Source: a virus
Strand: one strand, 5' to 3'
Virus record (IMG/VR): IMGVR_UViG_3300023099_000118
Span: 1 to 38,705 of that record
DNA: 38,705 nt
Part shown: positions 1-38,705 of the stretch, piece by piece
Layout of the letters: each line of letters begins with the position of its first letter
Position numbering within the stretch: the stretch's first letter is position 1
Made by a program: the position numbers and the translations under genes
Notes under the pieces: generated by a model
What the model was told of the DNA's origin: nothing
The model's input: the letters and a program-made list of their open reading frames with translations, nothing else
Databases searched by the model: none

Positions 1-228
1 CTATCTTGTGTGTGATCTTTCCTGATAATCCGGATAGTGTCCCCAAGCTGGGGCAGGGAAAGATTTCTGGCCGGTGGGTGTGATTTCCCAGTCTATGCCG
101 ACATCAATTTGATTTTTTGACGTGCTATGGGAAATTTTTAGAGTGCCATTTTCAATTTTCCAATGTTCCCTGAGGAGTAGCTCTCGATTGTCGTATATAC
201 CTGGTTCTTTAGGTTTTGCGGTCAGCAT
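1..228 (-). CDS. Small hypothetical protein downstream of integrase
   Basis: Complete 75-residue leftward frame with its stop at the window edge. It lies 15 bases beyond the integrase stop and is probably the last gene of the leftward transcript or the first gene past it. The protein is hydrophilic, with no signal peptide, membrane segment or motif I recognise. No clear Shine-Dalgarno sequence precedes its ATG. It could be a phage accessory gene near the attachment site or a chance frame. I cannot assign a function. Confidence 0.4.
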   Translation of the reverse strand: MLTAKPKEPGIYDNRELLLREHWKIENGTLKISHSTSKNQIDVGIDWEITPTGQKSFPAPAWGHYPDYQERSHTR

Positions 229-243
229 AGGGTTGTGCTCATG

Positions 244-1263
244 TTACTTTGTCGATGGAATAATGCCCGGCTTACGATCATAAACCGCCTGCATTTTCTT
301 GCTGCGGTGGCCGCCTGCCTTGTTGTTGTGGTCGCTCACGCCTTTGGCTTTTATATCATGAAACGTAAATCTTTCCTTTAGGCCTTCGTCCATTGCCTGC
401 CGCATCACGCGCGCCCACGCAGTTTTAAACGATTCCTTTGGGATGGCGGCGCCGGTTTTGCTGTGGAAAATGGGGCGCTTTAGGCTGGTGGGTGCCTCAG
501 GGAATAGGCTGCGGGCCACTGCTAGCGCTTTTCGCAGGCGTTCAGACCAGCCGGTCACTTCAGCGATACTTCCCTTGGTGCGGCGCAGATAGATTCCATC
601 TGCAGTTATATCTGCCTCAGTCAATGCGCGCAATTCAATGGTGCGGGCGCGCATGAGATAGGCGAATTCCATCATGGGTGCCAGGTATGGGTAGCTGCTT
701 TCACTGGCGATCTTATGCACTTTTGCGTATTCCCAGTCCTCGATATAGCGATCGCGTGGCTTTTCGCGGAACTTGCGAACTTGTTTGGCGGGATTCACTT
801 CTACCCAGGCGCGCTCCAGTCCCCAGCTAAATAGGATGCTGAGGTAGCTATGGTGGCGATTGGCAGTGACGATCTTGCCTTGTTCTGATAGGGCGTCCAT
901 AAACTGCCGGATGTGCGGTGCTTTAATGTGGCTTGGCAGCATGTGGCCAAAAACGCGGATAATTCGTTTTGAATAGTGGTTGTAGTCTGCCTGGGTGTTG
1001 GGGGACAGTACAACAAACTGAGTGCTGCGATGGTATGCAGCGATCAGGCTGGTCATATCGTCCACGGCTGGTGGAGTCTCTTTTATTTTGGCGAGCTGCG
1101 CCCATACCTCAGCCTTGGTTGCTTCGGTCTCGATGCCGTCCGCAGGTAAAAAGCAAAGTTTTATGGTCTCCCCGGATGCTGGCCGGTACTCGTAGCGCGA
1201 CCTCCCTCTATATACGCGTGGCGGGAGCCATTTATCTTTTTCGTTCGATCTTGTGCCTACCAT
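244..1263 (-). CDS. int: Tyrosine recombinase (phage integrase)
   Basis: Site-specific recombinase of 339 residues that integrates and excises the phage. Residues 10-55 (WLPPRVYRGR, then YEYRPASGETIKL) resemble the lambda-Int arm-binding domain. Residues 70-160 form the SAM-like core-binding domain, and the catalytic domain follows. Visible active-site residues are R207 (ARTIELRAL), K230 (RRTKG), H302 (TFHDIKAKG), H319 (GGHRS) and the nucleophile Y328 (AVYDRK). The usual HxxR arginine is replaced by K305. It lies 10 bases after the DUF4224 gene in the leftward operon. The family assignment is firm. The attachment site was not found. Confidence 0.95.
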   Translation of the reverse strand: MVGTRSNEKDKWLPPRVYRGRSRYEYRPASGETIKLCFLPADGIETEATKAEVWAQLAKIKETPPAVDDMTSLIAAYHRSTQFVVLSPNTQADYNHYSKRIIRVFGHMLPSHIKAPHIRQFMDALSEQGKIVTANRHHSYLSILFSWGLERAWVEVNPAKQVRKFREKPRDRYIEDWEYAKVHKIASESSYPYLAPMMEFAYLMRARTIELRALTEADITADGIYLRRTKGSIAEVTGWSERLRKALAVARSLFPEAPTSLKRPIFHSKTGAAIPKESFKTAWARVMRQAMDEGLKERFTFHDIKAKGVSDHNNKAGGHRSKKMQAVYDRKPGIIPSTK

Positions 1264-1273
1264 ATTTTGCTCT

Positions 1274-1489
1274 TTACGCTGCGTGTATCCGTGGGCCTTC
1301 AGTTTGGGCGGTGGCTTTTTCTGCTGAGGATAGCTGCCGATTGTAGGCCTCCCAGCTGAGCGAGGGTTTCCCGTCCGCTCTCAGGGTAAATCGGATGCCA
1401 TTCTTCCGAAGAACTTCACACTGTTTGGCCGGGTGCACGGCTCCGGTTATTTCCTGAAATTCGGTGGGGCTTATTAGGTTGGTGCTCAT
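1274..1489 (-). CDS. DUF4224 domain protein, excisionase-like position
   Basis: The 71-residue protein reads ISPTEFQEITGAVHPAKQ, then LRKNGIRFTLRADGKPS, the pattern of DUF4224 proteins found just upstream of phage integrases. The fold is expected to be a small helix-turn-helix, and a role in excision or in controlling int is inferred from position only. Its ATG overlaps the stop of the ASCH gene by four bases (ATGA), so the two are translationally coupled. It runs directly into the integrase gene. Confidence 0.8.
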   Translation of the reverse strand: MSTNLISPTEFQEITGAVHPAKQCEVLRKNGIRFTLRADGKPSLSWEAYNRQLSSAEKATAQTEGPRIHAA

Positions 1490-2121
1490 GCTGCCTCCTG
1501 AATTCTTTTAAATTCGATTACCCAAACCCAAGGGTTTTGTTGCCAGCTTCCGGGGCCGTTGATGCTATTCCATAACAAGGCGAAAGACGTGCGTTCATCG
1601 GCTGTGTAGTCGCCGGCAATGCCGGAAATCTCTGTGGGCAGGTGTGGCTTTGTGCAGCCTTCGGCTTTTGCATCTGCAGCACTAATGTCTTGCAGTCGCT
1701 CGACACGAACGTTTGTTATTTCCAGCGTAATGCGACTTGCCCAGCGAGGCATGTGGATTGATGGTGTCCATCCGCAGGGAACCGTTTCGTCTGCCCGATA
1801 TTTGCACTCCATAAATTCATTTGCTGAAAAAGTTTCGCGTACCCAAAGGCGATCACCTGGTTTCCCGTTGGGGCATCCGACCGGCTGCCATTTTAGATCA
1901 ACTATTTCACCTGGATGCTCTTGTAATACCCAGCTGCTTTGGTCGGCTCCCGGCAAAAATTGCTTTAGATATTCACTATCAAAAACGCGTGTTGCGCAGC
2001 TCCAGTGTGCATATGATTCCTGCTTCTTGAGTGCTCGCCTCGTTTGGGTTTTGTGGCCATCAAGGATGGCGCGAACCATCGGCGCACTGAACAAAATTGG
2101 GCGAGTTTTTATTTCTCTCAT
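1486..2121 (-). CDS. ASCH/PUA-like phage protein
   Basis: I place the start at the internal ATG at 2121 (MREIKTRPILFSAPMV), not at 2157, because this ATG overlaps the upstream stop as ATGA and follows a GAAGGTG ribosome site. The 211-residue protein has the LFSAPMVRAILDG and KTQTRRALKK opening, a WVRETF motif and the PRWASRITLEI segment of phage ASCH-superfamily proteins, often labelled morphogenetic protein. ASCH folds are related to PUA RNA-binding domains. The actual substrate or role in phages is not known to me. Confidence 0.8.
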   Translation of the reverse strand: MREIKTRPILFSAPMVRAILDGHKTQTRRALKKQESYAHWSCATRVFDSEYLKQFLPGADQSSWVLQEHPGEIVDLKWQPVGCPNGKPGDRLWVRETFSANEFMECKYRADETVPCGWTPSIHMPRWASRITLEITNVRVERLQDISAADAKAEGCTKPHLPTEISGIAGDYTADERTSFALLWNSINGPGSWQQNPWVWVIEFKRIQEAA

Positions 2122-2435
2122 GCTGTCACCTTCAAAGTGCCTGGGCATTGAATACATTCCGCTTCCAGATCATCGACTATTTCGCCGCACTTTGCGCAAG
2201 CGGGTAGGGCTTTCGCGCGGCGTTTAGCAGCGGTGTGCAATTCCTTGGATGAAATAAAAACTTTGATCCGCTTTTGCTTTGTGAGCCAGCGAATCTTTCC
2301 CTTATTTTTTCCGCGAGTGATAGTGTCCGTTAGGCATCCGGTTACGTACATTCCGCCATCCACCGTTTCATAAAGATAAGGTAGCCAGTGTGGAATTTTG
2401 CCAGCCTTTTTAATCGCGAGATTGTCACTGATCAT
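2118..2435 (-). CDS. Hypothetical zinc-ribbon protein
   Basis: The preferred start is the ATG at 2435 (MISDNLAIKKAG), which overlaps the preceding stop as ATGA after a GAGGTG ribosome site; a longer frame to 2456 is less likely. The 105-residue protein carries two Cys pairs near the C-terminus (CAKC and CIQC, about 14 residues apart), enough to bind one zinc. The middle is basic (RGKNKGKIRWLTKQKRIKV), which suggests nucleic acid contact, but I recognise no named family. Confidence 0.6.
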   Translation of the reverse strand: MISDNLAIKKAGKIPHWLPYLYETVDGGMYVTGCLTDTITRGKNKGKIRWLTKQKRIKVFISSKELHTAAKRRAKALPACAKCGEIVDDLEAECIQCPGTLKVTA

Positions 2436-3652
2436 GCTATTTGTTTCACCTCGCAAACTTCGACGGCTTTGACATAGATCGCTTTAATGGTTGTCCAGTC
2501 AATTGTGTGCGGTTCAAATAGTACGCCGGTGCCTTCGCAATCGGCGCATTCAGTTCCATCAGAAAGAGTGCCTTCATTGTCGCATTGGGAGCATGCCACT
2601 TGGACGGATACAAAAAACTCTCCCATTAGTCCAGCTTTACCGCAGTTTTCCGCAGTGAGTGTGCGTGGCATTAGCGCGACGTTATTATCAATATTGATGT
2701 TATCTGCAAGCGCCTTTTCGATTTCCTTCTTGAGCGCGGTTCGATATTGCCCAAGGGTTTGAAAAGTAATTGCGTAAGCATCGCACGCGATTAAATCGGT
2801 AATGGTTTTGCGCAGGTGTGCCGTGTTGGTGTGCAGGGTCATGGTCAATTTGCCAATTGATTTGGATGGTTCCTGCGTCGTGGGTATTGCTTTGCTAAAT
2901 GTCTTTGTGTGATGAGAGCCGGGTGTGTATATCCAGTGGGTTAAAAAGCCGATTTCCTCTTCCTGGCCATCTTCATTGGTGGAGTAAAATTCATCTCCGT
3001 AGCGTTTTGCTTTTGTGTAAAAACGTCCTTTTTCGAGATCACCAAAGCAGTAGCCGGTTACGATGATTTCATCGAATTCAATTGCGGTTTCTATCGGTTC
3101 CCAAGGGTCTTGCACTTCAATTAGAGTGCGGCCATCAACTAGTCCGCGTGCATATCCCTTTTCTTCCTCGCGGCGCAGTGCGATTTGATGATCGCTCTGC
3201 ATTGACTGCATTTTTAAATCTGCTTCGGTTGACTCGTTTAAGATTTGGTATTGCAGCGTGTCTCGTTCGGCAGTCAACGCCTTTACTTTCTCCTCCAGGT
3301 TTCCAATCAATACGCCTGCCTCGGTCATCGACTCACGATGTGCTTTTTTTAAATCCCAGTCGGGATTGAAAGGTTCCTCAAGTGCGGCTTTATCGATGAC
3401 TTCTTGAGTTGGTTGGCCAACAGATATCGATACAACTGGATGTACATCACCAAATACCCATAGGTGCAGTGGCATACCTATATTTAATAACTTTAAGTCT
3501 TCACTTTCTGGCTGCCATTCGGAAATCATCACTGGGCCATTTTCTGAGGCTGAATCAATTACAGGCAGTCCGACGCATTCTTCTTTTGATTGGTCCCAGT
3601 TGGATGGTGCGCCCAATATGCGGGTGTGGCCGTTGATTTTGTTAATTTCCAT
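2432..3652 (-). CDS. Phage protein with DUF551-like segment and C-terminal Cys-rich zinc motif
   Basis: The start is placed at the ATG at 3652 (MEINKINGHTR), preceded by GGAGATAATC, giving 406 residues. The N-terminal third has no clear match. A short coiled coil (about 105-160) is followed by a segment opening DPWEPIETAIEFDEIIVTG and ending THWIYTPG, which resembles DUF551. Near the C-terminus are CSQCDNEG and CADCEGTG, the CxxCxxxG pattern of DnaJ-type zinc fingers. It looks like a mosaic of phage early modules and I cannot give a biochemical role. Confidence 0.6.
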   Translation of the reverse strand: MEINKINGHTRILGAPSNWDQSKEECVGLPVIDSASENGPVMISEWQPESEDLKLLNIGMPLHLWVFGDVHPVVSISVGQPTQEVIDKAALEEPFNPDWDLKKAHRESMTEAGVLIGNLEEKVKALTAERDTLQYQILNESTEADLKMQSMQSDHQIALRREEEKGYARGLVDGRTLIEVQDPWEPIETAIEFDEIIVTGYCFGDLEKGRFYTKAKRYGDEFYSTNEDGQEEEIGFLTHWIYTPGSHHTKTFSKAIPTTQEPSKSIGKLTMTLHTNTAHLRKTITDLIACDAYAITFQTLGQYRTALKKEIEKALADNINIDNNVALMPRTLTAENCGKAGLMGEFFVSVQVACSQCDNEGTLSDGTECADCEGTGVLFEPHTIDWTTIKAIYVKAVEVCEVKQIA

Positions 3653-3654
3653 GA

Positions 3655-3999
3655 TTATCTCCAAATGAAGCATTCAAAGCCGTAATCGAGCTTTGGAAAG
3701 TTGTTGTAAAAGGTATCGATATCGTCGTCGCTAGTGTTGTCGTTGACGCTCAGTAAAAAAGTGGCCCAATGTTCGTAAAGTTCATTAATCGCTTTATCCA
3801 TTAACTCATTTGCGGTTTGCTCCAGTACGGGCAATAGGTCCTGCAGCATGATGGGTTGATCAACTAATATTTCGTCGCTGTCTTTGGTGTTTGTAAATGG
3901 CAGCTTGACCCATGCAACAACGCGAAAACGATTTTTCCCGCGTGGGATGTAATGTTGTTTGCGCGTGTTGGGTGCGCGGAATATAAAAAATGGATGCAT
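3655..3999 (-). CDS. Hypothetical early protein
   Basis: A 114-residue acidic protein starting MHPFFIFRAPN. Its ATG overlaps the methyltransferase stop as TAATG after GGAAGGCGGCC, so the upstream longer frame (to 4068) is unlikely to be used. No motif is recognised. The C-terminal half is rich in Asp and Asn (NDNTSDDDIDTFYNN). It lies within the tight leftward operon directly after the DNA methyltransferase, with two bases between its stop and the next start. Confidence 0.55.
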   Translation of the reverse strand: MHPFFIFRAPNTRKQHYIPRGKNRFRVVAWVKLPFTNTKDSDEILVDQPIMLQDLLPVLEQTANELMDKAINELYEHWATFLLSVNDNTSDDDIDTFYNNFPKLDYGFECFIWR

Positions 4000-5558
4000 T
4001 AGGCCGCCTTCCTGATTTCTTGCGTGTTGTAATTCGCGCGCACTAGCGCTTCGGATAATGCAGGGCAAACACTGTTGCCGCAGCGTGCAACCTGTTTGTA
4101 TTTTGGTATCGAATTACCTTCGGCATCGCGATCAATGATGTAATCGCGCGGGAATCCTTGGGCGGCAAATAATTCGTGCGGCTCCAGCATGCGCATGCCG
4201 ATATCGACTATTTGATATTGCTCGCCGCGTACCGTTACCAATCCAAACCTGTCTTGTGCGGTAACCGTGTGCAATGGCTCGCGCAGGCCCACGCCTTCTT
4301 TTTCGTTGCCGTAATACTTAATAAGGAATGCGCGCACTTCACCAACGTGGCCGCCACCAGCGGTTAAAGTTGGCAGTGGTTGCTCCACGCTGCGCGCGTC
4401 GCAGTTGTTTCTCAGGTGCAGCAGGTGCGTTGTGACAAGTGCGTTGTGATCAACGGCTGTCACCGTGGGTAATGGATCGTCAATAGCCGCTCCGGCGCCG
4501 CTGTAATTTCCGCCGTAGTGTTTTGCCAAAAATGTTGAGACAACGGCGAATCCGGGAGAGGCGGTAATGGTTCGGGTCGGCTCTTCCGTTGTCCATGTAT
4601 TGGGCCCGCGACCCGTTGTTTTGCTGTTGGCGCAATTCACGATAACTGGTGTGACTAGGCAGTGTTCTGCCTTGGTGGTGATGGTTGTTAATGGCTGGCC
4701 AGTTTCGTATTGCATGCCTGAGCCGCCAAAACCCTGTTGGCCAATGCGTACCACAAACGGTTTTGGGTTATCGATAACGTAGCGCTGGATGCCGCGCGCA
4801 ATTCGGCGCAAGGTGTTTTCTGCCAGTGATTTTTTGCGGGAAAAAATTGAAGGGCATGGAATTGACCAGTCAATAATATCCGCAGCGGTTTTCCATCTTT
4901 TTAGCCCAGACTTTTTAAAATCCAGTCGCGCCGGATTTCCGTGCGTTGGTCTTGGCCAAACGATTGGCTGGCCATCGCAACGGGCGATTAGGAAAAAGCG
5001 TTTGCGAATGGTGGGCGCGCCGAAGTCGCTGGCAATCAGATTGCGATGATCGACTGTGTAGCCAAGCTGCTCCAGTTGCCGTTTAAAGCTGGCGAATGTT
5101 TTGCCTTTGCGTGCAGGGCAGGGCTTGCCATCGATCACCGGCCCCCACGTTTTAAATTCTTCAACGTTTTCCAGCATGATAATGCGCGGCTTTACCGTCG
5201 CAGCCCAGCGCATTGCAACCCATGCCAAACCACGTATTTCTTTGTTTACGGGCGTTGCGCCTTTGGCCTTGGAAAAGTGCTTGCAGTCCGGACTAAACCA
5301 CGCCAAGCCAACCGGCTGGCCGTTAGTGACTTCGCGCGGGTTTATATCCCACACGCTTTCGCAATAGTGCTTAGTGTGTGGGTGGTTAATGGTGTGCATT
5401 GCTATCGCATCCGGATCATGATTGATGGCGATATCTACCGGGCGACCAAGTGCCGCTTCAATACCAGTGCTCGCGCCGCCGCCGCCCGCGAAGTTGTCCA
5501 CGATAATTTCATCAAGCCATAAATTGCATTGGGGGCTTGTTCGATAACTGGTTAACAT
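3999..5558 (-). CDS. dcm: C5-cytosine DNA methyltransferase
   Basis: A 519-residue methyltransferase that puts a methyl group on C5 of cytosine in DNA, probably shielding phage DNA from restriction. Motif I is DNFAGGGGAST (21-31). Motif IV is WFSPDCKHFSKAKG with catalytic C92, the usual PPC being PDC. ENV is at 130-132 and the RxR motif VIII at 185-187. GNSVCP near the C-terminus is motif X. Between motifs VIII and X, five repeats of a P-L-x-T-[IVL]-T-A pattern fill a long target-recognition region. No restriction endonuclease gene lies beside it, so this is an orphan enzyme. AGGACTAAAA precedes the ATG. Confidence 0.93.
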   Translation of the reverse strand: MLTSYRTSPQCNLWLDEIIVDNFAGGGGASTGIEAALGRPVDIAINHDPDAIAMHTINHPHTKHYCESVWDINPREVTNGQPVGLAWFSPDCKHFSKAKGATPVNKEIRGLAWVAMRWAATVKPRIIMLENVEEFKTWGPVIDGKPCPARKGKTFASFKRQLEQLGYTVDHRNLIASDFGAPTIRKRFFLIARCDGQPIVWPRPTHGNPARLDFKKSGLKRWKTAADIIDWSIPCPSIFSRKKSLAENTLRRIARGIQRYVIDNPKPFVVRIGQQGFGGSGMQYETGQPLTTITTKAEHCLVTPVIVNCANSKTTGRGPNTWTTEEPTRTITASPGFAVVSTFLAKHYGGNYSGAGAAIDDPLPTVTAVDHNALVTTHLLHLRNNCDARSVEQPLPTLTAGGGHVGEVRAFLIKYYGNEKEGVGLREPLHTVTAQDRFGLVTVRGEQYQIVDIGMRMLEPHELFAAQGFPRDYIIDRDAEGNSIPKYKQVARCGNSVCPALSEALVRANYNTQEIRKAA

Positions 5559-5572
5559 TTTTAGTCCTGTTT

Positions 5573-5590
5573 TGTAGGAAATTTCCTACA
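5573..5590. promoter_or_regulatory. Perfect 18-bp palindrome upstream of dcm
   Basis: TGTAGGAAATTTCCTACA is a perfect palindrome ending 15 bases before the methyltransferase start. The place and perfect symmetry suit a dimeric DNA-binding protein, and it may be an operator controlling dcm. As RNA it could only form a hairpin with almost no loop, and no T-run follows, so it is not a terminator. The binding partner is unknown. Confidence 0.45.
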
Positions 5591-5677
5591 GCTTAATTAG
5601 CAATTTGCCACTGCCTTTGTCTTGTGAAGCTAAATACAATGGTGTCACTCGCGTCCTGCGGGTGGTAGGAAGAATCT

Positions 5678-5716
5678 AAACGCCGGTGCCATAGGGATAT
5701 GGGCTGGCGTTTTTCT
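5678..5716. terminator. Hairpin terminator between dcm and the small membrane genes
   Basis: AAACGCC (5678-5684) pairs with GGCGTTT (5706-5712), with a few further G-U and G-C pairs inside and a loop of about 15 bases. A T-rich run (TTTTTCTTTTC) follows on the plus strand and a weaker TTTAGATTCTT on the minus strand. It starts just after the stop of the leftward 36-residue gene, so it may damp leftward transcription before dcm or stop rightward antisense transcription. Confidence 0.5.
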
Positions 5717-5719
5717 TTT

Positions 5720-5830
5720 CTACTTAAAAAGTCTGTCGCGGTAATCGCGCAGCTCTTCGATGTCTTCCGGCCGCACAATTGTGAAAATCACCAGCGCTAA
5801 AAACATTCCTATAACTGCCATTGATTCCAT
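5720..5830 (-). CDS. Small single-span membrane protein
   Basis: 36 residues beginning MESMAVIGMFLALVIFTIV and ending in a charged tail (EDIEELRDYRDRLF). This gives one membrane helix with a basic and acidic cytoplasmic tail. The start follows the stop of the neighbouring 35-residue gene by one base (TGA A ATG), so the two are translated together. It is too small to name. Paired one-helix phage peptides can act as host-membrane modifiers, but that is speculation. Confidence 0.5.
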   Translation of the reverse strand: MESMAVIGMFLALVIFTIVRPEDIEELRDYRDRLFK

Positions 5831-5831
5831 T

Positions 5832-5939
5832 TCAGTTGTTCCAGATGTAACCGCAGCCAATGCCAACGGCCAGTTGTAAAAAAGTGATGGCCAACATGAA
5901 TGCAATTGCCTGGCCTTTTGTGTATGGGTGCGTTTTCAT
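5832..5939 (-). CDS. Small single-span membrane protein
   Basis: 35 residues, MKTHPYTKGQAIAFMLAITF then LQLAVGIGCGYIWNN, with one clear membrane helix. A very good ribosome site (CACAGGAGCACAAC) precedes the ATG at 5939, which selects this start over the longer frame reaching 6053. It forms a two-gene unit with the next 36-residue membrane protein. It lies downstream of a cluster of hairpins that separates the pair from DUF2303. Function unknown. Confidence 0.55.
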   Translation of the reverse strand: MKTHPYTKGQAIAFMLAITFLQLAVGIGCGYIWNN

Positions 5940-5962
5940 GTTGTGCTCCTGTGTGGGGTAAA

Positions 5963-5982
5963 ACCCGCCGTTGCCAGCGGGT
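5963..5982 (-). terminator. Weak hairpin terminator
   Basis: ACCCGC pairs with GCGGGT around an eight-base loop. Read leftward it is followed by four T residues. It is the last of three hairpins met by leftward transcripts between DUF2303 and the small membrane genes, and probably only lowers downstream expression. Confidence 0.4.
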
Positions 5983-6009
5983 ACCACTTTCTGTGTTGCG
6001 TATGTCGGC

Positions 6010-6071
6010 GCAACCTTAAAAACTCTGTGTGCAAAGTGTTTAAGGTTGCCCACTGGTGAGGGGCCAGTGGG
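6010..6071 (-). terminator. Two adjoining hairpins after DUF2303
   Basis: GCAACCTTAAA (6010-6020) pairs with TTTAAGGTTGC (6039-6049), and CCCACTGG (6049-6056) pairs with CCAGTGGG (6064-6071). The two stems compete for base 6049. They start nine bases after the DUF2303 stop in the leftward direction. No strong T-run follows either, so they may stabilise or process the mRNA rather than end it. Confidence 0.4.
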
Positions 6072-6079
6072 ATCCCGTT

Positions 6080-6925
6080 TTAAACTGGTGGAATGGCGTG
6101 TACCAGGTGGCCAATCTGCTTGCCTTCATTAATTTTGTTTACGACGTCATTAAACGCGTCGTCTACAAATACATGCGGGCGAATGAGTGTGTACCACATG
6201 GTTAAACCGCCTTGAGCAATCCGGTACCGGAAACGGGCTTCAACCATGTAAGCGGCACCTTTCATAAACGGTGCAACCACTAAGCTGATTTTTTCCGGTA
6301 TTTGTAGTTGCGCGGTTACACCGGCTTGGCCTTCGATTTTTTCGGTAAAGTTGAACTGCACTTCGCCGTTGTCTAACCGGATTGCGCTTCTAAAATCGGT
6401 GCTGCTACTCGCTTTTAATGTGGAGGCAATTTGCAACATGGTCGCGCCGTCTGGCTCGGTAATTTCTTTCAGGTTTTCTTCAATGAACAAGGCAAATTGT
6501 TCTTGCTCCATTTTCTTATTGTTGAATTCCATCCATGCGCCCCATTCTTTAGTTTTGGGGCATTTGTAAAACGCGGTGTGGCGTTTCCATGCTGGGGCGT
6601 CTGGCGCTTCGTGGTAGTCAAAAACGGCGGTTAGCGTTGATTCTTTGTCATTCACAAAAATGGTGCTGCTTTCGGTGGCATAGCGATTGAAGTACTCGAT
6701 AAAACTTTCTTCGGTGAGCAGCTCAATGCTTTGCTTCAAGTGGCGAGGGCGGGCAAGCTGACCTTCGACTAACGCGCTCAAGTCGTGCACTTTCATATCA
6801 TCGGGAACGATGAATACCGGTACATCATTTACCTGTGTTTGAATCACCTGTTTTTTTCCGAATTCAATCGCGGATTGAAAATCGAATGCGGCTGGTATGT
6901 TAGATAATGCCTCTGACTGTTCCAT
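6080..6925 (-). CDS. DUF2303 family protein (YfdQ-like)
   Basis: The 281-residue protein matches DUF2303, the family of YfdQ in the E. coli CPS-53 prophage. Recognisable parts are the opening with FDFQSAIEFGKKQ, a DLSALVEGQLARPRH segment, TAVFDYHEA, WGAWMEF, and the C-terminal RFRYRIAQGGLTMWY followed by a run on removing intervals (PHVFVDDAFNDVV). DUF2303 proteins are common early phage proteins of unknown function. AGGAGAAACC precedes the ATG. It follows the 123-residue gene by 29 bases, an arrangement like yfdP-yfdQ. Confidence 0.9.
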   Translation of the reverse strand: MEQSEALSNIPAAFDFQSAIEFGKKQVIQTQVNDVPVFIVPDDMKVHDLSALVEGQLARPRHLKQSIELLTEESFIEYFNRYATESSTIFVNDKESTLTAVFDYHEAPDAPAWKRHTAFYKCPKTKEWGAWMEFNNKKMEQEQFALFIEENLKEITEPDGATMLQIASTLKASSSTDFRSAIRLDNGEVQFNFTEKIEGQAGVTAQLQIPEKISLVVAPFMKGAAYMVEARFRYRIAQGGLTMWYTLIRPHVFVDDAFNDVVNKINEGKQIGHLVHAIPPV

Positions 6926-6954
6926 GGTTTCTCCTATAGCTAATTTGGTGCGGG

Positions 6955-7326
6955 TTAAAGGGTTTTCACTTCTTTTGTTGGTTCATCAACAAGCTTGGTA
7001 ATTTGCGGTGTGGCGGGAACGATTTTTAAATCCAGCGTGCCTTGTGCTGGATCAGTACGTTGCAGGTTGCCCTCGGGTGTGCCCCAGAAAATCGTGTCGC
7101 CAATTGCGAGCTCCGGCTTTTTCACTTTAATTTCCGGGCGCAGGAAGTACTGGCCAGAATCGCCTTTGTCCGGGCGCACGGTGATGGTTAAAGTGATTGA
7201 GCCTTTTTGCTCGGTCTCGCGACACGATTGAATTAACTCGTTGAGTTTTTCGCTCAATTCCTCTTGGGTTTTTCCGTTGCGGATTTGCCCAATGGTGTAA
7301 GCGTAAAGGTCTTGTCTAGTTCCCAT
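6955..7326 (-). CDS. Conserved phage early protein upstream of DUF2303
   Basis: 123 residues, MGTRQDLYAYTIGQIRNGKT at the start, then a beta-rich part (GSITLTITVRPDKGDSGQYF). It holds the place that yfdP holds beside yfdQ in E. coli; I claim the position only, not homology. The start is well supported by GGAGGTAAAA, and its ATG lies inside the end of the upstream gene. The even strand content and lack of motifs suggest a small binding protein. Function unknown. Confidence 0.6.
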   Translation of the reverse strand: MGTRQDLYAYTIGQIRNGKTQEELSEKLNELIQSCRETEQKGSITLTITVRPDKGDSGQYFLRPEIKVKKPELAIGDTIFWGTPEGNLQRTDPAQGTLDLKIVPATPQITKLVDEPTKEVKTL

Positions 7327-7528
7327 TTTTACCTCCGTTTTCAGTTAGATGATCTTCACAAATTTGTACTGCTTCTTTGATCGTTGGTGCCGAACCCAGT
7401 GATGGTTTTGCAGTGCTGGCACCTGGTGGCCATGCTGTGTATCGCCCTGCTGCGCCTTCTGGGCCCTTAGTAACTCGGTAGTGCTTATCGCTCTCGATGT
7501 AGTGAGCGTCTTTCTCTTCCCAGTGCAT
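7316..7528 (-). CDS. Hypothetical early protein
   Basis: A 70-residue soluble protein (MHWEEKDAHYIESDKHYRVT) with a central Gly/Ala/Pro-rich stretch and a helical C-terminus (IKEAVQICEDHL). Its ATG overlaps the upstream KilAC gene stop as TAATG after an AAGGCGGG ribosome site, and its own end overlaps the next start by 11 bases. The overlaps support a real gene. No family recognised. Confidence 0.55.
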   Translation of the reverse strand: MHWEEKDAHYIESDKHYRVTKGPEGAAGRYTAWPPGASTAKPSLGSAPTIKEAVQICEDHLTENGGKNGN

Positions 7529-7992
7529 TAACCCGCCTTATGGATCGGGATCCCCATTGCAGCCAATTCCTGTAAACACTTCTCGCGCTCTTTACTGTCT
7601 GCCGGTGATCGCTCTGTGCGTTGGATTTGCGCTGCGTTTTGTTCGTTTAATTCCAGTGGAATAGGTGGCATTACTGCCGTTTTATTCAGGATTAATTCCA
7701 TTGCGTTTATTCCGTGCCTTGTCATTACGGTTACCTGGTACAGCAGCGCTATGCGGCTGTCATACGGGGCGGGGCGCTGGCGTTGTTCAGTGGTGAGGTA
7801 GCCAGCCTTGCGCGCCCATTCTTTGGGGCTGTTCTTCGCGTCGTCGCCCTTGAAGGTTCCGGCGTGGATCCAGCCTGGAATTAGCGGCGTTGTGTGGCTC
7901 TCGCCGCGCAACATTTTGTAAAACTCGATATGCCCCATGCCAAACATCCCTGCCGCTGTTTTAAGGTCGAAAGTTCTGATTGCATGGCTCAT
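7528..7992 (-). CDS. KilAC-type antirepressor-domain protein
   Basis: 154 residues. The region 9-100 has the KilAC pattern of phage antirepressors: a helix-turn-helix opening (LKTAAGMFGMGHIEFYKMLR), a middle with KEWARKAGYL, and the YQVTVMTRHGINAME ending that corresponds to the conserved ...T.KG... close of KilAC. No N-terminal Bro or Rha domain is present, so it is a stand-alone KilAC protein. KilAC proteins typically modulate repressor activity or early phage transcription. Start ATG is three bases after the preceding stop. Confidence 0.65.
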   Translation of the reverse strand: MSHAIRTFDLKTAAGMFGMGHIEFYKMLRGESHTTPLIPGWIHAGTFKGDDAKNSPKEWARKAGYLTTEQRQRPAPYDSRIALLYQVTVMTRHGINAMELILNKTAVMPPIPLELNEQNAAQIQRTERSPADSKEREKCLQELAAMGIPIHKAG

Positions 7993-7994
7993 GG

Positions 7995-8564
7995 TTAGGC
8001 CGCTCTTTTGTTTGAATCCCGGATAAGTGGAACCAGCTTTGCGGCAATCTCTTGTTGGTCGTCGTTGCCATTGCCAAGCTGATAAGTCAGGTCAAAAAGT
8101 TTTGCGTTACGCGGATGAAAATCACCCGAGCCTTTGCCTCCTTGGCGGTATAGGTGGATCATGATTCCGCCGCGCGAGCGGATGTAGTCCGCTTCGTACG
8201 TGTGGTTAATTCCGCTGACGATGTGGCCGCTAAATAAATTTCGCGTGGTGGGTGTGAAGCCTTGCACTGATGTGCAGAGTCGTTCGGCCAAGGTTTCAAT
8301 AAAATATTTGTTATTGACGCCGCAAATGCAGGAATAGAATTCGCGCTCAAATGCAGCGACAGTGCAATTTAATTTGCCGATGCGATCGGTACCCGCCATA
8401 GACGATGCAACGATTGGGGGAACGCCTGTGATGCTTGCGAGCACATCTACAAACGGCTGGCGCATGCTGACGTGCATAAGGCTCAGGCTATTGCTGATTG
8501 TAAAAATAACTTTCTTGGCTTCTTCTGAACGCTCACCCGTAACGCCTATTAAAAAAGTATTCAT
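7995..8564 (-). CDS. Degenerate dNMP-kinase-like P-loop protein
   Basis: 189 residues from ATG 8564, which overlaps the upstream stop as TAATG after AAGGAG. The outline follows phage deoxynucleoside monophosphate kinases: an N-terminal beta strand plus loop (FLIGVTGERSEEAKKVIF), SLMHVSMRQPFVDVLASITG, and a late IRSRGGIMIHLYR segment matching the GG-V-I-I-R strand, then DFHP. The P-loop lacks the G-K-[ST] signature and the usual D-R-F-N-E motif reads GINHTYEAD. I infer a fold retained without the usual catalysis. It may serve as a host-directed binder. Assignment is moderate. Confidence 0.45.
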   Translation of the reverse strand: MNTFLIGVTGERSEEAKKVIFTISNSLSLMHVSMRQPFVDVLASITGVPPIVASSMAGTDRIGKLNCTVAAFEREFYSCICGVNNKYFIETLAERLCTSVQGFTPTTRNLFSGHIVSGINHTYEADYIRSRGGIMIHLYRQGGKGSGDFHPRNAKLFDLTYQLGNGNDDQQEIAAKLVPLIRDSNKRAA

Positions 8565-8989
8565 TAACAAGACTCCTTGATTGTGAATTGATTGTTGCTC
8601 CCATTGCGCTGTGAGCGTGCGAAACTACGGTTGAACTGAGTGCGCGGGTTGCGCGCAATTCTTGCGGTATCGTTATGCGAATCTGGTGCTATTGATGCAA
8701 ATAACGCGATAAATGCTGCTGCAAAAAGTGAAAGGAATTGCAGGTGCAGTGATTCAAATGCCCGCATGATTAATGCGGGTGTGCTGTTCACTTCCAGCTT
8801 GAAAAATAATTCATTGAGAATTTGTTTTACGTTATTGTTGCTGCAATTTAAAAGCTGCGCGCACTCGCGCACTGACTTACCCTGGGCGCGCAGTAGCAGC
8901 ACTTGCGATTGACGTGGTGTTAAGCCGCTCGCATGTAGGTGGCCGATTTGATAGCCGGTGTCTGTGCGTTGGGTGAGTGGGGCGTTCAT
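8564..8989 (-). CDS. LuxR-type HTH protein with membrane segment
   Basis: 141 residues. Residues 22-70 (GLTPRQSQVLLLRAQGKS, ECAQLLNCSNNNVKQIL) are a good GerE/LuxR helix-turn-helix. Immediately after, LQFLSLFAAAFIALFASI is a likely membrane helix, and the C-terminus is basic and Asn-rich. No receiver or autoinducer domain is present. It may regulate early transcription from the membrane. It overlaps both neighbours as ATGA or TAATG. The HTH call is firm; membrane location is inferred. Confidence 0.75.
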   Translation of the reverse strand: MNAPLTQRTDTGYQIGHLHASGLTPRQSQVLLLRAQGKSVRECAQLLNCSNNNVKQILNELFFKLEVNSTPALIMRAFESLHLQFLSLFAAAFIALFASIAPDSHNDTARIARNPRTQFNRSFARSQRNGSNNQFTIKESC

Positions 8990-9243
8990 TGCAGCACCTC
9001 AGAAAACCGCTCTCTAATGGCTGCCTCTGGGCGTGGTGTGTGCCCAGGGAATATCAACGGTGATTCCTCATTAAAATCAAGCGCAGCAGCTTCGATGCAA
9101 GAAACAAGTTCGCGCAGAGTTAGCTCCAGAACGTCGCAGGATTTAATTTTTGCCAGGTTTTCTATGCGCTCAATAACCATGCGCTGGTAAATACCATTGC
9201 ATTCATACACATCAAGCAGCGCGAGTAGGGACAAGGTTCTCAT
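8986..9243 (-). CDS. Hypothetical early protein
   Basis: 85 residues, largely helical (MRTLSLLALLDVYECNGIYQ at the start, then ENLAKIKSCDVLELTLRELV). It overlaps the genes on both sides by four bases (ATGA), so it is translated as part of the operon. I recognise no domain. The content is soluble and acidic. A regulator or adaptor of the LuxR-type neighbour is possible but not shown. Confidence 0.5.
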   Translation of the reverse strand: MRTLSLLALLDVYECNGIYQRMVIERIENLAKIKSCDVLELTLRELVSCIEAAALDFNEESPLIFPGHTPRPEAAIRERFSEVLQ

Positions 9244-9437
9244 GCTGCATCACCGCCAAAAGGGGTGTGGTCAAGCGCGGTGTGATATGCAGGTTTGGTT
9301 TTGCGCATTTGCGGCGCTGCGCCGCTTGGCTCCACCAGACGGGCATAGGTGCGGCCAGCAACAGCGCGCAGACCGGTGGCGAGTTGAATACTGGCAAGAT
9401 GTTTAGGTGAGCAGGCGGTCGGGTGGATAAGTACCAT
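9240..9437 (-). CDS. First gene of the leftward early operon, hypothetical
   Basis: 65 residues (MVLIHPTACSPKHLASIQLA) with no recognised domain. It is the first gene after the leftward promoter. GGGGA lies six bases before the ATG, within the right arm of an inverted repeat (9445-9470). Its stop overlaps the next start as ATGA. The position next to an operator-controlled promoter is that of lambda N, but nothing in the protein shows an antitermination role: the N-terminus is not arginine-rich. Confidence 0.5.
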   Translation of the reverse strand: MVLIHPTACSPKHLASIQLATGLRAVAGRTYARLVEPSGAAPQMRKTKPAYHTALDHTPFGGDAA

Positions 9438-9444
9438 GACGTTT

Positions 9445-9470
9445 CCCCATCGGTTTAGGTGTCGATGGGG
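9445..9470 (-). repeat. Inverted repeat at the leader of the leftward operon
   Basis: CCCCATCG (9445-9452) and CGATGGGG (9463-9470) form an eight-base stem with a ten-base loop. Read leftward, the ribosome site of the 9437 gene is inside the second arm. If the promoter is where I place it, transcripts start inside the first arm, so only read-through RNA would form the full hairpin. Confidence 0.5.
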
Positions 9471-9472
9471 TA

Positions 9473-9492
9473 ATAATACGCAAGCGAATTAA
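9473..9492. promoter_or_regulatory. Operator OL, site 1
   Basis: ATAATACGC-AA-GCGAATTAA, matching the perfect site at 10673 with two changed bases in the right half. It covers the -10 region of the leftward promoter. Confidence 0.6.
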
Positions 9493-9500
9493 AAAGGCAA
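9473..9500 (-). promoter_or_regulatory. Leftward early promoter (PL-like)
   Basis: On the minus strand TTGCCT (9500-9495) and TATTAT (9478-9473) are separated by 16 bases, a fair sigma-70 promoter. It faces the 9437 gene. Both operator-like sites (9473-9492 and 9499-9516) overlap it, so the repressor should shut it off. Confidence 0.6.
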
Positions 9501-9516
9501 TACGTCTGCGTATAAT
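9499..9516. promoter_or_regulatory. Operator OL, site 2
   Basis: AATACGT-CT-GCGTATAAT, differing from the AATACGC-N2-GCGTATT consensus by one base in each half. It overlaps the -35 element of the leftward promoter. Confidence 0.55.
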
Positions 9517-9533
9517 TATTTTCTGTCAGGCAA

Positions 9534-9556
9534 TAAAAAACCCGCCGAAGCGGGTT
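9534..9556 (-). terminator. Rho-independent terminator after DUF4236
   Basis: Read leftward, AACCCGC and GCGGGTT form a seven-base stem closed by a TTCG tetraloop and followed by a run of T. It begins 25 bases after the DUF4236 stop and separates the immunity transcript from the leftward early promoter. Confidence 0.85.
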
Positions 9557-9580
9557 GTTGAAGTGTTTGTTTTTGACGGC

Positions 9581-9874
9581 TTAGACGATCTTTGCGATTA
9601 TCCAGATGACAAAGATGATTGCGCAAATGGTTACCCATCCGGGCAGGTGATTGTTTTTGGAGGATTCAGCCTGCTTTGGTTGTTTTGTCTTTTTGGAGTG
9701 ATTGTGAGTATAGGAGATGCCTGAGCCTGGAATCCCAACGGTTGATTTTACGCCGTCCTTTCCAACATTTACTGTAGCGCCTGGCTTTCCAACAGATGTG
9801 CTCACTCCAGATTTGCTCAAGTTAATGTGCAGACCGGGTGCAAGTTTAATTCTCTTTCTAAGTCTGATCCCCAT
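9581..9874 (-). CDS. DUF4236 domain protein with C-terminal membrane helix
   Basis: 97 residues. The first 57 match DUF4236: RLRKRIKLAPGLHINLSKSG, then STSVGKPGATVNVGKDG and TVGIPGSGISYT. A charged linker follows, then a membrane helix (WVTICAIIFVIWIIAKIV). GGAGCCACACC precedes the ATG. It lies after the repressor gene and before a terminator, so it is probably expressed in the lysogen. A lysogenic conversion or exclusion role is possible; the family's function is not known to me. Confidence 0.85.
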   Translation of the reverse strand: MGIRLRKRIKLAPGLHINLSKSGVSTSVGKPGATVNVGKDGVKSTVGIPGSGISYTHNHSKKTKQPKQAESSKNNHLPGWVTICAIIFVIWIIAKIV

Positions 9875-9910
9875 GGTGTGGCTCCAATTATTTCCGAAGA
9901 AGTGTTGTTC

Positions 9911-10645
9911 CTAAAAATCCAAAATCATTTGCACGACTACACCTACGATTTCGCAATTTCCGTTAACTTTTATTAGGCTGTGCTGCGGATTTAGGGGTTT
10001 TAAGTATGTGTGAGGCCCGTCAATAACAAGTTTTTTGAGTGTCACGTCATTCGTGTCGGTCAATTTTGCGATCACGATTTTCCCATTAACTGCCGGTATT
10101 TCTGGATCTACAATAATAATTGCCCCATCTGGTATCGATGGGCTGCCATAAGGGTTGGTCATTGAGTCGCCTTCAACCCTAAGTGCAAATGCGCTCGCGC
10201 TGATGTTTGCCGCAGTTAGTCGCCATTCATCTGAATCCCCGGGCTGATGCAAATCAATTGCTTCTCTCCATTCGCCTGCCGTTACCCACGAAATTAGTGG
10301 CACTTTAGTTAATCCTTTACTGGGCGTTACGTTGTATAGGCCTGTTGCTTCCTTGATCTCATAATCGAAGATATCTATTCCGGGAATGGGTGCTTCGCCT
10401 CTGAGCTGTGCTGGAGTGAGGTCAAGCTTGTTTGCAACGATGAGAATTTTATCGTCTTTTGGTTGCGTTCCAGTTCTGAGCCAACGGAAAAAGGTTGGCT
10501 GCGGAATTCCGAAATATATGGCCGCATTGCCCTGATGCAGTTCGTTATCTCCTTTCATTAAGGAGGGAACTTTTAGTTTGCACGCAAGCAAAAGAGTCTC
10601 AACAAATGTACGGGGTAGGAATTTATTCATAAACGAATAATACAT
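9911..10645 (-). CDS. cI: CI-like repressor, LexA/S24 peptidase family
   Basis: The prophage repressor, 244 residues. Residues 15-65 hold a helix-turn-helix region (GNAAIYFGIPQPTFFRWLR) and the C-terminal half is a LexA-type S24 domain. The self-cleavage site is A123-G124 (WVTAGEW), catalytic Ser S161 (GDSM) and Lys K204 (VTLKKL), so SOS-induced cleavage should work. I keep the ATG at 10645 because AGGGA precedes it at about 11 bases; ATG 10630 has no ribosome site. It diverges from cro across the operator. Confidence 0.92.
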   Translation of the reverse strand: MYYSFMNKFLPRTFVETLLLACKLKVPSLMKGDNELHQGNAAIYFGIPQPTFFRWLRTGTQPKDDKILIVANKLDLTPAQLRGEAPIPGIDIFDYEIKEATGLYNVTPSKGLTKVPLISWVTAGEWREAIDLHQPGDSDEWRLTAANISASAFALRVEGDSMTNPYGSPSIPDGAIIIVDPEIPAVNGKIVIAKLTDTNDVTLKKLVIDGPHTYLKPLNPQHSLIKVNGNCEIVGVVVQMILDF

Positions 10646-10662
10646 TTTCGTTCAATTCCCTG

Positions 10663-10692
10663 TTGAATAATAATAATACGCTGGCGTATTAT
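10663..10692 (+). promoter_or_regulatory. Rightward early promoter (PR-like)
   Basis: TTGAAT (10663-10668) and TATTAT (10687-10692) are 18 bases apart, about 25 bases upstream of cro. The -10 element is inside the operator. Confidence 0.65.
10673..10692. promoter_or_regulatory. Operator OR
   Basis: ATAATACGC-TG-GCGTATTAT is symmetric over nine bases on each side of a two-base centre. Weaker copies sit at the leftward promoter (9473 and 9499). It is the likely binding site shared by CI and Cro. Confidence 0.75.
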
Positions 10693-10717
10693 GTTGATTC
10701 GAATTTGAGGACTTGAT

Positions 10718-10912
10718 ATGCCAAACATCAGAGAGATGCTGGTTTCCATAGCAAAGACAGGGCTTTCGCAGGCTGAAATTGCCGAAATGGTGGGTGTTAG
10801 TCAGCCGACTGTTCATCGCGCAATGACCTCTGGGTCTGTTGTTAAGTATGAAACCGGTAAAAAAATCGAGCAGCTATATGCTGAGCGTGTAGAAGATCAG
10901 AAGGCCGCCTAA
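10718..10912 (+). CDS. cro: Cro-like regulator
   Basis: 64 residues with a helix-turn-helix at 15-40 (GLSQAEIAEMVGVSQPTVHR). It lies opposite the repressor gene, which is the position of Cro, and should compete for the shared operators to commit the phage to lytic growth. TTGAGGACTTGAT gives a good ribosome site. The C-terminus (QLYAERVEDQKAA) is a charged helix. A terminator follows two bases after the stop, so downstream early genes need read-through or their own promoter. Confidence 0.85.
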   Translation: MPNIREMLVSIAKTGLSQAEIAEMVGVSQPTVHRAMTSGSVVKYETGKKIEQLYAERVEDQKAA

Positions 10913-10943
10913 CCGCCGTGCATACCCGCATGGCGGTTTTTTT
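10913..10943 (+). terminator. Rho-independent terminator after cro
   Basis: CCGCCGTGC and GCATGGCGG form a nine-base stem (one G-U pair) with a six-base loop, then seven T. It stands where lambda tR1 stands, between cro and the replication genes. Confidence 0.85.
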
Positions 10944-11066
10944 GTCTCTGTGAATTTAAAAATGTGCATTTTGGCGACTCCGTTAGCGATAACGCCATAG
11001 TGCATTTAAGCGCCAAACGGAAGCCAATCATCAGCTGGTTATGAGTTTTTGTACAGGGGTGGTGTG
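10944..11066 (+). other. Untranslated region between cro terminator and early genes
   Basis: 123 bases without a gene. TTTTGGCG near 10971 and CGCCAAA near 11010 are complementary, as are TCCGTT and AACGGA nearby, so the RNA may fold. I see no convincing promoter or operator. Confidence 0.3.
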
Positions 11067-11225
11067 ATGGGTGCGCTGATCGCTTTGGTAGTTTGGAGTT
11101 TGATCGCTGGTTCAGAATTTCAGGCCAAGAGATTCCTCTCCGGTTTTTTAATGATGTGTGTTGCAGCGTATTTTTTTATTGCTGTTATCGGCGCGTTTGC
11201 GGGGAGTGGTGAGTTATGCGCATAG
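11067..11225 (+). CDS. Small two-span membrane protein
   Basis: A 52-residue frame, MGALIALVVWSLIAGSEFQA, then KRFLSGFLMMCVAAYFFIAV and a short polar end. Two hydrophobic helices are joined by a basic turn. A good ribosome site (AGGGGTGGTGTG) precedes it, and it overlaps the next gene by ten bases. Early phage membrane proteins of this size often affect superinfection or host membrane, but I recognise no family. Confidence 0.5.
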   Translation: MGALIALVVWSLIAGSEFQAKRFLSGFLMMCVAAYFFIAVIGAFAGSGELCA

Positions 11226-11461
11226 GTGATTATCGGGTCGTGATTGATCCCGTTAGAAAATCGTTCAAGTTGTGCCATGGAAAAACTACGCTTAGAAAGC
11301 AGAGCAAAATCGTCAGGTTCAAGCGTTTTATGGGCGTATACACGCTTCTTAAAAACGGTGAAATAGTGAAGAGCGAAATCAATAAAACGCTGTTCATGAA
11401 TGAGTTTACCTGGCAGCAGTGTCAGCGGGCGTTGGAGTTGCAGGAAGGGGGGTGTGTGTGA
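11216..11461 (+). CDS. Hypothetical early protein
   Basis: 81 residues, strongly basic in the first half (RKSFKLCHGKTTLRKQSKIV), consistent with nucleic-acid binding, and ending in FTWQQCQRALELQEGG. It starts inside the end of the 52-residue membrane gene and its stop overlaps the GTG start of the next gene. The overlaps on both sides support expression in the early operon. No known domain. Confidence 0.5.
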   Translation: MRIGDYRVVIDPVRKSFKLCHGKTTLRKQSKIVRFKRFMGVYTLLKNGEIVKSEINKTLFMNEFTWQQCQRALELQEGGCV

Positions 11462-11697
11462 AGCTTAATAGTGACACGTTATTTATATTGGGTAGGCCAA
11501 ATTTTATGTGCGCCTCAATAGCGGCCAGAATGCGTCAGCTAGGCCATGTGATTCCTCCAAAATCTGAATATGAGCAAGCTCACGTTATAAACTTGATGCT
11601 TGAATATTATGAAAAATTTGGCAGCAACTGGCGTGATGAAATTGAAAATTATTTGCGCGCTAATTCCTCTGGTGATCAGCCCGCAGGGCAGGGGTAG
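11458..11697 (+). CDS. Hypothetical early protein, GTG start
   Basis: 79 residues. I choose GTG at 11458 (KLNSDTLFILGRPNF follows) because it overlaps the previous stop as GTGA and a purine-rich GGAAGGGGGG ribosome site lies just upstream. An ATG at 11515 would drop this start. The rest (AARMRQLGHVIPPKSEYEQA) is helical. Similar small proteins occur between cro and replication genes, but I cannot name a function. Confidence 0.55.
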   Translation: MKLNSDTLFILGRPNFMCASIAARMRQLGHVIPPKSEYEQAHVINLMLEYYEKFGSNWRDEIENYLRANSSGDQPAGQG

Positions 11698-11700
11698 AGA

Positions 11701-11997
11701 ATGGAAATCGAACAGCGCTATTTGGTTTTCAAAATTAAAGATTTGGTTGCTGCTGATATTACCGAAGAAGAGCGTGCAGTTCTAAATGGTATCAGCAATA
11801 AGGTTTCTCGTAGCAGAAAAGATCGAGGAAAGCCCGAGATTCAATGTCTTGTTGTTGAACGCGACTGGCCAGAGTGGGCTGAAACCGGAATGGCAATATC
11901 CGGCAGGGTTGCCAAAGAAAATGGCGGGACCTATTTATCTGGGCGAACTGATTTTGCGAGGCGATATTTAGTCGGCACACAGCCCGTAGGGCGTTAA
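11701..11997 (+). CDS. Conserved phage hypothetical protein
   Basis: 98 residues beginning MEIEQRYLVFKIKDLVAADI. The [EQ]QRY-V-K pattern, followed by a helix (EERAVLNGISNKV) and LVVERDWPEW, matches a recurrent small early protein of Pseudomonas-type temperate phages. Function is not known to me. It lies three bases after the previous stop and 12 bases before the zinc-finger gene. Confidence 0.6.
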   Translation: MEIEQRYLVFKIKDLVAADITEEERAVLNGISNKVSRSRKDRGKPEIQCLVVERDWPEWAETGMAISGRVAKENGGTYLSGRTDFARRYLVGTQPVGR

Positions 11998-12009
11998 TAG
12001 GGTTGAAGC

Positions 12010-12177
12010 ATGATGCCATTTTTTAAAATGAAATGCGGATTGTGTGGTGGAACTGGAAAAGTCAGGGCTTCTGATGAATATCGCGGCAAAGTTGTTTATG
12101 TCGATAAGACTTGCAGCTTCTGCGGTGGGAATGGATACAAGCTTTCGCGCAATACTCATTGCGATAAAAAAAATTGA
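12010..12177 (+). CDS. Small DnaJ-type zinc-finger protein
   Basis: 55 residues with two CxxCxGxG repeats: CGLCGGTG near the start and CSFCGGNG about 27 residues later, the signature of the DnaJ cysteine-rich zinc site. There is no J-domain. The ATG at 12010 is preceded by GGGTTGAAGC. It lies 29 bases before the primase-helicase and may assist its assembly or bind DNA. The zinc motif is clear, the role is inferred. Confidence 0.6.
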   Translation: MMPFFKMKCGLCGGTGKVRASDEYRGKVVYVDKTCSFCGGNGYKLSRNTHCDKKN

Positions 12178-12206
12178 ATTTATCGACTTAGCCTAAGAAG
12201 TTATCC

Positions 12207-14999
12207 ATGAATGATTTTGATTGTTCCCTTGATGATATTAAAAGCGCCCTGCGGCATTTGGATTGCGAGGACACGGCTGTTTGGCTGCGTTCCGGTATGG
12301 CAATTAAAAGTGAATTCGGCGAAAGCGGTTTTGATATTTGGGATGGCTGGAGCCAAGGCGACTCGCGCTACAAGTACAAAGAGGCCTTGGCCAAATGGAA
12401 AAGTTTTAAAGGGAGTAGTGCGCGTGGCAGTGTAAGCATCGGCACTATTTTACATTGGGCATTTGAGCGCGGTTTTAAATTTGAGCGCCCGGATTTAACC
12501 CCGGAACAAAAAGCCGAATTCGCCAAAGAGCGCGACCGGCGCCGCAAGCTTGCTGCTGAGGCGGCCGCAATTGAAGAGGCAAATATTCAGCGCTGGTATG
12601 GTGTTGTTGCTGATACGTGTAATTCACTTCTCCCGCTATTAAAACCTACCGGTGTTTCAAAATACCTCGGCATGAAAAAGGTTGGTGCTTACGGTGTTCA
12701 TTTTGCGCCGCACTCTTTTGTTATTCGCACTAAAGATAATTTCACGGTTGATGTTTTTACCGATACACAAGCCATCGCACAGTTCTTTGAAAAACAAAAA
12801 TTAAAATCCAAGGCTGAGCGCGAAGCCGATTCATTTCACTTCTTCAAAAAAGGTTCCATCCTTGTTCCGCTGCGCGATATGAGCGGTGCGATTAAAAACT
12901 TTCAAATTATTTGGAATGATGGAAGCTCCAAGCGGTTTTTTACCAATGGCCGCAAGAGTGGCTATTACCATTTGATTGGTGAAATTGCCGATGTGCCGAT
13001 TATTTTTTGTGAAGGGTATGCCACTGGTGCGAGCCTGCATAAAGCAACAGGCTGGCCAGTGGTGGTGTGTTTTGATGCTGGCAATATGCCGGTGGTTGCT
13101 GAATTGTTTGCTGACTTCCCGCATCAAAAAATCTTTGCCGGGGATAATGATTGGGAAACTGCATTAGACCCTAAAAAGAAAAACGCCGGGTTGGTTAAGG
13201 CGCAAGAGGCCGCGCAGATTGGTCGCGGTACCTGGTGCGTTCCCCAATTTTTGGGTGATGCAAAAGGGTTGAGCGATTTTAACGATTTGCACGTTTCAGA
13301 AGGTCTCGCCGAAGTCACCGTTCAACTTAATGATGCATTGCTAAGTTCCCAATTGGTATCCGGTATTGCTGGCGCACTTAATTCGTTCATCGCAGAAATT
13401 GATAGGGATTCACCTCCCGATTATGGCGACATTCCGTTACCTGGTGACGATTATATTCCGCCGAACGATGGCTCTCCCGAACCCTCTCTTTCCGCTGAGC
13501 AACTTTCGCTTGATGATTTAATTAATCGCTACGCATTGACTGATCCAGATGCAAAAGTCTGGGATTCTTTGCAGAAGAAAATCATTAAGGCGGGCGCTTT
13601 TAAAAGCATCGTCCGCCCGGCTATGTATAAGCAATGGCTTGAGCACGATAAGCGCCGCACGGTACTGCTTGATGACGTGGCTCGCGAAGTCGCCAACGCG
13701 CAAAAAAGGGGGCGTGGGGGGTTAGCGCAATCGCTTAACCGCTACGTTTACCTAAACCCGAGTGATAGTGCGTGGGATAAAGTGGATCGCCAGATTGTCG
13801 CGCTGAGCCATTTGCGATATGCGATCGCTGATTGTTTTGAGATGTGGGTTAAGCATCCGGATCGGGAAGAAATCCCGCACAAGAATTTAGTGTTTGACCC
13901 TACGCAACAATGCGATACCAAAACCCATATAAATCAATTCCGTGGGCTCGCCATAAAACCCAGTGATGATCTTGACCGCTGCCGTGGAATTGTCGCGATG
14001 CTGCGCGGGCTGTGTAACAACGACCCTGCGGTTTTCAAATGGCTGCGGCGCTGGCTGGCGTACCCGTTGATTAATGTGGGCGCCAAGATGGAAACATCGG
14101 TGCTGTGCCACTCCGATGTGCATGGCTCGGGCAAGAGTTATTTCTTTGATGTGGTGATGCGCGCAATTTACGGCGAGTACTCGCGCACGGTTGGCCAAGC
14201 CCAACTTGAAGGCCAGTACAACGATTGGATGAGCAAGGTGTTGTATTGCGTGTATGAAGAAGTATTAAGTCGCAGCCAGCGTTACAGCCACACAGGCACG
14301 ATTAAGCAGACCATCACCGGCAAGACGGTTCGCATTGAAAAGAAATTTATGAGCGGCTGGGAAGAGGCCAACCATATGAATTCTGTGTTCTTGTCCAATG
14401 AGGTGTTGCCGCTGCCGGTGGAGCCGAGCGATCGACGGTTCCTGGTGATATGGCCGGAAACAAAACTGTATGAAGATTTGCAGCGTGCAGTTGATACCGA
14501 ATTAAAAAATGGTGGTGCTGAGGCCTTCTACCGATTGCTGTTGAACACCTCCATGCAGGATCCCGGTGAAGAGTATCCGTTTGATGAGCATACCAAACCT
14601 CCGATGACCGAAGCGAAATCGCGCCTGATCGAGCATGGCCGACCGATATGGGAGGTTTTCTATAACGAGTGGAAAGACCTGGGGTTGGAGCACAACGGCT
14701 GCTCAGTGCCTTATTGTTCGGTGCGCCTCGCTGACCTGTACGCAATCTTCCAGACCTGGTGCAAGCGGAATAATGAGCACGGTATGGGCGCGCATAAATT
14801 CTCCAGTTTTATCGGCAGTAAATTAAAAAAGCGCACTGACTTGCACTACAAATTTATGAACTGCAGCGGTAAATCTTCTTTTTACATTGTTGGTGAACCA
14901 CCAAAAGATAAATCACAAGAAGAGTGGTTGGGTGGTTGCGTGTGGGAATTTGAGCGAATTTCTTATCAGGCGCCGCCAGATATTGGTGAAGCCGCATAG
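12207..14999 (+). CDS. Replicative primase-helicase
   Basis: 930 residues in three parts. Residues 1-90 resemble PriCT-2 (FDIWDGWSQGDSRYKY; a domain joined to primases). About 258-345 is a TOPRIM domain with E269 (CEGYATGAS) and D313-N-D315. About 590-760 is a DUF5906-type superfamily 3 helicase: Walker A HGSGKS (639-644), Walker B-like YEE (683-685), sensor SNE (730-732) and arginines 743-744. The C-terminus looks like a winged helix, possibly the origin binder. It should start replication by unwinding the origin and laying primers, as P4 alpha does. The iterons begin four bases after its stop codon. Confidence 0.9.
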   Translation: MNDFDCSLDDIKSALRHLDCEDTAVWLRSGMAIKSEFGESGFDIWDGWSQGDSRYKYKEALAKWKSFKGSSARGSVSIGTILHWAFERGFKFERPDLTPEQKAEFAKERDRRRKLAAEAAAIEEANIQRWYGVVADTCNSLLPLLKPTGVSKYLGMKKVGAYGVHFAPHSFVIRTKDNFTVDVFTDTQAIAQFFEKQKLKSKAEREADSFHFFKKGSILVPLRDMSGAIKNFQIIWNDGSSKRFFTNGRKSGYYHLIGEIADVPIIFCEGYATGASLHKATGWPVVVCFDAGNMPVVAELFADFPHQKIFAGDNDWETALDPKKKNAGLVKAQEAAQIGRGTWCVPQFLGDAKGLSDFNDLHVSEGLAEVTVQLNDALLSSQLVSGIAGALNSFIAEIDRDSPPDYGDIPLPGDDYIPPNDGSPEPSLSAEQLSLDDLINRYALTDPDAKVWDSLQKKIIKAGAFKSIVRPAMYKQWLEHDKRRTVLLDDVAREVANAQKRGRGGLAQSLNRYVYLNPSDSAWDKVDRQIVALSHLRYAIADCFEMWVKHPDREEIPHKNLVFDPTQQCDTKTHINQFRGLAIKPSDDLDRCRGIVAMLRGLCNNDPAVFKWLRRWLAYPLINVGAKMETSVLCHSDVHGSGKSYFFDVVMRAIYGEYSRTVGQAQLEGQYNDWMSKVLYCVYEEVLSRSQRYSHTGTIKQTITGKTVRIEKKFMSGWEEANHMNSVFLSNEVLPLPVEPSDRRFLVIWPETKLYEDLQRAVDTELKNGGAEAFYRLLLNTSMQDPGEEYPFDEHTKPPMTEAKSRLIEHGRPIWEVFYNEWKDLGLEHNGCSVPYCSVRLADLYAIFQTWCKRNNEHGMGAHKFSSFIGSKLKKRTDLHYKFMNCSGKSSFYIVGEPPKDKSQEEWLGGCVWEFERISYQAPPDIGEAA

Positions 15000-15112
15000 T
15001 TTTTGCCGTTTTGCCGTTTAGTGTGCCGTTTTTAGTGAATTTGTAACTTATTGAATAGTAAGGAAATGCCGTCTTGCCGTCTTGCCGTTTTTTGTTTTGC
15101 CTCACGCGCGCG

Positions 15113-15139
15113 TTACGTGCATGTGTGTGTGTATGTACG
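15113..15139. repeat. Alternating purine-pyrimidine tract
   Basis: About 27 bases of strict alternation with a (GT)n core, preceded by CACGCGCGCG. It lies at the symmetry centre of the iterons. Such tracts can flip to Z-DNA or unwind under supercoiling. Confidence 0.6.
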
Positions 15140-15164
15140 GATTAAATAAAATCCAGAATCAATA

Positions 15165-15190
15165 AATGTTTTCTCACGTGAGAAAACATT
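15165..15190. repeat. Perfect 26-bp palindrome inside the origin
   Basis: Both halves of 13 bases match exactly about the centre at 15177/15178 (core CTCACGTGAG). It lies three bases from the right-hand iterons. It may bind a dimeric protein or extrude as a cruciform. No T-run follows, so it is not a terminator. Confidence 0.7.
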
Positions 15191-15317
15191 AAACGGCAAG
15201 ACGGCATGACGGCAAATAGATAAATATCAATAACTTACATGATTTTGAAAAACGGCATTGAGACGGCATTAAGACGGCAAAGTATTTTTGAAGATTTTTA
15301 TAACATTCGGGGGCTGT

Positions 15318-15698
15318 ATGCAGGACGAAAAGAGTTGTTTACCGGAATGGTTTTCTCCGTTGCTTGAAGAGTGGGGCCGCGAATATGGTAAGGGTCGAGT
15401 CGTTGATTTGAGTGCGCGATCGGGAACGCAAATGATTTGGGGATCTGGTCATCGCGGTAAGGGTTTTTCATCTACTGAGGCTGAGCGCGCACTTGTAAAC
15501 AAGGCATTTTATGAGTTGCGGCAGGTGAGCGAATATGCGGCCGGTATGATCGAATTTGTCTATCTTGGTGGCCGTTGTAAATCAATGCGCGAGGTCGAGC
15601 ATGAATACGATTTGAGTAATCGTGCTGCGGGTGAGGAGGTTGGTGCTGCTGAGGCCTTGCTCTATTCCGAGTTCATTCGATTTAAACGTGCCGCATAA
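15318..15698 (+). CDS. Candidate late regulator (Q-like antiterminator)
   Basis: 126 residues from ATG 15318, chosen because GGGGG lies just upstream. The first part is MQDEKSCLPEWFSPLLEEWG, with a basic GHRGKG turn. Residues 70-120 (MIEFVYLGGRCKSMREVEHE, then YDLSNRAAGEEVGAAEALLY) follow the spacing of a sigma-70 region 4-like helix-turn-helix. It stands between replication and lysis genes and directly before a promoter facing strong terminators, the place of lambda-type Q. Role inferred from context and HTH. Confidence 0.55.
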   Translation: MQDEKSCLPEWFSPLLEEWGREYGKGRVVDLSARSGTQMIWGSGHRGKGFSSTEAERALVNKAFYELRQVSEYAAGMIEFVYLGGRCKSMREVEHEYDLSNRAAGEEVGAAEALLYSEFIRFKRAA

Positions 15699-15703
15699 AT
15701 AGT

Positions 15704-15732
15704 TTGCATTTTTGATCAAAGAGATTTATAAA
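15704..15732 (+). promoter_or_regulatory. Candidate late promoter (PR'-like)
   Basis: TTGCAT (15704-15709) and TATAAA (15727-15732) with a 17-base spacer. Transcription would start near 15740 and meet a strong terminator at once, the layout expected of a Q-dependent late promoter. Confidence 0.5.
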
Positions 15733-15761
15733 TTGCTTCACGCTTGGCAGAGCTACACGAT

Positions 15762-15796
15762 AAAGGCCGTTGGGGAAACCTAACGGCCTTTTTGTT
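15762..15796 (+). terminator. Strong rho-independent terminator
   Basis: AAAGGCCGTT pairs with AACGGCCTTT and the stem extends inward to 13 pairs closed by a GAAA tetraloop. A T-rich tail follows. It lies about 22 bases after the predicted start of the late transcript. Confidence 0.9.
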
Positions 15797-15841
15797 TGCG
15801 GCTCTGAAAGCGCTCTTGCTACAAGTCGATAGGTGCTTTAT

Positions 15842-15871
15842 GCCCGGTACGAAAGTGCCGGGCTTTTTTTT
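15842..15871 (+). terminator. Second rho-independent terminator
   Basis: GCCCGGTAC and GTGCCGGGC form a nine-base stem with a GAAA tetraloop followed by eight T. It ends 12 bases before the lysis gene, so late transcription must read through it. Confidence 0.9.
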
Positions 15872-15883
15872 GGAATTTATTTG

Positions 15884-16375
15884 ATGGCAAAAATAGTTTG
15901 CGGTTATGGGTTGGTTGGTCCCGCTCAGGTGAAGCAGTTCGCCCAAGCTGTCTGTGATGTGCTGGGTGCTGGTGAACAAAACTCTGCTGTGTATTTGTTG
16001 TGTGAAACGGCTGCCGCTGAAACTGGTTATGGAACTTATCGCGATTCAACGCCTGGTGGTGCTGGCCGTGGTTTGTACCAATGCGATGAAATTGCGTTTA
16101 AGGATGTGCAGCAGCGTACTCGCCAAGCTGACATCGATGCGCTGCAGGCGGCATTTGATTTCGATCTGCGTAAGGTTGAATGGGATGATTTGAATTTGTC
16201 CCCATTGCTTGCGACTGTGTTTGCTCGCTTGCACTACAAGTTAAAGCCCGAGGCCATCCCGCTAACGCTGCTTGGTCGCGCTGGCTATTGGAAAAAGTTT
16301 TACAACACATCGTCGGGCAAAGGCTCTGCCGATGAATACATCGCGAGAGTGAAGCCGTTTCAGGTCTATTTCTAA
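15884..16375 (+). CDS. Putative endolysin (muramidase or transglycosylase-like)
   Basis: 163 residues from ATG 15884; the longer frame begins inside a terminator. LLCETAAAETGYGTYRDSTP, then GGAGRGLYQCDE, resembles the glutamate-centred active site of lysozyme-like muramidases and transglycosylases, with E41 and E46 as candidates. LLGRAGYWKKFYNT and GKGSADEY are conserved in a phage family I know only from lysis or late regions. It should cut peptidoglycan. No signal peptide, so it needs the holin in the next gene. The exact bond cleaved is not clear. Confidence 0.6.
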   Translation: MAKIVCGYGLVGPAQVKQFAQAVCDVLGAGEQNSAVYLLCETAAAETGYGTYRDSTPGGAGRGLYQCDEIAFKDVQQRTRQADIDALQAAFDFDLRKVEWDDLNLSPLLATVFARLHYKLKPEAIPLTLLGRAGYWKKFYNTSSGKGSADEYIARVKPFQVYF

Positions 16376-16707
16376 TGTTTAGCAATTTTCCTCAAGGTGG
16401 TGGTGAGCCTGGCTGGTTTACGTTTTTGATTATTGTTGTGCTCGCGGTTTGGGGTGGATTAATCAACTACTTGAGCAGGGTTCGCAGCGCCATGAAGAAA
16501 TTTAATTGGGGTGAGTTGCTGTTGGAGATATCGATCAGTGCGTTTGCTGGTTTGTTGATTGGGCTGATGGCCTTCTCGTTTGATGTGAATACCTACATGT
16601 GCATGGCGTTGGCGGGAATATCTGGACACGCCGGTGGGCGCACTGTGTTCTTCCTGGATAAGTTCTGGGGCGAGCGGATTAAACAATTTCTTAAACTTAA
16701 GTCGTGA
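16375..16707 (+). CDS. Phage holin, LydA/holin superfamily III-like
   Basis: 110 residues with three hydrophobic segments (about 14-33, 48-68, 72-90) and a basic C-terminus. WGGLINYLSRVRSAMKKFNW, then LLLEISISAFAGLLIGLMAF, follow the pattern of the LydA-type holin family. It overlaps the endolysin stop as TAATG. It would form the membrane hole that lets the lysin out and times lysis. Confidence 0.75.
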   Translation: MFSNFPQGGGEPGWFTFLIIVVLAVWGGLINYLSRVRSAMKKFNWGELLLEISISAFAGLLIGLMAFSFDVNTYMCMALAGISGHAGGRTVFFLDKFWGERIKQFLKLKS

Positions 16708-16714
16708 GGTGTGT

Positions 16715-17098
16715 ATGCGTTTGTTAAAACTTATGGGTGGTTCGTTCGTAGCACTTTACCTTTCCTGTGCATTGCTGGCTGTGTACTCCATTGGCACTAG
16801 CGCTCCCGCTAAGGCGGTTGAATCGTCAGCTGCCGATCAATCAGTCAAGGTCTACGAGGTTAAGGCGCCTGCGATTGAGCAGGATGAGTCAGTCATCGCC
16901 GAGGCTGCGGATGCGGTACCTGATTGGATGGTGATACTCACATCCCTTATTTCGTTGGCTGGTGTGATCACGGCGATTACTCCAACGCCCAAAGATAATG
17001 CAGTGCTTGGTGTGGTGCGGAAGGTATTGGATATCGCCGCGTTTAATTTCGGTGGCGCAAAGAATGCGAGCGCGGATAAGTCAACGCGGCTTCGGTAG
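16715..17098 (+). CDS. Lysis-cassette membrane protein
   Basis: 127 residues from ATG 16715 (MRLLKLMGGSFVALYLSCAL), which follows GTGAGGTGTGT. An N-terminal helix (signal or anchor) is followed by an acidic periplasmic-type linker and a second hydrophobic segment (WMVILTSLISLAGVITAITP). TPTPKDNAVLG and the ending are like a recurrent 2-helix phage protein found with holins. It may be an accessory holin or antiholin. No spanin pair or lipobox is seen. Confidence 0.6.
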   Translation: MRLLKLMGGSFVALYLSCALLAVYSIGTSAPAKAVESSAADQSVKVYEVKAPAIEQDESVIAEAADAVPDWMVILTSLISLAGVITAITPTPKDNAVLGVVRKVLDIAAFNFGGAKNASADKSTRLR

Positions 17099-17433
17099 TG
17101 TCGCATTCATTCGGTTCTGCGCCGCGCTCTTCGCTTTATAACTACCAATGGCAGAAAGCGCGCGCTGAATTCCTTCGGTTAAATCCGTTCTGTATTGACT
17201 GTTCCAAGCGTGATTTGGTGATTAAAGCCACGATTGTTGATCACAAGATTGCACACAAAGAAAATCTTGAATTGTTTTGGGATCGCGACAATTGGCAACC
17301 ATTGTGCAAACCCTGCCATGACCGTCATAAGCAGCGCCTGGAGAAGTCTGGGCGCGTTGCGGGTTGTTCGGTCGATGGTGTACCGATTGACCCGAATCAT
17401 CACTGGGCGCGTGGATATGCTGAGAATGGGTAG
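17098..17433 (+). CDS. HNH endonuclease
   Basis: 111 residues with GTG start overlapping the previous stop (TAGTG). CIDC (near 32-35), DHKIAHKEN (the DH of the HNH core), and WQPLCKPCHDRHK give a four-cysteine zinc ribbon with the catalytic His pair. HNH proteins next to terminase occur in cos-type HK97-like phages and are needed for cutting at cos in some of them. Acting with terminase is therefore likely. Confidence 0.9.
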   Translation: MSHSFGSAPRSSLYNYQWQKARAEFLRLNPFCIDCSKRDLVIKATIVDHKIAHKENLELFWDRDNWQPLCKPCHDRHKQRLEKSGRVAGCSVDGVPIDPNHHWARGYAENG

Positions 17434-17571
17434 GGGGGTTAAAACCTAAAAACCTCTCGCGCTCTAGACCGATCCCCCCACTCGATGTTTATCAGCGGGA
17501 GTTTCGGAGGGGGGGGTACCCAAAAAGCAGGGGTATATTTTTTTTAGTTAATTTTTGAGTGGTATTTTTTT
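17434..17571 (+). other. Candidate cos region
   Basis: 138 bases without a gene, between HNH and terminase small subunit. It has a C6 run (17474-17479), a G8 run (17509-17516), a GC-rich stretch between them and then an AT-rich T-rich tail. This is where cos lies in HNH-bearing HK97-like phages. The cut position cannot be read from the sequence. Confidence 0.35.
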
Positions 17572-18093
17572 ATGGGTACTCGCGGGCCAAGACCTTTGCC
17601 GGATAACGTCCATTTACTGAATGGAAACCCGAGCAAAAAGAAATTGGCGGTACTGCATGACGGTTCGCGCATACCCGTTGAGATTCCTGATTGTCCGACA
17701 CACCTAAGTCCGTCTGCAAAAAAAGAATGGAAGCGAATTTCCGTTGAGTTGGAGCGCCTCGGCCTGATCGCGAAGATAGATCGTGCAGCTCTGGGTGTTT
17801 ATTGCCAAGCGTATGCGCGTTGGGAAACCGCTGAAAAGAAAATGCGCAAGGATGGTGACGATGCATTGGTATACAAAATGCCCTCTGGCTATGAGCAAAC
17901 CAGTGCGTGGCTACAGATCAGCAACCGCTCAGTAGAAATAATGCATAAATTCCTTGCTGAATTCGGCATGAGCCCATCTGCGCGTTCACGTGTGTCAGTG
18001 ACAGTGCAACAAGATTTATTTAATGAGCCAAGCAGCACAACAACACAACAGCCCGCCACCAAGCCCGCCGATAAGTTTTTTAGACCTCGATGA
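17572..18093 (+). CDS. Terminase small subunit, P27 family
   Basis: 173 residues. The N-terminus GTRGPRPLPDNVHLLNGNPS and the CPTHLSPSAKKEWKR segment, then a helical core (IDRAALGVYCQAYARWETAE), are typical of P27-type small terminases. It recognises the packaging site and recruits the large subunit. The end is low complexity (SSTTTQQPATK) because it overlaps the start of the large-subunit gene by 71 bases in another frame. Confidence 0.93.
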   Translation: MGTRGPRPLPDNVHLLNGNPSKKKLAVLHDGSRIPVEIPDCPTHLSPSAKKEWKRISVELERLGLIAKIDRAALGVYCQAYARWETAEKKMRKDGDDALVYKMPSGYEQTSAWLQISNRSVEIMHKFLAEFGMSPSARSRVSVTVQQDLFNEPSSTTTQQPATKPADKFFRPR

Positions 18094-19780
18094 TCCGGTC
18101 ACTCACTACGCGCAATGCGTAGTGAGCGGTGAAATTGTTGCTGGCCCGCATGTGCGTGATGCCTGTGCGCGTCATTTGCGTGATCTGGAGAACGGCCACG
18201 AGCGCGGGCTAGTGTGGGATCTGGAAAAGTCGCGTTTTGCGTTGGAGTTTTTCCCGGCTGTACTTTGTTTGAATGGTGGCCGGTTTGAAGGCAAGCCATT
18301 TGAACTCGAATTGTGGCAAGCATTTATCGTTGGCAGCTTGTTTGGCTGGTGCTGGATAGCAACAGAGTGTAGGCGTTTTCAAATCGCCTATATCGAAACG
18401 GGAAAGGGTTCGGGTAAATCACCACTTGCCGCAGGAATAGGTCTGTTTGGCTTGGTTGCTGATGGCGAAAACCGTGCGGAAATTTACGCGGCCGCCACAT
18501 CAAAAGATCAGGCGGCAATTTTATTTCGCGATGCTGTGGCGATGGTTGATCAATCGCCGGAATTGGATTGGCGCATCGTGCGCAGTGGCAGCAAGGGTAA
18601 AGAAAACAACCTGGCGTATCACGATACCAGCAGTTTCTTCCGTCCGATCGCAGCAGGCGAGGGGCAAAGTGGGCCGCGTCCGCATATTGTTTTGCTGGAT
18701 GAGATTCACGAACACAAAGATGGCACCGTTGTTGAAATGCTTCGCGCCGGTTTTAAATTCCGGACGCAGCCTTTGCAAGTGATGATCACTAACAGCGGCT
18801 CAAACCGAAAGTCAGTTTGCTGGGAATACCACCAATTCGGTACTGAGGTCTGCGGTGGTGTAAGAGAGGACGATACCTTTTTTGCGTACATCTGCGCGCT
18901 CGATAAAAAGGACGATCCGTTTGAGGATGAGAGTTGCTGGCCGAAAGCAAATCCCTCGCTGGGTGTGACGATTCAGCATAAATATTTGCGCGATCAAGTT
19001 ACGCAGGCGAAGGGTATGCCTGCGAAAGAGAGCTTGGTGAAGCGCGTTAACTTTTGCATGTGGGTGGAATCAGTGGCGCCCTGGATCAGCTATCACGTTT
19101 GGCAAGATGCTAAGCAGCATTACGATCGCGATTTATTGCTCGGGCGTAAGTGTTACGGCGGATTGGATTTATCGTCTACCACTGACCTTACTGCTTTCGT
19201 GCTCGCGTTTGAGCCAACACAAGACGATCCCTATTGGCGATTAGTTCCGTTTTTCTGGCTCCCAGAAGTGGGGCTTTCGGAAAAAGAAAAAACCGATCGC
19301 GTGGAATACACGGTTTGGAAAGAGCGGGGATATCTTGAGACAACCCCGGGCAAAGCGATCAGTAAATTGCACGTGCTTTTGCGGATTGTTTCCATCATTG
19401 AATATTTCGATTTGCAAAGCATCGCTTACGACCGCTGGCGGATTGAGGATTTGTTGGCGCTAGCAAATGACAACGGTGTTTCATTGCCGGAAATTATTCC
19501 GTTTGGCCAAGGCTTCAAAGATATGGGGCCAGCGGTGGACACGTTTGAAACGCTACTAGTTAACAACCAGCTTAAACACGATGGCAACCCGGTTATGACC
19601 TGGTGCGCTGCCAATGCCGTTGTGGTGAGTGATCCAGCAGAAAACCGAAAGGTCGCAAAAGACAAAGCGCTCGGCCGCGTTGACGGAATCGTCGCCGGCT
19701 GCATGGCGCTTGGCAAAGCAAATGTCGTTACCGAAAAAGGTGATGAAGACGGTTTCTATCGGAGTCCAATAATCGCATGA
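18023..19780 (+). CDS. Terminase large subunit
   Basis: 585-residue ATP-driven packaging motor and nuclease of the HK97-type Terminase_1 family. Walker A is TGKGSGKS (126-133), Walker B is IVLLDE (222-227), with the coupling motif near 256 (TNSGS). The nuclease domain starts GGLDLSSTTDLTAF with D382 as a metal ligand. It feeds DNA through the portal coded next. It begins inside the small-subunit gene and ends in ATGA overlap with portal. Confidence 0.97.
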   Translation: MSQAAQQHNSPPPSPPISFLDLDDPVTHYAQCVVSGEIVAGPHVRDACARHLRDLENGHERGLVWDLEKSRFALEFFPAVLCLNGGRFEGKPFELELWQAFIVGSLFGWCWIATECRRFQIAYIETGKGSGKSPLAAGIGLFGLVADGENRAEIYAAATSKDQAAILFRDAVAMVDQSPELDWRIVRSGSKGKENNLAYHDTSSFFRPIAAGEGQSGPRPHIVLLDEIHEHKDGTVVEMLRAGFKFRTQPLQVMITNSGSNRKSVCWEYHQFGTEVCGGVREDDTFFAYICALDKKDDPFEDESCWPKANPSLGVTIQHKYLRDQVTQAKGMPAKESLVKRVNFCMWVESVAPWISYHVWQDAKQHYDRDLLLGRKCYGGLDLSSTTDLTAFVLAFEPTQDDPYWRLVPFFWLPEVGLSEKEKTDRVEYTVWKERGYLETTPGKAISKLHVLLRIVSIIEYFDLQSIAYDRWRIEDLLALANDNGVSLPEIIPFGQGFKDMGPAVDTFETLLVNNQLKHDGNPVMTWCAANAVVVSDPAENRKVAKDKALGRVDGIVAGCMALGKANVVTEKGDEDGFYRSPIIA

Positions 19781-21051
19781 AATTTTACTCACCGTTAACC
19801 AGTTGGTTAGGCGGCATCTGGACTGCTGTGCTTGGCGGATCGTCGCAGGTTGCCCAGACGCGCAACCACTCCGAGTCTGATGCGGGCGAGTGCGTAAGTG
19901 CCGATAAAATTTTGCAGCTCACCACGGCGTGGCGTTGCTGCCAAATTATTTCGCAAACAACTTCCATGCTGCCAAGAAAGTTGTATCAAAAAGGGAGTGA
20001 TGATAGCCGCATCGAAATCAAAGATGACTTGAATACGGTGCTGTGTGTGCGGCCAAATTCAATGATGAGCGCATTGAAATACTGGGAAATGCAAGAGATG
20101 TGCGTTTGTCTCTGGGGTAACGCTTACTCAAAAATACTTCGCATTGGTGATCGCGTTGTAGGCCTTGAGCCTTTATTGCCTTCATGCATGACTGTTGTGA
20201 TTGACGGTAAAGATTTGAAGTTTGTTTATACCGACAAAGGTAAGCAAACCACCTATTTGCAGCATGAGATATTTCATATTAAGGGGCTTACCCTGGATGG
20301 AATTATCGGTCTTTCTCCAATTTCTTACGCCAACCAGTTAATGGGGCTTTCGATTGCTGCTGATAAAGCGGCATCGAGTTCGTTTAAAAATGGTATGCGT
20401 CCTGCGGGCGCATTGAGACTTAGCAATTTCCTCAACAAAGAACAGCGCGCTGATGTTAAAGAAAACATCGTGGCTCCGTTTGCTGGCGCGATGGGTGCCG
20501 GCAAAACTTTGGTGCTTGAGGGTGGTATGGAATGGCAGCAAGTCAGCTTCAATCCGATTGATGCTGAGCTGCTCGGCACCCGCAAGTTTCAGCAAGAGAC
20601 TATCGCCGGTTGGTACGGAGTTCCTGCGTGGCTCGCTGGGATCAGTAATAGCGGTACATCAAATTTCGGCACCGGACTTGAGCAGCAAAACCTTGGCTTC
20701 CTGACTTATACCTTGAGCAGTTATATATCTGAAATCGAAAGCGCGGTTAACACCCAGCTGCTTACACCTGCGCAGCGCGCCAAAGGAATTTATCTTGAGC
20801 ATAGCTTGGAAGGTTTGCTTCGTGCGGACAGTGCAGGGCGGGCTTCTTATTACTCGACCATGACCCAAAACGGAATCATGAAGAGAAACGAGGCGCGGAA
20901 AAAAGAAAATCTTCCTCCTGCGGATGGCGGTGATGTGCTGACTGTTCAATCTAATTTAATTCCGCTGGATATGCTGGGAAAAACAAACACACCAACGCAA
21001 TCACTGAAAGACGCGTTGCGCGCAATTATGCAAGAGGATGAAGCAGCATGA
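19777..21051 (+). CDS. Portal protein, HK97 family
   Basis: 424 residues of the HK97-type portal, forming the twelve-subunit ring through which DNA passes. The core starts TTAWRCCQIISQTTSMLPRK, then YWEMQEMCVCLWGNAYSKI, LSPISYANQLMGLSIAADKA, and YGVPAWLAGISNSGTSNFG. These are the standard landmarks. It overlaps both neighbours as ATGA, consistent with coupled translation. Length is in the usual range. Confidence 0.95.
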   Translation: MKFYSPLTSWLGGIWTAVLGGSSQVAQTRNHSESDAGECVSADKILQLTTAWRCCQIISQTTSMLPRKLYQKGSDDSRIEIKDDLNTVLCVRPNSMMSALKYWEMQEMCVCLWGNAYSKILRIGDRVVGLEPLLPSCMTVVIDGKDLKFVYTDKGKQTTYLQHEIFHIKGLTLDGIIGLSPISYANQLMGLSIAADKAASSSFKNGMRPAGALRLSNFLNKEQRADVKENIVAPFAGAMGAGKTLVLEGGMEWQQVSFNPIDAELLGTRKFQQETIAGWYGVPAWLAGISNSGTSNFGTGLEQQNLGFLTYTLSSYISEIESAVNTQLLTPAQRAKGIYLEHSLEGLLRADSAGRASYYSTMTQNGIMKRNEARKKENLPPADGGDVLTVQSNLIPLDMLGKTNTPTQSLKDALRAIMQEDEAA

Positions 21052-21722
21052 TCAAGCAAAAAACATTTCCGTTTGAAGTTAAATCGGTCGATGAAACCAG
21101 CGGTGCCTTCACCGGTTATTTGAGTGTGTTCGGTAATAAAGATTCCTACGGTGATGTGGTAATGCCTGGCGCATTTGCCAAGTCACTTGCTGAGTGGAAC
21201 ACAAAGGGGCGCCTTCCTCCGGTGTTATGGCAGCACCGCAGCGGCGAACCCATCGGGCCATTCACCAAAATGTCTGAGGATGGTGCCGGTTTGTGGGTGG
21301 AGGGCCAGCTGCTCGTTGACGATATCGCCCGTGCACGTGAAGCCCGAGCATTACTCAAAGCAAAAGCGATCGGCGGCATGTCGATTGGTTATGAGGTCGC
21401 GCCAGGTGGTGAAGATTTCGATGCGAAAAACGGTACCAATTATTTAAAAGAATTAGTGTTGTGGGAGGGTTCGATTGTGACCTTTCCCGCGAACGATTTG
21501 GCGGGCGTTACTGATGTTAAATCCATGTTGCTTAAAAATGGATTGCCCAGCCTGAAAGACTTTGAAGGTTTCCTGCGCGAGGCAGGGTTTTCAAAAACTC
21601 AATCCACCGCGATTGCCAATCACGGGTTGAGTTATTTGCTTCGGAGTGAGTCCGGCGCATCGGCAAAACAAGAACTGGATTCAATCCTCGATTTAATCAA
21701 ATCTAGCCCGCGTGTCGGGTAG
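21048..21722 (+). CDS. Prohead protease, HK97 family
   Basis: 224 residues. GYLSVFGNKDSYGDVVMPGA, WQHRSGEPIG (catalytic H63) and IGGMSIGYEV (catalytic S112) are the family signatures. It cleaves the scaffold domain from the capsid protein during prohead maturation. The C-terminal third (about 155-224) is variable and probably guides it into the prohead. It overlaps the portal gene by four bases and ends nine bases before the capsid gene. Confidence 0.95.
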   Translation: MIKQKTFPFEVKSVDETSGAFTGYLSVFGNKDSYGDVVMPGAFAKSLAEWNTKGRLPPVLWQHRSGEPIGPFTKMSEDGAGLWVEGQLLVDDIARAREARALLKAKAIGGMSIGYEVAPGGEDFDAKNGTNYLKELVLWEGSIVTFPANDLAGVTDVKSMLLKNGLPSLKDFEGFLREAGFSKTQSTAIANHGLSYLLRSESGASAKQELDSILDLIKSSPRVG

Positions 21723-21730
21723 GAGCCTTT

Positions 21731-23089
21731 ATGAAAAAGTTTCATTTGTCGGCAGTATTTATGCTTGCCGTTATTTTCCTTGTTGCATTAATGCCAGTGG
21801 TAATTGGCTTTAATGTTCTCGGCGTTGGTGCCTCTGTCGCTGTGCTGGTTATCGCTGGTTTGATTGCTGAGCCTGCACCCAATGGTTATGTGTCGCCCCG
21901 TATGTCGCCAATGCGAGGTGAGGCGGGTGCGCCGGAAATTAAAGAAGTGGTGCTTGCTGCGCTAAAAGAGCGGGATACTGAATTAAATAAATTCATCGCC
22001 AAATCTGATCAAGATATTAAGGATCACGGCAAGGTGCTTGATGACACTAAGCAAGCTATTCAGGAATTAACTGAAAAAGGCATTGAGCTTACTGAGCGCC
22101 TGTTGGCTGCTGAGCAAAAAAGTGCGGAAACGGAAAAGAATCGCGGGCAAAAAGAATTATCACCGGGTGAGCTGTTTGCGAAGTCTGACGCATTAAAAGA
22201 TTTCGCAAGTCGCGGCGGTAAAGGTGCCTCGCAAACGTTGGAATTGAAAGCAATTACATCTGGCGCTTTGTCGGGTGGTGCCGGTATTTGGTCTGATCGT
22301 CTTGCTGGTGTAGTTGAAGATCCGCTGCGTCCGCTTACCGTTCGTGACTTGTTGGATCAGGGCACTACCGATTCGAATTTGATTGAGTGGGTTCGCGAGA
22401 ATGTATTCACTAACAATGCGCGGCCAGTTACAGAAGGTGCCAGTAAGCCTGAATCAAATATCACTTACGAGCGCATTGATGTACCTGTGCGCACGATTGC
22501 CCATTGGATACCTGCAACAAAGCAGGTCCTTGCCGACTTTCCTCAATTGCAAACGTTGATCAACGGCCGCCTGACGTACGGCCTGAAAATCAAAGAAGAG
22601 GATCAGATTTTATTGGGTGATGGTACTGGTGAAAATATTCACGGCCTTGTGCCGCAGGCGACCGCCTATGATGTTGCAAGAAACAAATCAGGCGACACCA
22701 AAATCGATCAAATTCGCCATGCGGTCTTGCAGGTACGTCAGGCTTTTTACCCTGCAACCGGCATCGTGATGAATCCTGCTGACTGGGAGGCAATTGAGCT
22801 GCAAAAAGATGGTGAAGACCGCTACCTTTTTGCAAATCCCAACACGCTGAATGTGCGCACCTTGTGGGGCTTGCCTGTTGTGGAGTCTGATGCGATGCCG
22901 TCCGGTGAATTCCTGGTTGGCTCCTTCCGTATGGCGGCCACTTTGTTTGACCGGATGTTGGCAAGTATCGCTATGGCTGATCAGCACGCCGATTTCTTCA
23001 TCAAGAACATGATTGCCATTCTTGCTGAAGAGCGCCTTGCCCTTGCGGTATCGCGTCCAAAAGCGTTTGTGCACGGCGATTTCATTTAA
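21731..23089 (+). CDS. Major capsid protein, HK97 family
   Basis: 452 residues. About 66-138 is a coiled-coil scaffold (delta) domain, about 165-180 is the likely protease cleavage zone, and 180-452 is the HK97 fold (GGAGIWSDRLAGVV, AHWIPATKQVLADFPQL, EEDQILLGDGTGENIHGLV, TLWGLPVVESDAMP). Unusually, residues 5-46 are two strongly hydrophobic segments before the scaffold. The ATG has the best ribosome site (GTAGGAGCCTTT), so I keep that start. No other ATG with a ribosome site lies between the hydrophobic part and the scaffold. Confidence 0.93.
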   Translation: MKKFHLSAVFMLAVIFLVALMPVVIGFNVLGVGASVAVLVIAGLIAEPAPNGYVSPRMSPMRGEAGAPEIKEVVLAALKERDTELNKFIAKSDQDIKDHGKVLDDTKQAIQELTEKGIELTERLLAAEQKSAETEKNRGQKELSPGELFAKSDALKDFASRGGKGASQTLELKAITSGALSGGAGIWSDRLAGVVEDPLRPLTVRDLLDQGTTDSNLIEWVRENVFTNNARPVTEGASKPESNITYERIDVPVRTIAHWIPATKQVLADFPQLQTLINGRLTYGLKIKEEDQILLGDGTGENIHGLVPQATAYDVARNKSGDTKIDQIRHAVLQVRQAFYPATGIVMNPADWEAIELQKDGEDRYLFANPNTLNVRTLWGLPVVESDAMPSGEFLVGSFRMAATLFDRMLASIAMADQHADFFIKNMIAILAEERLALAVSRPKAFVHGDFI

Positions 23090-23117
23090 TCGCTTGGGAT
23101 CGTAATCAATAGTCAGG

Positions 23118-23144
23118 AAAGGCTGGGGAAACCCGGCCTTTTTC
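23118..23144 (+). terminator. Terminator after capsid gene
   Basis: AAAGGCTGGG and CCCGGCCTTT form a ten-base stem closed by GAAA, followed by T residues. It probably gives more capsid mRNA than downstream mRNA. The next gene starts five bases later and lacks a ribosome site. Confidence 0.85.
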
Positions 23145-23148
23145 ATTT

Positions 23149-23385
23149 ATGAATTTGATATCGCTAACCAGTTTTAACGGCCGCCTTGGCCACATTAAAC
23201 GCGATCAGCCATTCAGTTGTGATGAAGGCTATGGCAAAGAATTGATTGGAAAAAAAATGGCGATCGAAGCACCAAAAAATAAAGCGAAAACCGACCCAAA
23301 AAACAAAAGCGCTGGCGCCAGTGCGTCATCCTCGCCAGCGGCCCGAGCCTCAACAGGAAAGACGCAGAACAAGCAAAGCAATTAG
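23149..23385 (+). CDS. Small post-capsid protein, zero-frame product
   Basis: 78 residues, MNLISLTSFNGRLGHIKRDQ at the start then a lysine-rich tail. Small proteins opening MxLI-LTSF often follow capsid genes in such phages, with unknown role. After codon 52 the frame overlaps the DUF115-like protein and turns low complexity (SAGASASSSPAARAS), as expected of an out-of-frame shadow. A slippery A-AAA-AAC at 23298 would let part of the ribosomes shift into the other protein. No ribosome site precedes the ATG. Confidence 0.6.
   Translation: MNLISLTSFNGRLGHIKRDQPFSCDEGYGKELIGKKMAIEAPKNKAKTDPKNKSAGASASSSPAARASTGKTQNKQSN
23298..23340 (+). promoter_or_regulatory. Predicted -1 frameshift signal in post-capsid gene
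   Basis: The heptamer A-AAA-AAC (23298-23304) lies in frame with the 23149 gene. After a 5-base spacer, CGCTGGCG (23310-23317) pairs with CGCCAGCG (23333-23340) to make an eight-base, GC-rich stem with a 15-base loop. A -1 shift leads into the DUF115-like frame. Confidence 0.65.
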
Positions 23386-23933
23386 GGCCAGTCATTGCGA
23401 TCAATAGCACTTGGCAAATGGCGCCCTGGGCTGATGTGGTTTATGCATGTGATTGGCAGTGGTGGAATTGTTACCACGTAGCAACGGCAACTTTTCGTGG
23501 TGAGCGCTGGACCTGCAATGACCGCGCTGCTGAAGAGTTCGGCTTGTCACATGTGGAGCCCATTCATGGCGGTGATTTTAAATATCGCGATGGCGCAATT
23601 CACGCAGGCAATAACAGCGGTTACCAGGCAATTCAATTGGCGCACATGTTTGGCGCAACACGAATTATTTTATTGGGTTTTGATTTTCAGCGCACCGGTG
23701 GGCAAACCCACTGGCACGGTGACCACCCTGCAGGATTTGCCAACGGCGGCAATTACAAAGAATGGGGTAGGCAGATGGCAATTTTAAATGCGCATTTGCA
23801 GTCGGTCGGTGTGGAGGTGATTAACTGCACACGTGAAACCGCGCTGGAATGTTTTAAAAAAGCATCGCTTGAAAATATTGTGGAGCAATTCAATGCAACA
23901 AATGGCCGGAATGAAAAAGCCATCGTGGCGTGA
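23304..23933 (+). CDS. DUF115-like protein, expressed by -1 frameshift
   Basis: The 209 codons after the shift read QKRWRQCVILASGPSLNRKD, then VIAINSTWQMAPWADVVYAC. ILASGPSL is the nucleotide-sugar-type loop of DUF115/Maf-like proteins, and GYQAIQLAHMFGATRIILLG matches their second Rossmann half. There is no ATG, GTG or TTG between the stop at 23280 and ATG 23418, which lies past the motif and has no ribosome site. With the upstream 52 codons the product is 261 residues. It may act on sugars; DUF115-related enzymes resemble sialyltransferases. A single-base indel is the rival explanation. Confidence 0.65.
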   Translation, partial: QKRWRQCVILASGPSLNRKDAEQAKQLGPVIAINSTWQMAPWADVVYACDWQWWNCYHVATATFRGERWTCNDRAAEEFGLSHVEPIHGGDFKYRDGAIHAGNNSGYQAIQLAHMFGATRIILLGFDFQRTGGQTHWHGDHPAGFANGGNYKEWGRQMAILNAHLQSVGVEVINCTRETALECFKKASLENIVEQFNATNGRNEKAIVA

Positions 23934-24051
23934 TGCCCCTGAATGGGCAATTGCGCTTAACCAAAGTGAGGCAGGCGAGTGGTTTTGGTCGAGCCTGATT
24001 GATGTTTCGAGTTACATAGAGTCCCGCCCAGGTCTGGCAACTGCATGTTGA
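23893..24051 (+). CDS. Small conserved phage protein
   Basis: 52 residues, MQQMAGMKKPSWRDAPEWAI, with GEWFWSSLIDV later. It starts within the end of the DUF115-like gene with a GTGGAGCAATTC ribosome site and overlaps the GT9-like start by seven bases. The W-R-D-A-P-E-W-A opening recurs in small phage proteins; its role is unknown. The double overlap makes it part of the cassette. Confidence 0.55.
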   Translation: MQQMAGMKKPSWRDAPEWAIALNQSEAGEWFWSSLIDVSSYIESRPGLATAC

Positions 24052-24878
24052 TATATGGCATGCAAGGGCTGGGAGACAATATTTACCAGCGCGCTTTTAT
24101 TAAGCAATTACCGCAACCGATTTATTTGCAAACGCCGTGGCCAGAGTTGTACCGCGATATGCGCGTGCGATTTATTAAGCCCGACACAAAATTACGCACA
24201 CAGCTAAAAAACGTTGAGCGCAACACCCGTTGGGCAGCGCCTTCTTTTTCTCAGCAGGCTAGGCGGGTTTCTTACGGGAACGAGGGGATATACACCGGCA
24301 TGCGGCGCGGTTTTGGTGTTGAGCCTGGCTCGTTGGATTTGCCTGATTTTGGTAGATCGCCGGTAGATGGAAAATATGCAGTTATCCGCCCGGTAACTAT
24401 TCGTTCTGAGTGGCGAGCGGATGCGCGAAACCCGCTGCCGGAGTATGTAAGTGGCGCGGCAAAAATTTTGCGATCGCAAGGTTATACGGTGGTGTCGGTT
24501 GCCGACCTGGAGCCAGAGAAGGAGTGGCTGGTGGGTGAAGTGCCGGATGCGGATATTCGGTTTCACGCCGGTGAATTATCTGTCGATCGATTACTGGCAT
24601 TAATAAATTCTGCCGCGGTTGTCGTTGGCGGCATTGGTTGGATTGTTCCTGCCTGCATCGCTGCAAAGGTGCCGACGTGGATCGTGTGTGGCGGGCAGGG
24701 TGGATTTAATCACCCGAGTTTAATCACCGATTGCACGATGGATTTATCAAAAATTGAATTTGCGTTACCGGAAAATTACTGCCGCTGCACGCGGCGCGAA
24801 CACGAATGCGATAAGCGGATAATTGATCATGACAAACGCTTTGCCGAATGGCTTGACCGACTGCCTGCTCTGGTCTGA
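24045..24878 (+). CDS. GT9/heptosyltransferase-like glycosyltransferase
   Basis: 277 residues. GMQGLGDNIYQRAFIKQLPQ resembles the GxGD opening of GT9 enzymes. LLALINSAAVVVGGIGWIVP and KVPTWIVCGGQGGFNHP match the donor-binding half (usually SNDSG-hA-x-G-P). Asp and Ser expected in that loop are changed to VGGIGW, so activity or substrate may differ. The C-terminus CRCTRREHEC is Cys-rich. It probably sits in one transcript with the DUF115-like and methyltransferase genes. GT9 identity is moderate. Confidence 0.65.
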   Translation: MLIYGMQGLGDNIYQRAFIKQLPQPIYLQTPWPELYRDMRVRFIKPDTKLRTQLKNVERNTRWAAPSFSQQARRVSYGNEGIYTGMRRGFGVEPGSLDLPDFGRSPVDGKYAVIRPVTIRSEWRADARNPLPEYVSGAAKILRSQGYTVVSVADLEPEKEWLVGEVPDADIRFHAGELSVDRLLALINSAAVVVGGIGWIVPACIAAKVPTWIVCGGQGGFNHPSLITDCTMDLSKIEFALPENYCRCTRREHECDKRIIDHDKRFAEWLDRLPALV

Positions 24879-25443
24879 AGAGTTGGGTATGGGCTTTCAC
24901 CCACGCGCGCCAATGAGCTATGAAGGTGATTATTGGCAGCACTACCGCGAGATGGATGCAACCGATATGGGTGCTGCATTAACGCAGGCACGCGTCGAGT
25001 TGGTTCGCCGTCATTTCGGTGGTGTTGTTGTGGATGTGGGTATCGGTGGTGGCCGCTTTGTTGCTGAGGCGGATGCGTATGGTTTTGATGTGAGTGCGAG
25101 TGCCATTGCATGGCTTAAATGCAGTGGCCGCTATCATGACCCCTACGAAATTAGCGTCGCGGCCGTGTGTTGCTGGGACAGTTTAGAACACGTGCCAGAC
25201 CCAAAAGCATTGGTTGCCTGCGCAGTGCAATGGTTGTTTGTATCCATGCCGATTTATAACGATGTGCAGCACTGCCTCGCCTCCAAACATTACAAGCCCG
25301 GTGAACACTTGTGGTACTGGACTGAAAAAGGCTTTATCGACTGGTGCGCGCGTGAAGGCTTTGAGCTTGTGGAAAAAAACCACATCGAAACCACAATAGG
25401 GCGCGAGGGAATAACATCGTTTGCGTTCCGGAGAGTGCAATGA
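24829..25443 (+). CDS. Class I SAM-dependent methyltransferase
   Basis: 204 residues from ATG 24829 (a TTG at 24823 is less likely). VVVDVGIGGGRFVAEADAYG is motif I and AVCCWDSLEHVPDP is the motif with the acidic and W-D-S-LEH pattern of Methyltransf_11/23 proteins. LYWTEKGFIDWC-type ending (HLWYWTEKGFIDWCAREGFE) is common in sugar or lipid methylases. It overlaps the GT9-like gene by 50 bases. The target may be a glycan or a virion protein. Confidence 0.8.
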   Translation: MTNALPNGLTDCLLWSEELGMGFHPRAPMSYEGDYWQHYREMDATDMGAALTQARVELVRRHFGGVVVDVGIGGGRFVAEADAYGFDVSASAIAWLKCSGRYHDPYEISVAAVCCWDSLEHVPDPKALVACAVQWLFVSMPIYNDVQHCLASKHYKPGEHLWYWTEKGFIDWCAREGFELVEKNHIETTIGREGITSFAFRRVQ

Positions 25444-25760
25444 GTTTTATCACCATCGAGCAGGCTAAGCGCCAAATGCAGATTGATGATGACCTGGAAG
25501 ATGATGAGACGATTCAGGAATGCATTGATGACGCGATTCAGGTTGCTGCCGATTTTCTGAATCGGCCAATTCCCTGGGAATTTAATAATGAAAACTCGCC
25601 GCCATCACCAAAAGTGCCCGGTAGTGTGCGTCGCGGAATACTCTATTTGATGACTGAGTTTTATCAGGTGAGAAAGGCGGGGAATGTTGCGGCTGTCATT
25701 ACTCCGGATGCGGCGGTAACAGCCATGCTCTTCCCTTATCGTATTGGGATGGGTGCGTAA
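25440..25760 (+). CDS. Head-tail connector (gp6-like)
   Basis: 106 residues. MSFITIEQAKRQMQIDDDLE, then DETIQECIDDAIQVAADFLN and VRRGILYLMTEFYQVRKAG, match HK97 gp6-type connectors, helical proteins that form a ring under the portal. It overlaps the methyltransferase as ATGA and the next gene as TAATG. The family is confident. Confidence 0.88.
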   Translation: MSFITIEQAKRQMQIDDDLEDDETIQECIDDAIQVAADFLNRPIPWEFNNENSPPSPKVPGSVRRGILYLMTEFYQVRKAGNVAAVITPDAAVTAMLFPYRIGMGA

Positions 25761-26113
25761 TGGCTGAGGACATTAATGAAATTGACCCTGGGCGCATGAA
25801 TAAAAAAGGCATGTTCCAGCGGCGTGTTGAGACGCGTGATGATTTTGGGCAAAAGTCTTTTGGTTGGGTGGATATTTTCCCAAAGAAAGTATGGGTTGAA
25901 TTAATACCAATTTCGGGGCGCGAGCTGCTCTCGGCGCAACAAGTTCGCGGTGAAGTCACGCACCGGATCCGCTGCCGGTACCGCCAAGGGCTGGATGCGG
26001 CTATGCGCTTTGTTTATCGCTCGCGCGTTTACGATTTGCAGGCCGTTATTAATCCGCGTGAAGTCGGCGTGATGCTGGAAATTATGTCGAAAGAGGGGCT
26101 AAGTGATGGCTGA
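25760..26113 (+). CDS. Head-tail adaptor/joining protein
   Basis: 117 residues of the phage head-tail joining family (SPP1 gp16-like). MFQRRVETRDDFGQKSFGWV, then VWVELIPISGRELLSAQQV, and THRIRCRYRQGLDAAMRFVY are the landmarks. The protein closes the portal exit after packaging. It sits in the usual place between connector and tail completion genes. Confidence 0.9.
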   Translation: MAEDINEIDPGRMNKKGMFQRRVETRDDFGQKSFGWVDIFPKKVWVELIPISGRELLSAQQVRGEVTHRIRCRYRQGLDAAMRFVYRSRVYDLQAVINPREVGVMLEIMSKEGLSDG

Positions 26114-26342
26114 TATGCCGGGCAGTGAAGTTAAAAATGTTCCACATCGCCAGCTCATGTTGCGGCGCGATCCGCTGGGCCACTTTTGTTTGCATGATGT
26201 GCTCACGGGTATGCCGCTTGCTGGGCAGGTTGCGGTCAATGTTGAGCAAATTCCATTCGATGTAACCACGGTCACCGTAAAGTTTTCGTGTGATCCACGC
26301 TGCGATGGGCATGTCATTATCGTGGGTGATGATCGTGGCTGA
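26106..26342 (+). CDS. Hypothetical head-tail region protein
   Basis: 78 residues from ATG 26106 (MADMPGSEVKNVPHRQLMLR), beta-rich, with no named family. AGAGGGG lies just upstream. It overlaps the adaptor gene by eight bases and the next by several more. The place would suit a minor connector component, but I see no proof. Confidence 0.5.
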   Translation: MADMPGSEVKNVPHRQLMLRRDPLGHFCLHDVLTGMPLAGQVAVNVEQIPFDVTTVTVKFSCDPRCDGHVIIVGDDRG

Positions 26343-26844
26343 GAATATTCAGCTGCATGGACTGGACGCGCTTAAAAATACACTCAAGGATTTGCCTGCT
26401 GTCATCGGAGAAAAGGTGCTACGGGCTGCTTTGCGTGCTGCCGCCAAACCAATCAGTAATGAAGCGAAAGCCCGTGCGCCGGTACTTAAAGAGCCGGATT
26501 CTCGCCGCAAGCCAGGCACCGTGCAAAAAAATATTATTACCCGGCAATCAAAACAAGAAAAATACGGCGTTTACGTTGGAGTAAAGGCGCTTAAAAAAAA
26601 GCAAATTCTGGCTTTCCGTAAAGCGAATGGCATAAAAAAGGGAAAGGGCGCGAACAATCCTGACGACCCTTATTATTGGATTTTCAATGAATTCGGCACA
26701 TCTAAAATGCCAGCAGCTCCTTTTTTGCGGCCAGCATTTGAAAGTAGAAAATATGAATCACTCAAAAAATTTGAGGATTTATGCAAGCGTAGAGTCGTCA
26801 AAGAGGCTGAAAAACTGGCCAAGCAAAAAGGCATGCCGCAATGA
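26329..26844 (+). CDS. HK97 gp10-like tail completion protein
   Basis: 171 residues from ATG 26329; GTG 26335 after GGGTGAT is equally plausible. IQLHGLDALKNTLKDLPAVI, then AAKPISNEAKARAPV and YWIFNEFGTSKMPAAPFLRP, are the gp10 landmarks. It is a tail-end or stopper protein that joins the tail to the head. Basic and lysine-rich in the middle. It overlaps its neighbours. Confidence 0.88.
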   Translation: MIVAENIQLHGLDALKNTLKDLPAVIGEKVLRAALRAAAKPISNEAKARAPVLKEPDSRRKPGTVQKNIITRQSKQEKYGVYVGVKALKKKQILAFRKANGIKKGKGANNPDDPYYWIFNEFGTSKMPAAPFLRPAFESRKYESLKKFEDLCKRRVVKEAEKLAKQKGMPQ

Positions 26845-27209
26845 TTGAAGCTGAATTGATTAGCGTGCTTAAAAATGATTTGGCGGTTAGCGGCTTGGTG
26901 GCAGACCGGGTGGCGCTAACAGGTCTGCCTGAGGGCGACACGTCACCGTACATTGTTTGCCAATTAATTTATGGATCCCGATCTGGTTCGTTGAGCTCAA
27001 CTGGTCGGTCCCCGAAAAAAAGAATGCAGGTGAGTTGCTATGCGACCACAGGCAAAGGGGCAAAGGATGTTGCTGCTGCTGCGGAATCGGCTATTGAAAA
27101 CTATGATGAATTCGCTGTGGTGTTTTTGGGTGATCAGGATTTGTATGACCCGATAACAAAACTGTTTTACACCGTGCTGGACTATTCCATAACCCAGCAC
27201 ATCAACTAA
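26841..27209 (+). CDS. DUF3168 tail completion protein
   Basis: 122 residues. MIEAELISVLKNDLAVSGLV, then RVALTGLPEGDTSPYIVCQL, GRSPKKRMQVSCYATTG and the final TVLDYSITQH match DUF3168. The family forms the tail terminator ring in lambda-like tails. ATGA overlap with the gp10-like gene. A terminator-like hairpin follows before the tail tube gene. Confidence 0.88.
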   Translation: MIEAELISVLKNDLAVSGLVADRVALTGLPEGDTSPYIVCQLIYGSRSGSLSSTGRSPKKRMQVSCYATTGKGAKDVAAAAESAIENYDEFAVVFLGDQDLYDPITKLFYTVLDYSITQHIN

Positions 27210-27236
27210 TCAAATCACCTAACCACCACCAACAAC

Positions 27237-27263
27237 AGCCCGCCTAGTGTGGGCTTTTTTTTT
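27237..27263 (+). terminator. Hairpin with T-run before tail tube gene
   Basis: AGCCCGC and GTGGGCT make a seven-base stem (one G-U pair) with a five-base loop and a nine-T run, then GGAGAAAAATC, the next ribosome site. It is likely a partial terminator. Confidence 0.75.
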
Positions 27264-27274
27264 GGAGAAAAATC

Positions 27275-27934
27275 ATGGCAAAGAAGTCGCGCGCGGTTTC
27301 GTCACAAAACACACATTTTTATATTCAGCAGCTTGGTGGCACCAGTGCTGACATTACGATTACGGGAATTAGTAAGGCCAATCCTGCGGTGGTGACGGCT
27401 GCGGCGCACGGCTTGGTAAATGGTGCTGTGGTTGATCTGGATGCAATTGTGGGAATGACAGAGCTCAATGGCATTTCGGCACCGGTTAAGGTGCTTACGG
27501 CCAGCACCTTTGAATTGGTTGGTGTGGATTCAACTGATTACACCACCTATAGCAGTGCCGGTTCTGCAACGCCTGCGGTATTTATTGAAACCTGCCAGCA
27601 CAAAAGTTACAGCGGGTTTGATGGGCAGGCGAGCGAGCGCGATACCACCACGCTGTGCAGCACCGCGAAGGAAAAGAAAACCGGCCTGCAGGATTTTGGT
27701 GGTATGTCGGCGGAGTTGCACTACGTGGAAGATGATCCCTTTCAGGTTGAATTCAAGATTGCAAAAGCAGACAACCTGGGGCGCTGGTTTAAGCTTCAAA
27801 AAGCCAATAAGTTTTGGAAGGTGTGGTTTGGTTATCCGCGCAGCTTGAGTGATTCGGGCGCAGTAGATGGTGATAACACCGGTACCGCTTCAGTCACTAT
27901 TGATGGTGATGTTTACGAAATCCCGAGCGTATAG
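27275..27934 (+). CDS. Major tail tube protein with FCCH-type insert
   Basis: 219 residues. The first and last parts form a tail tube protein (MAKKSRAVSSQNTHFYIQQL; SYSGFDGQASERDTTTLCST). Inside, about residues 27-95, is an FCCH-like insert (ISKANPAVVTAAAHGLVNGA, GMTELNGISAPV, TFELVGVDSTDY), named from E1 enzymes and frequent in phage tail proteins as a surface domain. A strong ribosome site, TTTGGAGAAAAATC, suits high expression. Confidence 0.85.
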   Translation: MAKKSRAVSSQNTHFYIQQLGGTSADITITGISKANPAVVTAAAHGLVNGAVVDLDAIVGMTELNGISAPVKVLTASTFELVGVDSTDYTTYSSAGSATPAVFIETCQHKSYSGFDGQASERDTTTLCSTAKEKKTGLQDFGGMSAELHYVEDDPFQVEFKIAKADNLGRWFKLQKANKFWKVWFGYPRSLSDSGAVDGDNTGTASVTIDGDVYEIPSV

Positions 27935-27942
27935 GCTGAATC

Positions 27943-28356
27943 ATGTTACGTAAATTACTGCTATGGCTTTTGGCGTTCATTGGTGGGCGCTCTCAGGTTG
28001 CCACGCGCGATTCGATCCTTAGTGCTTCTGATCGCATTGCGGGGCACCTGGATATTCCTGAATGGGGTGGCCGCGTTCACGTTGCTACGCTCACGGTATC
28101 GCAGCGGGCGAAGTTTCTGGAGGCGCTGGGTAAGGTCGGCGGGGATGGGGTAGAGCGGGCGTTGAAATATTACGATACGCAAATATCGCTGATCGCTAGC
28201 GGTGTTGTTGGGGCGGATAGTGTGCCGCTGTTTACGGATGCAGATGTGGCGCAGCTTGCGAATAAATCCCCGGCGATAGTTGGTCGGGTGTATGACGAAA
28301 TCATTCGCCTCAACGGATTCTCGCTGGTGGCGACTGAGGATCAAGCAAAAAACTAA
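27943..28356 (+). CDS. Tail assembly chaperone (gpG-like)
   Basis: 137 residues. RDSILSASDRIAGHLDIPEW, then RVHVATLTVSQRAKFLEALG, is the tail chaperone pattern, and it stands between the tail tube and tape measure. Its first 15 residues (MLRKLLLWLLAFIGG) are hydrophobic, which is unusual. The last codons, GCA AAA AAC TAA, hold the slippery heptamer. It would bind the tape measure during tail assembly. Confidence 0.85.
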   Translation: MLRKLLLWLLAFIGGRSQVATRDSILSASDRIAGHLDIPEWGGRVHVATLTVSQRAKFLEALGKVGGDGVERALKYYDTQISLIASGVVGADSVPLFTDADVAQLANKSPAIVGRVYDEIIRLNGFSLVATEDQAKN

Positions 28357-28392
28357 GGCGCCAATCGGAACGGTTTTTTAAGTTCCGGTTGG
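28347..28392 (+). promoter_or_regulatory. -1 frameshift signal for G/GT
   Basis: A-AAA-AAC at 28347-28353 ends just before the gpG stop. After seven bases, CCAATCGGAAC (28361-28371) pairs with GTTCCGGTTGG (28382-28392), an 11-base stem with one G-U pair and a ten-base loop. Confidence 0.9.
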
Positions 28393-28562
28393 CAAGAGAC
28401 CTTGGCAAAACAATCGCGGAAATAAACCTAATGCCGTCCTCTGAATTTGTTCAGTGGATGGCATTTTATTTAGTGGAATACGAAATTAATTCCGACACAT
28501 CGCCGCCGCTGGAATATGACGATCCAGAGGAGCATGCGAAGGCAATTGATCGGCTCTTTTAA
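28353..28562 (+). CDS. Tail chaperone T extension (gpGT), frameshifted
   Basis: After the -1 shift, reading continues for 69 codons: LRRQSERFFKFRLARDLGKT, then IAEINLMPSSEFVQWMAFYL. LGKT-AE and E[FL]xxWxAFY are features of the T part of siphophage tail chaperones. The full gpGT is 206 residues. Small amounts bind the tape measure while gpG is in excess. The segment has no good own start, which supports shift-dependent synthesis. Confidence 0.88.
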   Translation, partial: LRRQSERFFKFRLARDLGKTIAEINLMPSSEFVQWMAFYLVEYEINSDTSPPLEYDDPEEHAKAIDRLF

Positions 28563-28571
28563 AGGTGACCT

Positions 28572-30719
28572 ATGTCGCTCGGCACGTTAACGATTGACCT
28601 GGCCGCAAACGTAGCTGGGTTGGAGTCTGACCTTGGCAAGGCGCAGCGCATATTTGATAAAAATGCGCGTGATTTTCAGCGCACTGCAGTAGGTATTGCC
28701 AAGGTTACAGCGGGTGTAGCAACGGCGGTGTCGGTCGGCTTCGCGGCCATGGTGAAGTCTTCTATAGATACCGCCGACCAGCTGTCAAAAGCGTCGGGTA
28801 TTTATGGTATTGCCATTGAAGATTTATCTGCATTGCGGCACGGGGCTGGTCTAAGCGGTGTTAGTTTTGATCAGCTGGGTGCGGGATTAAATAAATTTAA
28901 CAAGCAAGTGACCGATGCCTTTGAGGGTGTTGGTGCGGGCGCTGAAGTATTTGATGCGCTTGGAATTAGTGTAACCACATCGGGCGGTGCGCTAAAAGAA
29001 AACTACGTACTGATCGAGGAAGTTTCGGAAGCGCTTTCAAAAATGGAGGATGGCGCGCAAAAATCTGCTCTTGCGCAGGATTTGTTTGGGAAGTCGGGTG
29101 CTAAATTAATTCCGTTGCTTAACGGCGGGCGCCAGGGGTTGCAAGAGTTTTCAGAAGAGGCGCGCAAGCTCAATAAAGTTTTTACTGCTGAGCAGGGCGC
29201 AGCGGCTGAGCGGTTTAATGACAACCTGGATCGACTTAAGGATTCGATTACGGGCATCGCGAACGTTGTTGCAGGTCAGGTTGTTGATGATCTTGCCAGA
29301 TTAACAGATACCTTTGCGGACCCGAATACGCAGGATGGCATTGCCAATATTGCTAGCGGCCTTGTGCTGGTATCAACAAAAGCTGTTGAAGCTTTGGCAG
29401 CCGTGGGCAACCTTGCCGAATACATTGCAGAGTCGGTCGCAAGGGCGGCCAATGGCATAGATTTAAGTTCGCTTGTTGATGTGCAAGACGAAATATCTTC
29501 TATTCAAGAGCTGATAAATAATCCTATAACAGCAAGGCTTAATCCGTTATTGCCAACCAGATTGGCATTTATGAACAAGGATGAGCTGATTGCTGAAATG
29601 GAAAAGCTGGTTAAACAGCGTGATGATTTAATTAATTCCTACGTTCCACCAATGATTCCCTCTGCATCTGGTGGAAAGGCGCCCGAAACTAAAAAGTTCA
29701 CCGAGTACAAAACCGGGTCTACTGATTTTATTGATCAGGAAATTGAGGCGCGCATAAAGCTGCAGGCTGAAATTCAAAAATCGTTTGATTCCCAATCCGC
29801 AGGATATGCCCGCCAAATTGCATTGGCAGGTGAGGTGACCGAACTGGAGCGTGTTCGTTATGAAACTTCGATTGGTTCGCTGTCGCAGCTTGATAGTGCG
29901 CAGAAAGTTATTCTTGAAAATCAAGCAAAAGAAATTGACCAAATCAATATTGCTGCAAAAGCTGAGGCTGATCGCAAGGCGATTGAAACCAAATTAGTTT
30001 CTGATTTAGAGGCGGCGCGTAGCTCGTTGCTAACTCAGGAAGAGGCATTGCGCGAAGCGGCTGAACAGCGGTTCAAAGTCCTTGAAGCTGGATTTATGGC
30101 TGGGAAAATTGGAGAAGAGGAGTTTGCTGAGCAGGCGAAACGCAATACTGAATTGCTCGATAAGCAACTTGAAGACGCCAAGAATAAAACAACAGAGCTG
30201 AGTGAGTTCACCAAAGAGTTATATCACGGTGTTCAAAACAGTATTGCTGATGCGATTGTCACTGGCGTTAAAGGTGGCGGTGAAAACGCGCTGGAAGCAT
30301 TTGGGGATTTGTTGCTGCGCATGGCTGCGGAAGCCGCCGCGGCGAATATCACGCAAGCAATTTTTGGCAATGGCCAAACGTCTGGCGGCGGCGGAGGCTC
30401 TGGCCAAGGTGCCAATACAATTGGCTGGGTAAATATGGCAGCCAGTTTGTTTGGTGGTGGCTTGGCTGTAGGCGGTCCCGCTTACGCTGGCAAAATGTAT
30501 GAGGTGGGGGAGAATAATAACCCCGAATTGTTCCGCTCCAATGGCCGCAATTTCATGATCCCTGGCAATGGCGGTAGCGTTGTTCCCGCTAATGGTGGAG
30601 GCAATGTAATCCACATCAATATGCCTGGCATCACCAACGCGCGCGAGGGACGCGAGGCGGCTGGTGCGGTCGCGCGCAAGGTGTCATCAGCGGTTGCTGC
30701 TGGGCAGAGGTATAGCTAA
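28572..30719 (+). CDS. Tape measure protein
   Basis: 715 residues. MSLGTLTIDLAANVAGLESD and the helical repeats (FDKNARDFQRTAVGIAKVTA) are tape-measure features, and about 40-62 is a hydrophobic stretch. Long coiled-coil regions lie at about 375-530 and a Gly-rich end (GQTSGGGGGSGQG). By the 0.15 nm per residue rule the tail would be about 107 nm. AAGGTGACCT precedes the ATG. It is one of the shorter tape measures. Confidence 0.92.
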   Translation: MSLGTLTIDLAANVAGLESDLGKAQRIFDKNARDFQRTAVGIAKVTAGVATAVSVGFAAMVKSSIDTADQLSKASGIYGIAIEDLSALRHGAGLSGVSFDQLGAGLNKFNKQVTDAFEGVGAGAEVFDALGISVTTSGGALKENYVLIEEVSEALSKMEDGAQKSALAQDLFGKSGAKLIPLLNGGRQGLQEFSEEARKLNKVFTAEQGAAAERFNDNLDRLKDSITGIANVVAGQVVDDLARLTDTFADPNTQDGIANIASGLVLVSTKAVEALAAVGNLAEYIAESVARAANGIDLSSLVDVQDEISSIQELINNPITARLNPLLPTRLAFMNKDELIAEMEKLVKQRDDLINSYVPPMIPSASGGKAPETKKFTEYKTGSTDFIDQEIEARIKLQAEIQKSFDSQSAGYARQIALAGEVTELERVRYETSIGSLSQLDSAQKVILENQAKEIDQINIAAKAEADRKAIETKLVSDLEAARSSLLTQEEALREAAEQRFKVLEAGFMAGKIGEEEFAEQAKRNTELLDKQLEDAKNKTTELSEFTKELYHGVQNSIADAIVTGVKGGGENALEAFGDLLLRMAAEAAAANITQAIFGNGQTSGGGGGSGQGANTIGWVNMAASLFGGGLAVGGPAYAGKMYEVGENNNPELFRSNGRNFMIPGNGGSVVPANGGGNVIHINMPGITNAREGREAAGAVARKVSSAVAAGQRYS

Positions 30720-31354
30720 TGGCTCGTCAGTTTTTAGAAGATCGTATGAGCGTGCATATCGGTTACGGATCCAGCTTTTCTGAAAGCTACGCTGTGACTA
30801 ATGCTGAGGATTCAAGTCGTGATGATTATGGGCATCTGGTTGACCCGCGACCCAAGGCTAGCTGTGAATTAATTTTCCAGAATCGCGAATTTAAATTTAC
30901 CTTATTGCAGGTGGTCGATTTATTTCATCGTAGTGGCGGTATGTTCGGTGGCTTCCGCGTAAAAGATTACCTGAATTTTTCAACAAACAAATACGTGGAG
31001 ACGCCAACAGCGCTTGACCAAAAGTTGCGCGCAACCAGTATTCCCGGTGTTTACCAAATTACTCGTTGGTACGGTGATCAAGTCGAATCATCCACCAGGC
31101 GGTTAATAAAAAAGCCGGTGCCGGGTACCGTTAAAGTTGCAAAGAACGGCGTACCAATGCCAACAGGGTGGACGGTTGATACAGCGACAGGATTGATAAC
31201 ATTTGTGCCACTGCCAGCGCCTGGTGATGTACTAACCGCTGGCTGCTATTTTGATATGCCAATGCGCTTTCTGACTAATTTAGATGGGTTGGATATCACT
31301 GATAAAGATATGATTTCAACATCTGTTTCGCTGATTGAATTGCTTAACCCTTAA
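30719..31354 (+). CDS. DUF2460 distal tail protein
   Basis: 211 residues. MARQFLEDRMSVHIGYGSSF at the start, then HRSGGMFGGFRVKDYLNFST and a beta-rich core (TGWTVDTATGLITFVPLPAP), match DUF2460 (TIGR02217). This is the first of the four-gene tail-tip set seen in gene transfer agents and some siphophages. It links the tail tube to the tip. TAATG overlap with tape measure. Confidence 0.93.
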   Translation: MARQFLEDRMSVHIGYGSSFSESYAVTNAEDSSRDDYGHLVDPRPKASCELIFQNREFKFTLLQVVDLFHRSGGMFGGFRVKDYLNFSTNKYVETPTALDQKLRATSIPGVYQITRWYGDQVESSTRRLIKKPVPGTVKVAKNGVPMPTGWTVDTATGLITFVPLPAPGDVLTAGCYFDMPMRFLTNLDGLDITDKDMISTSVSLIELLNP

Positions 31355-31374
31355 TTACTATTTTGTCCAAATAG

Positions 31375-31397
31375 ACCCGCCTTGTGCGGGTTTTTTT
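31375..31397 (+). terminator. Rho-independent terminator in tail genes
   Basis: ACCCGC and GCGGGT form a six-base stem around CTTGT, followed by seven T. It separates DUF2460 from DUF2163 and probably only partly stops transcription. Confidence 0.8.
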
Positions 31398-31410
31398 ATG
31401 AGTTGAATTT

Positions 31411-32277
31411 ATGCCTTTAGCAACACCGGAGCGGCGCGTGCAGTGCATTCGCATTGTGCCAAAAGTTGGCGATATGTTGCGTATCGCAATCGCCTATTCA
31501 GATGATTTGATAATGGATGGCGGTGTTGTTTACACAGGTGGGTTGTATACAACCAATACAGCAATTAGCGCAACTCTTTCTGGTGGCCCCACAGTTCTTG
31601 ATATCGGAAGTGTGTATAGCACCGACGCGATTACGCGCGATCAAATTCAGAGTGGCTATTGGGATGGCGCAAAGATCTATTCGTTTTTCACTGACTGGGC
31701 GGCGCCTATTGAGGATGAGGAGCCTGATCGCGTTTATGGCTTTGGAAAAGTTCGTGAAGAGGATGGGCGTTACACAGTTGAGGTGCTCTCGCTTACTGAT
31801 CTTCTTGGTCAAACCACAGGGCGGGATGTTACACCGGGGTGCCTGTGGACTTTGGCAGATAGTCGCATTGATGGAACCTTGATCGCGACCGATAAATCGC
31901 TATGCAAAATTGATCCTGCAACGATTACTTTTGATAGTCAGGTTGGTTCTCTAATCAATCAAATGCAATTTATTGGGGTTGGGTTGGATACGGGTTTTGC
32001 GGACGACTATTTTTCATTCGGTGAAATTATATTTACATCCGGACAGAATTCAGGGCTCGGCTACAAGTTCGTTAAATCCTCGCTCGATGACGGCACCATC
32101 ACCTTGGCGCAACCATTCTATTACCCAATCTCTGCTGGTGATTTATTTCTCATTAAGGCGGGTTGCCGCAAGCGATTTCAGGAAGATTGCATCGAGAAGC
32201 ACTCCAATGGAATTCACTTTGGTGGGTTTCCTGATGTCCCACAAAAATCCACAGTGCAAAAATTCGGTGATCAGTAA
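31411..32277 (+). CDS. DUF2163 tail-tip protein
   Basis: 288 residues of the phage BR0599 (TIGR02218) type. Landmarks are RVQCIRIVPKVGDMLRIAIA, then the C-terminal AGCRKRFQEDCIEKHSNGIH and FGGFPDVPQ. It forms part of the tail-tip hub with DUF2460, the NlpC/P60 peptidase and the large hub protein. It overlaps the next start by one base (TAATG). Confidence 0.92.
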   Translation: MPLATPERRVQCIRIVPKVGDMLRIAIAYSDDLIMDGGVVYTGGLYTTNTAISATLSGGPTVLDIGSVYSTDAITRDQIQSGYWDGAKIYSFFTDWAAPIEDEEPDRVYGFGKVREEDGRYTVEVLSLTDLLGQTTGRDVTPGCLWTLADSRIDGTLIATDKSLCKIDPATITFDSQVGSLINQMQFIGVGLDTGFADDYFSFGEIIFTSGQNSGLGYKFVKSSLDDGTITLAQPFYYPISAGDLFLIKAGCRKRFQEDCIEKHSNGIHFGGFPDVPQKSTVQKFGDQ

Positions 32278-32702
32278 TGTTTGAAAGAGCTGGTGAGGTA
32301 GTTGCTGCTGCCCGCGGCTGCATAGGCACACCTTTTCATCATCAAGGGCGGCTGCCTGGTGTTGGTTTGGATTGTGCCGGCGTGGGTATTGTTGCTGCAA
32401 AATCTGTTGGTATTGAAATTAAAGATTTTGCCGGTTATCCGCGTACTCCGTTCGACGGAATGTTAAGGCGCATGTTTGATGAGCAGGTTGCACTGGGATT
32501 AATGAATGAAATTTCTCCAGCTTCTAAAGAGGCTGGCGATGTTCTGCTAATGCGCATGTCAACTGATCCGCAGCATGTTGGTGTTTATGTTGGCAATGGC
32601 TATATGGTTCATGCGTACCATGCAATTGGAAAAGTGGCTGAGCAGCGCATTGATGAATTTTGGCGCGGAAAAATAGTGGCCGCCTACAGGTTTGTTTTAT
32701 GA
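32277..32702 (+). CDS. NlpC/P60 tail-tip peptidase
   Basis: 141 residues. LDCAGVG contains the catalytic Cys C33, QHVGVYVG the His H100 and MVHAYH a further His H112. The protein cuts peptide links in the cell wall as the tail tip enters. It is the usual third gene of the tip set. It ends in ATGA overlap with the hub gene. Confidence 0.92.
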   Translation: MFERAGEVVAAARGCIGTPFHHQGRLPGVGLDCAGVGIVAAKSVGIEIKDFAGYPRTPFDGMLRRMFDEQVALGLMNEISPASKEAGDVLLMRMSTDPQHVGVYVGNGYMVHAYHAIGKVAEQRIDEFWRGKIVAAYRFVL

Positions 32703-35700
32703 GTGATTTATCAACTGGGCAGTGGGTTGGTGGAATTGTTGGTGCGGTTATTGGGTTCTATGTATCTGGCGGAAACCCAGTGGGTGCCGCGAAGGGTTTT
32801 GCATTGGGGGCTGGCATTGGGGGCTACATTGATCCACCGCCAGGGCCTAATTTAACGGGGCCGACTCTTGATGACAAATCTTTTCAGGCATCATCCTATG
32901 GGGTTTCAATTCCCACGCTTTACGGCTCAATTGCCGGTGTGGGAACGATTATTTATTTGGAAAATAATGAATACAAGGCGGTAGCCAAAAAAAAGCGCCA
33001 GGGGGGAAAGGGTGGTGGTGGCGGTGGAACAATTACCACTACAACCTATTACGCCACTTTTACTGTTGCGCTCGGCAAAGCAATGCCCGGTAGCCTTGTG
33101 CGTAGAATTTGGTTGGGTGGGGTGCTGTGGTATAGCGCCGGGTCTGATGACCCTGACACCATTTTTCAGAGCAATGCAAACGCTGGAATATTTCGTTATG
33201 TAGATGGTACTCAAACTGAGCCTGATTCGCGTATGGAGGCGGTGAAAGGTGTTGGAAATACGCCAAGCTATGAGGGGACGGCCTTAATTCATATTTATGA
33301 TCTTGAGCTAACCGATTTTGGTAATGGGTTGGCAGGTTGCCCGGTAAAAGTTGAAATTGTTCAGGATCCTGAATACATCGAGTCATTTGATGTGTTTAAT
33401 TATTTTACAGTGGACGGAGCCGAGCACGCTACTCGATCTGTGCGTTGCCTTATGCCGTTTTCTGGATACAGGGATTCATTCTCGTCAGTAATTTATTCGC
33501 TTGATAATTCTGGCGAATATCTCTCGTGGGTTGTGACCACTCGCACACCTGATGATATTAGCAGCACTTCTGTTGGCGGCGAACAATACACCTCATCAGC
33601 TCCAGGGGTAGGATATTCAGAGCGCGCGACATATTGTTATTCGGAGACAAAAACTGGCGGGCTTGATGCGTATAGCAAATGGATAACAGATTTTGGTGAG
33701 TATTCATTGCCTGACGTCTATTTCAATTCATCGAGATTCCAGCTGGGAAGCTTTTATAGAATTTACGATATTGTTCCTCATGGTGTTTTTTTTATAACGC
33801 ACACCAATGGATTTTCTGTAACCCTTCTTCCTAATCGTTATTATTTTTGGAAGTACGACGATATAACTGGCGCAGTTTTATTGATGCCAACATATTTCAT
33901 ACCGGAGAGCTGCACAATCGATGGAGCGTATGTATATTTTTACGCTCAATCCACGAATCAAATAATTAGGCATTCCCTTATAGATTACTCATGGGTCGAT
34001 GAATATTATTTGCCGACCCCTGCATCCGGTGTCACCGCTGCACTTATGCGCGACGGCATTATTTATTATCTCAACGCAGGACTATCTGATTTTGCTTCTG
34101 GAGAAATTGCGTTCACGATAGTTGATACCGAAAACTTCTCATCAAGGCGCGTTCATGTGGATATTGATCCTATTGAGGGTGGCGTTGAAGTGGGTGGTTT
34201 TGTTCCGTCACTCTCATTGAATGACAACATATTGGCGGTCTCATGCATTAGTGGTGACTACGACATTAAAATCTATTTGATAAATTTGCAGGTGGTTGTG
34301 AGGGGGCCTACCTCACTGGCAGATATTGTTGAGGCAAAGTTAATAGAGTCTGGCCTTCTTCCTGCTGAGTTTGATTTGAGTGAACTGGAAGATGATTATG
34401 TTGATGGTTATCGAATTTCAGAGGCAACATCTGCGCGCGGCGCGCTGGGGCCTTTGCAAGCGGCATACTTATTTGATTTCGTGGAGCATGGTTACACACT
34501 AAAGGCGATTAAACGCGGTGCTGAGCCCACGATTACAATTCCCTATCAGCATTTGGATGCGCGCGAGTTTGGTTCGGCTCCTGGTGTGCTGATTTCCAGC
34601 GAATATGAGGCAGCAGCTCAGCTTCCGGTGCGATATCACATTTCATATCTCGATGTTAATCGTGAATATGAATCCAATACTCAATATGCGGATTATCCGG
34701 CGTTGGGCGTCAGCGAGCGCAATATGCAGCTTGCTGTAGTGATGACCGCTGAAAAGGCGGCCCAATTAGCCGACACTTTTATTAACTTGGCTCACATTGA
34801 AAGCAAGCCCTATCGTTACAGACTGCCTCAAATCTATCTTGGTGTTAAGCCTGCGAATGTTGTAACGGTAGAGGTATTGCCGGGTATTTTTAATGAGATG
34901 CGAATTGAGTCTGTGACTTACACCTCCGATCAGCGGTTGGAAGTTTCTGCGCGATTATCCGAGTCAATTGTTTATCAGTCGTCTGCCCTGGGGGTAGATG
35001 CTATCCCTCCTTCTGAAACTATTCCGCGTATCGGCACCTCCACTTCTATTTTGATGGATGTTCCATCGGTCGTTGATCAGACTGATTCATCCGGCATTGT
35101 TGTGGGAATGTACGGTGCGAGCAGTTGGCGTGGTGGTGTGCTGATGTCATCGTCAGACAATGGCCAGACGTATGAAGGGTTGCAGGCTTTTACTGGCCCA
35201 ACAACGGCGGCTCGGGCAGTTGATTTTCTATCTTTAAATGATGGTTTTTTAATTGATCGAATTAGTGAGCTCACGATAAGCCCAGTAGCGGGGGAGTTTG
35301 TGGCTATTACTGAAGATCAGATGATGACTGGCCGTCATTATTTGGCGTATGGAGTGGATGGGCGCTGGGAAATAATGCAGTACGCCAACGCTGATCTGCA
35401 AGTGGATGGCAGTGTAGTACTAAGTATTTTTTTGCGTGGGTTGCGCGGCACCGAATGGGCGACTGGTCTGCATGAAAGTGGCGATTGGGTTGTATTGTTG
35501 GGTGATGTTGATAACGCTTTTGTTGGGCTTGATAGTGCGGCGTTAATGCGAAGCAGGTTATATAAATCAGTCACCGTTGGTCAGAGCGCACAGGATGTAA
35601 GTGCATTTGAATTTACGTACAACGGAATTAATTTAAAGCCGCTTTCTCCGGTGCAGCCGAAGGGCGAATTGGTTTCGGATGATTGGGTTGTCGAGTGGGT

Positions 35701-35956
35701 ACCGCGTACTCGTTATAGTTCGAGCGTTTGGAATAGCGGCGTCGAGCCTGTTAATGAGCCGGTAATGCGCTGGTTGATTGATGTGCTGAATGGTCCTGAT
35801 GTTGTTCGTACAATTGAATCATCCGTTCCCAATATTGTTTATACCGAGGCTCAACAGTTAGAAGATTTTGGCGCTGTGCAATTTAATTTGTCAGTAATTA
35901 TTTACCAGATAAGTTCCCGCGTTGGTCGCGGCTTTCCGCTGGAGGTTTCATTTTGA
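32699..35956 (+). CDS. Central tail hub/tip protein (gpJ-like, Phage-tail_3)
   Basis: 1085 residues from ATG 32699, overlapping the NlpC stop as ATGA. The first 60 are hydrophobic and glycine-rich (VGGIVGAVIGFYVSGGNPVG). Then PTLYGSIAGVGTIIYLENNE and LVRRIWLGGVLWYSAGSDDP match the Phage-tail_3 family. The middle shows beta-structure and the part near 555-700 (VEAKLIESGLLPAEFDLSEL, EYEAAAQLPVRYHISYLDVN) is the conserved hub. The end carries fibre-like repeats. It probably contacts the host surface. Confidence 0.9.
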   Translation: MSDLSTGQWVGGIVGAVIGFYVSGGNPVGAAKGFALGAGIGGYIDPPPGPNLTGPTLDDKSFQASSYGVSIPTLYGSIAGVGTIIYLENNEYKAVAKKKRQGGKGGGGGGTITTTTYYATFTVALGKAMPGSLVRRIWLGGVLWYSAGSDDPDTIFQSNANAGIFRYVDGTQTEPDSRMEAVKGVGNTPSYEGTALIHIYDLELTDFGNGLAGCPVKVEIVQDPEYIESFDVFNYFTVDGAEHATRSVRCLMPFSGYRDSFSSVIYSLDNSGEYLSWVVTTRTPDDISSTSVGGEQYTSSAPGVGYSERATYCYSETKTGGLDAYSKWITDFGEYSLPDVYFNSSRFQLGSFYRIYDIVPHGVFFITHTNGFSVTLLPNRYYFWKYDDITGAVLLMPTYFIPESCTIDGAYVYFYAQSTNQIIRHSLIDYSWVDEYYLPTPASGVTAALMRDGIIYYLNAGLSDFASGEIAFTIVDTENFSSRRVHVDIDPIEGGVEVGGFVPSLSLNDNILAVSCISGDYDIKIYLINLQVVVRGPTSLADIVEAKLIESGLLPAEFDLSELEDDYVDGYRISEATSARGALGPLQAAYLFDFVEHGYTLKAIKRGAEPTITIPYQHLDAREFGSAPGVLISSEYEAAAQLPVRYHISYLDVNREYESNTQYADYPALGVSERNMQLAVVMTAEKAAQLADTFINLAHIESKPYRYRLPQIYLGVKPANVVTVEVLPGIFNEMRIESVTYTSDQRLEVSARLSESIVYQSSALGVDAIPPSETIPRIGTSTSILMDVPSVVDQTDSSGIVVGMYGASSWRGGVLMSSSDNGQTYEGLQAFTGPTTAARAVDFLSLNDGFLIDRISELTISPVAGEFVAITEDQMMTGRHYLAYGVDGRWEIMQYANADLQVDGSVVLSIFLRGLRGTEWATGLHESGDWVVLLGDVDNAFVGLDSAALMRSRLYKSVTVGQSAQDVSAFEFTYNGINLKPLSPVQPKGELVSDDWVVEWVPRTRYSSSVWNSGVEPVNEPVMRWLIDVLNGPDVVRTIESSVPNIVYTEAQQLEDFGAVQFNLSVIIYQISSRVGRGFPLEVSF

Positions 35957-36657
35957 CTTCACCCATATTGAGTATTAAAGAAGCCTCTGACGGGCAAACA
36001 AATCAATTTGCAACCCTTAATGAGGCGATCAGGGCATTGGAGGCGGCGGGTAATGATTTTTATTCTGTGAGCCTGGCTTCTGGTGATTTTGCAATTACCA
36101 ACGCAACACCGGATTTTATTTTTTCCCGCTATTTTTTATTCAAAACTACGGGCAACACTGTTGCTAGAGTGTTGACCGTGCCGCAGGCAAAGCGATTTTT
36201 TGGTGTGTATAACGGCGGTACTTTTTCATTAAAGGTGAAGCGCGGAACAGCTGAAATTTCGGTGCCGGCCGGTTCGGCTTATTTGTTTTATGGTGATGCC
36301 ACTACAAACGGTTTATTTTCAATCGGTGGTACTGGTAGTGGTGGATCATCCAATACCGTTGCAACAGCTTCCAGTGTCGCCGGTGTTTTAGACTTGTCGG
36401 CGGTGACAGCTGAAACGATCAAGGTAACGCTCACGCAAAACATTACATCGATCACTTATCCAAGCGGAACCGCTGGAGTTCGCCGCGACTTAATGATTCG
36501 CTTTGTGCAGGATTCTACAGGCGGCTGGACTGTTGATCTTACAGGCATCAATTGGGATGCAGGTGGTACGCCTCCAACGATTGATCCAGCGATCGCATCG
36601 ATCACATACATCACGGCTAGCAATGTCGATAATTCCGGCTGGGAGGGCTTCCAGTGA
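35953..36657 (+). CDS. Tail fibre/tip-associated protein, TTG start
   Basis: 234 residues. The only reasonable start is TTG at 35953, directly after a strong CTGGAGGTTTCATT ribosome site and overlapping the hub stop (TTGA). No other ATG, GTG or TTG in this frame has a ribosome site. DGQTNQFATLNEAIRALEAA at the N-terminus resembles fibre-anchor domains that occur after the hub gene. The rest is beta-rich (SGGSSNTVATASSVAG). It likely links to the receptor-binding protein. Confidence 0.75.
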   Translation: MTSPILSIKEASDGQTNQFATLNEAIRALEAAGNDFYSVSLASGDFAITNATPDFIFSRYFLFKTTGNTVARVLTVPQAKRFFGVYNGGTFSLKVKRGTAEISVPAGSAYLFYGDATTNGLFSIGGTGSGGSSNTVATASSVAGVLDLSAVTAETIKVTLTQNITSITYPSGTAGVRRDLMIRFVQDSTGGWTVDLTGINWDAGGTPPTIDPAIASITYITASNVDNSGWEGFQ

Positions 36658-38705
36658 GTACAAGCGGTGCGTTATTACGTCGCGCAAATGGTTCTGTTTT
36701 TACAAGCCCGGTACCGATTCGATTTGCAATACCACTCACATATGATGAGCAGGATGCGGCCAATGTCGTCAATTTAACCCGGCTTGGTGGTGCGCCCTGG
36801 GTTACTCCTGCGGGTTTCGTTGGTGATGGTTATGCATCTCGCTATCGTGTTGAGGCGGCTGATATACCATCCTTTGCAACGAGCGGCGGTCAGCTAACCC
36901 TGCATGCCAGTGTAAGCGCCAGCAACCCAGCTCGCAGCACTGTGCGTGATGTATTGGTGTCGCTATGCAATGACGACGCTACAGCAAACCCGATGCTGGA
37001 GCTGTGTGTAACGCCTGATGCGCTCGACCCGGAGCAGTCAAATATTGCAGTGCGTACTTACACTGGCTCAATGCAGACAAAAAAGCTCGCTCGAAATACA
37101 TGGTCCTACGGGTTTCGATTTCCAACGCTGGTTGTTGGCGGGCAAAAGATTCGCCCTCAGGTTTGTTTATTTTTAGGCGCGGATACGCTGTTAATTGGTG
37201 GGCATTACAACGATACATTGAGCCGGATTTATCGCATTGATTTGCCATCGCTTTCGGTAACGGGGCAGTTTAATTTTGCATCGCCGCATGTGCATATTGC
37301 TTCGGCTGCGTTTCGCGCGAGTGATGGAACCTATTGGTTTGGTGACTACGCTACCGGTGATTTATTGCAGGTTGATCTTGCTGCGAGTTTTAGCAGTGGT
37401 ACCGCATCTATTTTGCTGACTTACCATATGTCTGCCGTAGTTGGATTCGGGGCGATCGCTTGGGTTAATGCATCTGGAACTGATTATCTGTTAGCGCCGG
37501 AATACGATACTGCTGGCACTCGTTATTTATACGTTGTTGCTGCAAGCACCATTACACCAGGTGGCACATTTGCTATAGCGAGTCGGCTCAAGCGATTTGG
37601 TACTGGTGCGATCAGGATGCAAGGTTGCACGATGCATTCTGGCAAATTGTTTTTGAGTGTTAATAAGTACACGGTTGAGGCTACAACTACCGGAAAAATA
37701 GGCCAGTTTGATATTTTAACGGCGATTGCATCTACAGCTGATGGAGCGACCCTTACGCCGGAGTACAGTTGGCCAGCGCCATCACAATACGCTGAGGATA
37801 TCGATTTCCATCCAGTTACCGGCGAGTGCTGGGCGCCCACTGAAGGGCTTACTGCTGTAGTTTCTGATGATGGTTGGTTGGCGTATTGGCATCGGCCCCT
37901 AATTGCTGAGAGTGATCAATCATGGCCTGTTAATCATGTGACGGTCGAATATAACGGCGCAGGCTCGATTAAGGTAAAAGTTAATAATCAGCTGTTTGAT
38001 ACCTGGAGTTTTACGCCGACTGTTGCGCCTGCAGTGATCGCCATTGGTGGGCCGCCCGTAGCATCTGCCGGGCAGACTAATGGGTTTGCAATATGCACAA
38101 TTCGAAATATCGTATTGCAGGATCTGGCAATGACAACCGCGCAATATACGGCGGCAATTGCGGGTTCTGATGAGTCGTCAGTATTAACTGTGTACAACAT
38201 TGCCTTAACCAACCCTGGCGCAGAGGCTGGCAGCTCAACAGGCTGGACAAATGAAGTCGGTGGGCTTGTTGCGGCGAATGCGGCAGGGCGGTTGCAATGG
38301 GGCAGTTACTATTTTGACGCTGGTGCAAACTTGCAAACCATCGCGCGCCAGCGAATTAACATTGCGGCTGCGACTGGCTTGTCTACCGGCGCTATTGATG
38401 GTGCAGCTTCCACCAATTCAATTTGGGCCCGGGTTGACTGGCAGCAAAAATCATTTAGCTCCGGCACAGACTCCGGATCGATGGGGCTGCGTATGCTGGA
38501 TGGCGCTCCAACACAGATTTCATTGACCTATGGCGCATTGTTGAACACCACACCGTTTTATACTGCATGGTTGTTGCGTGGATTGCCTGTGTTAATTCCG
38601 AGCGGCGCGAGAAATGTGGATGCTGTGTATAGATCTGACCGGGTGAGCGGTACTAATAACGATACTTATGTTGATCAGATAGCAATGACGATTTATAAAA
38701 AGTAG
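36654..38705 (+). CDS. Putative receptor-binding tail fibre protein
   Basis: 683 residues from GTG 36654 (GGGAGGGCTTCCA upstream), overlapping the previous gene as GTGA. The middle (about 170-400: VCLFLGADTLLIGGHYNDTL, GTYWFGDYATGDLLQVDLAA) looks like a beta-propeller. The C-terminus (NIALTNPGAEAGSSTGWTNE, YYFDAGANLQTIARQRINIA) resembles a galactose-binding-type sandwich with the NPGAE opening. This suggests sugar binding on the host. The gene ends at the window edge with its own stop. Confidence 0.75.
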   Translation: MSTSGALLRRANGSVFTSPVPIRFAIPLTYDEQDAANVVNLTRLGGAPWVTPAGFVGDGYASRYRVEAADIPSFATSGGQLTLHASVSASNPARSTVRDVLVSLCNDDATANPMLELCVTPDALDPEQSNIAVRTYTGSMQTKKLARNTWSYGFRFPTLVVGGQKIRPQVCLFLGADTLLIGGHYNDTLSRIYRIDLPSLSVTGQFNFASPHVHIASAAFRASDGTYWFGDYATGDLLQVDLAASFSSGTASILLTYHMSAVVGFGAIAWVNASGTDYLLAPEYDTAGTRYLYVVAASTITPGGTFAIASRLKRFGTGAIRMQGCTMHSGKLFLSVNKYTVEATTTGKIGQFDILTAIASTADGATLTPEYSWPAPSQYAEDIDFHPVTGECWAPTEGLTAVVSDDGWLAYWHRPLIAESDQSWPVNHVTVEYNGAGSIKVKVNNQLFDTWSFTPTVAPAVIAIGGPPVASAGQTNGFAICTIRNIVLQDLAMTTAQYTAAIAGSDESSVLTVYNIALTNPGAEAGSSTGWTNEVGGLVAANAAGRLQWGSYYFDAGANLQTIARQRINIAAATGLSTGAIDGAASTNSIWARVDWQQKSFSSGTDSGSMGLRMLDGAPTQISLTYGALLNTTPFYTAWLLRGLPVLIPSGARNVDAVYRSDRVSGTNNDTYVDQIAMTIYKK

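Follow-up and report, generated by a model that had tools for sequence, protein, structure and literature searches.

A mirrored frame of twelve iterons downstream of a phage primase-helicase gene: a probable replication origin with exchangeable repeat sequences

The iteron block and its surroundings

The window, by which we mean the entire 38,705-nt stretch of viral DNA that was analyzed, contains genes for an integrase, an S24 repressor, a primase, a holin, a terminase and head proteins. Its left-hand part also encodes a C-5 cytosine DNA methylase (3999–5558, – strand). An earlier, sequence-only reading had described positions 15000–15317 as a non-coding block lying directly after the primase gene, in which twelve TGCCGT iterons form four trios, two pointing right and two pointing left, with group centers mirrored about position 15140. 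This description was borne out in full: each of the twelve sites was found at its coordinate (Table 1), the spacings within the trios are 8/12, 8/8, 8/8 and 11/11, the group centers pair about 15140–15141, and the block is bounded by the primase stop codon at 14999 and by the next conserved start codon at 15318. The small conserved gene that begins there (15318–15698, + strand) returned no family match; in a Halomonas phage record, the gene at the equivalent place is annotated as an antitermination protein.

Table 1. Coordinates of the features in and near the iteron block
Feature	Position	Strand	Basis or remark
S24 repressor	9911–10645		
Primase-helicase, 930 aa	12207–14999	+	Pfam and PHROGs; phrog_2249 DNA primase, E 2.9e-133
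Predicted winged-helix DNA-binding domain of primase, residues ~841–894	14727–14888	+	AlphaFold
Iteron trio, outer left	15004–15029 (TGCCGT at 15004, 15012, 15024)	+	
IHF-like site ATTCAATAAGTTA	15044–15056	–	One mismatch to WATCAANNNNTTR; in the spacer of the left arm
Iteron trio, inner left	15067–15088 (TGCCGT at 15067, 15075, 15083)	+	
Alternating purine-pyrimidine tracts CACGCGCGCGT, then 26-nt TACGTGCATGTGTGTGTGTATGTACG	15103–15139		Z-DNA-prone; directly after inner left trio
Perfect 26-bp palindrome AATGTTTTCTCACGTGAGAAAACATT	15165–15190		Before inner right trio
Iteron trio, inner right	15193–15214 (TGCCGT at 15193, 15201, 15209)	–	
IHF consensus site TATCAATAACTTA	15225–15237	+	No mismatch; in the spacer of the right arm
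Iteron trio, outer right	15252–15279 (TGCCGT at 15252, 15263, 15274)	–	

TGCCGT is not enriched over the window as a whole (29 copies vs. 24.9 expected), and 12 of the 29 lie inside one 300-bp stretch, the densest stretches elsewhere containing 2. When a 440-bp region was subjected to 1000 dinucleotide shuffles, the top hexamer reached at most 5 copies vs. the 12 of the real sequence. No second iteron cluster was detected in the window or in the available flanks of the relatives checked, and a nucleotide search with the block against phage records gave a single 27-bp match, taken as chance. At the level of single bases the mirror is close and inexact, the sums of the mirrored pairs being 283, 280, 281, 281, 281 and 281. 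Measured against jittered groups in the window alone, its exactness was not significant (10 of 12 sites within 1 bp, p = 0.28); the evidence lies in the order of six right-pointing and six left-pointing sites and in the recurrence of this order in relatives.

Each arm of the block has a candidate site for IHF between its two trios. Perfect IHF consensus sites occurred in 10 of 55 loci vs. 0.4 expected, and sites with no more than one mismatch in 40 of 55 vs. 13.5 expected. The two sites of the window are matches to this consensus, at which IHF would be predicted to bind. In most members a long alternating CG-rich tract is found a few bases 3' of the inner left group, and a conserved TTTYYCACGCGAGG-like element is located just before the inner right group in relatives, its counterpart in the window being the 26-bp palindrome. 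The center is thus asymmetric, though the iterons around it are symmetric.

The primase-helicase and its C-terminal domain

Domain searches of the primase identified PriCT_2 (residues 11–85) and a DUF5906/D5-type SF3 helicase (residues 637–744; DUF5906 E 8.8e-17), together with a Toprim_3-like part at residues 265–366 that scored slightly under the cut-off. A zinc ribbon was not matched in this protein, PriCT_2 being present instead. The last 480 residues were modeled by AlphaFold with a pLDDT of 87.8, and the best PDB folds for the model were the NrS-1 helicase, poxvirus D5/E5 and SaPI5 Rep. Absence of the structure of the P4 alpha domain from the fold-match lists excludes nothing. Modeling of the C-terminal domain alone (pLDDT 90.1) gave helices followed by a two-stranded wing. 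Its fold matches were weak, though of the expected type, and included the RFX winged helix DNA-binding domain (Z 5.6) and Cdc6/Orc1 on origin DNA (Z 5.0), and a weak Pox_D5 match fell at residues 842–885 of the same region. In this model helix 862–870 is the likely recognition helix. When PDB sequences were searched with an alignment of the winged helix, the matches were only glutamate oxidase chains (E > 0.06), which were taken as chance.

Conservation of the frame and exchange of the iteron

The comparison of related phages that the sequence-only reading had suggested was carried out on the 3' side of the primase gene in relatives (designated by L numbers) drawn from viral contigs, genomes and phage records. 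In nearly all of them an iteron block of like size and frame is present directly 3' of the primase gene. The top hexamer 3' of the primase stop exceeded all 100 shuffles in 86 of the 90 relatives surveyed, a sample that includes near-duplicates and is reduced to 56 rows at <92% identity. The sequence-only reading had held that absence of the repeats from close relatives with the same primase would refute an origin. That test misfires, as shown by the close relative L001/L019 (66% identity over the whole protein), which is without TGCCGT and has twelve CCCGTA in its place, at offsets from the primase stop of 0, 8, 20 / 63, 71, 79 / 183, 191, 199 / 242, 254, 263; on the same scale the TGCCGT sites of the window are at 4, 12, 24 / 67, 75, 83 / 193, 201, 209 / 252, 263, 274. 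More distant relatives have closely similar frames built from GGCCGGA, TACCGGA, ACCCGA, CACGGGT, TGTGCAGG, GCAGGGT, CAAGGG, TGTTGGG, TGTCTA, TGGTTA, TAGGGT or TCAGAC. The mirrored three-by-four plan, for which the sequence-only reading knew no precedent, is not peculiar to the window phage and is found again in a wide range of phages.

Two classes of frame were distinguished. Class A, the mirror class (>>> >>> / <<< <<<), occurs in several branches, and some of its members have an extra inverted single site in each arm. Among mirror-class members, to which L042 and L046 were assigned by reading their site maps, the inner spacing is 8 or 9 in 80 of 81 intervals, the outer spacing is mostly 11 or 12, and the length of the center ranges over 84–116 bp; with fixed spacings in the arms and a variable center, the arms look like rigid units. 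For L045 and L041, 12 of 13 sites are mirrored to within one base. Class B (>>> < >> / <<< >>>) is mainly confined to one Pseudomonas-type branch, and its fourth group points right, so that not every relative needs a strict mirror.

A change of helicase type likewise leaves the frame in place. In L007, a contig labeled Marinagarivorans sp., residues 1–486 of the primase (5968–8941) match the window protein at 53% and the helicase half is VapE-like (PF05272); the block downstream is still mirrored, with TGGTCA as its iteron, which indicates that the frame outlives the helicase type. The L007 relatives L099–L101 carry related blocks, with TGGACA in L101. The primase of L002 (4119–6819) has a broken reading frame at about 5074–5147, through either a frameshift or a sequencing error, and its iteron block is intact. 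L063 (4464–5400) has no intact block 3' of the primase stop, and a degenerate remnant of the center is located about 600 bp further.

The winged-helix region of the primase diverges with the iteron. The window protein and that of L019, which have unlike iterons, are 83% identical in the helicase and 60% in the winged helix. L041 and L042 are 95% identical in the helicase and 56% in the winged-helix region, with TGTGCAGG and TACAGGGT as their respective iterons, which looks like an exchange of the winged-helix domain and the origin together. Relative to the helicase, the loss of winged-helix identity was 0.24 in five close pairs with unlike iterons vs. 0.07 in 155 pairs with like iterons, and the observed partial correlation was reached by none of 500 permutations; these tests use related sequences, the informative ones being the five close pairs plus L041/L042, and as the pairs are not independent they provide support, not proof. 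We infer that the iterons would be read by the C-terminal domain of the primase.

The split origin of phage P4 was compared with these frames. In the P4 record, crr lies directly 3' of the alpha gene and ori1 about 4.5 kb away. The ori1 sites fall at 0, 10, 21, 45 (inverted), 86 and 96 in one register (>>> < >>), and in the left half of class B the sites are at 0, 9, 20, 45 (inverted), 86 and 95, so that all six agree within 1 bp, a match obtained in 5 of 100,000 trials with shuffled intervals and strands. This is good evidence from site positions that P4 ori1 corresponds to the left half of the class-B frame. For the P4 crr unit and the class-B right half, 4 of 6 sites match, which is of weak significance (about 2% by chance) and is suggestive of a second such correspondence. 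We take P4 to be probably this frame divided in two, with the ori1 half better supported than the crr half. Alpha is a Toprim_3 and DUF5906 initiator like the window primase, with crr 3' of its gene. P4 differs from the window in its iteron (GGTGAACA vs. TGCCGT), in the zinc ribbon of alpha, where the window protein has PriCT_2, and in having ori and crr split instead of one compact mirrored cluster. The arm of the window departs from the ori1 frame as well: it has no inverted single site, and its outer trio is about one helical turn closer.

Interpretation as an origin and relation to known systems

The most probable reading of 15000–15317, which we put at roughly 0.85, is a replication origin of a temperate phage read by the primase encoded upstream. 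The comparison with relatives and the precedents at the same place (Sfi21 and P4 crr) support this reading of the sequence, and origin activity itself is what we infer from them. GC skew, proposed with the sequence-only reading as a check, was positive on both sides of the block with no turn at it, and was uninformative with regard to an origin. Weighing against the reading are the unequal outer trios of the window (8/12 and 11/11), the right-pointing fourth group of class B and the lack of a DnaA box near the block.

Other functions for such a block were weighed. It occupies the same position relative to the primase gene as P4 crr does to alpha, and the partial fit of the class-B right half to crr geometry points the same way; an accessory element of the crr kind, assisting an origin situated at some other place in the genome, would account for both. 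A crr-like role is nevertheless improbable, given that no second iteron cluster was found in the window or in the available flanks of the relatives checked, that the class-B block combines an ori1-like left half with a crr-like right half, and that the Sfi21 block at the same place is labeled as the origin itself. The block might also act as RNA, its transcript forming one long hairpin for termination or regulation between the primase and the downstream gene. Although the predicted fold is far stronger than that of shuffles (z –11) and pairs all twelve sites with their mirror partners, any mirrored set of sites gives such a fold. The central palindrome has a weak terminator score on the – strand; on the other hand, class-B relatives (L048, L014, L062 and L008) keep the frame of sites and lose the mirror-paired hairpin, unequal spacing is tolerated in mirror arms, and the Rfam matches were all far below the gathering score, which together leave an RNA element highly improbable.

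Repeats near an early gene can serve as operators or centromeres. The block adjoins such a gene and in class B keeps its sites without the full mirror, as might repressor operators or a parS-like centromere. We give a site for transcription control or partition the slightest of chances, since the change of iteron tracks the C-terminal domain of the initiator itself, no sigma-70-like promoter was found in 14900–15900, the S24 repressor gene lies elsewhere, and the place 3' of the primase is that of known origins.

If the block is an origin, it could be used as follows. Each protomer of the primase would bind one TGCCGT through its C-terminal winged helix, and IHF or another bending protein would fold the ~43-bp spacer of each arm, bringing the outer and inner trios side by side; judging from the consensus matches, bending of the spacers by IHF is somewhat more probable than not. 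A folded arm would then present six sites, sufficient for one hexamer. As the arms point at each other, two hexamers would meet head to head across the 100-bp center, in which the Z-prone CG tract and the AT-rich palindromic stretch would be melted; by analogy with known initiators, we lean slightly towards such a double hexamer. The hexamers would move to single strands and depart as two forks in opposite directions, with the primase part laying primers. By analogy, the block is best read as a self-loading helicase origin that would operate in the manner of SaPI Rep/ori, P4 alpha and SV40.

Tentatively, and with more doubt than assent, we propose that one frame of about 12 sites, with facing trios spaced by IHF sites and a Z-prone center, may be shared across D5- and VapE-type initiators, the repeat word and the DNA-binding domain being exchanged so that co-resident phages share no origin, and P4 ori and crr being its halves pulled apart. 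Should P4 ori1 and crr be such halves, the need of P4 for a second, distant cis element would become directly testable. A joint change of iteron and winged helix would be a natural escape from the origin of a resident phage, as the "phage inhibitory" label of Sfi21 suggests. Origins are usually recognized by sequence; here it is the positions that are kept, with the sequence left to vary. This offers a route to origins in many uncharacterized phages, as well as matched pairs of initiator domain and iteron in a natural series.

An initiator helicase with an iteron origin 3' of its gene is an already known kind, represented by SaPIs, P4 and Sfi21. The core origins of SV40 and papillomaviruses are served by an SF3 helicase that forms a head-to-head double hexamer on short sites, set in inverted groups around a palindrome and an AT-rich tract. 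SV40 has 2+2 pentanucleotides, against the 6+6 sites in IHF-spaced trios of the window. These are animal viruses, and the origin-binding domain of their initiators is N-terminal (PMC7581432), in contrast to the predicted C-terminal domain of the window primase. In SaPIs, the C-terminal domain of the Rep helicase reads iterons directly downstream of its own gene, apparently as two hexamers (PMC7581432). The window resembles SaPI Rep/ori and the SCCmec Cch2 origin in its D5-type SF3 core, in its C-terminal (here predicted) DNA-binding domain and in having iterons directly 3' of the gene, the first one at 15004 following the primase stop at 14999; the SaPI5 Rep fold match agrees with this. It differs in that a single primase-helicase, encoded by the phage, carries Toprim and PriCT-2, and probably also in its four trios, their mirrored frame, the IHF-like sites and the Z-prone tract.

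Streptococcus phage Sfi21 has a 302-bp non-coding stretch directly 3' of a DUF5906/Pox_D5 primase gene, labeled in its record as "origin of replication, phage inhibitory sequence", in which inner right and left pairs of GTTAC with a spacing of 8 face each other. It differs from the window in its GTTAC iterons, a less regular outer part, the lack of an IHF consensus and a different host group. For a mirrored fixed frame with exchangeable iterons, or for the P4 ori1 match, no description was found in the literature searched, in which subscription papers are sparse; this is not proof of absence. A DnaA box, a feature of DnaA-dependent iteron plasmid origins, was not found near the block of the window. 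Among the relatives, L049 and L077 have a perfect DnaA box (TTATCCACA) in the center of the block, where L098 has a variant.

Follow-up and report, generated by a model that had tools for sequence, protein, structure and literature searches.

A conserved candidate −1 frameshift site behind the phage capsid gene, predicted to join a small protein to a glycosyltransferase-like domain

As judged from sequence, a small gene directly 3′ of an HK97-type capsid gene very probably contains a conserved programmed −1 ribosomal frameshift site. The window analysed here is the whole 38,705-nucleotide stretch of virus record IMGVR_UViG_3300023099_000118 (IMG/VR), and all features described below lie on its plus strand. 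The major capsid protein, of the HK97 fold family, is encoded at 21731-23089 (PF05065 Phage_capsid, E = 2.2e-58). The next gene, at 23149-23385, encodes 78 amino acids in what we call the zero frame and matches phrog_2616 (E = 5.5e-9). Overlapping its 3′ part, a −1 frame is open at 23283-23933 and encodes a putative glycosyltransferase domain of the GT42/Maf/MptE-like (DUF115) kind that lacks a start codon of its own. The slip site falls within the phrog_2616 gene 3′ of the capsid gene rather than within the PF05065 gene, and it is placed between the capsid and head-tail adaptor genes, not just 5′ of the tape measure gene. A search of the genome against itself found one copy only of this arrangement. 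The capsid family lay directly 5′ of the small open reading frame (ORF) in 10 of 10 relatives tested.

Between the capsid stop codon and the small ORF lies a terminator-like hairpin (23121-23143; GGCTGGG/CCCGGCC with a GAAA loop, plus T5), which, from its sequence, may attenuate transcription 3′ of the capsid gene. A rho-independent terminator is annotated at the equivalent place in phage PMG1, and a similar hairpin is visible in D3 and Psp6.

Overlapping frames and slippery site in the window

The two overlapping ORFs were reported in an initial annotation of this DNA, and both are present in the sequence. Its statement that no start codon precedes the ILASGPSL motif (23328-23351) was verified as well: the −1 frame contains no ATG, GTG or TTG before the motif, and its first ATG, at 23418, lies beyond it, so that a start there would delete the first strand and the ASGPSL loop of the enzyme domain. 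The ASGPS glycine-rich loop within this motif (23334-23348) is invariant among family members, and the zero-frame stop codon (23383-23385) lies 3′ of it. Translation across a −1 shift agrees with the 261-residue fusion protein that had been predicted.

Toward its 3′ end, the small ORF has the codons GAC CCA AAA AAC AAA AGC GCT GGC, which hold a tandem slippery site (23295-23304). Its two overlapping heptamers, C_CCA_AAA (23295-23301) and A_AAA_AAC (23298-23304), are each in phase with the zero frame. The initial annotation was correct that A_AAA_AAC stands in the zero frame, but in naming it as the slip site it overlooked the overlapping C_CCA_AAA. C_CCA_AAA is also the type that D3-like relatives retain, as C_CCA_AAG. 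In E. coli assays, C_CCA_AAA is a member of the efficient V_VV.A_AA.R class, A_AAA_AAC has a low shift efficiency, C_CCA_AAG ranks with the most efficient heptamers (54% in combination with a strong pseudoknot), and C_CCU and C_CCC are shift-prone tetramers that require a strong stimulator (PMC4066793). Because C_CCA_AAA belongs to the more efficient class in E. coli, we consider it more likely than A_AAA_AAC to be the main slip site of the window. By itself, AAAAAAC occurs near its chance frequency in the window (19 matches versus 15.8 ± 3.8 expected), and no Shine-Dalgarno-like stimulator was evident by eye upstream of the site.

Downstream, after a spacer of 5 nt, two arms (23310-23317 and 23333-23340) form a perfect 8-bp GC stem, as had been described. 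This stem-loop (23310-23340) starts 5-8 nt after the slippery site, and its 3′ arm encodes the ASG motif. The stem of the window is weak when taken alone (folding z of −1.3 to −1.7 in 41-45 nt windows), and in a 76 nt window a different fold is preferred over it (z = −0.56). No feature of the window is significant alone; the case for the stem and the slippery site rests on comparison.

The genome has a second −1 site, at 28347-28562, where the G/GT tail-chaperone genes carry GCA AAA AAC TAA and an inverted repeat around TTTTTT; the same A_AAA_AAC heptamer had been noted there, and we found it at 28347 with a stem behind it. A tail-chaperone identity for the site behind the capsid gene was rejected, as it lies in head genes and the real G/GT site of the genome is the one at 28347.

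Conservation among relatives

A first scan of viral contigs with the single protein found one distant relative, and profile scans were needed for the rest. Profile scans of IMG/VR and GTDB contigs identified 314 loci with the motif, of which 158 remained after an 85% identity cut. The −1 overlap was found in 111 of the 158 non-redundant loci, and the split between the two frames in 254 of the 314 loci overall. The scan of genome contigs yielded six loci, of which L318-L321 (Steroidobacteraceae, Burkholderiaceae, Achromobacter and Bordetella) show the arrangement and L322 and L323 lack it in this form. Before the motif, 91 of the 111 loci with the −1 overlap have no ATG, GTG or TTG (82% versus 24% expected for random codons), and the other 20 have at least one candidate start.

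Slippery motifs are concentrated in a single phase. Counting X_XXY_YYZ heptamers from the nearest upstream stop codon to the motif, over at most 150 nt, we found 68 in the zero-frame phase versus 15 and 13 in the other two phases among the start-less loci, and 20 versus 3 and 1 among the remaining loci. The totals, 88 versus 18 and 14, give a binomial p of 4e-19 against equal phases with kinship ignored, relatedness partly remaining among loci at the 85% identity cut. The heptamers lie mostly 32-56 nt before the motif, and C_CCT_TTG, G_GGA_AAA, A_AAA_AAN, C_CCA_AAR and A_AAC_CCT are common. In the loci that have no heptamer, an in-frame C_CC at −29 to −50 was present in 28 of 37, versus 13 and 8 in the other phases; most of these tetramers are C_CCT or C_CCC, placed upstream of the motif by exactly 35 or 41 nt. 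Across the 111 loci, tetramers in other phases are fairly frequent (24-26 loci). No known in-frame shift-prone motif was found within 60 nt of the motif in 18 of the 111 loci, several of which have heptamers farther upstream. In L012, L014, L017, L022, L024 and L027, an in-frame heptamer lies 92-134 nt before the motif rather than about 40 nt, with GC-rich sequence between. The initial annotation had proposed comparing homologous loci for retention of A-AAA-AAC and the stem while the two frames stay separate. The −1 overlap is kept in the 111 loci, most of them with an in-frame motif and a GC stem, but the exact heptamer is not the conserved item, as C_CCA_AAR, C_CCT_TTN, G_GGA_AAR, A_AAA_AAN, T_TTT_TTG or C_CCY is used in its place.

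The frame relation between the two domains is nearly constant. With a small-domain profile derived from 25 members, we obtained a match 5′ of the enzyme domain in 100 non-redundant loci, and in 99 of these the small domain is in the frame that requires a −1 shift. The single exception, L218:1821-2561, is the only relative found with the small and enzyme domains in one uninterrupted ORF. A fused relative had been named beforehand as grounds for abandoning the frameshift; with one such locus found and the other 99 of 100 requiring −1, we keep the frameshift reading. L218 reads better as a lineage with a natural, permanent fusion, an error in the contig being possible, and if so it supports the fusion product as the functional form.

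In many loci, base pairs form between a left arm GGCCGCTGGC, encoding GRW in the −1 frame, and GCCAGCGGCC, encoding ASGP; the window has this type of stem too, with a shorter loop. Over the 111 loci, again at the 85% identity cut with some relatedness remaining, each locus pairs better with its own arms (−17.86 kcal/mol) than with arms swapped among loci (−16.69 ± 0.24 kcal/mol), and none of 2,000 swaps was as good. Local folding is stronger at the site (−18.4 kcal/mol) than in seven offset windows (−9.4 to −12.3 kcal/mol), the GC content at the site being 65% versus 56-60%. In a subset of 59 loci, picked by eye for fixed spacing, 85.8% of cells pair, versus at most 56% when the arms are slid, and two-sided compensatory changes are few (8 cells, in 3 pairs, versus 2.2 cells in shuffles). 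On these alignments, the downstream GC stem is conserved across relatives, with modest covariation.

The arrangement is also present in named phages. A tblastn search of phage records gave 74 matches, the best of which are Pseudomonas phages at 42% identity. In D3, homology reaches well beyond the annotated orf7 start on its 5′ side, into orf6.5, and the same is true of D14C, phPA-G, U7, phi1 and Psp6. A −1 overlap with C_CCA_AAG is found in D3, phPA-G, U7, phi1 and D14C, and one with T_TTT_TTG in Psp6, where the final −1-frame stop precedes the heptamer by three codons. In the D3-like phages, orf6.5 occupies the zero frame and the enzyme domain the −1 frame, with C_CCA_AAG 36 nt before the motif. 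Public annotations start the domain after the G-rich loop or, in phi1, leave it out, and a joined gene is marked in none of the nine frameshift-type records examined.

No close kin of the window itself were found, and our test of which frame is under selection covers the D3-like group. In 35 distinct D3-like sequences, the variability upstream of the heptamer is 7.03 at zero-frame wobble positions versus 1.80 and 0.97 at the other positions; downstream, it is 2.60 at wobble positions of the DUF115 frame versus 1.31 and 0.26. The C_CCA_AAG heptamer is invariant in the same 35 sequences, and the 24 nt that lead from it to the stem are nearly so. Read through these substitution patterns, the comparison directly demonstrates a switch of coding frame at the slippery site in the D3-like group.

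Alternative explanations for the split

It could be that the two frames are separate genes and that the glycosyltransferase domain begins at its own weak or non-standard start upstream of the motif. In the D3-like phages, the DUF115 frame contains a GTG or TTG 60 nt upstream of the motif, the PMG1 annotation uses an in-frame start upstream of the motif, and true stand-alone versions with their own ATG exist in phages P1 (pmgO) and PAJU2 (ORF010). The 20 of 111 loci with a candidate start would also fit this explanation, but the start-less majority of 91, which includes the window, would not, and a near-cognate start with a Shine-Dalgarno core is present in only 10 of the 111. A free start would also leave unexplained why the slippery motifs occupy one phase and why the frame relation holds in 99 of 100 loci, and we regard it as very unlikely. 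Reinitiation after the zero-frame stop was rejected: the stop lies a median of 79 nt downstream of the motif in the 111 loci and, because it is downstream of the ASGPS motif, reinitiation there cannot yield the enzyme domain. Shifting to the +1 frame was also rejected; the criterion also yielded a +1 ORF in 15 start-less loci, yet all of them had a −1 ORF too.

The initial annotation had raised a plain indel in the A6 run as the rival: a single gene could have been split there by an error in the sequencing or by a true insertion or deletion, which would make the arrangement an artefact or a pseudogene. Indels do tend to arise at runs such as CCCAAAAAAC, and L218 has both parts in one frame. 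Most loci, however, lack a long homopolymer at the site, and the same split is seen in the 111 non-redundant loci (254 of 314 overall), including the isolate genomes of D3, PMG1, phi1 and Psp6. In the D3-like group, codon periodicity indicates that both frames are under selection with the switch at the site. As isolate genomes and divergent metagenomic phages alike show the split, a plain indel is, on the sequences compared, not tenable for the family as a whole, and we consider this explanation extremely improbable. A run of A residues might instead cause the RNA polymerase to slip, so that the fusion is made by transcriptional rather than ribosomal slippage. A-rich runs are present at the site in the window and in a few relatives (L013, L043, L052 and L086), but most relatives have C_CCT_TTG, G_GGA_AAA, C_CCA_AAG or C_CCY and no long homopolymer, and these motifs are not expected to make RNA polymerase slip. 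A stem 5-9 nt downstream suits a ribosomal site, and the chance that transcriptional slippage makes the fusion appears slight in the extreme. Programmed −1 ribosomal frameshifting is the reading that we carry forward.

Predicted products and possible role

The structural model of the small protein predicts a beta-alpha domain for residues 1-40 (pLDDT 93-95) followed by a disordered tail. In relatives, the zero-frame tail is basic, with a mean net charge of +4.6 over the last 20 residues. Residues 1-41 of the model can be superposed on the gpFI C-terminal domain of phage lambda (2lsm) with an rmsd of 0.8 over 41 residues and a Z score of 4.3, a score that many unrelated small domains tie; the fold also matches ribosomal L9 N-domains and GINS. 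No sequence match between the small protein and gpFI was found, and NCBIfam gave no match for either the small protein or the enzyme domain. Lambda FI lies just behind the capsid gene E, and we know of no frameshift in it. The small protein and gpFI are both small head-region proteins encoded 3′ of the capsid gene, but homology is unsupported by sequence and the fold is small and matched elsewhere. It is gene position and fold class that suggest an FI-like role for the small protein, gpFI being a chaperone for DNA packaging that binds the gpE lattice of the prohead (PMC4856287). The ATG at 23149 has no Shine-Dalgarno core, and an in-frame internal ATG at 23257 is preceded by GGA and an A run. 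From this sequence context, a start at 23257 is possible and would yield a shorter pair of products.

For the −1 frame, domain residues 17-202 match positions 1-175 of 178 of phrog_4603, annotated as 'alpha-2,3-sialyltransferase' (E = 3.6e-52). The Pfam MptE-like/DUF115 family (PF01973) is hit under its gathering cut-off (26.3 versus 34.6 bits, E = 7e-6) over 33 residues only, and a sequence search of the PDB with the enzyme domain gave only marginal matches, to CstII (E about 0.9). The model of the domain (pLDDT 92) matches the fold of the Maf flagellin glycosyltransferase (5mu5; Z = 15.0), CstII/CstI (Z = 12.3) and MptE-like HPPK (8sd5; 10.6). The Maf and CstI/CstII matches span 178-181 residues, at a sequence identity of 11-16% to the GT42/Maf/MptE-like structures, and unrelated matches have Z scores under 6. 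The ASGPSL loop aligns with AGNGPSL of CstII. With Campylobacter GT42 CstI/CstII, Maf and MptE-like HPPK, the domain shares the fold and the G-rich loop (A-SGPSL versus AGNGPSL); unlike those proteins, it is predicted to be made by frameshifting as the C-terminal part of a protein from the phage head region. P1 PmgO and PAJU2 ORF010 belong to the same glycosyltransferase-like family, but have their own start codon and no frameshift joining them to a small upstream protein.

The next gene (24045-24878) encodes a GT9-like putative glycosyltransferase identified by profile match (phrog_6804; named GT9 in D14O), and the third gene of the apparent cassette (24829-25443) encodes a methyltransferase, also by profile match (phrog_6564). 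In some relatives (L062 and L034), the enzyme domain runs in frame into a GT9-like protein that is the counterpart of 24045-24878, and such fusions, seen in several relatives, tie the apparent cassette together. One ORF extends 466-625 amino acids from the motif in L062, L034, L042, L162, L171, L187, L265, L274, L306 and L316, and a frameshift in these relatives is predicted to yield a product with two glycosyltransferase-like domains. Where the end of the GT9-like gene (24878) overlaps the start of the methyltransferase gene (24829), the DNA at 24801-24922 is 82-87% identical to that of D3-like phages; elsewhere within 15500-27000 there is almost no DNA-level alignment to them. At 24801-24922, two reading frames seem to be constrained simultaneously.

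We propose that most ribosomes would stay in the zero frame and stop at 23385, releasing the 78-residue small protein with its disordered tail. A minority, stalled by the stem-loop at 23310-23340, would slip −1 on CCCAAAAAAC, most probably on C_CCA_AAA, and produce the 261-residue fusion of the same small domain with the putative glycosyltransferase domain. The small domain may bind the prohead or head, in which case the slippery site would set the ratio of the two products and place the enzyme on a small share of the head-associated copies. The tethered enzyme might then, with the GT9-like protein and the methyltransferase, modify a head protein or another late-infection acceptor. A role of the frameshift product in head glycosylation is a serious possibility, though one that falls short of being probable.

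The initial annotation regarded a frameshift near a capsid gene as new, which does not hold: programmed frameshifts are known in the coat proteins of T7 and T3 (gene 10A/10B), Lactobacillus phage A2 (a −1 Ig-like extension) and Listeria phages PSA, A118 and A500 (PMC5009743). These cases share with the present one the recoding of a head gene, whereby a minor form of an abundant protein gains a C-terminal extension. Their base is the major capsid protein and their extension is Ig-like or short, whereas here a small post-capsid protein would be extended by a glycosyltransferase-like fold. Lambda G/GT shares the −1 shift, a slippery heptamer, two overlapping ORFs and conservation over very divergent phages, but G/GT is a tail chaperone, whereas the present site involves head genes, other protein families and a C-terminal part with an enzyme fold. 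A search of open-access papers turned up no account of frameshifting for these two genes. What is new is the gene pair and the enzyme-like extension; frameshifting in or beside capsid genes was already known.

Together, these data describe a recurrent predicted frameshift module that is present in no fewer than 111 non-redundant phage loci, the long-known phage D3 included, and that the public annotations examined have missed. Because annotators mostly start the enzyme after the nucleotide-binding loop or omit it, databases hold truncated proteins. Among the relatives, slippery sites range naturally from strong heptamers to a proline tetramer that stands alone before a strong stem, and this series is useful for working out the rules of frameshifting. 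An enzyme-like domain would join the things that phages attach to head-region proteins by recoding. More tentatively still, we suggest a widespread family of tailed phages in which a −1 shift, at a heptamer or C_CCY followed by a stem, may tether a GT42/Maf-like glycosyltransferase, sometimes fused to GT9, to a capsid-bound packaging-type protein, so that the enzyme might glycosylate the virion or travel with it. This is a specific claim about virion modification that is testable by mass spectrometry.
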